A stretch of 64,000 nt of DNA from Daucus carota subsp. sativus (taxonomy: Eukaryota; Streptophyta; Magnoliopsida; Apiales; Apiaceae), in contig NC_030383.2 of NCBI RefSeq assembly GCF_001625215.2, forward strand, positions 47,984,380-48,048,379. Direction: 5' to 3'. The position numbers and the translations under genes are program-made. Under the pieces are notes generated by a model that did not search any database, was not told the origin of the DNA, and saw only the letters and a list, made by a program, of their open reading frames with translations. Positions 1 to 64,000 of this stretch are shown piece after piece (position 1 is the stretch's first letter; every line of letters begins with the position of its first letter).

Positions 1-479
1 GTGTGATGCAGAGGATGGGAATTGGAATGTTTCTATCAGTTATAGCCATGATACTGGCAGCACTGGTCGAGACCAAGAGACTTGAGCTCAGTAAGAACCT
101 TAAAGTTTCAGACCCAAAATCAGAAACAGTGGTCTTAAGTATCTTTTGGTTACTACCTCAGTACATAATCCTGGGAATTTCTGATATTTTTACAGTGGTT
201 GGTATGCAAGAATTTTTCTACTCTGAAGTACCGGTAAGTATGAGAACAATGGGGATAGCCTTATACACCAGTGTATTCGGTGTGGGAAGTTTCTTAAGTG
301 CTTTACTTATATCATTGGTTGAGCATTTTACAAGCTCTGATGGAGGAAAGCAGGGGTGGTTTTCAGATGACATGGGAGAAGCAAGATTGGACAAATATTA
401 CTGGCTTCTAGCTTTCTCTAGTGCAGTGAGTTTGATAATGTTTATTGTGCTTTGTAGGTTTTTTAAGAGTAGGACATGA
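1..479 (+). CDS. NPF (NRT1/PTR) family transporter, 3' part
   Basis: This is the last part of a proton-coupled nitrate/peptide-type transporter of the major facilitator superfamily, expected in a cell membrane. The open frame enters from the window edge and runs to a TGA at 477-479, giving about 158 C-terminal residues. The family-typical stretch [11 protein letters not shown] is at the start, and [14 protein letters not shown] follows at about residue 69; this motif is well conserved in plant NPF proteins. Four hydrophobic segments fit the last membrane helices. The acidic loop before the final helix and the short basic tail (CRFFKSRT) are also typical. Wording is closest to what I remember of subfamily NPF5, but the subfamily and the substrate (nitrate, peptide, hormone or other) cannot be decided from this fragment. 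The 5' part lies outside the window. Confidence 0.93.
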
Positions 480-2211
480 ATATCTCTGTAACAAGATAGG
501 TGGGATTTAGCAAAGATTGTGGTGGAACAAGAAAATTTGTTATTTGGTTTGTTTACTTGTTTTCATTGAATTTTAGCAGACATGATCGTTGTTTCTGTTT
601 CTTAAGTTTGATATGGTTCCTCTGTAGTTACTTCAGATGTGCACCAATGTTATTCTGTAAACAGTCTATTCCAACAAAACTCAAATAGTCGGAAACTGAA
701 ATTTATATTTTTTCCGTATCCGAACCGAACTAGTCTGTCAAACCGAACCGAAATAATACGGTCTTGTTAATGTTTCTCAAAAAATCGAAATTCATTAATC
801 AGTAATTAGTCAACGAGAATTTCTGGTATTTACAGATTCTGAAGGACTGCTATGGTTCATAGATATGAATTACTTAATTCAGAGCAACTTATTTAACAAA
901 TTCTTGACATTACATCATTGTAAGAAAACCACCACCTTATCTATAAATATGTGAACACTTCTTACAGAATTCTGCTGCACACCCAAAAAAACTTGATTCA
1001 TTTCTCTTTGAAAAAAGTTTAACTGGTCTGTCAATTACATAACAATCCAAAGAGAGCTGATACAACATAAAGTACCTAACCGTATATGAAAAAGGTTGTC
1101 TCTCTCGCCTTTATTTTCCTCATTGCTCATGTGAGTTTGGGATTAGAACGATGACAACACACATCTTAAACATATAAGACATGAACTACTGAAAAAGCTA
1201 AATAAAAGTTAAAACAACCTAACTGAAAGTTTTTGGGCATAGTGTTTTCCTCGCCGTGCCTGTTTTCATGTGTTTTATCAATTTTTATGCCCTCTCGAGG
1301 CTTTTCACGTATTTTTCTTGAGATCTTGTTATGTTCAGTGGGATCGAATAATTTTGAGAAGTGTATATAATGATAGTTATATTTTCTTTTTTTACAAATT
1401 GTAATATATACAATGACCAGAGAATACAATGTCGAGTAATAGAGTTTGTTTGTTTTATTAAAACAAAGTATATCATCTAATCAAAAAAGTACTCCAGACA
1501 TCTATACAATATCGTTTTTAATGTCTGAAAAAATAGTTTATAAATAAAAAGTCTATGCTAATCACAAAAGTAATTCTTGTTGAAAAAAATTGAAGGGGAA
1601 AACAGTGTGCTTTTTAGAAAGGAATACATTGTTTAGAAACGGATTAAAGATAAAAACAAATGTATGTTAAGCTTTTCTTGTGAAATCTTGCTTCCAATAA
1701 ACTGATCAATAAAACCGGATTATCGATCAAAGTTTTGAATATGTAATAAATGAATTCTATTCATACCCAAGTTTTCAAGAGATTCAATTCTTGCATCTGT
1801 CATCGTATAAAATCAAACTAAACCAAATGTGCTCAGTATATCCCGCTGAGGGTCAAATATACGCAGACCATTGCTCTACCCTTGAACTACAGAGGCTATT
1901 TCCGTGAGACCTTAGTGCACAATAAATAAAATAGTGTGTGATATAATATAAATATAATATTTAGGCCATGGACTTTTTCACATGAGACTTACATGTACAT
2001 TTTTCGATTATCAGTGATGTTTGATTTAATAAATATAATCTGATATGATTATTTAAATTTAGTTATAATATTATATTATAATATTTGTGAACCATTTGTT
2101 ATAAATGAAAAATCAAAGAGAATTAAGTAAATGAATCAAAGTGAAAAAAATATCAAGAGAATATGTGTGTCATATTGTATTATAATTTTTTATTGAATTG
2201 AGATTGCCAAA
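480..2211. other. Intergenic, no gene seen
   Basis: AT-rich spacer after the NPF gene. It presumably begins with that gene's 3' UTR. At about 690-790 there is a short run of CCGAAC-type words, like the subterminal parts of the hAT elements further on, but no ends can be set. Short reading frames here have no recognisable product. Confidence 0.6.
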
Positions 2212-2860
2212 AAAACGGATGAGTAATGTTACGATACCAAATTATGGGTAGTATAAAATTTGTTACTATCTTGTTTTGAAATATAATTTATTGAATTTTT
2301 TTCATGAATTTTTGAGCCCTTTTACCCTCTACTTAAAGTCATAATTTTCTTTAAAAAAATTTGAATTATAATATTAATCATATATTGTTATTAAAAAATT
2401 CAAAATAACAAATTTAACAATATGATCAAATAATATAGAAATGTGTCAAATAACAAACTATATTTCAAAACATAGAGAGCATATTAATGATGTGGCTGTT
2501 TGGAGATCTATGGAAGATATTAATGTAAATGGAGGATCCATCATCATTAAAAAAATGGATGAGTAATGTTACGATACCAAATTATGGGTAGTATAAAATT
2601 TGTTACTATCTTGTTTTGAAATATAATTCATTTGAATTTTTTTCATGAATTTTTGAGTCCTTTTACCCTCTACTTAAAGTCATAATTTTCTTAAAATTTT
2701 TTTGAATTATATTAATCATATATTTTTATTAAAAATTTAAAACAACAAATTTAACTATGTGGTCAAATAATATAAAAATGTGTCAAATAACAAATTATAT
2801 TTCAAAACATAGAGAGCATATTAATGATGTGGTTGTTTGGAGATCTATGGAGGATCCATC
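2212..2860. repeat. Tandem duplication, unit about 345 bp
   Basis: The stretch at about 2212-2555 is followed directly by a second copy at about 2556-2860. Both begin with GATGAGTAATGTTACGATAC and run in parallel to ATAGAGAGCATATTAATGAT and a GGAGATCTATGGA segment. The copies differ by scattered substitutions and small indels. A shorter echo of the end (ATTAATGATGTGGCTTTTTG) recurs near 2966. The unit has no coding potential. Confidence 0.8.
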
Positions 2861-3354
2861 ATTATTAAGTTATAATTAATATGAAATGTCTAATTTAATT
2901 GGAGACATTAATGTAAATGTAAACGAATGGAGATAAAGATGAAGATTTGGTACAAGGTGATCTGCATTAATGATGTGGCTTTTTGGAGTCTAATTTAGTT
3001 GGAGACGTTAATACAAATGAAAGAAGATAAAGGTAGAGATTTGGTACAAAATGATGTGTACTAATGATGGGGTCTTTTCGGGATTTAAATGAGGATTATT
3101 AGTGCAAAAGGAGGGGTTTATTGTTTGTATTAGTTAAGTTATACTTTAACCAATAAGATTAATTACGTGTAATTTAATTAGAGAAACCAATGTAAATGAA
3201 AGGAGATAAATGTAGGATTTTATCAAAGAAAGATATATAAAATATTTTTCAGAAGATTTTCATGAGCTCTAGAGGATTCGGAAAAATATCTAATAAGAAA
3301 AAGAAAATCTACAGGATCAGCTGTCAATAACTGTCATAAAACATGTGTCAAAGT

Positions 3355-3377
3355 CACGTGCTATGTGTGCATATATA
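3355..3377 (+). promoter_or_regulatory. G-box and TATA box of the CREG-like gene
   Basis: A perfect palindromic G-box CACGTG lies at 3355-3360 and a TATATA element at 3372-3377. The TATA is about 70 bp before the first in-frame ATG (3445), which would give a short 5' UTR of roughly 40 nt. In plants the G-box binds bZIP and bHLH factors; whether it is used here is inference. Confidence 0.55.
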
Positions 3378-3444
3378 GGATTACTCTATACCAGGAGTGC
3401 ACAGTGCAAGAGCCTCAAGTACTAGGCGTATATATCTAGAGAAA

Positions 3445-6400
3445 ATGAAGAGAATGGTGATGAGAAATGCGACGATCCCCGTGATGTTATTCTTCCTGTT
3501 ATGCATGTTCCAAGGCAGTGTACAAGGTCGTCATTTACTATCTTCTGGGCCTGGAATCAGGCCCAAGCCAGATGATGCTGCTCATTTCGCTCGCTGGCTC
3601 GTATCTCAATCTTTTTGGGGTGATCTCAGGTATCCCTTCTCTCACTTTATGTATATATATACCTCTCCAGTCTCCTCCTTTTGTGTTATTCTTGTGCATG
3701 TGTATTATTGTTGATTTTTTGATTTGTTATGTTTCGAATGAATTTCTGATTGTTTTGGAGGAGAAGCTAATGAGCTTGGCGTTTTTTGACTTTTGCAGTA
3801 CCATTGAGAGTGATTTGGGGGGAGCTCCTTTTGGGTATGTTTCTTTCATTTTTTATTCTTTTTTAACTCACTAAAACACAGAGAGGCCTGTTTACGACAG
3901 GACCCTCTGTACACCGCTTTCTTCGATTTTTGCATCATTCATATTCTTCATAGAAAGAACGTAAATCTCTCATAACAAGTTTTACTCCTGCGTAGGGGCT
4001 CTAAGCAGGATGGTAAAACATTCCGATCTGATGGATAATCGATTATTTCCAACCCCATCGAAGATTATCAAGCCCGATAGTTTAGATTTGAGATTAGATT
4101 TGGATGTTATGTGTGAATTTACGTAATAAGGTATAAATATAATAAATAAATATATAGTAATATTTTTGATACAAGATAAATATTATACATCCATTTACTT
4201 CAAAATTTCATTATTACTTAATATTTAAGTCATTCCATTTTCTTTGTTTTAGTAAATCATTTAATTCTTAGTCATATAATTATAAGGATTTAATACCTGA
4301 ACAATATTTATATATGGTTACTCATATAATTTATTTGCTTATATTGTTATTTGTTTTGTGTGTGTGTTATATTGTCGGCTGAAATAACAAAAAAAAATAT
4401 TATTTATGTGTATTAAGTATAATGGATTTTGTTATATTATTTGAAATTTTAATTATCCAAAAAAAAAAACCGATCCAATCAGAAATTCGATTGATTTGTA
4501 TTTGGATTTGATTTCAAGACTCGATAATATTTGAATTTGGATTTGAATTTAGCTAAACTCAGCCATTTGTCATCCCTACATCTAACCTAACATGTCAGGG
4601 TCACACAATATTGGACGGCAAGACTTGAGAGCCTTATACGAATTCAATATGTATGAAGTATGCATTTCTCTAGTCCTTAAGTCTCTATACGAATTCAATA
4701 TGTATGAAATAAATTAAAATCAATTTCTTTGGTCAGAATGAAGCACTTGCCTATATATATAAATATCCTTAATCAGGTAATTTGTGCAAGAGTCATCTCT
4801 AGCTACCTTGCTTAGTAAATGTGTTAATAGAGCATAGTCCAATACAATTTACATTATAACATTAACTTGCTAATCACAAATGGGGTCGGTTTCATATTAA
4901 TGGATTGGTTAAATGACATGTTTTTAGTAGACATTAAAACTTGTGGTATTCTTCCAAGCGGAAAGTTACCATAACATTGGCTCCATAGGCTAGAAGAAGT
5001 AACCGAAGGTAAATTTTACCAGCTTTGCCCATACTTTCAGGCAGAAGGTAAGTTATGCCCTTGTAATCATCAGGCCATTCATCTCATTTTTTAGCATTGT
5101 AAGATGCGTTTGTTCAGTATCCTTCACTATTCTAGTGTGATTGCCTGGATGGTGTGTCATTTTGTGTATATACTATAAGCTAGTAACCATAACATTTTAA
5201 TAAGGTTAAACAATTGAAATGCAAGTTCAAGATTATGAGATTGAGAGCTATTGTCCAACTAATTGCTATCATAGTCCCTTTTCACCCCCTCTATCCACTG
5301 CATTAAGCTGATTTACACTCTCACAAAAATTGCATCCTACTAACACTAATCTAAATTTGATGCAGGAATGTAGTTTCTTTTAGCGATGGGACGCCTGATA
5401 AAGGCACGGGCATCCCATACTTTTACTTGACTCTCTTGGATCCAACAGCTAGAAACGCATTGAAGGACCAGAGGTCATCTTTCACATTAAGTGAGTATAG
5501 TCTTGGAACTTGCGGCAAGACAGACCCGGAGAACCCTACTTGTGCAAAAATTACACTGACAGGAAAGGTATGTACTCTACTAATATGTGATCTTGTGAGC
5601 CTCATGCGTTTGGCCAGAGCATTTTTGCTTATTAAAATTATAAGCACTATGGCATTAAATCTCACTCACTCTCTCTACCACATATTAGGATGCTTGATAG
5701 CATTTTTTGTCATCAATAATTCTCAGTTTATTTAGTTCCAAGTCTGCAATTTCATCTGGTTTACATAAATTTTCGCAAGCAACACAATTTTCATTATTGG
5801 AGCTTGTAAGAGGGCTTGTAATGCCATGATTATTACATCATGATCCCTTTGCTACTACCTCCCTGGATTACAGAAGGGCGTATCATTAGTACAGACAAAG
5901 CTTGTACAATGTAGGTGCTTATGTGAGATTTCGAATTCATGTATACATAAATAACTACTGTAATTTAAAACAAAAAGGTACTCAATGTGAGTGAAAGAAA
6001 GATGATTTATTAGCACAGCAAATTGTGTCCCCAGGAAGATAGTTACTCATAATCTTCTTTATTGAAATATGAGTGTTATATCTGATTACTAGTCTTTGAG
6101 CATTTGGGCTAAGCTAACAAAATTGTATTCACTTGATTATGATATTTTATTCAGTTGAAGATGGTAGATGGCAAATCCAGTGAGGCTAAATATGCTCTAA
6201 CTGCCTTGTTTTCCAAGCATCCGGAGATGAAAGGTAATCTGCACAACTTATATTGATAGAGATACTTTTTTGCAAAAATGATCAGTTCAGGAGAGTTAAA
6301 TATGCTCTGCTAAGACTCAAAACTACTTTCTTGAATTCTCCTTTAAATCAAAATGACCATGTGATTATCTTCATTTTTTATGTTTGGCATGCACATTGCA

Positions 6401-6517
6401 GATTGGCCAAAGGATCACAACTTTCAGATCTTCAAACTAGACATTGAGGATATATTTCTGATAAATTGGTTTGGCGGTCGGAAACCTTTGACAGTGGATC
6501 AATATCTTCATGCCTGA
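3445..6517 (+). CDS. CREG: CREG-like secreted protein (FMN-binding split-barrel fold)
   Basis: Homologue of animal CREG1 (cellular repressor of E1A-stimulated genes), a secretory/endolysosomal glycoprotein with a pyridoxamine-5'-phosphate-oxidase-like split barrel; the plant role is unclear. Exons by eye: 3445-3629, 3799-3834, 5366-5567, 6155-6233, 6402-6517. All introns are GT-AG and phases agree, giving 205 residues, close to the family's usual size. Residues 1 to about 28 form a signal peptide, followed by RHLLSS. Family motifs include DDAAHFARWLVSQS, SFSDGTPDKGTGIPYFYLT, CGKTDPENPTCA, and the C-terminal region with LDIEDIFLINWFGG and LTVDQYLHA. The start was chosen as the first ATG in frame, with an in-frame second methionine 4 codons later. 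Intron 2 (3835-5365) is long and holds an old transposon-like stretch. All family blocks are present, so the gene looks functional. Confidence 0.93.
3995..4577. mobile_element. Possible hAT-like remnant in CREG intron 2
   Basis: The right side ends in GCCATTTGTCATCCCTA, which read on the minus strand gives TAGGGATGACAAATGGC, the same kind of end as the hAT elements near 42-45 kb. The interior holds runs such as GATTTGGATTTGA, like their subterminal repeats. The left end (near AGCAGGATGGTAAAAC) is poorly matched and no target duplication is clear, so the left limit is uncertain. Confidence 0.35.
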
Positions 6518-6803
6518 GGTTGTCCAATTTGTACGCTGCAATAGCCATGTTTCAAATATTAGAGGGCTTAGTCTGAGCTATACATAATGTATGATGTTCT
6601 CTGTGAATGTAAAATAATTAATGAACATGAACCCAAAGTGCTTCAGTTTATGACAATCTATTTGTGGCTATAGCACAAAGAGACTTCACAGTTTAACACA
6701 GTACACAGTAATATTTTTCAGGTTATTAATTATACCTGGAAACATCACATATCATTACAAGGGTTGGACAATATTTTCAACCAAAATAACTTATTTACTT
6801 AGA

Positions 6804-7653
6804 TATTGATAAAGAGGCCGTTTAATCTCTCTTTCATGAGTTAGCTGCTTCATCTCTCTAGCTCTAACCGCGCCCATCTCCTTATCCAGCTCTTCTGCTC
6901 ATCTCCATCTCCACTTTTATTTCTGTCCTCTTTCTTCACATCTTAGCTATTTCTCTTATACCAGTCTCAATTTCTAACCGCCATTTCCCTATCGTCACAA
7001 CACATCTTTTTTTTTTTTTCTATCAATAAACATCCTTTTTTGTTTGTTACTTCTTGAATAAAATCGAGTTTTGTACCACAAAACTCGAAAAATCTATCTG
7101 AGTTTTTTTTGTTTTCTTCTGTTTGAGTTTGAGTTATTATTTGTGTGTGAGTGTCTCGTTTTATGTGATGTGTTGGTCGTGTTGAAAATGAATTTTACGA
7201 TGTATTGGGAGATGTGGAAATTTCACATTAACAACACTTTTGACATATCTATAGTGGTGTCCAGCAGATAGCCGCGGTGCGTTTGAAATATTAGTGAAAA
7301 ATCGCGTATGCTCACTTTTTTCAAAAAAATATTTGCTCATAACATGATGTCTCTAAACTCAGTTTTAGCAACTGAGTCTTCTGAACATTACATTACCATG
7401 AAAATACTATGACGGTCAATTGTGAAGCTACTGTTTTGAGATGCAAGTTGAATTGTTCAGGAAACCATTATCTTTATTTTTAATTTTCAAAATATTCAAT
7501 TAGTTAAGCAATCCAGAACAAAACGTATTTAGCTCATCTAATTTGTTTTTCAACCTGATTGCGTATGATTAGTTGGGGGTTTATCCCGACTGAATCTCTT
7601 TCAAAATAATAATAAAATCCGCTCTTTTGTTAAAAAAAATAATTATTGATAAA
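6804..7653 (+). mobile_element. LINE-derived retroposon, copy 3 of a local family
   Basis: The body (6814-7643) is bounded by a 10-bp target duplication TATTGATAAA at 6804-6813 and 7644-7653, and ends in an A-rich tail (TTAAAAAAAATAATT). It starts with a pyrimidine-rich leader, then an AATAAAATCGAG stretch, then a decayed coding part. It shares words with the copies at 31.8-33.5 kb: CAACTGAGTCTTCTGAACA, GGTCAATTGTGAAGCTACTG and the TTATCCCGACTG stretch near the 3' end. The reading frame is badly decayed. The target duplication and tail show L1-type (target-primed) insertion. It lies about 290 bp downstream of the CREG stop codon. Confidence 0.7.
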
Positions 7654-7936
7654 AACATCGATATCACTAAGACAATCATGAATTAATGAAACATTTTCTT
7701 AAAATTAAGCAACAAAGACAGATCAAGGAAAGTTTGTTGAATTCTAAAATTAAGCAACAACGACTAATCAGACATTATAGCCACATTTTATAGGTAATAA
7801 TTTAATGATAACGCATAATTAATGAGGCATGTTAGTACAGTATACTCTTATAATAGCCTCATGAACCTGGCAAGCTTTCTGTCTAGCTCTGAATAGGGTC
7901 AGATGGTACTTCATTTTCTTTCGTACTACTGGACCT

Positions 7937-8277
7937 TACTCCCTCCGTCCCAGTCATTTGTATACAAATGGCTGGGACACGGAGACCAAGAAAAAGTGTA
8001 AAAAATGAGTAAACTTAGATGAAAAGTGAGTATAGTGTTGGGATCCATTTATATTTAATAATAGATTTGAGATAGTGGAGGAAAGTAGTGGGTGTAATAC
8101 TGTTTATATTATTATAGAATGGAGATAGTGGAGGAAAGTAGTGGGTGTAATAGTGTTTATATTATTATAGAATGGAGATAGTGGAAGAAAGTAGTTGGTG
8201 TAAACCGTGTAATGTTATTTTATATTATAAAAATTACTACTTTTGGTATGTATACAATTGGTGGGACAGAGGGAGTA
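7937..8277. mobile_element. Stowaway-like MITE with internal triplication
   Basis: Inverted ends CTCCCTCCGTCCCA / TGGGACAGAGGGAG are flanked by TA at 7937-7938 and 8276-8277, the hallmark of Stowaway (Tc1/mariner) MITEs. The element body is 7939-8275. Inside, a ~55-bp unit around GGAGATAGTGGAGGAAAGTA repeats about three times between about 8065 and 8205. Confidence 0.85.
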
Positions 8278-10151
8278 CTGTTTACTCGAAATCAATTACT
8301 ACTAAAAACAAGGGAGGCCTGGATGTTTTCTGACATTCGACTAGACATGTGAGTCGATACCTGGCCCAAATTATCATGGTACCGGTTTAGTGAACAGTTT
8401 ACCTACAGTATATTTTAGGTATCTTTCGGTTCATATGTTTCGATATTAATATAAATTTTATTCGTTTCAATTTTCAATTTGTAATCCATATGTGGTATTT
8501 ATCTGAATTTTTTATTATAAAATTCATACCTCAAATTCATAAAATATGATATTTCCATACCTAACAAAGGTGGTGGGTAATAAACATGTGTCTGGAATCA
8601 TATTTTTTCCATCTTTATTTATATTATCAAATATAATTTGTATAATGACTCAAAAAATATAAATATTAATTGAATGAGATCTTAAATTAATTGAATTAAT
8701 AGCTCAAAAATAAATTAATTCAACCACATTTATTCTAACGCCAAACAATACATGATATTAGAAATGATATGTGAACTAGATACTACTATTTTAATCTGAT
8801 TCCAACCATGTAACTCCTCTCGAACCGGAGGCGCGCACTAGATCTGTAAATTATTCTTTATTTGTTCCAGATAGGTATTTGTACATAATTAAGATGAAAA
8901 TAAAGCAAAATAATTATAGGTATAAATATTTTAATAATCATCAATGTGCTTATATAAGGATATTTACATAAATGAGAAGCGAGAGTCATTTAGGTGAAAT
9001 GTCTAAGATAGCTCTATTCTATTTTTTTAATTTTGTGGAATTTTTGTAATATAGATATAAAAAATATAATTTTTTTAATATTGAATATATAGAAAGAAAG
9101 TTTCCAAATATCTTTTTTCAAAATTACCTTTTCCGGTTTCAAAATTATTGGAAGGAGAAAATTCCAAAATTACCTTTTTCAGTATTGGAAGAAAGTTTGA
9201 AAACTAAATTTTTCAGTTTTGAAATTGTTGAAAGGCAGTTTCAAATTATAATATATGCTAAGTTCTAATTTTCTAATTTTCTGAAATTTTTGAATTTTAT
9301 TCGAAATCATTGGAACAAAATTTCATATTATAATATTGGTCTTACAAGACTCTGTACATATTTTTGAGAAGTGTGTACACTATAAACATAAACTATTTTT
9401 TATAATTTTATATTTTTCTATATTAAATATATCTGCATTTTAGAGATAATCAATATATATTTATAAATTGAGGTCATGTATTCTTAACTTTAACACAAAC
9501 AAGTAATTTTTTTAGTTCTTCATCTAATACAATAAAGAGTTACATCATGCTAACACAATTTCATTATTGCTGAAATTTTTAAGTCTGGAGAAACATTTAA
9601 ACAAGAATATGAATCAAAGCAATCAACAAATATATTTCTAATCTCTATTATACTTTATGCACACAAAAATTCATCTCATTAATTATAAGTGTAATATAAT
9701 ATTTTATCATAAATATTTCATGAATATGTGTTTTGGCTGTTTAATTTATCATTATATTATTATTTTATTACATATATAGTTGATAAGTTTTTGCTCAAAT
9801 GAGAAAAAAGATATTTACAAAAGAAGATGAAGAGAACGCCTGAGCAGGCCATGGATAGAAAAAAATAAATGGAATCGATTAGTATAAGTTATAACACATT
9901 CTGCACCACCGTATGTGTTGTAAACATGATGGGTTTGTTATAATATATAACCATCTTGCTTTATGAATTCATAAAAATATCAAAGTTTAAAATTATGTAG
10001 AAATATATTTTAATATTGTTTAATCATAAATTATATTCCAATTTTTTAATTTTTTTACCTTAATGTTAGCTATAAATTGAAATGTTTAATAAAATGAATT
10101 TTATTCTACAAATATTTTTTTAAAGCACAAATATTATCTTTTGATTGTCGA
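8278..10151. other. Intergenic AT-rich stretch, no gene seen
   Basis: Very AT-rich spacer without recognisable reading frames. Around 9090-9260 there is a loosely repeated motif of the form AAAATTACCTTTTTCAG. Nothing else can be supported. Confidence 0.5.
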
Positions 10152-10537
10152 TATATTATTAAAGAACTGTACTGTCTCCTAGCACGGCTCCTAAACTAGT
10201 TATTTGTTGCCTGATTTACATTAATCAAAGACGCGAGGCATGTACTGGGATTTAGAACAACTCCACTCATTATGAAACTTTTTAATTAAAAAATAAGTTG
10301 ATATATCAAAAATAAAAAATCATAGATAATCTTATAAAATAACAATTTAACCATACTCTCCTCTTATTTATAATTTTAGTCAAACTTTTATGAATAACTA
10401 TATTTGTCGAACCACTACAGATTTGTAGCAAATGCTACATCATTAATTTTCCTATTAAAAATACATTCTATTAGGATAACTTAAAATAATAAAAATATAC
10501 TATATTTAAAATATAGATTTTATTTATGACATCTTGA

Positions 10538-10604
<67 letters not shown>

Positions 10605-10647
10605 GTATACTATTTTTAGAATATAACTAGCTGATCAATATAGTCAA
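10152..10647. repeat. Flanking direct repeat, left copy (filled site)
   Basis: This 496-bp sequence recurs at 13747-14266. Apart from the length of an internal (TAA)n run (about 10538-10604 here) I see only one substitution (CTGATC here, CTAATC there). It ends at GTCAA, directly followed by the CTAG end of the Helitron. Confidence 0.9.
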
Positions 10648-10909
10648 CTAGTATTTAAGCCCGCGGTGCTGGGCGCATGCACAACAGAATAGCTTGTACC
10701 GAAATGAAATTCAGTTCCCATTACAGCATTTGTCCAGACTAATACTTGGTTACACACGGGTTATATTTAAAAAACTGAAATGAAAGCAAAGGCAGCGAGT
10801 GAAATGACGAAGTTTTAAATCTGGATTATACAACAACAAAATGCTTAAGCGGAAAGAGAAACTCTTCAAACAGCAGGCCTTGGAAAGAGCAGATCACCTC
10901 AGGACCTCG

Positions 10910-12098
10910 TTAGTGGTTTTGCCAATTAGCCACACTGTTGCATCCAGTAATTTGAAATTGGTTTAACATAATAAGAAGAAGCCTATATTTCAATTTTGTT
11001 TGATAAACTACGAACCTTAAAGCGTTCCTCAAATCATCAACTGCCTCATGATTTGGATTAATGAAAAATCTTGTAGCTTGGAAGTTTGTTACGTTTGGCT
11101 CCTCTATAGTGTACATGTAAACCATTTTTGTGTTAAAATATCACAAAATATTGTAGCTAATTGAAAGCTTAAATTGAAAGGCTCTGTGTTAAAATATCAA
11201 GAAAGAGTACGTGAGAACATTTGAGGTTTGCAGCTCGAGATGATAACCACTATTGGATGTTGGTTGGCTTGTTGGATAGCTTGGTGAAACTCTTCTGCCA
11301 TTTCATTGTAGAAAACTGCTCTGGCCGATGTGCTGTTGAGTATTTTATAGAAAGTTTCAGTAAGAAAACAATAATAATTTGATAAAATTTGTGATTAACA
11401 ATATAGACACATACAACATATCCGTGATTCTAAACTCAACATACTGCTCTTCTTGACCGAGGCGGTTTCTAAAGTGAGTGAGTGGCCCAGCTTGTTCCAA
11501 AATCCCCACAACATCTACAACATAAAAAGAGATTTTGTCAAATTTCTTCACTTGATTTATGAAACAATTCTACTTAATGGAAACTTATTACCAATCAGAT
11601 ATTTCTGTTCCTGTGCAGCAGTGTACAAAGCATCCAAATCAGTAAAATCGAATACATGCTGCTGGATGTAATCCACACCTCCAGTAACCATAACTTCAGT
11701 CAAATTGTTTAACTGGATGTAGATATCATTCTTAAAACATCTACCATGTTGCATGTCCGCATATCGCCTAACAATAAAGTTATTCACATCATAGGTTTCT
11801 CCTTCAGTAAAATAATTCTCTAGCTGGCCGATGTATGGTGCAGGAATTGTTGCGTGAATTCTCCCTCCCTGCATGTAAATAAGTCTATTAACAACATAAA
11901 AAATTATTATTATACATTTTTTTGTAGACTTTTGATTAGCTCTCTTACCAGCGCATCAACGAAAATCAAGTTGATTGCAACCCTCTGTGCATTCCGGGTC
12001 ATCTGGTTCCACATTCTTGTTAGTCGAACCTTGAGCCTCCAACCATTTCCTGTGTTAGGCCGCAGGTTGTTTATCATGTGATAAGGAATATTATCCAT
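10910..12098 (-). CDS. RPA70-like OB-fold single-strand DNA-binding protein (copy B)
   Basis: Short protein of the plant family usually annotated as replication protein A 70 kDa DNA-binding subunit (DUF223-type N-terminal OB fold). Such proteins bind single-stranded DNA; in Helitrons they are thought to assist rolling-circle transposition. Exons by eye: 12098-11949, 11868-11592, 11514-11415, 11332-11211, 11103-11016, 10934-10910. Phases agree and give 253 residues without interruption. Typical blocks are WRLKVRLTRMW near residue 20, INLIFVDAL at the end of exon 1, GGRIHATIP opening exon 2, YLIGDVVGIL at the exon 2/3 join, and FRITDM. Exons 2-5 have exactly the same lengths as in copy A (277, 100, 122 and 88 nt). 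The last exon (25 nt) and the exon 4/5 junction are the least certain. It is the only whole-looking gene inside the Helitron. Confidence 0.75.
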
Positions 12099-12692
12099 AA
12101 TTTTTTTATCTCTCTCAGTTGTTCAGCAAGGTAGAATTTATATTAGTTATTGATTCCATAGAGCTTCTTCAATTATGGATGAACACTGTTTATGTTCTTG
12201 GCTGGTAGTCATGATTGTAAAGATTCTTCCTACTTTAAATCTGTCGTCCTGGTCATTTCAGTTTTGTTTATGAAACTATTCATAGAAATGCAGTTTATGA
12301 GCACAGTTACCTTGAATGGTGCAGGAAGAGTCAGCTTCAGCTTTTGCTTTTGCTTTATCTCTGTCACCACTGCTTTCCAATGAGTTGTCAATATTTCATA
12401 CTGTTCTTGCAAAAAAATCTTTTCAAAGTTATTAGCTCCTGCATAAGCTTCAACAATTATCAAACAAATTACAGGAGTAATAATTCCTTCTAACTCAGTC
12501 TGTGTTCAGTTTGCATTAGAATACTGAAGCTGGGATTACAAATACTGTTTGGAGTAAAAACTCACAATACATTGGTTATATGAAAAAAACTGAAACATGA
12601 AAATGTTTAGCAGAGCAAATAGACATCGCTCCAATAGGAAACAGTTTTCTTGAGGAATTCATCCTTCGAAAATAGCAAAAAAAATTTCAATC

Positions 12693-13746
12693 TCATGGAT
12701 TATTATGCCTTTCAGCAAACCTGTAAAATCGAATAGTGGGAGATTTGAATTTAGATCTCAGTTAATAATATAATTTTAAACAAAGTGTGTGACTTGTTAA
12801 ACCTTATTGCGGCCCTTAGATCTTCAACTGCCTCGTGGTTGTGATTTATGAAAAACCTTGTTGGTTCAAAGTTTGTCAAGGTTGCTTCACCTAAAACAAA
12901 GATGTTAAATTTTGTTTGCAAACTATTCTAGTAATATGAACGTAATTGTAACTTCTGTACCTGTTACCATTTGAGCTTTACAACTGGAAATTATAACTAT
13001 AATTGGATGCTGGACGGCATCATGGATGGCCTGATTAAATGATTGTGCCATTTCCTTATAGAAAATCACTTGTGCAGATTTCCTGCACAATGAATTATAT
13101 TATGTTTAAAGAATCAAGTGATTTACATGTTAATAACTATGTAGATTATTGAACTAAACACTAACTCGATATCAGTTATTGTAAACTGAATACATGATTC
13201 TTGCTCCATGTTATTGTTTGTGAAGCTAGTGATTGGCTGAATCTCTACCAGTATTCCAACAACATCTGTATGGAATAATTAAACATAACCGAAGCAGATA
13301 GTTGTGAAGAAATACGAACGATGTGTAGAAAAATCTACAGGAAGAATAAGACTGACCGATGAGAAATTGGTCATCGCCAACCACAGCCATTAAAGCCGAC
13401 AATTTTGTGAATTGGAAGACATTATGCGGGATATAATCCACAGCTCCAGTGTGCAAAACCTGAGTCATATGATTCAGTCTGATATAGAAAACCTTCCTGA
13501 AGCATCTTCCATTTTGGATGTCCGTATAGTTCCGAACAACAAAATTTTGCACATCATACGTTTCTCCTTCAATAATATGACTTCCCAGGCGTTGCATTTG
13601 TAGTGCAGGAAGCCATGCATGAATTCGACCTCCCTATATGTTAAATAGTAAGTTACCAAAAGAAAACAATGCAGGCAAACAAATTAAAATATGTCAACAT
13701 ACCAATTCATCGACAAAGATCATGTTTAGGCCAAGATTTTCTGCAC
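12693..13746 (-). pseudogene. RPA70-like OB-fold gene, 5'-truncated (copy A)
   Basis: Second copy of the same gene family, directly upstream of copy B on the same strand. Exons: 13746-13703 (partial), 13633-13357, 13265-13166, 13082-12961, 12890-12803, 12720-12693. The first exon is cut at 13746 by the repeat junction, leaving only AENLGLNMIFVDEL of its coding end, so no start codon remains. The rest reads through: GGRIHAWLPALQMQRLG, an FVVRNYTDIQNGRCF block, and FFINHNHEAVEDLRAAIR, then a short tail to a stop at 12693. It differs from copy B at many positions, so the duplication of the two genes is much older than the near-identical flanking repeats. Confidence 0.75.
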
Positions 13747-14132
13747 TATATTATTAAAGAACTGTACTGTCTCCTAGCACGGCTCCTAAACTAGTTATTT
13801 GTTGCCTGATTTACATTAATCAAAGACGCGAGGCATGTACTGGGATTTAGAACAACTCCACTCATTATGAAACTTTTTAATTAAAAAATAAGTTGATATA
13901 TCAAAAATAAAAAATCATAGATAATCTTATAAAATAACAATTTAACCATACTCTCCTCTTATTTATAATTTTAGTCAAACTTTTATGAATAACTATATTT
14001 GTCGAACCACTACAGATTTGTAGCAAATGCTACATCATTAATTTTCCTATTAAAAATACATTCTATTAGGATAACTTAAAATAATAAAAATATACTATAT
14101 TTAAAATATAGATTTTATTTATGACATCTTGA

Positions 14133-14223
<91 letters not shown>

Positions 14224-14266
14224 GTATACTATTTTTAGAATATAACTAGCTAATCAATATAGTCAA
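13747..14266. repeat. Flanking direct repeat, right copy (empty site)
   Basis: Second copy of the 10152-10647 sequence, with a longer (TAA)n run (about 14133-14223). Its left edge joins directly to RPA exon sequence. Its right edge continues from GTCAA into TACAATCGATAT, i.e. the uninterrupted target site of the Helitron. The near identity of the copies implies a recent event or an assembly duplication. Confidence 0.9.
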
Positions 14267-15580
14267 TACAATCGATATAAAATATGTTACGGGTTCCATA
14301 AATTTTACATATTATTTTATAGATTAAATTTAGCTAATATAATCTAAATAGAAGATGCTGGGCCGATGTTCATGTCGCTAGGCATGACTTGTATAACAAG
14401 TGAGGAGCTTAAAATGGGTGTGGATAATTTTGACTTATGAGTTATTAAAAATATAATAAAAATAAAAATGATTTATGGGCAACTTATGTCTTATGAATAA
14501 TTTTTATATAAAAAAAGTTAAAAAAAATTAAGTCACTAAACTAAAATAAGTACCTCAAACTAACTTCTAAGTCAGTTTCAGCTTACACAAACAGAAATCT
14601 GGCTTCTAACTTATGACACAAACAGACATTTTTCAGGTTAAAATTAAAAACAACTTTAAACTCTAGAACAAACAGGCTCCACATCTGGTCTACACGGAGT
14701 AGGCAGCACACGAAAATTGGAAAAATCTAAAAAAGATTTTCTATGATTTGCGTTTGCTCGTGGGCACACAATAGTCACTAACTTTCATGAAAATGATAAG
14801 TTTTGATTGATGGATGAATAATAAATGTTGATGGCCCTATGCATACACACAAATTTCACCAATAAAAACAAGTCATTTTCATGAGAGTTGGTACTTATTG
14901 TGTGCCTTTGGACACACATTCATGTGCGTGAACACAATAATATAAGGGAGTCGTCTCGGTATCACAATTCACAAGTAATTTACAAGAAAGATGTAGTCGT
15001 CATTCTAGGAGAAGCTTTTCTTCTCTCTCCACCGAGATGAGTGAGCTAAATTAGTTCCCTTGAGTTCTCTATATCTTCATTCCCGGTCAACCAAAACAAG
15101 TCATTATGCTTTGGCTACCGGTGATTGTGGAGCATATATAATGTCTTCCTGCTCTCTCTTTCTCAGATCACAAGAGCTAGGGATGATCAATTTTGTTCAT
15201 AACAGCATACTGTGCTGCCGTGTCGGGGAATCAAGCGTACTGGTCCGATGTATATATGTATGTATTTATATATGTTGTTTGCTGCCTGCAGCTTCTACTT
15301 TACTTCCGAATTCATGCATGATGCATGATTTTGTTTATTGCTAGCCTTTTTGCCTTGACATTAAGGCCTACCTTATTTTAGTTTCGGATGATCCTCAAAG
15401 TCGTACCACATCCAAATATCGACTTCACAGATCTTTACTATTTGCTGTATATATATTTTACAAGCGAGATGATTCTATGCGTGTGCGCGCAGTACTCTCT
15501 TTTGAAGAAAAAACATGTTTGCTATTATTCACATTGACAGATAGGAAGAAAAGCCCATATGCCGATAATGAAGAACCATA
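14267..15580. other. Intergenic, possible MITE remnant
   Basis: No gene seen. At about 14400-14680 there is a stretch ending in CAAACAGGCTCC with CTTCTAACTTATGACA-type words, which resembles the GGGCCTGTTTG ends of common plant hAT or Tourist MITEs, but no clean left end or target duplication was found. The rest is AT-rich spacer. Confidence 0.35.
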
Positions 15581-15582
15581 AG

Positions 15583-16470
15583 ATTGAATTATTAGATAGA
15601 ATATAATATGATCATAATAAATCCTAACACCCTGAACCGGAAAATTGATCATTTAATATTAAGCCCGATTCTGAGTTTTTCGGGATCCTATGTCAAAAAA
15701 TAAATCGAAAATATTTAAAATCATCTAATTTTTACTAACACATATTAAAAAAAGGTATAGACGATTTATGAGTCATGATTTAATAAAAAATTTAATAATT
15801 CATAAAAAATAAGTTCGACGAGCTTTCCAAGATGTAAAATCATTGATGATAATATCAGAATAAATATTTCTTAGAAGTCTTTTTTCGATTGATTAAATTG
15901 CTAGACTATTCAAAACCTGAAGTAGGTTTTTATCGACTTTAACTTCGAGCAAAAAACCTATCAATGGCATCATGTTGCGATTTTACAAAAAATTTCTCTA
16001 AGTTTCCTCTTTTTCTTTTTAATACTTTCATATAAATGTTTTTTTAAAAAAACATAACATAAAACAACTAGATTAGATACATTAAAGTAATGTTAGAATA
16101 GAATATGATCCTGATAAGCCGTCATCCTAACACCTTGAAATTTTGGGAAAATTGATCAGTTAACAAGATATCAGAGTTTAGTCTCGCGAGAGTCTCGAGT
16201 TTGACTCTCGGTGTCCCAATATTCTCATAATTTATTAAGAATATTCTCATAATTTTTGTGGCATAAGCGCTCATGATCCATAAACGACTCATAAATGAGC
16301 ATTCGAGTAAGATATAATGTTAAAATATGATATTATTCTAGTATGACTCCTCCTAACATCAGGAGATATTGAAAAAATTGGTCACTTATATTGAAATGAG
16401 AACTCTGAGATTATGAGAGACTCGAGTTCGATCGGGAGAATTGGTCACAACATTGTGATATCGAGCTCAA
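15583..16470. mobile_element. Fossil short-LTR (TRIM-like) fragments
   Basis: Three related stretches begin near 15590, 16092 and 16319 with TGTTA(G/A)AATA-like words and continue with CCTAACA...TTG words. The 16092 stretch runs about 75 bp to TTAACA and is followed by GATATCAGAG, which resembles a methionine-tRNA primer site. This suggests decayed terminal-repeat-in-miniature retrotransposon pieces. They are old and broken, and the limits are approximate. Confidence 0.35.
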
Positions 16471-17049
16471 CAAAAACCGGACGAGCGGAAAACTAATCTA
16501 ATTTCAGATAATCTTCGGATAGTTATCTTTTAGGTAATTTGTTTATGGGTAATGTTATGTATCCACTGACGTGGCAGACAGTTGACTAATTTTAGTTGGA
16601 TGATTGATGTGAATACATGGGGTTTCATTATTATCAATGTCAGATGAATCAATAATATATGGATTTGAAAAGAAAAATTGCGAACATACTTGGGGCCAGC
16701 ATTTTCCTTTTAGATTCCATCGCTTATTTCAAAGAAAAATAAAAATAAAAAGCAACATAAAGCCCAACAAGACAACGTAATGGTCGACATACATGGAAAT
16801 TGAAAGCCCAATAGAAAGCCCAGTAAGGTAAAGAAAATGAAGATGTGAGCCATATGTTGTAGATATGGTGGACCGAGCGAGTGGCTCTGTAAAATTTGGA
16901 TGGTGCTCATGCTTCCCCAAATTTTTCTTCCTTGTAATTTCTCACAACAACAATCATCTTCAACGATTATATATCATCATTTCCCTCACATTTTATAATT
17001 ATCTCCATATTTATAGAAATTACTCCTAATTCTACAGATTTAAGACAGA

Positions 17050-20008
17050 ATGAGAAGCCTACAAGCATCCACCTCGTACACCACCAGTCTGAGCTCCGCA
17101 GTTCCATCTGTCGCTAATTACTCTCCTCGTACCCTGCATCACCGCCACGTCATCTCCGCCAAAGGTTTCACTTTCCCCTCTTTCCCTAATTCTTTTTTTT
17201 TTATGAATTGATATCGAGATTGAAAAATTTTAAGTAATTAAGCGTTTTGAATGGTTAAAAATATTCTAATCTTTGATGAATCTGATAGGAATGGAAGTGT
17301 GTGATCAGTATGTATTGATTTGTGTGTTACTGTGGTGTTAAGTTGAGGATTTGTGTGTTTGTTGTAGGTGAGCCAACTGAGAAGTCTGTTGAGATCATGA
17401 GGAAGTTTTCCGAACAGTATGCTCGTAGGTCTGGCACCTATTTCTGTGTTGACAAGAGTGTCACTTCGGTAGTTATCAAGGTATTTTGTCTTAATACCAC
17501 TTTCGTTTGTGCTTGTTGCTTCTGTTAAGTGGTTCCTACATTTTGCAGTCTTGATGATGTTATAAATTAACAGTCATAATATGTCTATTGATAACTCATT
17601 TGTTGATCTATGTCACTTGATCATTTGTTGATCCATGTCGCTTCTTGATCATTTGCTGATCTATGTCGCTTCTTGATCATTTGTTGTTATTTTTTTTGCA
17701 TTTCCTGTGCTCCTACGGTCTTAACTAATTATTAACTGCTACTACAATTTTGTTTGATGGTGATATCATATCCAGAAGTTCTAGTATAAACTTAAGTTGG
17801 TATAGAGATGCATATCTCTAGTATGAAACTGTTTTCTCTATTGTTCTGGTTTGTTTCCATGTAATAGATTTTAAAAGTATATAAAACCACAAATTACAAA
17901 ACAAAACCTCTATATTTTTCTTTGCATATGTGAAAGAACTCTAATTTACTAATATTTCTTCGTCTCTCGACTATATTATAAATTTTTGTATGATGACAAT
18001 CAGGGCTTGGCAGATCATAAAGATACATTGGGTGCACCACTTTGCCCTTGCAGGTAACTATCTGTCCTTTCCATAATTTTCTTGTGGATAATATCAAAAT
18101 ACACAAGTTTTATATATGTCTGCCTCGGCATCACATTTGTGGCTCCAATTTGCATTTCAGGCACTATGATGACAAGGCTGCAGAGGCTGTGCAAGGTTTT
18201 TGGAATTGTCCTTGTGTTCCTATGAGAGAGAGGTATGTATATCTTTTATATGGAAGTACATTGAATTTATCAGTTTGGACGGTTATCTCTACTAAGATGG
18301 CTTTCTGCAGTGGCTAGAACATAAAAGCACCCAGTGTCAGGACTCAGGACAATTTATAGCTCAAATAGAAGTTATAATATTGCATTATTCTCATTGGGTC
18401 ATTGACTCATTGTCCGAGATCTTTTTCTTTTCATAAAATTTTTTAACAATCACAGTTGTAGATGTTACATTATGCACCATTATAATTTGTGTGCATATAT
18501 ATAGAGAAAGGGGGATATACTAGTATAAAGGTAGCTTCCTGACCTCGTGTATCCAAGCCAAGCTTATGTGTAGCATAATCTTTTTAAACCAGTTCAACTA
18601 ATTTTTTTTTAATTTCTGTCTTGCTCTCGTTTGGCACTGCAGAAACTGTGGTTCTCGGTAGACAGAAAATTTAACCAATCTATTTTCACAATTTCATACA
18701 TAAACTTTGGTGAATGCCATTAGATCCAACTGGTTGTTAGAGAGTGTTAAAATAGAATCGTGATTGAGATCTTTCAGACTGTAGTTGTTACTTATTAGTA
18801 TATTGACATATAATGATAAAGGCCCTGTTTGGAAGTTAGAGGTTTGATAAAAGATTAAAGGTTTGGGCCATATCAAGAAAACAATACACCAGAAATTTAT
18901 AAATTAAGAGAAATTGGTTAGAAGCGTGTGTATGCAACCTATCTATTCTAATTATGAAATGGATAAGTTTATATATGAAATGGTTAGAAGCGTGTGTATT
19001 CTATTCTATTAGAAATGATTTAACAGCTCTTTATTAGTTCCTTAGTTACTGATTTAGATGGTTCCTCTCTCATATGCAGGCTAAATTTAATAAGAAACTG
19101 CTAGACTGAGATATTTGTTTCTTTTTGCATCTGAACTTTTCAGTTTCTTCAGATCGTTGTTTCGCTTTTTGGTTTATAGATCTATTTCTCCCTTTTAGCG
19201 GGTTGATATATTCAGATGTGAATTTCTTTTGCAGGAAGGAGTGCCACTGCATGCTTTTTCTCACCACCGACAATGACTTCGCTGGTCAGGATCAGGTAAT
19301 ACTGAATGCTCAACTTTTTGCGTCAGAGTCGGTTTAAATGGTATCTTGCATGTATAATTTACTGTTGGTTCAAACTTTGTTGGTACTTTGCAAATGCAAC
19401 AAAATAAGTGGGGAACTTAGAAAAAAAAATGACACATATTAAATATTAAGAGGGTCTGTAATATCCCTATGAGATTTTGGGGAATGAGTTTTGGTACATA
19501 GAAGTCATTTTAACCAGAAAAAAGATGAGCATCAAGCTGATGTAGATATGAAATATTGATTCTCTTTACTTATAAGTTGACTGAACAATCAGTTTCGAAC
19601 CCTTTTTTCTCCAAGGCAATCACACATTAATGGTTATAAAATCGTAACACAGGCTAGCCATTAAATTGTTTAGGTGAAGTTATCCTTTAGTTCCCAAGCT
19701 AGCACCATTTGATTGTACAAAATAACCAATATATGTTTTCATATCTTACCAAAATCGTGCTGAGAAAGATTCATTTCTTTATATTTACCAATAATCCTGA
19801 TGAGAATACAGATGAAATCTGTAGTGTATGTGATAATTCTATATCGATATTTATGTTGGATCATCATAAATCTTCTTTTAGAACAAACAATATGCTGTAG
19901 TCTACCATTCTGGTTGATTTCATACTTATATCTTACGGGATACCTTTATTCGTTTCTATACAGGCCATTTCCTTGGAAGAAATTAAAGAAACAACAGCAG
20001 GCATGTAG
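17050..20008 (+). CDS. FTRC: Ferredoxin-thioredoxin reductase catalytic (beta) subunit, chloroplast
   Basis: Catalytic subunit of the plastid enzyme that passes electrons from photoreduced ferredoxin to thioredoxins through a 4Fe-4S cluster and an adjacent disulfide. Exons by eye: 17050-17164, 17368-17480, 18004-18053, 18161-18232, 19235-19295, 19964-20008; phases agree, 151 residues. Residues 1 to about 36 form a Ser/Thr-rich transit peptide ending near HVISAK. The seven cysteines keep the diagnostic spacing: C65, then CPC at 90-92, CPC at 109-111 (16 between) and CHC at 120-122 (8 between). The end is SLEEIKETTAGM. The partner variable subunit is not in the window. A TATATATC element at about 16968 lies some 80 bp before the ATG. 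All key residues are intact, so the gene should be functional. Confidence 0.96.
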
Positions 20009-20179
20009 GGAATCAATATATGCTAATCACTATTTGAGGAAACTTGGTTTGTATGTATACATACTTGTATTCTAGTGATAAATTTATCCAGCATCATTTC
20101 ATGTTTGCTTTCTTCCCCGGTTACTAGTCTAGAAGTCTGTGTGTTAAGCTAAATCAAATTCTAAAGCTTATTAAGATTG

Positions 20180-20680
20180 TGATTTGGCGGAGCAAAAAAG
20201 TACCAAAACTGAAAACCCGAACCGAACTGTGTTAATTCGGTCCGGTTCGGTCTTAATTTTCTGAAACTTCGGTCATTTTGGTCATGAGTAGACCAAAATA
20301 TTTTCTGGTCCTGTCCGGTCTTTTAAAAAATATTTTGGTCTTTACCGAATAGACCAAATAAGATATGCTATAATTTTTATCCTATATAAATATTATAAAT
20401 TGTTATTATATTAGATATTCTAAATATATCTGTTTCTATACGTCTGTTTGAAGTTAAAACCCTAGAATCAGAAATTCACTCCCATCTTTTAATCGAAGAA
20501 CAAAAGGCTGTAGATTGCAGTATGATGCAGACACTGAAGTTGAGTATCGCAGGCAAAGTACTCGGTTTGGTTAGGTTCGGTCCATAAGCTTCAGTCGGTT
20601 TTGGTCTAAAAAAATGAGTATCTGGTTCGGTCTGGTACACTGGACGGATGATCAGCAGCCAGCATATCATGTGAGTGTAT
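20180..20680. mobile_element. hAT-like element with CGGTTCGGT repeats, ends unclear
   Basis: Both sides of this stretch are rich in words such as ACCGAACCGAA (near 20219) and GGTTCGGTC (near 20245 and 20625), in opposite orientation at the two sides, with an AT-rich middle. This layout matches the better-defined hAT elements at 42-45 kb, but no clean terminal repeat or target duplication could be set. It lies just downstream of the FTRC gene. Confidence 0.35.
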
Positions 20681-21061
20681 AGTGTGGGTTTGCCTGTCCT
20701 CTTTCAACAGTTTTGCCTAGAGTAAGGGTAGCCTTCATGTTGATATACATATTATCAAGTCCAGTCTATAATAAACATGTTGAAATGATTAAAAAAAAAA
20801 AAGAGACGCGAATGGTTGGTTTTTATGAAACCAGTAGAGTCACGCTCACATATGCATTCAATCAAAGCCCGAGCAAGTACATTCGATTAAAGTTGTTACA
20901 TGATGTTACCCAGATACAAGAATCTCTAACACAGGAATTCAAACTCACCAATAATAGCCCTTCATCTGTATCCTCAGATTAGATGACCAAGTGAAACATA
21001 ACAAAACATAAAAGCAAAATAGAAAGACAACGAGTGTCACAAGTAAATCAAGACAGTATCA

Positions 21062-21253
21062 TTAAACGGCAGCTGTGAGGGCAAAGAATGATACGGCAAC
21101 AGCAAAAACTCCGATCAACATGGACTCGAATGAAATAAGTCCAACTGCGGCATCAGTACTGGGAGGAGCAGCGGGCGACACTTGTGCAGAAACAGACAAC
21201 GCTGCAAACACGAAACAGACAGCCAAAACCAGAGCAATCTTTTGGCAAGCCAT
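21062..21253 (-). CDS. Arabinogalactan (AG) peptide, GPI-anchored
   Basis: Single-exon frame for 63 residues. Residues 1 to about 23 are a signal peptide (ending SVSA). A very short mature part follows with Pro, Ala and Ser (QVSPAAPPSTDAA), the context for hydroxyproline-linked arabinogalactan. The rest is a GPI-anchor signal with a hydrophobic tail (about residues 42-63). Length and layout are those of AG peptides, which sit on the outer face of the plasma membrane and in the wall. The mature peptide would be only about 12-15 residues. A TATAAAAG box lies about 85-90 bp upstream. No homologue name can be given for so short a protein. Confidence 0.85.
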   Translation of the reverse strand: MACQKIALVLAVCFVFAALSVSAQVSPAAPPSTDAAVGLISFESMLIGVFAVAVSFFALTAAV

Positions 21254-21336
21254 TTCTGTTTTGTGGAAGAAGCCTGTTTCAGATAGAAATGGATGATTGA
21301 AGATTGAGTTGATTACTAATGGGTACAGTTGAAACC

Positions 21337-21344
21337 CTTTTATA
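21337..21344 (-). promoter_or_regulatory. TATA box of the AG-peptide gene
   Basis: On the minus strand this reads TATAAAAG, a strong plant TATA box, about 85 bp upstream of the ATG at 21253. Confidence 0.6.
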
Positions 21345-21800
21345 GGCAGTGAACCCGGAAGAAAATAAGGTAAAGTTAGGCACTTCCTTTTCTTATAATT
21401 GATTGATGAAACCTATGGTCTTTCTTTTTGTCATTTAGGAAAATTAAAGGAGTAGTTGAAGACACAAAGGGCAGATGGCAAGGGTTTAGTATAGATATCA
21501 GAAACTGCGTCGTAATTTAACTGCTGCCCTGATGGCAATATCAAAGGGGGGAATGTAAATGTCACATCTTATTGTTGCTTGCCTTGAGATGTTTCAATAC
21601 TACTCAACAATGCAGCCAATTGTTAGCTTATTGTAAATCAAAAAATGTATTCTCTGCTGTGCAATTTCGCATCATAAAATGAGTAGTCCGTTGTATTATT
21701 CCCCTCCTTAACCTATGCATTCGTCATATAATCAAATCCATCCAAGCATAAGTAGTTATAAGCATGTGTTCATAATAAATTAACTGAAAAGAAAATCCTT

Positions 21801-21988
21801 TAAGGGGGTTTGAAAACGTGCATTTCATTTCAAATGATAGAATTTAAGTTGTCATTTCAAATTTTCAGGTTTATACTAATATTTGAATGTCCTGAATTTC
21901 AAATGAAATTGAATTTCATATTCCGAAACATGTTATTTGTTCAAATTCAGAATTTCAAATGAAATCTAGGTTTCCAAACAGACCATAA
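21801..21988. mobile_element. Tourist-like MITE, 182 bp
   Basis: The body 21804-21985 is flanked by TAA (21801-21803 and 21986-21988), the target duplication used by PIF/Harbinger (Tourist) elements. The ends pair loosely: GGGGGTTTGAAAACG on the left against TGGTCTGTTTGGAAACC read from the right, and both continue into ATTTCATTT. The interior is a long imperfect palindrome of TTTCAAATGAAAT words. No coding capacity. Confidence 0.6.
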
Positions 21989-22668
21989 AGTTATTTAACA
22001 GGATTCAGATTTTCAAAACATTTTACTGGATGACATTATCGTATGCTGTTATTCTATTTGTTCTGATATTTGGTGCTGTGTTATGTGCTTCTCATGTCAA
22101 ATGTCCCTGTTGGCTTTCTTTTTCTTTTTCTTTCTTTGTTTGCTAGAATCCTTTTTAGAGCATTTCTAGTGATCCGTACGTACGGGTCCCGTAAGGCTGT
22201 AACTATGTTTTTTTTTCTCTGTTGCAAGTAAATTGACCTCCCTGTTGGCTGCAAATGCAATTGCTTGCAGTCGTGTGTCACAATTATTCGATTCCTCGAT
22301 AAATAAATGATCACTATAAATTGAGTTTAATTTTATTTCATTTGAAGAAAATTGGCATTGGGGCTGAACAATCCTAGTCAATCACCAATGGACAAAATTC
22401 AGACATTAAACCAATGGAAACTGCTTTGGATCAAACCCCAAGTCTGCATGCATCAACAAATTTTAAGACCCACAACATTATATAGAAACAATTTAAGCCC
22501 AATGTCCAGAATGAAAAGTAGCATAAAAATTGTAACACTAGATCACTGGCAGTGACAAGGAAGAAAACTTGGTACAATACTTAGCTTTTCCCCATGATAC
22601 ATTGATACTTAAAAATTCTTAATATTTAGAGTTACATGCATATTACATAGCATTTGGGAGTAAAATGT

Positions 22669-23510
22669 TCAAGGGCACTTGCTTTTGCCACCATGAGTGG
22701 TCATATTAGCATAGCATTTGCCACATTTCTCTTTGTTTCCAAACTGTCCTGGAGGCACACATTTGCATCTGTCACAGCATGTCACACAAGCTCTTAGGCA
22801 CACATTCTTTCTTGAGTGTAGCTTGCACCTCACCAAGCATGGAGGGTAACACTCTGCACCCAAAAATATGTATGTCCACTCAATCTTCAGATGACACAAA
22901 TTAATAATAATATGAATGGAATGCATTTATGAGATAAAGCTACTACCTTTAGTGTTTCTTGGTGGTGAAGGGGGTGGTGGTGAAATTGGAGGAGAAGGTG
23001 GCTTCACAGATGGACGTGGTGGTGGTGGCACCTTGACTGGGACTGGTGGTTGTGGTGGTGGTGGGGCCTTGGATTGTACCGGAGGAGGTGGAATCTTGAC
23101 TGGAGTAGGAGCTACAGGTGGTGGTGCCTTCACTGGGGCAGCTACTGGAGTAGGAGCAGGAGCAGGAGCAATAGGTGACTTGAGGGGACTCTGTGCATGT
23201 GGTGGTACTTTGGTAATAATGCCACTCTAGAGAACAAGATAAAAGTTCACAAAAGTCAAAAAAATACAAGGAGCTTAATGAAATATCTTGTAAGCTAGTG
23301 ATTTACAGTGTGTTGTACTTATGTTTTACCTCCAGGAGTTGTTCACTTTCTGATAAAACCTACAAACACCATAAAATGAAGTAAAACATGGTCAGAAACT
23401 AAATGAACTTTTAGCTGTAGTATTTTATTGATTTTCATATAAACACACCATACCATTGTTGAAACAAGTAAGAGGGAGGCCAGAAGGTGAAAGAAGGATC
23501 TGAGTGCCAT
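22669..23510 (-). CDS. Proline-rich GASA/snakin-like protein (gibberellin-regulated family)
   Basis: Secreted wall/apoplast protein with a C-terminal GASA domain joined to a long proline-rich spacer, the layout of Arabidopsis GASA14 and proline-rich GASA-like proteins. Exons by eye: 23510-23454, 23359-23330, 23226-22947, 22853-22669; phases agree, 183 residues. Residues 1 to about 20 are a signal peptide. Residues from about 30 to 122 are rich in Pro-Ala, Pro-Val and runs of PPPP, as in wall-associated proteins. The last ~61 residues hold exactly 12 cysteines in the GASA pattern (CYPPC, RC, VCLRAC, TCCDRCKC, CGKCY, final KCP). GASA proteins are linked to gibberellin response, growth and redox control; the specific role here is unknown. 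A CTTATATC element lies about 50 bp before the ATG and may be the TATA. Introns are small, and nothing looks damaged. Confidence 0.93.
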
Positions 23511-23683
23511 GTTGTTAGAAGGTGGTTTTGAGCAGAATGGGGAGTGAGTGGAGTGATATAAGTAGAGAGATGAGAAGAGATAGGAGGGTTGTTGCAAGGT
23601 AGGAATGGCCCATTAAGATCATATTTAAGGAATGGGTGACAGCTGCTTGAGGTGAGGCGGTGAGCCATCACTGTTTAGCTGAT

Positions 23684-24921
23684 AACACCAGGCCAGTCAC
23701 CAGTCTGCTTTAATTTAGAGTTTTGTTCAAGTGTGCATTAAAATTAATCTCTCAAGTAGGGATATACATGATGCGGTTTGCACTTAAAATTGCAAGCAGA
23801 ATCACAAATGTGCGGCTTCTAAATATGAAAACTGAAATCGAACCAAACACCATTGACAGATTTACTGTAGCGAACCACCTGCATGTTGTGGAAGCGTGGT
23901 TAATTTTAGGATCGTTCTGAGGTTATAAAAAAAAAAGATGGATGCCTTCAAAATCATAAAATTGAAATGAATAATGTACGCGAGATCATATCAATATCTT
24001 TTGTGAGTTCAATTTACGTTAAACGTACTCAGGACAAATTTGAGTCCGATTTTTGTCGGCCGCGCAACACTCATTAACTTCATATTAGTATTGATATTGT
24101 TCGTTATGGCTTGTGTCCAAGCCCGCACGAATTTGTTTTTCGGCTCCTCCCAAAAGACTTCATACTAATGAAATTGTTCCACTATTTATATTCAAGACAA
24201 ATCTTCTTTCATTTTTCTGATGCGAGACTTGGATTGACATCCTCTGAACAGTTTCAGCAGAGATGTAATTTTAGTGACTACCCCTTGCCACAAAACACCA
24301 GGCCAGTCACCTATCTGCTTTAATTTAGAGTTTTGATTATGTGTGCTTAAAATTTAATCTCTCGAATAGGGATATGCATGATGCGGTTAGCACTTAAAAC
24401 TGCAAGCAGAATCACAAGTGTGCGGCTTCTAAATATGAAAACTGAAATCGAACCAAACACCATTGACAGAGTCTCAATGGCTTATTTACTATAGCAAACC
24501 ACCTGCATGTTGTGGAAGCGTGGTTAATTTTAGGATCATTTTGAGGTTATGAAGAAAAAAAAGATGGATGCCTACAAAATCATAAAATTGAAATGAATAA
24601 TCTTTTCGGGATCATATCAATATCTTTTGTGAGTTCAATTTCCGTTAAACGTACTCACGTGATGGACAAATTTGAGTCCGATTTTCATTGGGCCGTGCAA
24701 CACTCATTAACTTCGTATTAGTATGATATTGTTCGTTATAAATTGTGTCCAAACCCACACGAATTTGTTTTTCAGCTCTTCTCAAAAGACTTCGTACTAA
24801 TGAAATTGTTCCGCTGTTTATATTCAAGACAAATCTTCTTCATTTTTCTGATACCATACTTGGATCATCTAAACAATTTCAGCAGGTTTGTAATTTTAGT
24901 GACTACCCCTTGCCACAAAAC
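23684..24921. repeat. Tandem duplication of about 610 bp upstream of the GASA gene
   Basis: Copy 1 is about 23684-24293 and copy 2 about 24294-24921. Both start with ACACCAGGCCAGTCACC and end with GACTACCCCTTGCCACAAAA. Many substitutions and small indels separate them, so the duplication is not recent. Each copy holds a TAGGGATAT(A/G)CATGATGCGG stretch that resembles a hAT-type end. Copy 1 starts only about 175 bp upstream of the GASA start codon. No gene inside. Confidence 0.85.
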
Positions 24922-24966
24922 CATTACACTGTACTTGACTACTATCTGGCACACGTATGTACCTAC

Positions 24967-25229
24967 TACTCCCTCCGTCCCTAAATACTTTTCCTGGATC
25001 TCCTTTTCACGTTTGCCAACACACACTTTTGATCATTAATATCTTTAATTTTATATTAGTATTAAATATAAAAATTTCACTGTATTAAAGTACTCGTAAA
25101 TACGAACCCAACAAGATCACTCATGACTATATTTAGTATTATAGATTAGACGTAAATTAGTCATTTGTCTCATGTTATGAACAATCCCGACATATCAAAC
25201 GAGAAAAGCTTTTTGGGACGGAGGGAGTA
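24967..25229. mobile_element. Stowaway-like MITE, 259 bp
   Basis: Ends CTCCCTCCGTCCC and GGGACGGAGGGAG form a perfect 13-bp inverted repeat, flanked by TA (24967-24968 and 25228-25229). No coding capacity. Confidence 0.9.
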
Positions 25230-25722
25230 CTACACTGCCCCCCTTTGATCCCTCTACACGAGGCCTGTCTATGCCTGTCTCTACTTTTTTCTAATTAATG
25301 ATTATTAGCAGCTTGATTATCCCTTCAACCTGGATTATCTTTAATCATCTTGTTACTTGAGTTGGCTTGAGTTTTCTCTTTTTGTCTTGCCCGTCTCAAT
25401 TAGCTAGGACTAGGAGAAGACACTGCTAAATTTTAGCAGATGAATCTTTAAACAGAAAAAAAAATGGTTATTGTCTGAAGTCTGAAGTCTGAACCAGCAT
25501 TGAGATAAATTACTGTGATTTAAACAATGGAGTAAATTAGGTTAAGATGGATTTGTAGTCTGGTAAGAAAACAACAAACTTGTCTCGAAAGTCGAGTCAT
25601 GATCAATGATAACACAACAGCTGTGTCCGTACTCACCAAATAAAGCACCAAAATTCACTCAGCTGTTGCCATCCTATACAGATTAAATTTTCAAGATCAG
25701 CTCGGCACTAACTGATTTTATT

Positions 25723-25981
25723 TTGTCTAAAGGGTCCTAGTCCCCGACAACTGTTTGTCAAGGACCGTTTATATAACACACACTACCAGGACCGTTGGAT
25801 TTCTATTTGAAGGGTCCGAATTGAAGTTTTTTTGACTGATCCGCTATAATTTTCCGCGGATCAGTAAAAAAAAAAAGCTTTTATCCCCACCATTAAAATA
25901 CAAATCTAATGGATTCTACACTGTGTGTCGGATAAAGCCTCCGTAGCAATAGCCTGTTATGGACCAAAACCCTTGTCTAAA
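25723..25981. mobile_element. Mutator-like MITE, 241 bp, with 9-bp target duplication
   Basis: A perfect 9-bp direct repeat TTGTCTAAA (25723-25731 and 25973-25981) flanks a 241-bp body. Its ends are GGGTCCTAGTCC and, read from the right, GGGTTTTGGTCC (9 of 12 match). A 9-bp duplication is typical of Mutator-type elements. Inside lies a strong hairpin, CTGATCCGC / GCGGATCAG (25836-25844 and 25856-25864, loop 11 nt). Confidence 0.68.
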
Positions 25982-28462
25982 ATGGCCAAAATCACTGCTG
26001 AATACTTAAGAGATTCATGATCTCCTAAATGACAATAATGTAAAGGTTCGTTAAACCAGAGCTATGATATCATATTGAAAATCATTATGTCTGAAGTCTT
26101 AAGATATTAGACGAAGACTCTCCGAATAAATTTTATACTAAATTTCAATTATGAATAATGGTAAATTAAATATTCCTATTTTTTTATTGCAAAAGATGGA
26201 CCTCTAATCCTCACCTTGCTGTCTTGTTGAGGTTACTAAAAAGTACTGTATAAGTCTGTACATACATATAGGCACAAGTAAATTAGCTCCTATTAATATT
26301 TGATGTGCATAAATGTGATGTAGTGAAGCAGAGAAATGAATGAACTTTGGCTCCCTCTGCTCAACTTAATACACTGAACAGTATGCTGATTTCAAAATCA
26401 AAGATGGGCATTTAAAACGTTGGAACTTGATCTTATAATGGAATGGAAAAAGGACTGCATGTACTAGAAAGCTTTTGATTATGAGTTGAACAACAACACT
26501 GGTTTAAATTGTGAGATGAAGAATCTTTGCTCATTTCGTTTCCTTGCCAGGACCAAATCCTGAAATTTCTGGTCTTGTTCCTTTCTGAAAAGTGAACGCA
26601 TCAAACTTATTTTGGACCTTGTATTTGTCCTTATCTGATTTTGTAATGTGCATGATAGTATGTTTTTCTTCTTTCTTTGATAATCAGTTTAGCAAAAATG
26701 ATTCCTTGGTTTTGAAATGCGATGTAAACTCTGGACACGGATTTATGAATTTCAAAATGTGGCTACTTTTTTGAATGAAAAATACTAGGTACACGAAAAA
26801 ATGTTTTCAGATTTTTTTCCCAAATCTAGTTGGCAAAGTATGATTGGTTCAACTCACACGGGATCCTCCGTATGCACATCAATCACCCAATTAAAATTAG
26901 CACATGTCTGCCACGTTATTTGAGAAAAAAAAAAATTGGAAACAAAATTTGGGGTACCGAGCACTATTTTTTTGAATTCGGATACCTGTAATTTGCAAAT
27001 TTTGAACTATAACCACTATTGTGAAACACAAGTAAGTTGTGGCTCCCAAAATGCATGCAGCATATATGAATTATGAGGAAATAATCATGGAAAGATAACC
27101 ATTTCCATTATCTTTAAGTCTTTAACATTACAAGCCAAGAAGTAATTCCTGCATGGTTATCTTTAACATCGAATTGAGCATGATCCACATGATTTCTACA
27201 GAGATTCGGAGAAAAAGTGACAAAGATTGTAGGCCATTCCTGCATAACATCATGTGTGTGGGCAAAACACCTGTAAGGGTCCAGTTGTGAAGTAGATATT
27301 GCAGGTAATGGATGGTAAAGTGGCGCGGTGAGGATACAGACAGATAGATAACTCTGATGAAATGTGAAAACATGTCGACTAGGTCCAGTGGGTGGGCTTG
27401 TTTAGTGTTCTGGCAACTCGCATTGCCAGCGAATATCCATATATTCTTGATGAAAAACTATCAAGTATTTGAAGGTTAACGTTTCACGTATAAATTTAGT
27501 TTAGTGATTACTCATGTCGTTAATGAGTTTGGATGGACGCAGACTACAGAAGCAACCGAGCTTAGCTCAGATCATGTAAAGCTGTTTATGAAGATTATAT
27601 GGTTTGATCTTTTGTAGATGTAGTGCCTGGATGAGACATGTCCATTCCCTGTAATCCATAGAATTGTCAGTTTTGATGGTTTTCACACAGCCATTGCTTT
27701 AGCATTATATTTTATCAACATCTTTCTCATCATTCAACTTGCTCATTGTTGATACCATTGGTTTAGCTGAAGTTGATATTACCATTATAAGTTAGTGTAC
27801 ACATTTCCTGGAACAGATTTACTGAAGATTCATCTGCTGCTGGGAGGTGCAGCACCTTAGAATGATACGATAAATATGAGAATTTAGGACCATAGACAAG
27901 AAGGCCCCTTGGTAAATAGTATATTTTGCTATTGGACCATAGTTAATGCATATATATTGGTTCAAATAAAAACCAAAAACTGTAAAAGCCAATTGTTCCC
28001 CAAAACATATATTGCACAACCTTTTTGGTTCTGACTGTAAGGTTACACACATTAGGAAAAAGAATTGTGCAAGTGCCAAATGTTTTGTCTCAAGAACCCA
28101 GATAGAAAGAAACCAAGTTGTGACATGAAACCGTTCACAAGTTCAACACAAGTAGTGTGTTTGGCATGAATATATATTTAAATTTCACAGATAAAGAATA
28201 AATAAATTATTTACCACAGTATGCTTCATAGCAACTACTTGAAAGACGTTTTGTCATTACTTAGCAAAACAACATCTTGCTATTCAGGAACAAGTTAATT
28301 CAAATTGAAACTTCCAGTTCTCTTCCCATACACCGATTAATTCAACAAAAAACTAGCCGAAGCCTCAATAGAAAAGCTAAGCAAATCAGGAGACATTTTT
28401 ATCAACTTCTATATTTCTACAGTGTTTCCCTCGATCATCGATAATGTCCGACATAAAAAGAT
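25982..28462. other. Intergenic, no gene supported
   Basis: Spacer between the GASA region and the HMA-like gene. Several short reading frames exist (for example near 26592, and on the minus strand near 27128-27373 and 27819-28079) but none has a recognisable product or splice pattern. A possible MITE lies at about 26785-26965: AATACTAGGTAC on the left resembles AATAGTGCTCGGTAC read from the right. Its interior matches 16569-16609 in reverse orientation. Confidence 0.45.
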
Positions 28463-31400
28463 CTACTCAATATCTTCTTCATCCTCAAAACTTAAATTCA
28501 AAGTTTGCAACTTGAAGCCAGAGCCTTGTATAATCTCGACCAAACTGGAAGCAACCCCTGTAGCTTGTACGGTCGTCTGCTTTGTCAACTGAACAAAAGG
28601 TATTGTGTCAGTGATAATTGCAAAAATTCTAATTTTCAATTATTATCGGTTCCAACTCGCAAGTCCCACATTCTTAATTTACATAATGCATTGGACTCTT
28701 GTTGGATGTAGTGTGTTGCAATTTTAGACACTACAAGGCATATCTTCGAGCAACTCCAACAAGGAGTGCCAAAACACCAAGTGGCATGACATGGCATAAC
28801 AAAGTGTCCCTCACCACTTGTCCACTTCAATTTACGATTTCTTTCCTTCACCATCTTCTTTTCCTTTTTCCCTTCTGAGAGAAACCTATAACTTTAATTT
28901 AATTTAATATGTATTTACTTTATAACTTTAATAAATTTAGTAAATATTTACAATATGTAAATAGTTTTTTAAAAGATTCAAAAACCATCTAAAATAATTT
29001 ATTAACATCATTTTCAAAATAGTAAATGTAAAAAAAATTAACAAATAAAAGTTGAAGTACGCATGCGTTTGAACTTTAAAATGCAAACAAAAATCAAACA
29101 AGAAAGAGAAGAGTAAAAGAAGGGGAGTCGTGGTTTTTGTCAGCTTTATTAAGAAGTGTCCCGGGGACAGGAGGGCAACTCAGGGTCATATTTTAGCTTC
29201 GCTCCAATGCTTATTTTTTTTTAGGAAAGTCACATGTACGACTCCCCAAGCAGTAAGTGTCCCCGTGCTGGCGATGCTCTTGGCACTCTATTAGAGTTGT
29301 TGGGATGCCAATTGGGTGGCATGGGGTGCCAACTTGGCATTCCATAAAGTAGGGTGCTATATTTATTTATGGTCTTAATTACAGAAAATATAATACATAG
29401 GAGAACCTAGCACCACTGGTGGAGTGTTTTTTCAAAAATGGGTGCCAAAAATGATGTGTGCGAGAGAGAAAAAATATTTATTTGATTATTTGGAAAAGTT
29501 AGCAGCCTTTAAGGTGCTAAATTACATTGCAACTCCAACACGAGGTATCAACATCATGTGGCATGACACCCTAATTGGCCAGACACTAAGACAGGACAAG
29601 AGCTTTTTTTACCTTCTTCAGGTAATATTAGCATAATTACAGTAATAGCGGTAGATATATCTGGAAGAGAAATGTAATATCTCAGACAACACTAGCACAG
29701 GTCCGACCTATAAGTAGTAGTATAAAGTCAAATAAAAATTTCGAGATTTCTCACAAATATGCATGCACAAACTTATGACATTTGCTTGTATATTAGATCA
29801 ATAGATATATGTAATATAGAAGATTGATTTTACTGCAGAGTCAGATCATGCGGACTTTAGTTTTAACTTTTTTCCAGTGAGTATACAATTTCCAAAAACT
29901 TATCATCGAGCCAAGCAATTCAAACATATAAATGATAGTTTCTAGCACGCTACGTAAACAACATTCACCATGATACTCAAACTTGACTAGCACGTTTTAT
30001 ATTTCATGATGTAAAATTAGGACTGGTTGATCATTTGATCATGTAGCATTTAAAACAGATGATCAACAAAAAAGGAACAAGAATTTCCTATCATTAACAG
30101 CCTCATCAGAATCAAAGATATTAGATACTAAAATCAACAAACAACCCATACTTACCTCCACAGTTGCAATACCCTCAAGAACTTGCACTTTTAAATTTGA
30201 GATTCCTTCAGTTTCCTGTAAAAATAATATACATTGAAATTTATAATCACACCATATAGAAAACAAATAAAGTCGAAAAGCAGAAGTAGATTTTTCATGG
30301 TTTCAGAAACGAGCACACTATTGCGATAAAAGGCGTGATACACAACGTCACTATCAACATTTAGAATATTGCGATAAAAAAGTGTTTCTTGTCATTTCAG
30401 GAAAAAAAGTTTCTTAATTCGACGATATTCTTCTAATATAAAACTTCAAAGTTGGTTATGAAAAGGTAGTCAAATCACGTGTTTTTCATCTGTGTAGAAA
30501 ACTGGAAACAAATCAAACACAAGAGATACCAACGAACATTTTTCTTGTCAGAACACATCAACCACTCTATATTAAGTTCCAGTCATGTAGGCAGAGTAAC
30601 AATATTACTAACAGATGTCAAAGTACCGTACTAAAAATCACTAATCACCTATAATGCCACATTACTACTAATCACAGATTTGTAATTTCTGCAATATATC
30701 AATTGTAGTAATGACCACCTATATATATTGACAGGAAAATTAAAAATGTATTAAAAGGTCAGTTGAGCAATATACCTCTAAAGCCTGAGAAACAGAAGAT
30801 ATAGCTGTTTCGGGCATGGTTCCTTCAGCCTAGAAATTACAAGTAGATAGTGAGTGGTAGTCTAAAAAGCATTACAAAACATACCCCCAATGTTTCAACA
30901 ATAAATTCAACACCTTCATCGATTAGTTCAACACTTGAAAGATAAGCGCCATTCACACATTGTATAACAAATATATACAGCCTTACTTCAAATGATAACA
31001 AATCAAATTCTGGGAACCTATAAAATCAATATGTTCAGCATCCTAATCAATTTTGAATCCCTAAAACTTCTTACTAAAATTTTCTGCATTGTTTTACCCT
31101 TACCAAATGACCATTTTACGGAACAACAACCATGTTCTCAGTTCACCAACTCAATTAGTTCTACATCGAGCCCAACCCTATACATAAATCAAACAACAAA
31201 AATGCAATGCAAGACATAAAAAGGGGGAAAAGAAAATATACTACCTGAAAGAACATGGTGAGAACATCAGAAGGAGAAACAGAGACAGAAACAGAGGGCT
31301 GAGAAGCTTCAGCAGCTTGCTCATCTGGAATAAGGGTTTCTTGTTCTTCAACAACAGAAGCTCTAATCTTGCTCAATCTTGGTAATCTTGATACTTTACA

Positions 31401-31529
31401 GCCCCTGAAATTGTTAAAGTTCACAACTTGGGGGTATTTAAAAGAAAGGGTGTTGGAATTAGAGGGAGAAATTGAAGGGGTAGTTCTGGGAACAAAAGGG
31501 AGAGTTGAAAATGTAGAGAGAGTAGCCAT
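28463..31529 (-). CDS. Plastid-targeted protein with HMA-like fold
   Basis: Four exons by eye: 31529-31245, 30829-30776, 30215-30156, 28588-28463; phases agree, 174 residues. Residues 1 to about 57 look like a chloroplast transit peptide (many Ser/Thr, few acids, ending near SKIRAS). An acidic linker follows. From about residue 88 the chain reads SPSDVLTMFFQ, an ETAISSVSQALEETEGISN helix, LKVQVLEGIATVE, a TGVASSLVEIIQGSGF helix, and a last strand LQTLNLSFEDEEDIE. That alternation matches the beta-alpha-beta-beta-alpha-beta fold of heavy-metal-associated domains. The metal-binding CxxC is absent: the segment before the first helix reads AEGTMPE. So it is probably not a metal carrier. I recognise the fold pattern, not a named protein. 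Intron 3 (1567 nt) is swollen by MITE-like sequence. Confidence 0.8.
28745..29600. mobile_element. MITE-like cluster in intron 3 of the HMA-like gene
   Basis: The left side reads GAGCAACTCCAACAAGGAG and GTGCCAAAACACCAAGTGGC (from about 28748). A related inverted stretch is at about 29275-29335 (GCACTCTATTAGAGTTGTTG, then GGTGCCAACTTGGCATTCC). A third, in the first orientation, is at about 29523-29580 (GCAACTCCAACACGAGG). This looks like one element with a second, related one beside or inside it. Individual limits and target duplications could not be set. Confidence 0.5.
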
Positions 31530-31833
31530 TACTAGTTTACTACTGCAGCTGCTTCAGTTGGGGTTTTCAAAGATGATGATTGTGTTATCTGCAACAAAGA
31601 ACAACAGGATAGAATAAGAGGACAAGGTCTTCTCGTTATCAGACGACACACACCTATAAATATTTTTTTAGTGAAAGTTGTCACGAAAAAATAACTTTCA
31701 CTAAAAAAAAATTCAGTTAAAACCGATGTTTGTGAGAACTGAGAGAATAAAAAGACAAATATTATGTGCGACTTGGTTAAAATTGAGTAATATTATCACA
31801 GAGAAAAATTATGAGATTATGGGGATAATTAAA

Positions 31834-32740
31834 AATCAATCACATGTAATTTTTTTTTTTGACAAAATGCAAATTCACTCCATTAAATTAAAACAAGTCT
31901 AGTTGGGACAGATCCCCAACTGACAATGCAATCAGCTGCAATCAGGTTAATAAACAATAAAATGAGCTAAACAAATAGCCGCATTGTTTCCAGACTGCTT
32001 AACACAATGAATCCAATGATTCTTGAAATTGAAAATGAATACAAAGGCTTCTCGAGTAATCCAGCCTACATCAATCCCGAAAATGGTAGCTTCACAATTG
32101 ACCTTCACAATAGTTCCATGGCTGTTGCGGTGTTCAGACGACTCAGTTGTAAAAACTAAGCAATGAGGAACAAGAATCCTCGAATAATGAACAACTATAA
32201 TTTGTGAAAGGTGAGCACATGCGATCACCACCGTTCCAAGCATACCCCAGCTATCTACATGCCGGGAGCCAGCTATAGACATGCCGAAAGTATTAATGAT
32301 GCGATAAACCAGATCTCCCAAAACTCCATCCCAATCATTCTCATTGATAATGCAGGAAGACATAACAACCACAAATATAACACCCAAAAATTGGGTACTA
32401 AATCAACACACGCCAAAAGGTGAGACGGAAAAACACAATCGGACCTTTGATTTCAGAAGATCTGATTTATTCAGAAAACAATCAAGTCCAAGCTCAAATC
32501 CGAAACAGATCTGAAAATAAAACTCGATTGGAATCTTCGAGGTTTAAGCAACACTCGATTTTATTGAAAAACAAAAAACAGGTAAATAGTGGAGAAGATG
32601 AGAGAGCGAAAATGATTTGGTGGATGTAGAGGATGAAGGTGAAGAATGGAAAAATGACGACTAATTTTGGGAGTCGACTCTCAAAACCCTAATTTGAGAG
32701 AGAATAACAATAGAGCACTGACAATCAATCACATGTAATT
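31834..32740 (-). mobile_element. LINE-derived retroposon, copy 1, with 18-bp target duplication
   Basis: A perfect 18-bp duplication AATCAATCACATGTAATT lies at 31834-31851 and 32723-32740. Between them the minus strand starts with a short leader (a CTCTCTCAAATTAGGGTTTT stretch, then GAGAGTCGACTCC), carries an open frame of up to 146 codons (32387-31947), and ends in a run of As (31852-31860 as Ts). The frame's end reads IVKVNCEATIFGIDVGW, then ITREAF, then VKQSGNNAAICLAHF. That matches the start and end of the RNase H domain that closes many plant LINE polyproteins (VKVNCDA..., VRRSGN.AAH.LA), with the middle missing. So it is a short non-autonomous LINE derivative inserted by target-primed reverse transcription. 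The perfect duplication suggests it is fairly young. Confidence 0.82.
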
Positions 32741-32828
32741 AGTTATATTGATCTCTAGCCATCACTAAAAGATTGCATATCATCTACTATCACAATAATA
32801 AAATTAAATATTTAAAAACAAATATGAC

Positions 32829-33545
32829 GTAAGGGTTTTCTTTTCTCTCTGGATTTGAGAGTCGACTCCTGTATCAGGGTTTCAGCCGTCATTTCTCCGC
32901 CTTCCAAATCTTCATCTTCTCACCAATTAACCCCTTCGCTCTCTCACCCCCTCTATTATTTTACTAGTTTTTCAATAAAATCAAGATCTAATCTTGTTTG
33001 AGTACCTTGTTATCAGGGTTGTGTGCCCATCTTTTTGGGATGTCAGTGTGTGTCCATCGTTTTGGGATGTTAGTTTGTTATGTTTTTGTATTTTTATGTG
33101 TCTTGATGTGTCGTTCGATTATCAATCTGAAAAGGATTTATACGGTATTTTGGGAGATCGGTAAGACTCGCATCGATTTCGAAACGACAGTAGATACCGC
33201 AAGAGCTCACCTTTCATAACAAATAATTGTTCATGTTTTGGGGACGTTTGGTGCTCCAGGATCAGTTGATTTGACTGATAATTCTGAACATTGGGTTACA
33301 GATGATACTCATGTGAAGGTCAATTGCGATACTACTAGTTTCATTACTGATGTAGGTTGGATTGCTCGAGATATCATTGTAATACTTTTTATATCAAAGA
33401 ATATGAATATTCTATTTGTTAAGCGATCTGAAAACAAAACGATTATTTGTTTAGTTCGTTCTTTGTTAGTTGACAGTTCGGGAATTTGTCCCGGCTGGGT
33501 TTGTGCTTCGTATCATAATGTCCAAATTAATATAATTTTTTAAAA
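32829..33545 (+). mobile_element. LINE-derived retroposon, copy 2, head-to-head with copy 1
   Basis: Plus-strand relative of copy 1. It shares GGATTTGAGAGTCGACTCC near its start (about 32852), a TTTTTCAATAAAATC stretch, and a frame at 33238-33543 with HVKVNCDTTSFITDVGW, IARD and VKRSENKTIICLVRSLL. A GGAATTTGTCCCGGCTGGG stretch follows. The tail is A/T-rich rather than a clean poly(A), and a target duplication is only suggested (AAATATGAC near 32820, AAATATAAC near 33543). The first half of the coding part holds stops. It is older than copy 1. The two 5' ends face each other across about 100 bp. Confidence 0.7.
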
Positions 33546-33932
33546 TATAACTAATCACTATAAACGGTACTACTAAAGCATAAAACCTTACAAATTTCGC
33601 AAGTCTATATAATCAGTATATTATATCATTTTAGCTTACTCTTTAAATCAACGTTATTGAAAATGGTTTTACGGATTTTTAACCAGAAAAAATCTTTAAA
33701 ATTTTATATATATCTTCAAAAATTTGATGTTCTTAAGGAATTTTTAACCGGAAAAAATTCTTAAACTTTTATATACATCTTTAAAATCCTCTAGTCGTCC
33801 ATACAATTGACTATATATTATTATAAAAGCAAATTGTATAAATTAAAGTAGTAGAATTATTTTTAAAATATTTTTATAATAAAGAAGTTTGATTACAAAA
33901 AAGATCTTGTTACACAACTCATGTCTCATAAC

Positions 33933-34497
33933 CAGGGTTCTGGAAATCGCTAGGCGTCCCGGAGTACCTTCTAGCGATTAATCAGGAAATTGAGGATTAA
34001 TCGGAAGGATTAATCGGAACATTAATCAGACATATATTATTTTTAAATTATTATAATTATATGTAATTTGATAGTTTTATCTACTTTTCACTACTAGTGG
34101 AGTCAAACTGGTAAACAATATAACATCATATATTAAATAACTACTTGATACATGTAATACAAAACCAATGATTAAATAAATATATACCGGCTAGTCTCTT
34201 ATAAATAATGTAATAAATATTAAATAAAATTAGTCATTTTATAAGATATTAAGTTAAGTACAAGTGAATAATTAATTTGTTATACCATAATCATAATTTT
34301 AGATTTTATTTATTAAAGGTAACTTTTTTTTTTGCCGCCTAGACCAGACGGGATGTTGACCGTCTAGGACCAATTTTTATAAAAAGAAAAAAAAAAGAGG
34401 CCTAATTCACCGTCTAGGACGGAATCGGGATGTTTCGGTGTCGCATAGCGCTTCGACACCGCTCGGACGACCGTCTAGACCGATTTTTAGAACACTG
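33933..34497. mobile_element. TIR element with CAG ends, 565 bp
   Basis: The left end reads CAGGGTTCTGGAAATCGCTA and the right end, read inward, CAGTGTTCTAAAAATCGGTC. Both continue into GC-rich words around TAGACGG / TAGGCGTCC. The interior is AT-rich and non-coding. No matching target duplication is visible, so superfamily assignment (hAT-like is my guess) stays open. Confidence 0.55.
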
Positions 34498-34595
34498 CTT
34501 TCCCGTCACCCTAACTATCTTAGATTTTGCGTTTGTCTAATGTTCAAGTCAAGTTGTATGGGAATGTTTGTAAAACAGAAGAAAGCTGAAGTGAA

Positions 34596-36219
34596 GTTTG
34601 TGTTGGGTTTCGGGGCAACAAATGCAGCGGATAATCGACGTAAAATCAAAAAATTTCCGAAACCCTAACCCGAGGATCCATCTATAAAGTATGGCTGATC
34701 ATGGAGATACGAAATAATACCTTGTTGAAGCTTTACGTTAGCGAAAGATGGAGGTCCGGAACAAGCAATCACCACGCAGCCCTCGGTCTAAGGATCGCGT
34801 CTCTAAGCAGTCCACACGAACGTCTGATCGCCAAAAATCACCGGAGCCGGTACTAGCCGAATGCAGCCCCTCTCTCTCTCTCTTTCTAGCCTCTCTCTTG
34901 ATGTAGAGCTGCTAGGGTTTTAATAAAACGAATTTTATAACACTTAACCCTAAAACAATACATCATTATGAATTTATAGGGAAGAGAGATAGATGGGCCA
35001 AACCCAAATCGGATTTGGGCTTCTCCAAACCTAATCCGATTTTGGTTTTAATATTAAATTCGAAATTCTAATTACTTAATTAAGACCGGCTCAATTAAAC
35101 AATTTATTTCGAACTTAATCATTTGATTTAAATTCAGAATTTAAATTAAAACTCCTTTAAACGTTCTAAGTGTGTGACCCTTTATGTTATTATTACGTTG
35201 GCAATAATTTTAATATCCAATAATAAAATTATAAACAATGAGCGGCATCCAGTAATACATCATTGCTACCCAAGTAATAATAATAATTGGTGATTCAATT
35301 AAACCTTTTGTGAATAATGTACAATGTAATATAATCCCTTTAACCTTATATTATAGATCAGACTCAAGGCATGTATTATGTCATCCTCTTCATCGTTTAA
35401 TCCGAATTTCCTTGATCAATGAGTAGACTATTAAACAAATCAATATTTGAGCACGACCATGCATTTTATAGTCTCACTCAATCAAGAGGCCAATAATATC
35501 ACTCCTAAAATAGGAGGGTTAAATCCTTTCTAGATCATTCATATTTCTCATACGATTCATAATATACCCAATATACATTTCATCATCACCTGGTCAAAGG
35601 CAACTTTTAGTGCAATCAAAGTATATTAATTCTCATATAGAAATATAATGATATCAAGTCAGAGGATCATTACATCATTATCACAGTGAGAATTTCTAAT
35701 GACACTTATTAACATGTAAAATATCACGGTGGGTCATTCCAGTGCCATGTGTCGATACATGCACTTATGTTCTTGACTTTAGCATCACTATACCTATGAT
35801 CAATGAGATGTGATCATCAGTCAACAAACATACTAGTCTTAATGCATCATTATTATTATTATTTTTTTTGCTAATTGATTACACACGCACACGTGGGGAG
35901 TCGAATTCCCGACCTCCCGCAAGGGGGTACAAGAGCTCTACCGCCACACCAACACTTTGTTGGCTTAATGCATCATTATTGTCCCTTAACAATAATACTC
36001 GACTAGGGACATTTAGGAATATTGATATTATTCTCATAATCTCATTTCTAAGTCACGTAATTAGAGATATAGAATTACATATAATATTCCAAGGACATTT
36101 ATTACGCAGTAAATAAAGACATAATAAATATTTATTCAATAATCAATAAAACATAATCCATAAATGTCTACGATAAAACACAATAGTATTGTCTCTAGGA
36201 CACCAATACTAACAGTTTG
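34596..36219. mobile_element. Solo LTR of an LTR retrotransposon
   Basis: The LTR is 34601-36214 (1,614 bp including a SINE insertion). It begins TGTTGGGTTTCGGGG, ends CACCAATACTAACA, and is flanked by the perfect 5-bp duplication GTTTG (34596-34600 and 36215-36219). There is no internal domain and no second LTR, so it is a solo LTR left by recombination between two LTRs. As an LTR it looks whole apart from the inserted SINE. Copia or Gypsy cannot be decided from the LTR alone. The exact target duplication suggests moderate age. Confidence 0.85.
35839..35980 (-). mobile_element. tRNA-derived SINE inside the solo LTR
   Basis: A perfect 16-bp duplication TTAATGCATCATTATT (35839-35854 and 35965-35980) flanks a 110-bp body. 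On the minus strand the body starts GCCAACAAAGTGTTGGTG, has an A-box-like GTGGCGGTAGAGCTC, a B-box-like GGGAATTCGACTCCCC, and ends in an A-rich tail (AAAAAAAATAATAAT). This is a complete small SINE. It is younger than the LTR that it interrupts. Confidence 0.85.
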
Positions 36220-36930
36220 AACTATATTTCTCTTCACAAGTAGTTTAAACTAAAATACAAGAATTAAATGTCATAATTGGATTTATTTTTTTCTCCATAA
36301 TATATATATTTTTTCTACATTTATCATTCTTCTATTTCTCTTTGTTTGCTTTGATTTTTAAGATCATGAAAAGAGATTTTTTGATTTTCTTATTCAGACT
36401 TTAAAATTTTATTATCTAAACGTTCAGAGATATCTTTGTGTATCTTTCGATTAGATGATAAACTTTATTGGATAAAAGAAATCCTGATACAGCTTTTGTA
36501 TCTATGATACAACTTTTAGTACTCAAGAGGTCCTCCTTTCCTTTATTTATAGAGATCTTTGGTTTAACTTAAAAGAAAAGTGAAAAATATTGTTTAAAGT
36601 AAATAAGTGGATTATAAGTGATAAGTGAACTTGACTTGTTAGTTATTAAAAGTGTTTGGATAACTTTTACTTATAAGTTAATTGAGTATTTGGTAATTTA
36701 AAATTTAAAAAGATTAAAATTATTAAAATAAAAGAAATTTATTAATAAATAAAGTTGATTAAAAATTTAAAAACCTCATAATAAAATGTAAATCACTAAA
36801 AAAGCCCAAAAAAATTAGCATTGAAGGCTTCTAGCTTCTGACTTTAAAAATAAAAATAAAAAATAAGAACTTTTGTTTATTTTGTCAAACACTACGCAAA
36901 AAATAAAAATAATTTAAAATATTAAAAGAA

Positions 36931-37007
36931 GCCTGATGATACTTTTTTTTTTCTTTTTCTTACATAGGATGCATAATCACAAATGAACCTCGGGCCTGAT
37001 GATACTT
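36931..37007 (-). mobile_element. Tiny 5'-truncated retroposon, 49 nt
   Basis: A perfect 14-bp duplication GCCTGATGATACTT (36931-36944 and 36994-37007) brackets only 49 nt. On the minus strand these read as a short unique piece followed by an A-rich tail. That is the footprint of a retroposed fragment that lost nearly all of its 5' part. The parent element cannot be named. Confidence 0.65.
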
Positions 37008-38309
37008 ATTTTAAACTAACCCAAAAGAATTTCATTTAGGCGGAGGCAATGCTAACACCTCTCATGTACCTTTGGAGATATGGACCTGGGCTAATGTATC
37101 TGGTGGGCTTCATACATCTTGGGCTTCTGATTATGGGACCAGAAATACAAATTGAGCTCAAATTTTACTGGTCCGGAGTCCAGCAGAACTCAAATCTAAC
37201 AATTCGCCTACACTGGATTTCCACCCACATACTAGCGTGCAAATTGACAGGACAAGAATTAAGAATATACTGTACAAATTATGGCTGCGCAACCTCCTCC
37301 TTTTTTCTTTTGTTTCACCTTTATATTGCTCTTTGAAAAATACAAGATGATAAGATGTCAAGTAAGTAGAGAATTCTGAAAATCTGAGTTTTGAAGGAAT
37401 GAAAGTAAGATTCAGAACAAAATGGTAACAGAACAGGAGGGATTCAAGAAACAGCAGGGGAAATATGGTATTGAAAAATATAAAGTTGTCTTCCCAGATA
37501 TATTTGCCACCCCTCTACCTTCCACTCAAAAAAAAAAAAAAATTCATAAATCAGACCACAACGAGATTAAACTAACTCAGATCCAATCCTCAGTTTTCTA
37601 CTTCCCAGTAAAAACAATTTGAAAAAGTCGAGTTTAGCTTTAGCCTATATATTTTAAAGCACGGTTGTTTCGCAATCTTGGTTCCGCCGCTCCCCAGCAT
37701 CTCAGTCTTAAAACAAGTACATGCTGATGATCCAGGGAGCTTTGTTCCAATCCAATCACCTAAAGCAAAACAGTGTTATAAATTTCTTTTGACACATGCA
37801 GAAACAGGATACAGCTTCATACTTTGTTCCGGCAGTGCCTAGTGGCTAATCCCACTAAACCAATACTGTTTAGCTGAGCTTACAGAATATTAGAAAGTGC
37901 CCTTTATATATAAATGAGAGGCCAGCTTGCAAAGCATTGTCATAATGCTTAGTTAGAACCTTTCTTTAAGTGGGGAGATATTGGAGAGTGTCAATCACAA
38001 AGGTGCAAAAAACAATTATAACCCAAGATTATGACTTAAAAGTATAAAGGGAGATATGAATCATATATATCAGTGCATGATCATCTGAAACAGGCTGTTA
38101 CTGTTTTAATTATGAAACCAAAAAAATCAAGTCTACTTATGTGCTGCTGGCCCATCAATGCTAATTTCAACTAATCACTACCATCTCAAATTCTGTTCAA
38201 AAACCAAAACTTAAAACGATGATGTAGAACAATCATTTTTTAAGTTTTTAGAACCAAGAATGTGAAAATCCACAAACTCAAGTCATTATAGTATGAATGT
38301 AGCTTGAGT

Positions 38310-41203
38310 TTAGTTAACCTGCTCCCCGACTAAGTCCAATCCAACGACAAGAAAAGCCAAACCTTGGAAAAGGAGATAGTAGAAATGAATTCCATGAGCA
38401 GATAACAGGCTTCTCGCAGCAGCAGTGAGTAGTAAAAAGGCAAGGGCAAGTTCCTTTCTGTACAACTTGTTCTTCTTTTTTGATACTGGGGCCTCCTCTT
38501 GTTCCTTTAGTTTACCCAACATTTCAAGACCAGATTCAGATAATCCCCTCTGAATTTTTTCATTGTTTAAAGTCTTTGTTTCGCGCTCAGCGAGAGAAAG
38601 TAAGTCTGATTCGGATGATCTTCCTGTTTTCTTCGTGACTATCCATTCATAAGAGCTTCCAAGCTGAAATAGCCCCGATATCATAGCATTGAACTTTGTC
38701 ACGGACATTGTATTCTCAAAAAGTAGGTAAGGGATCAAGAATGGGAAAGACTTTGGTGCAGGTAGAATGTTTAAAATGGACATGGAGATAGGAATGTAAC
38801 AAATGACCCAAATAGGTAACTCTGCCTCGGGTACGAACATGGTTAATGGTAGGATGATACAAAATAGAGTGAATGAGTAAAAAGGAAGTATCAGCTTCCT
38901 TAGGAGAAAAAATAGAAAAATCAAGTTAGCCTTCTTCCACTTTGATATCTGCAATGACAAATTCAGATTTTATAAGCTTGTAAGACTTGCAGCTACCAAG
39001 AGTAGAAAGGAATTACACAGCATATGATAGACAAACCTTGGAACTTAGGATTGCAGGAAAACATAGCCGAAAGAGTTGCATTGGACCAGAGTGCCAGCGG
39101 TACTGTTGCTTCTTATATGCTTCATAAGACTCTGGTAGTTCACATGGTACTTCGACATCGTTAAGATAGATAAATTTCCACCCATTTAAATGTGCTCGAA
39201 CTGCAATATCCATATCCTCTACGGTTGTCCTCTCAAGCCAGCCTCCTGACTGTTCCAAGGCCCTAATCCTCCACACACCAGCAGTGCCATTGAATCCAAA
39301 GAAATTTAGGAAAAAACCATTCACTTGTTGTTCAACCTCAAAATGAAAGCATAAATTAATGTTTTGCAGCCTGGTGAGCAAATTCTCTTCTTTGTTCACA
39401 AACGACCAGCGAGCCTGAACAAGGGCTAAGTCTGAGTTTCCCTGAAAAGCAAATGACAACCACCTTAAATTTAAACTTTGGAATCTTTGCCAATTATTAA
39501 TCAAGTGCAGAGAAAGGATAATTCTTACATTGAAGTGAGGTACAGTAAGCTTTAGATAATCAGGGTAGGGCTGGAAATCTGCATCAAATATAGCCACAAA
39601 TTCGTAGTCTTTGACATAGTCACAAGACATGGCAGCCTTCAAATTGCCAGCCTTATAACCAGTTCTGACGAACCGGTGTCTGTATACTATATTGACCCCT
39701 TTTTCTCTCCATGAAGAAACCTCGTCTTGTATTAATAGTTGTACAAGCTCATCGTCAGAATCATCAAGAACCTGAATCAATAATCGTTCTTTTGGCCAAT
39801 CCAGCTGACAGGCAGCAGATATGGATGTTGCGAAAACCTGAATTTATAACATTATGTTAATTTCAGAAAAGAAACCTTAACAACCACATTACCTAACAAA
39901 TTATTTTTAAACTGAACAAAAGGAGCAGCTCATTCGTGAATCTCTACTCATGAGTTAAATGTGAAGTCCCGGTGAGATACTTTTTTCAAAAAAAAAAAAC
40001 CAAAAACAAACTCATAAGTTATTTTACAAGACTCGAAAAAACAAATTCTCCATCTGAAAGGGGATTTTAGTTCTCAAACCAATTGGCCAAATGTCAAAAA
40101 ACATCTGTCAGAGCAGTTATACTCCCTCCAAAGTTTATGCATCAGAATTACAACTAGTTAATTTGAAAGTACTGAATAGCAGTGTAGTTCCAGTAGGGTT
40201 GTAATATATGAGCAACTTGCCAAAAGCAAAAGGACAATTTTCCCATCATTATTCTTTCCTATTCAAAAGCATATTCTTGTTTTCAGTAAATATTAGTACT
40301 ACTAGAACAGCTCAGCAGACAAAATAAATTACTTGAGAAACTAATACAGCAAATAACTACTCTATATAATGAATACATATGGCATATAGGCATGCTTAGC
40401 CTATAAACTTTAAAAACCCGTAAAAATCACGCAGTAACAAATCATATGTCTCAATAATACAAACCGTCTTTCGACAAATCACCAAATTTAGTATTACAAA
40501 TGCTAGTTATTGCTGGTAAATGAGTTGAATTTATATGAACATGTGTGTGTGTGTGTGTAATGTAGAGAGGAGAGACAGAGAAGTGCACCTCTTTCTCATT
40601 GCACATGGGAATCTGAACAAGAACCATTGGAAAACTTAAAGAATCCTCAACATCATAAGCCTCCCCCTTAATCTCTGGCTTCAGCTTGTTCCACTTGATC
40701 CAAAAACACCAAATCCCAAGAGCAAACCTATCCACTGATTGAATCAAGAACAGCACAATGCAGAATTTAGAGAGGCTCATAATTGCAGGTGCTACATAAT
40801 CAACTCTAAAAGCAAGCCAGGCCTTATAACACCACTGCACAAACCCCTCTACTTCCCAATGATGAGTCATCTTCAAATCCCATTCCTCAAAATAAGCCAC
40901 CATTTCTATAACCAAAGCCACCACTGAAATTGCAAGAAAAACCCTTATAAAGCTATACAATCTCCCCCTGTATTTAGGCTCTTCTTCCCCAACATCAGAT
41001 AAAGTCACCCTCTTTTTAACTGAATCAAACATTGCAGGAGCAGCCATTGACAGCCATGAAAACAATCTTTGAGCTTTGAGAAGAAGAACCCATGATAACT
41101 GCTTAGTACTTGCAGCTTTTTGCTTATCTTTTGTATCATTGATCTCCACTAAAGAAAAGTTACTGGGCTTGTCTATCTTCACCACAACAGAACTGGGTGC
41201 CAT
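38310..41203 (-). CDS. CSLC: Cellulose synthase-like C (xyloglucan backbone glucan synthase)
   Basis: Family 2 glycosyltransferase of the Golgi that makes the beta-1,4-glucan backbone of xyloglucan; works with xylosyltransferases. Four exons by eye: 41203-40589, 39837-39529, 39441-39037, 38948-38310; all phase 0, 655 residues, slightly short of the usual ~670-700. The N-terminus [20 protein letters not shown] is the CSLC signature and fixes the start. Two membrane segments lie at about residues 95-115 and 160-180. Catalytic motifs: DDSDDE (230-235), DAD (290-292), VEDMD (382-386) and QQYRW (420-424). Further C-terminal membrane segments follow, with a charged loop ([10 protein letters not shown]) between them. 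All catalytic residues are present. A CTTATATATATG stretch (minus strand, about 41284-41295) may be the TATA box. The exact CSLC subtype is not decided. Confidence 0.96.
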
Positions 41204-42153
41204 TTTTCTTGATGTCTGATTCTCTAAAACCAAAGAATGCAACATAAAAATCACAACATCATATATCAAACAGATTCATATAATCATATATATAAGCAAA
41301 GTAGCTCTTTTTACTAAAAAAATAAATCTTGACAGAAAAAAGTTGCAAACTTTTGATTAAATTTTAAAGAATCTTAGAAACATAGTGAATGGGTACAAGG
41401 TAGTTTGGTAGCAGAAGAAATGAATCAAAATTAAATATATGAAGAAATGAGACACACACACACTAATGTGTAAATGTAATGAACATATTTTTTATTTTTA
41501 CCAGAATGAGTTTGTGATGAAAATGGAAGCTTCAGGCCAGGCTATAGTTTAAAAGACTGACTTGATCTTGAAGAGTAGTACTATAACAAAGAGTATTCGA
41601 TAGTCAACTGAAGGATTTTTTATTGTATTAATCAGATGGCTGGGAGATGTACAAAAAGAATAAAAGAATACGTACTCCGGCGGTATCAGAATCTTATATT
41701 TCTTTTGAATTAATTGTGAGATTTTTATAATCCATCTCTAAGTAGCCTCTCTTGAGTATTTACTTTTCAAAGATATTATAACATTTATGAATATTTGTTT
41801 CCTTGTTTTGTATAGAACTTTATATTATCTGAGATTCAGATTAAATGACGATAATATTTTATGTTGCGGTGAATTTTTGTGGTAAAATGTTTATGATTGT
41901 GCTATACTTAAAATCATATCGTACATCCCGTAATTTAAATATCCTAAATCATTATATTTGACATATGTCGCATAAAGTACATCGTAAATCGATATATTTA
42001 ACATATATTGTGTCTACTATATTTTGTCAATAATCCAAAACCAAATTTCATCATTGAATATAAATTTTTCATATAAGATGTCGTGGATTTAATAATTATA
42101 AATAATAAATACTATATTTCCCGTTCCCCATTACTGAATCTGATATAACAGTG

Positions 42154-43278
42154 TTAGGGGGAGGGCTGGCAATTTCAGGTTCAGGTTGGGTTGATAGGGC
42201 TGTAAATGAGTGGATACGCTCGATAACCGCTCGGTGTTCGGTTCGAAAAAAACTCGGTTCGATCTCGGTTCGATTCATAAATAGTCGATCTTGAGCATAA
42301 TTTTAAGGTTCGTTTTATAAACAATCTGAACTTGAGCACAGTAGAGTTCGACTCGATAGTTCGCGAATAAGTTCGAATTATGAGTTCGTGAATATAGTTC
42401 GTGAACCTGGCTCGTGGACGTGGGAGTTTTATTAATGGATGATTTATTATGAATTTATGATTCTTTAGAGCATTAATAAAAGTATTTTTAGAATTTTAAT
42501 TTATTTTTTAAATTAAATTAAATAACAGATAAGCTCGTAAATAAATTTATGAGCATAAGCTAGCTCGTTAGCAAAGTTTAAAAAACAAGCTCGTGAACAA
42601 AATTAATAAGCGGTTGGTGAGCAAAAATTTGTGAGACATGTTCGTGAGCGTAAGTTAATGAGCGGTTCATGAGCAAAAGCTCGTGAGACATGTTCGTGAC
42701 CGGTTCGCAAGCCGTTCGTGAGCAAAGTTGTCCCTTAATGAGTCGATACCCAAACAGTATTTTTGGCTCGATCCAAGCTCGAGCTCGAGTTCGAGTTCGC
42801 TAATTTTTTAACAAACGATACACGAGCACTCTAGAGTTCGGCTCGGCTCGACTCATTTACACCCCTAGGTTGACAGTCGCAGGTCAAAAATTTTACCCAA
42901 CCCGAACCCGACATGAAATTTTAATGGGTTAGAATACCCGATCCGAACCCGACCCGAAAGATAATATTTATTAATAAATATGTTTTTAAAATAATAAGTA
43001 AATATTATTTTAATACAAATAAATTAATTTATATTTAATTAAATAATTTTTTATTAAATTTAAGTAATAAATATTAAAAAATAATATAAATATATTTATT
43101 TTATATAAATATATATAATATTTATATTATATATTAATTTTCGGGTAACCCGAATTCAACCCGAAAATGACCCTTTTTTTTCGGGTTGATTTTTGATCAA
43201 CAAGGATTCGTATTTTACGGGTCAAATTCGTGTCGGATTGTTGGGTCGGGTCAAATATTGCAGCCCCTGATTAGAGGT
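42154..43278. mobile_element. hAT-like element (outer), interrupted by another hAT
   Basis: Left end AGGGCTGGCAATTTCAGG (from 42162) and right end, read inward, CAGGGGCTGCAATATTTGAC (to about 43270). Subterminal parts are full of CCCGAACCCGACCCG-type words; the centre is AT-rich. An imperfect 8-bp duplication is suggested: TTAGGGGG (42154-42161) and TTAGAGGT (43271-43278). A second element sits at 42195-42867. No transposase frame, so non-autonomous. Confidence 0.6.
42189..42873. mobile_element. hAT-like element (inner), 673 bp
   Basis: The body 42195-42867 begins TAGGGCTGTAAATGAGT and ends, read inward, TAGGGGTGTAAATGAGTC. Both subterminal parts carry GCTCG and GTTCG words in opposite orientation. 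The direct repeat GGTTGA flanks it (42189-42194 and 42868-42873), shorter than the usual 8 bp. It interrupts the outer hAT-like element, so it is the younger of the two. No coding capacity. Confidence 0.7.
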
Positions 43279-43377
43279 CACCTTCTAATAATCGATTTTA
43301 TATTCAATAAAACATATGTTTATTGTTTTCCTATTATATTATCAGACACTCGAATTTCTTTTTTCGAGTGCATTTAT

Positions 43378-43893
43378 TAGGGCTGAAAACGAATCCGAGT
43401 AATTCGGTTTCAAACTCGGATTCGACTCGTTAAAAACGAATATAATTCGTGTTCGTATAAAAAATGAGCGAATTCGAATCCGGTTTCACAATTCGAACGA
43501 ATATCGAGTCGAATCCTACCATTCTGGTACTCAGACATATTTATTTAGAGTAGTTCGACTAAATTAAGAGTACTCAGATATACGTATAATATACAACATA
43601 TAAATAAAATTTATATTAGTATAATACTCTACAATTGATTTGATTTTAGTTACAGTATGTATGTGTGTGTGTGTGTGTGTGTGTGTATTTGGATATTTGA
43701 AAAAAAAATTGGATTCGGATCGGATTTGGATTCGGATTTCGGGTTGGGTTTCGCTACGGAATACCTAATATCCAAATCCAAATCCAAACTCGTTTGGGTC
43801 TAAAAATCAAATCCAAAATATAAGATTCGGTAAGTTCCATTTGGGTCGAAACGGTCGAGTATCTATTTAGATCGGATTTTTTTCTCATCCCTA
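43378..43893. mobile_element. hAT-like element, 516 bp
   Basis: Left end TAGGGCTGAAAACGAATCC; right end, read inward, TAGGGATGAGAAAAAAATCC. Subterminal GAATTCG and GGATTCGGAT words occur in opposite orientation, and a (GT)n run is at about 43661-43686. No good target duplication remains. Non-coding. Confidence 0.6.
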
Positions 43894-44203
43894 ACAATGA
43901 TGCAGCAACTGAATTATTAAAATTTTCTAATTCAGATAATAATGATCGGTTCAAAAATTATAAAATCATCATTCATATCTATCTTCTTTTATTTGCATTA
44001 TTTCATTTTGTATTATCTCCTAATTAATCAAATCTCATTAATCATGAATTCATGAATCGAACGTCTGTCGGATTCGTTAATCCGAACTCATTAATCATGA
44101 ATTGAACATCAGTCCGATTCGTTAAATTGAGAACTTTAATTTGCACAAAACAGGTTCAAATTACAACATGTCATCCAGTTGTTCGAGGAGGTTGATGCTA
44201 CTG

Positions 44204-44474
44204 CCTACTGCTCCCTCTGTCCCATTTAATTTTATATGTTTCTTTTTCACTGCTCGACACGCACTTCAATACTCTTGTAAAATATAATTCTAAAACTTAT
44301 TTTTGGAATTTTCTTTTTCTGAATAAAAATATAACATTCAAACTTTATTCAGAAAAGAAAAATTTTAAACATAAGTTATAGAACTATATTTTACAGGAGC
44401 ATTAAAGTCCGTGCCGCGTCCCCGTTCCCATCCCTCAGTGTATACAACTCGGGGGGACGGAGGGAGCAGTAATA
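44204..44474. mobile_element. Stowaway-like MITE variant
   Basis: Ends TACTGCTCCCTCTGTCCC and, read from the right, TTACTGCTCCCTCCGTCCC pair almost perfectly. The interior folds on itself: the TGTAAAATATAATTCTAAAA stretch is mirrored later. TA at both borders fits the Stowaway target duplication, but the ends carry an extra CTG compared with the other copies here. Confidence 0.7.
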
Positions 44475-44513
44475 ACCACTTGGGAGGTTGCATTACGATG
44501 CACATTTTTATGG

Positions 44514-44754
44514 CAAAATGATAGGGATGACAGTTTTACCCGACCCGATGGATACCCGACCCGTTCCGACCCGATTGGGTCTACCCGAACCCGATTTTTT
44601 TGGATTTGGATCCGGATCTGGATCTTACTTTTAGACCCGAAAGAGTTTGGATCTGGATCTGGATCTCAAGTATTCCGAACCGAGACCCGACTCGAAACCC
44701 GAAACCCGATTCAAACCCGATCCGAACCCGAAACCCGATAAAAACCCGATACAC

Positions 44755-44801
<47 letters not shown>

Positions 44802-45313
44802 GTATTTAATGTAAAGTATATATATTGAAATATAATGAATTATTAGGTATGAATATTATCATTTTACTTAATTTTATATGCCCTATACAGAATTTATATT
44901 CATTTCATCAATTTTTCTCAATTATTGTGCATTAAAAAATCTAAATATAATTAAAATATAAAATATAAATGATAAGTTGAATGATTATATACAATTAAGT
45001 TAACATGTTTCATGTGTTTATTGTACGAAACGAAACTTGTAAAACCCTTTTTCATATTTCTAAATTATAAAAAAATAAAATTAATCATCACATTTTTTTA
45101 CAGATATATAATTTTTAAATTTTATTTAATTTTTTTAAGTATCCGAATTAGACCCGAACCCGAACCGAAACCCGAAAAAACCCGACGGATCGGATCTGGA
45201 TCTTCATTTTCCAGACCCGGACCCGGACCCAAACCGACCCGAAATATAATGGATCGCGTCTGGATCTCAAGAAACCCGACCCGACCCGACCCGTTGCCAT
45301 CCCTACAAAATGA
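44514..45313. mobile_element. hAT element, non-autonomous, with perfect 8-bp target duplication
   Basis: The perfect 8-bp duplication CAAAATGA (44514-44521 and 45306-45313) flanks a 784-bp body. Ends are TAGGGATGACAGTTTTACC and, read inward, TAGGGATGGCAACGGGTC. Both subterminal regions consist of dense CCCGACCCG / CCCGAACCC words; the middle is AT-rich with an (AT)n run at about 44758-44798. The long reading frames across it come from the repeated words and are not genes. The exact duplication suggests recent mobility. Confidence 0.88.
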
Positions 45314-48300
45314 TACGATCATAGTACAGTATAGCCATGTGATGGGGCCAAGCCCAAAAGAGACCCCTTTCCTGGCCCACTAATCCAATCATACCTCATC
45401 TGGGAGAAAAGTAAGGCAACTGAATATATTATTACAAAGAACATCACCCATATGCAACAAACTAATCAGGTTCAGACACCCAACTAATTCAGGATCTCTC
45501 TTTCTTTTCTTCTCTTTTTTGTATTTTTTCAGTCCACGGTTGGAAAGTGTTGACAGATACTGGATTAACTGAATCAGTGTAACATAATCACTCAGCCTCA
45601 GCTGCTGTACTCTGTACTAGTCACTAAATTAGTAAAATTAGTTTCACTACTACATGAACTCAGATAATTGTTCAATCTACGTTACATCGAACTTGTATCC
45701 GGCTTCCAAGTGAGACATACTGGTGATCCAAGTGACCATCTTCAGAATGGAAGATGAAAATAATCATAATCAAGTAAAGTTCGAGTCTTCGATAGGAAAT
45801 TTAATTATCTGGCTGGCCAAAGAACAGTCCTGGATTGTCCTGCACACACAAGATATAAAGCATGGGATGAGGAGGCAAGCAAGATTTAAAAGAAAACTAA
45901 GTATCAAATTCCAGTAATTGCAAGCTATATAACAAAAAGGGATGGCATTAATGTGGAGCTAGATGGCCATGCATCCTAGCAACCAAGCAGTTGAACAACT
46001 CAGAGACTTATCCACTAGTGCCCCCACCACAGAAGGTATACAGTGTCATATAATATAGCTTCTTAGCAATGTTTATATCTCTTGGTTGTTAAGAGGGGGT
46101 CACATGTTGGCTCACTGTCCTGCTACTGTGTCCTATGTGATCAGTTGTTACTGCAAATTCGAATATTATACTTGCTCAGTTCTCATCAGAGTTGATGTGA
46201 TTCTTTTCCTAAGGGTTTGATGTTATAGAACATAGACTAGCAGGAATTTGTTTTACAATTTACATCAGTCATTTTCATGCAAAAGCTGTGAGATCATAGT
46301 AAATACTAATGATGTGCAAAGTAAGTTTAATTCATTTAGAGTTCAAGCATGTGCATTAAGTATGTGTACACATGCCTCTTGCAACCGTATTTGGGAAGAG
46401 TTGGAGAAAATTTCCTAGCTACTTATCGAGTAAGTTTAGTAGACAAATGATAAGATGCAACTGAAAGCTTTATGAGCATCCTGGTCCATATGATTAGGCT
46501 CACCTTTTTACAGGATCCAGTCAGATCATGTGATCCAAGAAACTTGGGTGATCAAATAGTAACTGAAACTGTGAATGACAAGCACCAATAGTTGCCATAA
46601 GTTACAAAAGAAGCCTAAATAATATATTGGTTGACTATCAAATCAATGACCCTATCCTCATTACTCAGAAAGCTTTAGATGTTCTGATAATGACCTCTCA
46701 ATATAAAAATAAATAGAAAAATAAAACTACAAGCATGAGAACAAAATAATGATAATTACAAGTGGGACTGCAAAGATATAGACATGCAACACCGACACTA
46801 TCAATATGCTTGAAAATAGAATAGAAAGTTTAACATGGATGTGAAGATCAATGTTAAAATGTTTACCTACAGCACAGGACAATAAGTCTCAATGTGCACC
46901 ACTAAGAACGGACTGAGGTATCATGATCTACAGAAATTGCGGAATGGGTACTAACCTGCAAAACTGAAAAAAAGAACAAGGATGCAGAGTGTGTCTGGGA
47001 TGTCTGTTCTATTAACATTCATGAAAGTAGGAGAAATGTCCACACTTGTAATCAATTTGATGAAACATTGGCTTCAGTAGATTGCAACATGAGGTATATA
47101 TGCCAGCTCACAAATCACTATCAAGTTCAGTTGTACTAACTCAACAAATGGATCTGCCAATTCTTTATAAACAACTTAAAATGGGAAAAATCTATAATGA
47201 AAATTCAGTTAATGAAAGACATAGATATTAAATCATGAAAATAAATATCAGTGAAGATTGTAAACCAGAATATTAATATTAAAAAATGTTAAAGAACCAC
47301 CACGGAGGATGAACTCCTAAAATTCATTAAGAGCTATAGAACACCAATCAAAGAAACCGTTTGGTATTAATAACAGAAACTTATTAGTATACAGAATATA
47401 TAAACCTAGTAAAATCCTCATATATGGTGAAGTAGAAGCTTACGGGTATTTATTAAAAAAACAATGAACCCAAATAAGATCAAACATTAGCAAACACAAA
47501 CAGAAGTTCAGACAAATAGTGGTAGATTTGAACCACTGATTATTTCAATACTACAGAGAAAAAGTGCAATAAAAACAATAAAAAGACATTTAACATACAC
47601 ACCTTATTAAATACAAGTAAATCTAAGAGAATAAAAAAAAAGCATGTGAAGAAAACGAAAGGTGAAAAAGTAGAAGGGCTATTACAATGAAAAATAAAAA
47701 AGATTAAGACTGCACATTTGAGGATACAATGAGAGAACACTGGAACCAAAAACAATTTGGAAATCAAGAGAATAAAATTGCACACGATTTTGAAATAAAA
47801 AGAGCAGTGGTTAACTGACGATAATGAAAAGCTATAGCTAAACCTAAGATTTCTTGAAATCAATTGCATTGACTGAATGGACATTGTAAAGAATAGAAAT
47901 TAGCTAGTGCAGATTAGACAAAACCTAATAAAGACTTCTTCCTCAGAGATACACACAGGCATATATACATATATGATATATCAGACTGAGCTTTTAAATA
48001 TCATGAAACAGAAAAACGAGAATTTTTGGTGCTAGATATTCAATCTACTTATATTTCCTATTGGTTTTGTTTTAATAGAATAAATTTTTAGTGGAAGTGT
48101 TACAAAAAATCAACAAACGTGAACATATTAAAGCAATATATTACCAGAGTTGATCTTAGTCTGAACCCAACACACATCACATTTGGTGACTGGATAATGC
48201 GTGATAGAAGTGAGGAGAAAATGGTAATCCATAAGCTTATCTAAGCCAGATGCATAGATATACATATTGGTAAAACAAGAAAGCCATAGATAATAAGCTA

Positions 48301-49033
48301 GCAAAGGAAAAAAAATACACACTTTATTAAGCCACTAATGAAACATTAAAATTATACTACAACGAATTTTTTTTTATTTTAAAAAATATTGTGAATGTAC
48401 AAGGTAAAAAGAAGAAGAAGAAGAAACATCAAAGGGTGAAATAAATTAAGCTAATAGAAGGTAAAAAGAATCGCTAATTAACACAATGTGCCAAAGAAAA
48501 TTTCAGTGAAAGATAACCGGATCATAAATCTCTAAAAACAATACGAAATTGCAAACAATATGGAATAAGCATTTACAAACAAGTGAGGCAGATAACAAGC
48601 TAGTAAACTGTAAGTAAATTAGCACCAAGACATAAGGCAACAAGTGACATGCTGCAATAAACAAAATAAAAATGCAGCAAATCACTAGAAACACTATGAA
48701 AATGAAAATAATGAAAACAGGGATAACTATTCTCACATCTGCATAAAATCATCCATAAACTGTTCCAAATTGAAAGATCCCACAAATTATGAACTCATCA
48801 TCACAAAACCCAAAAAACAATGCATAACGATCCCGCAAGATTATATAGATATGTATTTTCAGTAAATCATATACACAAATGCGAAATTTTTTAGACCCGT
48901 TGGCTACTAATTCAACAAAATACCACCTTTGAAACTAAAACATTAACAACCACAATACTTATTACAAGTAACATCGAAATCAAAGCTCAGTGAGACTAAT
49001 CATCAAACACTTGGAGTGCAACTAAAACTCCAC
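45314..49033. other. Long spacer, no gene seen
   Basis: 3.7 kb between the hAT element and LTO1. Only short frames without recognisable products occur. Part may be the 3' UTR of LTO1 or an untranslated intron, since the LTO1 coding part is a single exon, but nothing in the sequence proves transcription. No terminal repeats or target duplications were found. Confidence 0.5.
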
Positions 49034-49471
49034 TCAAAAACCCACATCCGAGCTCTTCGGATACCCATCATACTCCAGCTTCACATTCAACGTCGCACAA
49101 ACAGCTTTAAACTTCAACCTCAAGCCCTCCACAACATCAGTAGCTAACTCATTCTCAGGATCATTAAATGGGTACTTACTCACTAACTCATCCATCTGTT
49201 TAATACTTTTTTGCACCCTGGTAGAGAAACATAAAGGGTCAATCTTAATTGCTGAGTTCCATACATCTATACAGCCTCTGTAAAACCCTAGTTCCTCGCC
49301 GGTTTCGAACCCGGATTTGAGGCCCACGTAGCGGGCCTCGTCTTTTCCGGTGAGTAAGCCGTCGGAGAACCCCTCGTCGTAGCCGGACTTGTAGTGGGTG
49401 TCTTCAAGATTGAGGGCAGCGTCGAAGATGTCTTGTATGGAAGTGGATTCATCCTGGGACTGCGAAGCCAT
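49034..49471 (-). CDS. LTO1: LTO1 homologue (Yae1/ORAOV1 family)
   Basis: Single-exon frame of 145 residues. LTO1 works with YAE1 as an adaptor that brings the ABC protein ABCE1 (Rli1) to the cytosolic iron-sulfur assembly machinery, so it supports ribosome recycling. Evidence is the family's repeated G-x3-G helix motif (deca-GX3) at about residues 30-66: YDEGFSDGLLTGKDEARYVG, then LKSGFETGEELGFYRG. Before it lies an acidic helix (IQDIFDAALNLEDTHYKSG), a common entry to this domain. The second half (DPENELATDVVEGLRLKFKA) is helical, as in plant homologues. The length is normal for the family. The start is the first ATG and is followed by MASQSQDES, as expected. A large foldback element begins only 42 bp upstream, so 5' UTR and promoter are probably within or behind that element. 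Confidence 0.92.
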   Translation of the reverse strand: MASQSQDESTSIQDIFDAALNLEDTHYKSGYDEGFSDGLLTGKDEARYVGLKSGFETGEELGFYRGCIDVWNSAIKIDPLCFSTRVQKSIKQMDELVSKYPFNDPENELATDVVEGLRLKFKAVCATLNVKLEYDGYPKSSDVGF

Positions 49472-49513
49472 CGAGAGTCACAAGAAGACGAAGAGTAGTA
49501 TACAATAATAATA

Positions 49514-50179
49514 GGATAATTAATTCATCAGTCCCTCAACTATAGGCCGTTTATGACTTAGGTCCCTGAACTAAAAAGTCCAATAAATAAGTCCTTTAAC
49601 TTTTCAAAAATCTGATTCGCATCCCTCCGTCAGAATTTGACTAACGGATGTTAGTCAATGCTGATGTGGAAATCGAAAATAAAAATAAGAATGACCTTGA
49701 AAATGACTTGGCAAACAAAATTTACGGATTGAAGTGAAATTTTGATATGTTAATGTACGAGTAATTTCGAGAACATCGGTGGTGAAAGTTTTCGATTTTG
49801 AGTTCACTAACGTATAGAAATATGCAGATTTTCGTAAGTGTTTTTTTTTTGTTCTTGAGATTAACGGGTAGATTTCTGTACGTTAGTGAATTCAAAATCG
49901 AAAACTTTCACCAGCGATGTTCTTGAAATTACTCGTAAATTAACATATCAAAATTTCACTTCAATCCGTGAATTTCGCTTGCCACGTCATTTTCCTGGTC
50001 ATTTTTATTTTTATTTTCGATTTCCACGTCAGCATTGACTAACATCCGTTAGTCAAATTCTGACTGAGGGACGCGAATCAGATTTTTTGAAAGTTAAAGG
50101 ACTTATTTATTAGACTTTTTAGTTCAGGGACCTAAACCATAAATGGCCTATAGTTGAGGGACTAATGAATTAATTATCC
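49514..50179. mobile_element. 666-bp foldback element in the LTO1 upstream region
   Basis: Two arms of about 310 bp are inverted copies of each other with a loop of about 40 bp (around 49831-49870). Outer ends GGATAATTAATTCAT and ATGAATTAATTATCC pair perfectly; then CAGTCCCTCAACTATAGGCC on the left against the same words inverted on the right. Arms show only scattered mismatches. No coding capacity. Ends of the form AGTCCCTCAACTA are common in plant foldback/Mutator-like elements, but no clear target duplication is seen because the palindrome runs to the border. Confidence 0.8.
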
Positions 50180-50843
50180 CTTTACACTTCTACCCTCCCT
50201 ATTAAGGTTTTATAAATGTTTTTAAAAAAAATTCAAAATTCAAAAGTTAATAAAATTTGGTGGCATTAAATAAATATTTTTTTAAAAATATTAAAAGCTG
50301 ATGCATATAGCGAAATTGTGAGATTTTATTTAAATTTTAAATAGTTTTACCATTAAATGTTTTTTTAATTCAAGGTATTGATATAAATTATTAAAAAAAA
50401 ATGAATTTCAAATTTTAGGTGTATTTTTTATTTGTTGTAAGATATATTGTGACAATTTTTATCTAAGGTTTAGAATCAATTTGGAAGCTTGTATGTTTTT
50501 CAAGTTTAAGTCAATCTTAATTATTTAGCAAGATAATCAATTATAATTTTTTAAATCCATGAATTATTAAAAAATATTTCTATTTTAAATTTAAACAAAA
50601 TAGAGTGAATACCCAGAATCCCCATCATGAGCGTAAAGCCCATGTATGAACTTTAAGAAAGGAAATTGTATTTTTTTTTTTCTAATTGTTGAAACCCTTG
50701 AATATCTTAATCTTTTAAATATTATTAAGTATTCACCTCTTCCAAATAATAACTACTTTCCTAGTTTCCTTGAGCTGTTGCTGTAACTTGGCACGAGAGT
50801 TATTTGGCAAAAGAGCTTGCATTTGATTGCATATCAGCCCACT
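50180..50843. other. AT-rich spacer, no gene seen
   Basis: Between the foldback and the next MITE. Homopolymer-rich, no recognisable frame, terminal repeat or RNA gene. Confidence 0.5.
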
Positions 50844-50845
50844 TA

Positions 50846-51551
50846 GAGCAACTCCAATGCAATGCTATACTTGGTTCTATTGCTATATTATAGCATCAAA
50901 AGTAAAAAAACTCAACTCCAAAGTGATGCTATATTTGGATGCATTCATGCTTAGATGCATCCTTGGTTCCATATTTGAAACCAAGGATGGATCCATCCAT
51001 GTTGCCACATCATCAATAACTAGAAATTGAAAACTACTCCCTCCGTCCCTTTTTATCTGTCCATTTTGGAAAAAAAAACACATACCAAAGAATAATTGAT
51101 TGCATAAACTTTTTCATTAAATACCTCTAATTAATATCTTGAAAATGGTGGAATACCCCTACTTTATGTCTTGAAAACATGAATTCAACCAAGTTTTAAA
51201 TTAGTCAAGCCTTGAAAATTGAAATTATGGAGATATATTTGAAAAACTATCATTAAATTAGTTTTGAAAGTATAAATGGACAGATAAATAGGGACAAATG
51301 TTTACTTCCAAAGTGGACAAATAAATAGGGACGGAGGGAGTAGTTAATAAGTTAATGAGTTAGGTAAAAGTTAATGAGTTTGTTCTATATAGAAGTTAGG
51401 TAAAAGTTAATGAGTTGGTTAGATTTGAAACTAGTTATAGAACTTAGCATTAGAGTGCAAGTTTTATTTTAGCACCAAAAAACACTTTTTGGTGCTATAT
51501 TTATAGCAATAACAATAGATATATAGCATCTAGCATTGGACTTGCTCTTGC
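50846..51551. mobile_element. MITE with GAGCAACTCCAATG ends, split by a Stowaway
   Basis: Left end AGAGCAACTCCAATGCAATG; right end, read inward, AGAGCAAGTCCAATGCTAG. Both continue into GCTATA words. Without the nested Stowaway (51037-51340) it would be about 400 bp. Flanks are TTA on the left and TTG on the right, so a Tourist-type TWA duplication is possible but imperfect. The same GAGCAACTCCAA end occurs in the cluster at 28.7 kb. Confidence 0.65.
51035..51342. mobile_element. Stowaway-like MITE nested in another MITE, 304 bp
   Basis: Perfect inverted ends CTCCCTCCGTCCCT / AGGGACGGAGGGAG, flanked by TA (51035-51036 and 51341-51342). It lies inside the GAGCAACTCCAATG-ended MITE, so it is the younger of the two. 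Confidence 0.9.
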
Positions 51552-51678
51552 GAGAACACGAAGTAGAAAATACAAGTTCTTCATTCAACGTTCTTCATAT
51601 TTAAACCAAAATAACTTCAGAAATCCTGATATTCTTCTATGTAGTAGACCAGCATGTGTAACTATGAGAACATGTACA

Positions 51679-51859
51679 ATTGATATACTTCAAAGTCTTT
51701 GATTTTTTTTTTTTTGACAAATATGACTTATAGTCTTACAAATGAGTATCTGTTCTACGAAATTCTCGGGTTAGCAGGGTCGAACCCAGGTTCTGGTGGG
51801 ACGACAGAGGATAAACTCTTTGCCACCGAGCACATTTGATATACTTCACAAGTCTTTGA
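51679..51859 (-). mobile_element. tRNA-derived SINE
   Basis: The body is about 51703-51833. On the minus strand it starts GTGCTCGGTGGCAAAGAG (A-box-like), has the B-box GGTTCGACCCTGC, and ends in a run of As (51703-51715 as Ts). The flanking TTGATATACTTC..AAGTCTTTGATT words on both sides act as a long, slightly diverged target duplication. A third copy of that word at about 51919 shows the flank was already locally repeated. Confidence 0.7.
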
Positions 51860-52999
51860 TTTACAGATTACAGATCTTTTCTAGATGAAAATCTTTGATT
51901 TACAGATTGAACAGGTTGATATACTTCATAAGTCTTTGATTTACAGATTACAGATCTTCCTAGATGATCAACTCGTAGCACTTCCATAAGCACCTGCAAG
52001 TTAAGATCAGTCTAATTAAAAACTTCAAAAATATATAAAAAAATTGTTTCCACCGCCAAATTTTGTTAAAGAAAAATGTTAAAATCAATAGGCCTTTCTT
52101 TTGAGTATTGACTATCCATTTTTGAACTGAAACTCAACTGTTTTTCCTAATTGATTTCCCCGCACATTAGATTCCTGTTTAAAGCAAGTCACACCAATAA
52201 GAAATGAAGTGATAGTAATGAAATTATCCGTCGAAGGACCATGATCTAATTAGATGGCCTGTACTTTAAGTGTTGCTGCCACCACAGTCTCAGCGAGCAG
52301 AAAATACAAAGAACAAGGAAAATCCAAAAAACAATAAAGATTATTCCAAATATATATGTACGACATAAACTCAAATATGTTGGACACTTGAAAGGAGAAG
52401 GTAGTAAAATGAAAAGAAACATGGATCTGCTTTAAAAGCATAGCAATGCAGGACAACCCTGATCTGCTACGAATTCACCGAGGGCAATGGAGAGAATAAA
52501 ACAGATATGAAATTGAGAAGAAACCCAGATCATGCTGAGCTGAACAATATCCAGCATCAAGATATTGGCCGACACAACACCTTCCATTTCATCAATCTTT
52601 CAAAATACAACCTATCTTCCTAATGTCAGTTCTCACCAGTCATCACTCCGTGATTTTTTTGCCTCTGAGACTTGAACTCTCCTTTTTAAATACAATGTAC
52701 TAAATAAACAACTTACTAGTAAATAATAGGAACGGGCATTTTCTGATGTGCCATCTTTTCCTCAAAAATTGTTCATATACTCTCATGCCTAGGGGATTGA
52801 AATATCCCCTCCAGTGCCCCATATTCAAGTTTATGATTTGCACAAGATCATTACTGAAATTATACCTGCATCATACCATCACGCTAATAAATAGATCATA
52901 ATTATCAGCTATGTTAAAAGAGCCAACGGACTATCGTAATTCAGCATTTCTAAGAGTCCAATCCTACAGCTTACAAACCATAAGTAGAATCAGACCAGA

Positions 53000-55900
53000 T
53001 TACAAGATTTTAGCCAACGGTCTTAGTTCTCTTGGTATGCCGGCAAAATTCCCAGAACTAACATCTGATTCGAACATTGGTCTTTCCCCCATTTTCCACT
53101 GGATGCCCTCTGCTAGATGCTCCTTGTTGGGAGTCAGCATCACAAAATTTGGATCAGCCCTTTGGTAACTGCATAGAAGGAAAACAAAAATTAGGTCAAT
53201 CCTACAGTTTAAATTGCATTAACAGGATTTCTTGCCTTGGTGAAAGAGGATATGGGTACGAATTCACTACCTAGCTTCTCTAACATTGTCTACACGGAAA
53301 CCAAATCCAAAGGCTGTTTTCCCATCAGCGCGATCTCTTTTAGCTGTTAATTAACAAAAACAAGAGCTCATTATTTGATTTTACTTCACATCTATGGAAC
53401 TTGATGAAACATTTTCAGTTTGCTAAAATTTGCAAAAAACTACAAATTACTTGCAGCTCCAGTTCTAATATTGCTAAAACTATACAAACATTTTATAATA
53501 ATTTTGAACATAATCAACACAGGACAATAGGAAAAGAGAGGGAACATGGTAAATTAACCAAGCTTGGTCAAAATTTATGCTGTTGTGGAGATGCTACCTT
53601 CCCACCTAGTTTAAAGGCCTATTTCTTAATGATCAAAAATGGTTTAAAACGTCTCAATAGTCTTTGCTGTTATCATCATTTCAATCATCACTTCATCAAC
53701 CTACTATTCTTACCCACTTGTATAAAATTTTCAGCTATGTTCATCATTTTACCATTCTCGATGAAACAATATAACCCCCAATGAATTACACATTCCATGC
53801 TTTCAACATATTTACGAGTTCTTCTCTCCTTGCTGTCATGGAAACAACATTAATAAGCATGTTAACATTATGCCTAGTCTACATGTGATGTTCACAGGAA
53901 TCACCTCCAATGTTATAAAGCACGGAACATAGAGTAAAAAATATAATAGAATTACTTTTCCCATGTATTGTTGGACAATTATCACCCAAACTATGAAACC
54001 TTGAAGTTGGGGAATTCTACATAAACAAAGGATACAATATGATCAACAGTGCCTGAATAGAATATGAATACCTGACATGCTAAAGGTGAAGGCAGGCTTC
54101 CACCATGATTTAAATGCTAAAGCTAAAGATGAGCCAAGAGGCCCCACCTTTCCCTGCACAACATAATGTGCGAATTACAGGTGACCAAGCATGATCCAGA
54201 TATATGAGAGAAGAATTCAAATTAGAGCACCACCTTAAGTAAAAAGTTTTTATTGGCTTGCCAAGATGCAGCGACTTGAAAGGTTGAATCATGCATGCCG
54301 CTCTTAGCTTTGTCATTGTCAACTCTGTACAATCACTACATTTCTCAGGTCTAATTCCTACTTATAAAGATAGTGTTAACAGTGATCAGTGAGAAAATTA
54401 CCTTGTTTTCAGCTCAAATCCGACATCGATATAATTTGTGATTCCAACTACTTCATTTTCTTCCATGGGATTCTTGACCTTCCCAATTCGATAAGCTAAA
54501 TTAGTCAGCAACATTTTAACTTATCACAAAAACGAGTCTGCTGGTGTGCGTAGACATTTGTCACAATTTCTGTATACTGTTATTCATGGTTAAAATTCCA
54601 TAAAGTTTGAGTGTTTGGATTATCTACCACATCAGATGTATCCGCTGTCAGTTGTTCCATCACTTTTTAGGTTAAACACTTAATGGATTTATTATTCCTC
54701 ATTCCCGTTAGTTGCCAGCATGAACTCCAACATTATGGTGTTCATATTTTACATGCTTCTCAGTGAACCTAATACTGATTTCAGATTAAACGAGACTAAA
54801 GAAAATGCCATGCTGAACCATTATTTTGCAAAAGGTACCACAGGGCAATGTATTACCATGACATGTATACTGCAAAATAATAGCAATCCTTAGGCTTTTA
54901 GAAATAAAAATAAAAACAGTAATGTTTAAAATATCATAGGGACTCATTATTGATCACTTGATATATATGGGAAGAGAGGGAGAAGAGCGCATACCCGTCT
55001 TTGAACAACCACATGCTGATAAAATGAGGCAATAAACTGCAATCAAAAGTTCAATACTTCTAGTATTTCAGTTCATAAAAAATACCTTAATAACAAACAT
55101 TTGAATTTACATATATAAAAATGTTTATAATAAATGTGTATATGCAATTCCAATGGTTTAAAACAATAGGCAAAAAGTATAATAGTGAAAGACAATGGTT
55201 ATATACATTATCTAACTCAAAGGTTGCATAAATAATAAATGCAGGTGTAATTTCACTTGTTAAAAACATCATGCCAAATTCACATCAGTTGGAGACCTCA
55301 ATGGTTAAATATTGGATATTTTTTTAGCTTAGTTCAAAATTCTGTTTAAATTATCAAGGGCTAAATCAATCAGCAAGGTCGACTATGCTATGTATGAATG
55401 ATATTTTCTATTTCATAGGAGATCTGGGTTCTTTATTTATAGTTCTTGCATTAACCGGTCCAGAATTAGGTGTAGCTATATCATTCAATGGATGACATGA
55501 ATGTATAATATGAATGTGAGGGAGCATTGTTGTAAATATTCACTGCAAAAGGTTCCTTTCACAATTCCTTAGATGATTAAATACGTAGGAGGTTTGTACA
55601 AAAATAATATAAATTTAAAAGATAACATGTATAAACACATTAAAAAGGTAGATTTTAGTGATGTGATGCCTGCATACTAAGAAGTGGAAGAGTAAATATT
55701 AAAGGCATACTACAGTCTATTCCTTTTTAAGTCATGATATCGTATATATTCACGTATCTGGAGATACATCCTGAAAATAATAACAAAACCACAAAGTAAG
55801 CAAAGTCAAAACTCCTTCGAAAATTGTGGATTATTACAAACCTCAGAATCTTTAGCCAATTCAAGGCAAAAATTAAATGATGGACTCAAGGGGCAGCCTG

Positions 55901-58592
55901 ATCCAACTCCATAGCCAACAGCACAACTCCAATTTGTTAAATCGTTAATTTTTGCTTCATCCTTTTTTCCAACTATGCAATCAGTAGCAACAATGATATT
56001 AAGATAATGATATTAAGATAATTTACAGTTGCAAACTTCTAGCAGATGTCATATAAGTATCGAGTTATGTTCTGCAGATTGCAATTAGAAGGTCAAAAAA
56101 AAAAATCATTTCAAAGTTCATCCTATTAACCAGAAAGCATATTGAATAAAAAAAACGTGGAACACAAGGACTTTTAAAAAACCTCCAAACAACAAACTAT
56201 AAAACCATAGCTAGAAAAAGTATCATTTGACACTCATAGTGGTCAATGTCACACACCCATTACTTGAACTGAAAGTCAACATTATAAGAGTAATAAACAA
56301 TATTTACGTTTTTTCAAAAGAACATCAAGATACAAAAGAAGTAACTTTTTTGTTAGATAACATAAGTTGGGTGAGAATTTGGTGGAGAATCGGGTATAAT
56401 ATGAGCTCTAGGAATTCCAATATAGGCCACTGGATGATGACAAAAAGCAGTGCAGATCAGTTGTGTAAATCATCATTTCCTTTGGAATGGTGATTAGGAA
56501 TACTTGGGCTAAAACTAAAAGCATGGCTCTTACTTGAACCAAAGCCAATATTAAAGTAGCATATGTTTTAATCCATATCACATATGTGACAAATTAATGA
56601 GAATGAGAAAAACTTACTTTGTGGCTCATACTGCAGTCCAGCTGTTAATCGTCCAATTTTGCTTACTAACCATGCACTATTAGGGATATCACCTGGTACT
56701 GCATGAACAAAAAGAACAAGACAGTCATGTTTAATGATTATACATCATACACTTCGTTAATATTGCATAATCAAATAATATAGGACATATCCAGATTTAA
56801 TCTTATTGAAAAACAATATATAAGTCACAGACTCACAGTAATATATGGTTGATAATTGGCACAAATAAAATCATTTTGCATTCCATATGACACAAGGTTT
56901 TTGTAAGATAAAGATTACAACGCAGTTGAAAGTTTGAACCTTTACATGATTAAATGGGAGTTCCTATAGAAGGCAATGACATGCAAAAACAAAGCATAGG
57001 TGACAGGTCATAATTAAAATGTAAACAGCACAGGTGACAAATCTGAATTAAAATGTAAACAGCACAGGTGACAGGTCAAAAACTAAATGTAAGCAGCTGT
57101 CAACCATATATTTAATATGCTGGGACATACAAATCGAAGGCTTGAACGTAGTTCCAAATGAAAGATTTGTCGACCCATATCGCAATCCCATCAGACCCTG
57201 ATCCCCAAAAGATTCTCTGCAAGATTTTCCGGGATTTTGTGAAGTGGTGTTGCATATCTAAGTGTTCAACAACCAAAATTCCTATATATAAATGTACCTG
57301 CTCTTTAAAAGCAATGGAAAGATACCAAATGCTCCGAATCCATATTTCGGGTAGTAAGCACATGATCTCATCCGTAAAATCCTAGAATAAGAAATATTAT
57401 AAGGATGGGGGATAACTGATAAGGATCCTGAAATGTTCATAACATATGCAAATGTTGCGGCGGGAAATGCTTCTTACGGGTCAGAGTTTGAGACAAAAAG
57501 GTCCATAAACGTATGAGGATCATCGACATCACTGCAGAGTAATGTACACATATAATACGACATTAGACCTGAATAATTATAAACTTCCAACAGCAAAATA
57601 CATTTGGTAGGGCCACTATGAGATCCCCTAAAATACCTTTGCCAGCGGAATTCTGCATTTCCCACGATATTGTCATCAGGCTTGTGGTCAAGAGGACCTG
57701 AAACCTAAGCAGGCTAAGGAAAGCATTCAATGTTTGTTGGTTGTGGCAAATCACTTAAAGCCAACTCAAACAAAGCACATAATATTAAAAATTAAGTCAT
57801 ACCTCGTAAACATTTAAATCTAAGAATTGAGAAGTAGAATGAAACAGTTAAACTGTATGATAGTTCGGAGTAATTAGAAATAAAATTTTAAAAAATTAAC
57901 ATATTTGATATCAGCAACAGCTTCCGGTATGTAGAATATTGGTTTATCTCCAAAGGAAGATAGAAGTGACTTTGTAAGCAGCAACAAAAAAAACATTTCA
58001 ACTTTGTTGTTTAGTACTAGAAAAGGAAAGGTCATTGTTGAGAAATGAGAAGAGAGTGATTTAATTCACTCATTATTCCTGTTGAGGGGTTTGGTCAACA
58101 TTCACACACTAAATCAACATTTTACAAATAAGAATAATTACTAGTGAAAAGATAGCATTATAGAATTTAAGAAGATAATCTTTTGAGGAAATTCCTAACA
58201 ATCAAATTTCCGCAGAAAAAGGCGGGTATAGTATAATAATGCAGGGCAACAGAGTGTCCACTTGAATATAATTAGTAGAAGACCCGAAACAAAGAACGAA
58301 AAGTGAATAAGTGAAAGTGATAGACAGATAAAGAGGATACAGTGGCAACCATGTCGACATGGGGATCATCGATTGGCTTAAGCATGAACCTGGTGCTAAA
58401 GTGCCTAGCTTCATCAAAGTAATCATCAAAAAGACATTGTAGAGCAAGCTTCCCAAACAACAAATTATATGATGACTCCAGCACCCTGCAAATTAACCTC
58501 ATCACTACCTTAACAATGCCAGCACCCTTAATATCATAATTTATTAAAATATAACTGTTTGTGTGGGAGAGAGAGAGAGAGAGGGAGAGGGA

Positions 58593-58643
<51 letters not shown>

Positions 58644-58656
58644 AGGGAGAGGGAGG

Positions 58657-58702
<46 letters not shown>

Positions 58703-58788
58703 GTACGAGCAGCAAGAGGAGGGAAGTCGAAGAGCGGAGGCACCAACACCACTGGAGGAGGGGGTTCCTTTGCCATATAGTTGCCCAT
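53000..58788 (-). CDS. OM47: Outer-membrane beta-barrel protein, OM47-like (porin fold)
   Basis: Predicted beta-barrel of the VDAC/Tom40 class. Size (423 residues, about 47 kDa) and wording fit the mitochondrial outer-membrane protein OM47; I am sure of the family, less of the name. Fourteen exons by eye: 58788-58700, 58485-58341, 57704-57637, 57531-57478, 57381-57298, 57216-57131, 56698-56618, 55972-55842, 55036-54995, 54478-54402, 54324-54234, 54153-54072, 53343-53271, 53168-53000; all GT-AG, all phases agree. Conserved blocks: MGNYMAKEPPPP and PPLFDFPPLAARTR at the start, DDPHVDMVATVSGPLDHKP, RSCAYYPKYGFGAFG, GLRYGSTNLSFG, GLQYEPQ, NWSCAVGYGVGSG, FIASFYQHVVVQRR, and an RPMFESD stretch and PRELRPLAKIL at the end. 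Alternating polar/apolar strands and no helical membrane spans fit a barrel. Intron 1 begins with a long CT tract. No damage seen. Confidence 0.9.
58568..58698. repeat. (GA)n / (CT)n tract at the 5' end of OM47 intron 1
   Basis: About 130 bp of GAGAGA, GGGAGA and GGGAGGGA runs. On the coding (minus) strand it is a pure pyrimidine tract that starts at the splice donor (CG|GTCTCTCTCT). It fills over half of the 214-nt intron. The long reading frames here are artefacts of the repeat. Confidence 0.9.
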
Positions 58789-58859
58789 ACTGTGTAAGTA
58801 AATGTCTAGGGTTTGTTTGTGCAAAAGTAGTAATGTAAGAATGAAGATGATACAACAGG

Positions 58860-59205
58860 AAGATGCAAAGTGCGTGTGTTAATTTGAATACAAGACATGT
58901 AAAATTGAGAATTGATTTGATTGCTCATACGAAAACCTCGACCGACTTTCTCTCTGCTTCATCGACCCTTTCGGCCTTTCCTTCTTCCCTCAGTTCCCCC
59001 CACACTTTCTACGTGGCACCCTCTTTCTAAATAATTTTTTAATCAGACTATCTTTCTTTTATCATAATATCTATGCAGAAAATCAATCAAAAAATAAATA
59101 GAATTCCTTTATAAATTAAATTTAAATCAACAATATTCATTTCGTAATTTTATTTTTATTAAATTAAGACATTAATCATATACAATTCGCTTGATAAAAC
59201 GCTTA
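58860..59205. other. Spacer upstream of OM47
   Basis: Likely holds the OM47 promoter. A pyrimidine-rich stretch (about 58950-59000) is on the plus strand. No TATA box could be assigned. Confidence 0.4.
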
Positions 59206-59859
59206 TCTATACTATACTATAATAAGTAATATGGTTATAATTTGTAATCCAATTTTTTTATTTGTATTTTTTAATTTGGTACTCTCCCTCTAAAGTTTAC
59301 AACATATGGAGGTCTATTACTCTTACATTGTTAAACAATTTTAAATAATAAAAACACTTATTACAATACATTATCATATAATATCTTATAAAAAATTATA
59401 ATGATGTTAAAAATAAAATTATGACTTTTTAAATTCCAACGTATTCTATTTCAATACAAACACCTCTTTACATAATCCTTTCTAACGCTAATCTTTTAAC
59501 ATAATAAATATTTTTTTTCTCATACATATGAAAATATACAAAATATGAAAATTTTGATTTAAAATTAATTGAATGATAATCATCACATATTAATAGCAAA
59601 AAATATTTATAAATAGACAATAAAATATAAAAGCTAAATTTTCATGAGAACGTATAATCAGTTGTTAATATAATTTAATTAAAATTCAATTCATTAATAT
59701 TAAAATATTCACTTTAAGTTTATGATTTGCTCTTGAAAAGTAACTTCATTTGGTCCTTCAAAAATACTAACTTATCTGATTTCAAAATATAAAAATACAA
59801 ATACAAACTTATCTATGCAAAGTACCGGTAATTTGTGCTTCGCACGGGTTATATGCTAG
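59206..59859 (+). mobile_element. Non-autonomous Helitron, 654 bp, complete ends
   Basis: Starts TCTATACTATACTATAATAA after an A (59205), a typical plant Helitron 5' end. It ends with hairpin GTGC-TTC-GCAC, ten bases (GGGTTATATG), then CTAG (59856-59859) followed by T. Insertion between A and T and the CTRR end are the defining marks. No coding capacity. Confidence 0.85.
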
Positions 59860-60070
59860 TTATACTATACTTTGACGAATCTTCTTTATTTATTTTATTT
59901 AAATATTTATATTCATGTTTTGTCATTCACTTTAAGTTTCTGATTTGCTCTTGAAAAATAACTTCATTTGGTCCTTCAAAAATACTAACTTTTCCTATTT
60001 CAAAAAATAAAAATACAAATCAAACTTATCTATGCAAAGTGCCAGTAATTTTTAATAATTCATTTTATAA
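59860..60070 (+). repeat. Second, partial copy of the Helitron 3' part
   Basis: Right after the Helitron comes TTATACTATACTTTGACG, like a decayed 5' end. Then 59929-60055 repeats 59707-59831: TGATTTGCTCTTGAAAA, ACTTCATTTGGTCCTTCAAA and CTTATCTATGCAAAGT. The hairpin and CTAG are missing. It looks like a decayed tandem Helitron. Confidence 0.65.
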
Positions 60071-60329
60071 TGTTATTTTGATAACTTTATAAAATCTATT
60101 TCATATAATGCTTAATATACTTGTATTTGATTTTATGATGTAAAGTTAATTCGAAAAATTAAATTTATTAAATTTGGAACAAGATATAAGAACAACAGAA
60201 ACATGTTGTTAGTTTAACATAAAAAAAGTCATTTCTTACTTTTAAAAAAAAGTCATTTCCGGAATATAAATTATAACAATAATTCTGTCTATTTTAATAT
60301 ATAAACCGAGAGATGCTAATTTTGTTTGA

Positions 60330-60570
60330 TACTCCCTCCGTCCCTCTGATTTCTATACATTTTCTTTTTCGGGATGTCCCATTTCCTTTTATAATATAAA
60401 AATCCCACCCACCCAACCACTACTTCCATCTATTTTTTCAAATTTATCAATTAAATATGCATGGGTCCCACTATTTTATTTACTTTTTTTTTTCTCATTA
60501 TTTTACACTACTTTATACATTTTTTTTAGTTTCTGTGTCCGTTCCAAACGTATATATCCCGGAGGGAGTA
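60330..60570. mobile_element. Stowaway-like MITE, 237 bp
   Basis: Ends CTCCCTCCGTCCC and, read from the right, CTCCCTCCGGGAT, flanked by TA (60330-60331 and 60569-60570). Older than the other Stowaways here, since the ends have diverged beyond the first eight bases. Confidence 0.8.
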
Positions 60571-61098
60571 AAAGATTTCCTTACAAAATTTTTCCTTTTC
60601 AAGTGGACGTGTATGAAATATTGAAATGTGTGGCCTACTTGATGTCTTGCCTTGTGATATTACTCTACGATGCTACAATTATCACTGCACGTGGTGTTGA
60701 GTTAAGTTATTCTCCCCATGCTCTGCTGTTGAGTTTTATGTCATTCATGGATACAGACAAATCTCTGGGTTTCATCCTCAAGGAACACTTGATCAACTTA
60801 ACAACATACAGATCTTACGTTGCCCCTCAATTAAATAAATGGCTAATTATTCGCTCTGCTTCTTACACATGTGTTTGTCATATGGTAACTCAACTTTATG
60901 ATGAAGAATATTCAACAGTTTAAGCAGTACTTGCAGACAATAAGACAATGCAGAGGCTAATTTCCTCATATTTGATGAGTTAAAGACAACTAGTGAATAT
61001 ATAGCAAATTTGTAACTTCTTGTGATGAAATTCAACAAACTATATGGTCCATCTAGAGTTCAATCATGCAGTTTCATGATGCAAGCAAGACAAGACCC

Positions 61099-61106
61099 TA
61101 TATAAA
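61099..61106 (+). promoter_or_regulatory. TATA box of the GDSL gene
   Basis: TATATAAA, 107 bp before the ATG at 61213, giving an expected 5' UTR of about 75-80 nt. Confidence 0.55.
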
Positions 61107-61212
61107 TCTGATAATATAATAGTCTTTGAAATATTCTCATGCTTGTGAGCAAACAGGCACACTTAGTATAACATTATACTCTGAGAACTGAAGCAGGTTT
61201 CGAGTCAGATTC

Positions 61213-62697
61213 ATGGCGAGCAAGAAAGCATTCGGGGTGCTCTGGATATTACTGTCGGCGTGGATTTGTGCAGGAAAAATCAGTGGTCGCGGTAGGAGTT
61301 GTGGTTTTCCGGCTATATACAACTTTGGTGACTCAAATTCGGACACAGGAGGAAAGTCGGCCGCCATGTGGGAAATTGTTCCACCTAATGGAGAAACATT
61401 CTTTGGCAAGCCTTCCGGGAGATTCTGCAATGGCCGCATTGTTTTAGATATTATTGGTAAGTGCTCTGTGGTAATGCAACTTAAATTTGGTGACTTGATC
61501 TCTGGCAAATTATATATTTAATCGATGTCAAATATTTGTGAGGCAGCTGAGCGCTTGGGATTGCCTTATTTGAGTCCATATTTGGATTCAATTGGTACAA
61601 ATTTCAGGCATGGTGCAAATTTTGCGACAGGAGGCTCGTCCATTCTTCCAGGCGGCTACAGCCCATTTGATCTGGACATTCAAATAGGTCAATTTATGCA
61701 GTTCAAGTCGCGTACCAGTGCACTGTATAAGCGGCTTAGTCACAATAGTATGTTTATGCTCCGAGGTCTTTATATAACTGTTAAATGGACTAATGAAGTA
61801 CAAGATGCCAGTAGTGATTGTTACTTTTGGTATTACAGGAACATTACTGCCTCTCCAGAACATTCTCCCCAGACCGCGGGACTTCTCAAAGGCTCTGTAC
61901 ACGTTTGACATTGGACAGAATGATCTTAATTATGGTTTCCAATATACAAATGAAACGCAGGTCTTAGCATCCATTCCTGGCTTGATAACCAAGTTTTCCC
62001 AGGCAGTATCTGTAAGCAATATCTGTATGCTAATTAAGGTAGAGCCAAGTTTTCTAGTGGCCTGTTTTTAACGAACATGTTGATTGTGTTTCAGCAACTG
62101 TACAACGAAGGGGCAAGATTTTTCTGGGTTCACAACACTGGACCACTTGGCTGCTTGCCTTATAATGTTATATATGATCAATCAAAGCTTAATGATCTGG
62201 ACAGACACGGCTGTGTGGCTAATCAGAATAAGGCGGCTCAAGAATTTAACAGGCAGCTCAAGGACAAAGTTTTTAGGCTGAAAGCACAGCTCCCCAACTC
62301 AGCATTCACATATGTAGATGTCTATTCGGCAAAGTACAAACTCATTAGTGATGCAAGTAATTACGGTAAGCTTACAACTCAGAAACTATGATAGGAAAAC
62401 ATTATCTTAACAACACATGTGTGACACCATCTTATTTTGGTGGCAGGTTTTGAGGATCCACACAAATTCTGTTGTGGCGGCTATTATGGCTTTCAAGTTA
62501 ATTGTGGTGCAAAAGCAGTTGTGAACGGAACTGTCTATGAGAATCTGTGTACTGACCCCTCGAGGTATATTAGCTGGGATGGGATACACTACTCCCAGGC
62601 AGCAAATCTTTTTATTTCAAAACTCATTCTCAACGGCTCTTTATCTACACCTCCAAATTCACTAGCAGAGGCTTGTCAAAATCCCCAGAAACTGTAA
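61213..62697 (+). CDS. GDSL esterase/lipase, secreted
   Basis: SGNH-type hydrolase of the plant GDSL family, entering the secretory pathway; acts on acyl esters, the substrate is not known. Five exons by eye: 61213-61456, 61547-61747, 61839-62011, 62095-62365, 62447-62697; phases agree, 379 residues, the usual family length. Signal peptide at residues 1 to about 26. Block I FGDSNSDTGG with nucleophile Ser41; block II NFATGGSS with Gly110; block III GQND with Asn176; block V DGIHYS with Asp341 and His344. So all four SGNH residues and the catalytic triad are in place. GPLGCLPYN and CCGGYYGFQVNCG are also typical. The closest wording is to the alpha-fucosidase/acetylajmalan-esterase-like branch, which is a guess. 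The exon 2 acceptor was chosen (GGCAG|CTGAG) because the alternative runs into a stop. Confidence 0.95.
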
Positions 62698-63178
62698 TAA
62701 TCTTGGCATCAACTATAAACAGTCAGCTTTACTACCAAATAATACATTGTAATTGTCATTATATGGATATGTTCCTTTAAACACTAGAATATTTTTAATT
62801 AGAAACAGCTAATCTTATACCAGACGTGAAATAAGAAAGGCTAGTGCTTCACTTATCTATGAGAAAGTAAATTTAAAGAGTTAAAGGTCTACTGAGATTG
62901 GTGCAGGAACATATGCAAGGAAAATCCACAAATTCTTCTTCTTAATCAGTAAACTAACCATTTTATTATGTCCAAATAATAGCAAAAGGAAAGAACTTAT
63001 TCACAAATAAATTTCATCAACTTACACAACTAGATACAATACCTTTTCCATCAGAACATAATTAAGTTGCTTATAAATTTTGCAACAGAAACTAAACAAA
63101 TAAATCAACCACCTAGTATTTACTTTCAACTTACTTAAATTTAAGAAATAATTGTTGTTTCATCACAAATTCCTTTAT
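62698..63178. other. Shared 3' spacer of two convergent genes
   Basis: Holds the 3' UTRs of the GDSL gene (plus strand) and the KLCR-type gene (minus strand). No further frame or repeat seen. Confidence 0.5.
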
Positions 63179-64000
63179 TTATTCTTCTGGTACTAAAGTG
63201 GCATTGGTGTCGAGGAGGGTTTCAGACGACCTGTATCTCCTGTTCCTAAGTGGGCCTGCTTCTTTTACTAATTCAGATAACATCATCTTATCAACTTCCA
63301 CATCAGAAGTTGCTATCCCAAGCTTTTCTTCACTTGTCGCAACTATAAGTTCCAAGATTGCAATTGCATCACTCCTCCTGCATGGTACAGCAAGAAAAAT
63401 TATATTAGATTATCCATATTCTGTTTAAAGTGTAAAATGATAGACAGAGATATATTGATATAATTTATTGAAACATAGTTACCTGCCCATGGCATCATAA
63501 GTGCCTGAAAGATTCCTATAGACTCCAAGTGAGTCAGGGTGATACGGTCCATATTCAGCCTCCAAGATGCTCCTTGCCTCTTCAAACATATTTGCAGCTT
63601 CATCGAGCACATCCAGACGTAGGCATGCAAGTCCCAATTGGTTTAGAGTGGTAGCAAATAATGCAGATTTGTTGTCACCAACAGACCTAAACTTTGCAAT
63701 AGCATTCTTTAAGCATTTGTAAGATTCAGAATGATTCTGTTTCATAAAATTCAATACTCCAATCTGGGCTTCAATTACAGCCAATGTGCTTTGGTGGCAC
63801 ACGTTGCCATCATATAATTTGGAAGCCTTATGCAGTAAACTTACTGACTGATCTAAATCATTCAAAGATTCATAGATGCCAGAAACTTCGATTAGGCCAC
63901 TAGAAATCTCTTCCAGGGAACTACCGGGGACAGGGTTCATGTAAATTCTAAGTGCATTTTTGCAGTAAGATTTTGCTTCACTACATTTCCCGATCTTGTT
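63179..64000 (-). CDS. KLCR: Kinesin light chain-related (KLCR) TPR protein, 3' part
   Basis: C-terminal 238 residues of a plant kinesin-light-chain-related protein, a scaffold at the cortical cytoskeleton that binds microtubules and IQD proteins. Exons: 64000-63483 (open at the window edge, in frame) and 63377-63179. The sequence is a row of tetratricopeptide repeats: about 34-42 residues each, with Gly/Ala/Tyr at helix contacts (LIEVSGIYESLNDLDQSVSL; ATTLNQLGLACLRLDVLDEA; HPDSLGVYRNLSGTYDAMGR). After the repeats comes the tail RNRRYRSSETLLD, a common C-terminal element of plant KLCRs. The first exon part starts with IGKCSEAKSYCKNALRIY, another half repeat, so the true N-terminus is outside the window. 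The methionine at 63940 is internal. Confidence 0.93.

Follow-up and report, generated by a model that had tools for sequence, protein, structure and literature searches.

Helitrons are described, in the available portions of four sources, as making no target-site duplication, and this absence serves as one of their descriptors (PMC5876387, PMC13286980, PMC4683698, PMC6544945); in contrast, a Helitron copy with gene-like cargo in the carrot genome lies between two nearly identical copies of its own target of about 500 bp. The question raised by this locus, which is located in an analysed stretch of 64,000 nucleotides (hereafter the window), is how such an arrangement could have arisen. The first-pass annotation of this DNA offered a choice between an illegitimate exchange involving a filled and an empty chromosome and the placement of two haplotypes in tandem by the assembler. 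Its interpretation as a whole is partly supported by the present analysis; judged from the sequence, the locus is probably the product of the insertion of a 5'-truncated Helitron that duplicated about 500 bp of its own target.

Direct repeats around the Helitron

The target copies and the empty-site junction are located in the window as follows.

10152..10647, no strand: R1, target copy adjoining the Helitron 3' end, 496 bp, running into the left flank
13747..14266, no strand: R2, second target copy, 520 bp, running into the right flank
14266..14267, no strand: empty-site junction, uncut A/T dinucleotide in GTCAA/TACAAT (the slash marks the junction)

The direct-repeat structure of the window is confirmed as real, and the coordinates previously given for the repeats proved right to within a few bases. 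The alignment of R1 to R2 contains 1 substitution and 24 gap columns, the gaps falling within a (TAA)n tract, which is the difference that had been described for them (one substitution and a change of (TAA)n length). The two copies are distinguished at the junction, which reads GTCAA/CTAG where R1 meets the Helitron end versus an uninterrupted GTCAA/TACAAT in R2, again as first read. A divergence of one substitution over 496 aligned bases suggests that the event is recent, in agreement with the earlier dating.

The first-pass annotation had also considered that the repeats might be separate insertions of an independent, high-copy element of about 500 bp with these same borders. In a genome search with window positions 10100-10700, in which 40 of 1,029 candidates were scored and match counts are accordingly lower bounds, the full ~500 bp was covered only by R1 and R2, both in the window, among the 50 matches listed; most of the other listed matches extended over about 10250-10516 only, at 72–81% identity. 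Among the matches listed, no dispersed high-copy element with the borders of the repeat was found.

The truncated Helitron and its cargo

The element between the repeats comprises the following features.

10648..13746, minus strand: 5'-truncated Helitron, 3,099 bp; 3' end pattern common to 96 other places
10648..10651, minus strand: Helitron 3' terminus CTAG; target T next on the Helitron strand
10659..10674, minus strand: subterminal GCCCAGCACCGCGGGC, 7 bases before CTAG; hairpin with a bulge, pairing judged by eye
11013..12103, minus strand: RPA-like (DUF223) block 1; exons with apparent introns between them, internal repeat
12799..13746, minus strand: block 2, a divergent version of block 1 (71-76% identity to parts of it); stops inside an exon at 13746
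13746..13747, no strand: junction where the truncated Helitron meets R2; about 1 bp shared, by eye

The 3' end carries the CTRR terminus after a hairpin that is expected of a Helitron, here CTAG together with GCCCAGCACCGCGGGC (pairing by inspection), and the insertion lies between A and T, as seen at GTCAA/TACAAT. Instead of a 5' TC end joined to A, the window copy stops inside an exon, and instead of an unduplicated target, repeats of 496/520 bp are found here, with repeats of 46 bp and 15–18 bp at two other insertion loci, L055 and L017, respectively. The 28-nt pattern of the 3' end was found at 97 genomic places at no more than 3 mismatches, and a reversed control pattern at none; the 3'-terminal 1.19 kb of the window Helitron is 99% identical to locus L056, and its 3'-terminal 1.36 kb is 95% identical to L055. 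A homologue at locus L057, 87% identical, aligns up to 13747 and then goes on past the truncation point, which upholds the earlier statement that R2 is fused to the interior of an exon and that the 5' end of the Helitron is lost. The window copy is evidently, by these comparisons, a truncated descendant.

Regarding the cargo, three peptides were compared with Pfam DUF223, of which one scored 25.5 bits (cut-off 24.6) and one scored 18.9, below the cut-off, while the block-2 peptide gave no match to this model. DUF223 is an RPA-type OB fold, and the label 'RPA' for the cargo is weakly supported by these scores. The coding pieces lie in separate frames, with GTAAG or GTATG after the exon ends (by inspection only). 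A retrocopy mediated by a LINE was considered and rejected, in view of the lack of poly-A, the direct succession of CTAG and target DNA, and the retention of apparent introns.

Other insertion sites and controls

The target-repeat layout was found in 3/20 insertion sites tested, which consisted of 13 of the 97 pattern ends and 7 sites (L017 included) with ends four substitutions off the pattern. At L055 (C9), an identical 46-bp repeat begins at the base after CTAG, and its upstream copy reads CTCATA/TTCATAT; at L017 (C5), a repeat of 15 bp is exact, or 17/18 with one mismatch, and its upstream copy reads GATTAA/TAAGAT. In all three loci, including the window, the repeat starts exactly after CTAG and the base preceding the upstream copy is A, and the insertion point between A and T is ATA/TTC at L055 and TAA/TAA at L017. 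The L017 repeat is short (BLAST E 0.006 when no start position is required); its upstream copy ends at most 3 bp from the point where 97–99% identity to loci L015 and L016 stops, both of which continue 5' of that point for at least 1.7 kb. At the 5' side of the L055 element lies about 1.1 kb of unrelated, partly RecA-like sequence, so that the truncation point of this element is not independently defined.

Chance matching was assessed by two controls. An offset control over 1,389 flank positions at 18 loci yielded at most 13 bp; the window's locus and L055 were left out, with their 156 offset controls, since their long matches fall mostly inside the duplications. In a cross-locus control, 5/380 pairs reached 14 bp and 3/380 reached 15 bp, all of them from L025 and L035, whose flanks begin with a TA microsatellite. 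These two sites have exact upstream matches of 10 and 14 bp, extended with mismatches to 29 bp at 77% and 72 bp at 62% (E 0.12 and 0.015), and were left out of the positives; their matches were rejected as target duplications, being made of a TA tract that both elements share internally. L016 and L032, with weak upstream matches only (E about 1–2), were likewise left out of the positives.

The 17 negative sites were searched over differing distances: 14 over 2.7-3.4 kb upstream only, and L056, L057, and L058 over 11.9-16.6 kb, within which no convincing repeat was found. For L056, which is truncated to 1.19 kb, no repeat of at least 9 bp that starts at its 3' junction occurs within 15 kb, and L058 has only 9-bp matches (or 13/15 bp), preceded by C or G. 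A chalcone-synthase exon was observed beside L056.

Origin of the duplicated target

The most probable course is that the repeats arose at insertion. The transposase would cut the target strand between A and T and join the CTAG-3' end of the element to T, as in a normal insertion, with the 5' TC end of the element being absent or broken, so that the target A-3'OH would be left unjoined. The free target 3' end could then be extended along the intact opposite strand, or a staggered break could be filled in, and the adjacent target would thus be copied over about 500 bp in the window and over 46 and 15–18 bp at L055 and L017. In the last step, end joining or template switching would connect the newly made end with the Helitron strand at its broken 5' end. 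Against this course weigh the 17 negative sites, the lack of a repeat at the truncated L056, the truncation point of L055, which is not independently defined, and the shortness of the L017 repeat.

The exchange offered earlier would begin with a complete Helitron, a later internal break of which was joined, or template-switched, to the homologue or sister with the empty site, about 500 bp away on one side. An identical product would result from the two chromosomes; however, this course needs a complete insertion, a partner with an empty site, and a further illegitimate event, and it must be repeated at two more loci, each time 3' of the site and within about 500 bp. Because an insertion that duplicates its target accounts for each of the three loci in one step, such an exchange is no longer the simplest reading and is considered unlikely.

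A tandem duplication may instead have existed beforehand, with the Helitron entering one copy and a later deletion taking away the 5' part of the element together with the spacer as far as R2. None of these steps is unusual, and only one substitution separates the copies, but three events are demanded here and again at L055 and L017, whose duplications measure only 46 and 15–18 bp; this history is thus rated as quite improbable. Equally improbable is the capture of a Helitron fragment as filler DNA during the repair of a staggered break, in which no transposase acts and a transposon-like duplication is produced. In human and mouse cells, small tandem duplications result from the fill-in of breaks with 3' protrusions, according to the available part of PMC8355091, and a foreign gene fragment is enclosed within the L055 repeats; however, in 3/3 loci the repeat begins with the very base that follows CTAG, and its other copy is preceded by A, and random filler is disfavoured because it would not stop at the terminus of the element.

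The tandem placement of two haplotypes, the second of the two explanations first offered, would fit the presence of a filled and an empty junction whose flanks are nearly identical, but it is very improbable because the size figures of the assembly (440.7 Mb in total) match those of carrot DH1 v3, a doubled haploid sequenced with PacBio, Nanopore, and Hi-C, and the window is without N; the junction inside an exon and the pattern common to two other loci also stand against it.

Implications

To our knowledge, it is unsettled in which order the two ends of a Helitron are joined to the target. If insertions that keep the 3' end, lose the 5' end, and duplicate the target form a class, joining of the 3' end would not depend on the 5' end, and the next step taken by the cell after 3' joining would be revealed; such a class could be tested for by counting in any plant genome. 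More generally, and with the odds slightly against it, Helitrons may possess a second, one-ended integration route, in which the 3' end is joined first, synthesis is primed across 15 to 500 bp of target, and the broken 5' side is sealed, sometimes with foreign DNA. The products of such a route would be 5'-truncated copies flanked by genuine target duplications, and the route could be one means of picking up host gene fragments at the 5' side, for which the RecA-like piece of L055 and the exon beside L056 are candidates. It might underlie some of the capture of gene fragments by Helitrons, as well as a portion of the direct repeats that flank moved plant genes.

Comparison with known systems

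LINE-type insertions have a fixed 3' end, variable 5' truncation, and a target duplication of variable length, all of which are shared by the window copy; they differ from it in that the window copy has no poly-A at the 3' junction, keeps apparent introns, and ends 3' at the Helitron terminus. With canonical Helitrons, including the RPA-bearing ones of plants, the window copy shares the CTAG 3' end, the palindrome before it, the insertion between A and T, and the RPA-like cargo; the target duplication and the lost 5' end set it apart. Transposed Arabidopsis genes are likewise stretches of gene DNA inserted between direct target copies, for which a long target duplication is named as one explanation and recombination between repeats is preferred; that text never uses the term 'Helitron' (PMC2869330).

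Altered ends are also described for Helitrons of bats. Pre-existing 5'-truncated copies are described in Myotis, and the lost 5' end is common to them and the window copy, whereas the available part of the source mentions no target duplication for the bat copies (PMC4778049). In the same part, Helraiser, a reconstructed bat Helitron, is described as making non-canonical insertions from constructs without the hairpin or the 3' end, in which the 5' TC is faithful and the 3' end varies (PMC4778049). Such one-sided events resemble the window copy in combining one faithful and one altered end, but with the ends reversed: Helraiser keeps its 5' TC, whereas the window copy keeps its 3' end and loses its 5' end.

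Helitron Flanked by Direct Repeats

The window occupies positions 47984380–48048379 of contig C3 in a genome of 11 contigs and 441 Mb, whose assembly we infer to be carrot DH1 v3; passages of the published description of DH1 v3 give nine sequences, a total of 440.7 Mb, a longest sequence of 64.5 Mb, and an N50 of 51.1 Mb, for an assembly of PacBio, Nanopore, and Hi-C data whose source plant was a doubled haploid (PMC10581907). The first-pass annotation had described a Helitron lying between a filled and an empty copy of its own target site, and this observation is confirmed by the following features of the window:

R1, 10152–10647: direct copy of host DNA, abutting the CTAG of the Helitron directly
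Helitron, 10648–13746, minus strand: lies between R1 and R2
R2, 13747–14266: direct copy of host DNA, running uninterrupted (uncut) from GTCAA into TACAAT
RPA-like blocks of the Helitron, 11013–12103 and 12799–13746 (or 13747): related, diverged, and in tandem, 71–76% identical in parts

R1 and R2 align with one substitution and 24 gap columns, the gaps falling within a (TAA)n run (about 10540–10604 and 14135–14223) whose length differs by 24 bp; the rest differs by that one base. The Helitron terminates at its 3′ end in CTAG, with GCCCAGCACCGCGGGC located seven bases before it, and a 28-nt pattern of this end occurs at 97 genomic places (43 forward, 54 reverse) with up to three mismatches, against 0 places for the reversed control pattern. 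Each copy of R runs on into the flanking DNA on its outer side, with the element in between, which is the arrangement of a target-site duplication.

R itself seems not to be a mobile element. A genome search with window 10100–10700, run as a check for a high-copy element of about 500 bp with the same borders, gave two full-length matches among the 50 listed, both in the window and none outside it; most of the remaining listed matches cover the inner ~265 bp of R only, at 72–81% identity. In this search, 40 of 1,029 candidates were scored, so the match counts are lower bounds. Among the matches listed, the check thus gave no support for R1 and R2 being separate insertions of such an element. 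Repetitive sequence also makes up the left flank as far as about 10142 and some stretches of the right flank.

RPA-Like Cargo and Loss of the 5′ End

The 5′ end of the Helitron is missing, as the sequence breaks off at 13746 inside an exon of the RPA-like gene; a homologue on contig C4 (L057) shows 87% identity as far as 13747 and extends past that point. When three peptides were compared with Pfam DUF223, block 1 gave two matches, one just above the cut-off and one below it, and the single peptide from block 2 gave none. DUF223 is an RPA-type OB fold, and the RPA label of the cargo is likely, not firm. Internal RPA-like repeats (67–68%) are likewise contained in L057 and in a further related copy, L058. 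Aligned by eye, three breaks in RPA-like sequence (window 13746, L017 1397, and L055 4363) cluster around a single place in one exon, to within about 15 bp, by chance or at a fragile spot; the break in L055 is the join to a RecA-like piece and not a repeat junction.

Further Loci and Controls

Counting the window, this genome yielded three loci with a structure of this kind. Two additional gene fragments adjoin related Helitron copies:

L055 (C9:7126300–7135000), 4364–5469, minus strand: RecA-like gene fragment with apparent introns and a frameshift, inside 46-bp repeats and adjoining a truncated Helitron
L056 (C3:49987500–49996000), about 4076–5458: apparent chalcone-synthase exon 1 and start of intron 1, fused to a Helitron 2 Mb from the window on the same chromosome

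At L055, where the 3′ part of the Helitron is 95% identical to that of the window over 1.36 kb, the 46 bp after CTAG recur without mismatch 2,505 bp upstream, there preceded by CTCATA. About 1.1 kb of other sequence separates this upstream copy from the RPA-like part, and a portion of it encodes a RecA C-terminal domain (score 33.6 bits against a cut-off of 27 when the peptide is read across the frameshift, 22 bits otherwise). The copy at the third locus, L017 on contig C5, measures 1.56 kb and belongs to a related subfamily, the 3′ end of which is four substitutions from the 28-nt pattern; it is 97–99% identical to L015 and L016, which are mutually 98% identical over 3.3 kb and extend at least 1.7 kb further 5′. 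Here, the first 15 bp beyond CTAG, or 17/18 bp allowing a single mismatch, recur after GATTAA just before the break, which was set independently by homology and lies at most 3 bp from the end of the repeat. At all three loci, the base directly following CTAG is the first of the repeat, and an A stands immediately before the upstream copy.

The repeat was present at three of the 20 insertion sites tested, each of which had an identifiable 3′ end (four substitutions at most), and which included 13 of the 97 pattern-matched ends; at 14 of the negative sites the search covered 2.7–3.4 kb upstream, so their 5′ ends were perhaps not reached. Across 1,389 off-junction flank positions at 18 loci, the longest upstream match was 13 bp and two reached at least 12 bp; the count excludes the 156 positions of the window locus and L055, since long matches there mostly fall inside the duplications themselves. 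Among 380 cross-locus pairs, seven reached 12 bp, five 14 bp, and three 15 bp, and the five of at least 14 bp all came from L025 and L035, whose flanks begin with a TA microsatellite.

The truncated copy at L056 is 99% identical to the window Helitron over 1.19 kb, and no repeat of at least 9 bp from its 3′ junction was found within 15 kb upstream; nor was a convincing repeat found within 11.9 kb (L057) and 16.6 kb (L058) upstream. These results speak against a general rule. The chalcone-synthase match at L056 scores 67.5 bits in Pfam (intron judged by eye), and the piece may be a captured fragment, since no exon 2 was seen by eye in the ORF list. Elsewhere, the entire flank of one Helitron copy, L067 (C1:15663720), matches C2:1966705–1966814 at 95%, either a repeat or a possible empty paralogous site, and minus-strand ORFs at window 38310–41269 resemble a cellulose-synthase-like glycosyltransferase gene.

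Possible Mechanism

The filled and empty copies had been ascribed to an illegitimate exchange between chromosomes or to two haplotypes assembled in tandem. A freak exchange between homologues should be a unique event, and the existence of two more such loci argues against it; the interpretation thereby shifts to a target-site duplication, most likely a 5′-truncated Helitron insertion with about 500 bp of duplicated target.

In the accepted HUH nuclease chemistry, the target strand is cut between A and T, the CTAG-3′OH is joined to T, and the target A-3′OH is linked to the TC of the 5′ end. With a broken Helitron 5′ end, joining of CTAG-3′ to the target could still occur, and the free 3′ end of the target could serve as a primer on the intact template, such that 15 to 500 bases would be copied and then joined to the broken 5′ flap. 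Alternatively, a second nick on the opposite strand followed by fill-in would lead to an identical product. The predicted outcome is a precise 3′ end, a lost 5′ end, and a duplication of variable length starting at T, which matches the structure observed. The Helitron/R2 junction in the window has, by eye, about one base of shared sequence, which is compatible with end joining. Patch-mediated repair in rice has reportedly been described by Vaughn and Bennetzen, and gap patching by Wicker.

Comparison with Known Helitrons

A search of a mainly open-access literature collection turned up no description of target duplications where Helitrons had inserted, and no priority is claimed. Canonical Helitrons are described, in passages of four papers, as making no target-site duplication (PMC5876387, PMC13286980, PMC4683698, PMC6544945), which makes the layout in the window an odd one. 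For moved Arabidopsis genes, a passage of PMC2869330 names long target duplication as a possible cause of the surrounding repeats. The flanks of L067–L106 are, by eye, strongly AT-rich after CTAG, many starting with TATATA or containing ATATTG, and look like the AT-rich 3′-side preference noted for Helraiser in part of PMC4778049. According to passages of the same source, 5′-truncated Helitrons as such are known in bats, and removal of the hairpin or 3′ end of Helraiser leaves the 5′ TC ends faithful but changes the 3′ ends; the window Helitron, with its precise 3′ end and lost 5′ end, is the mirror image of this behaviour.
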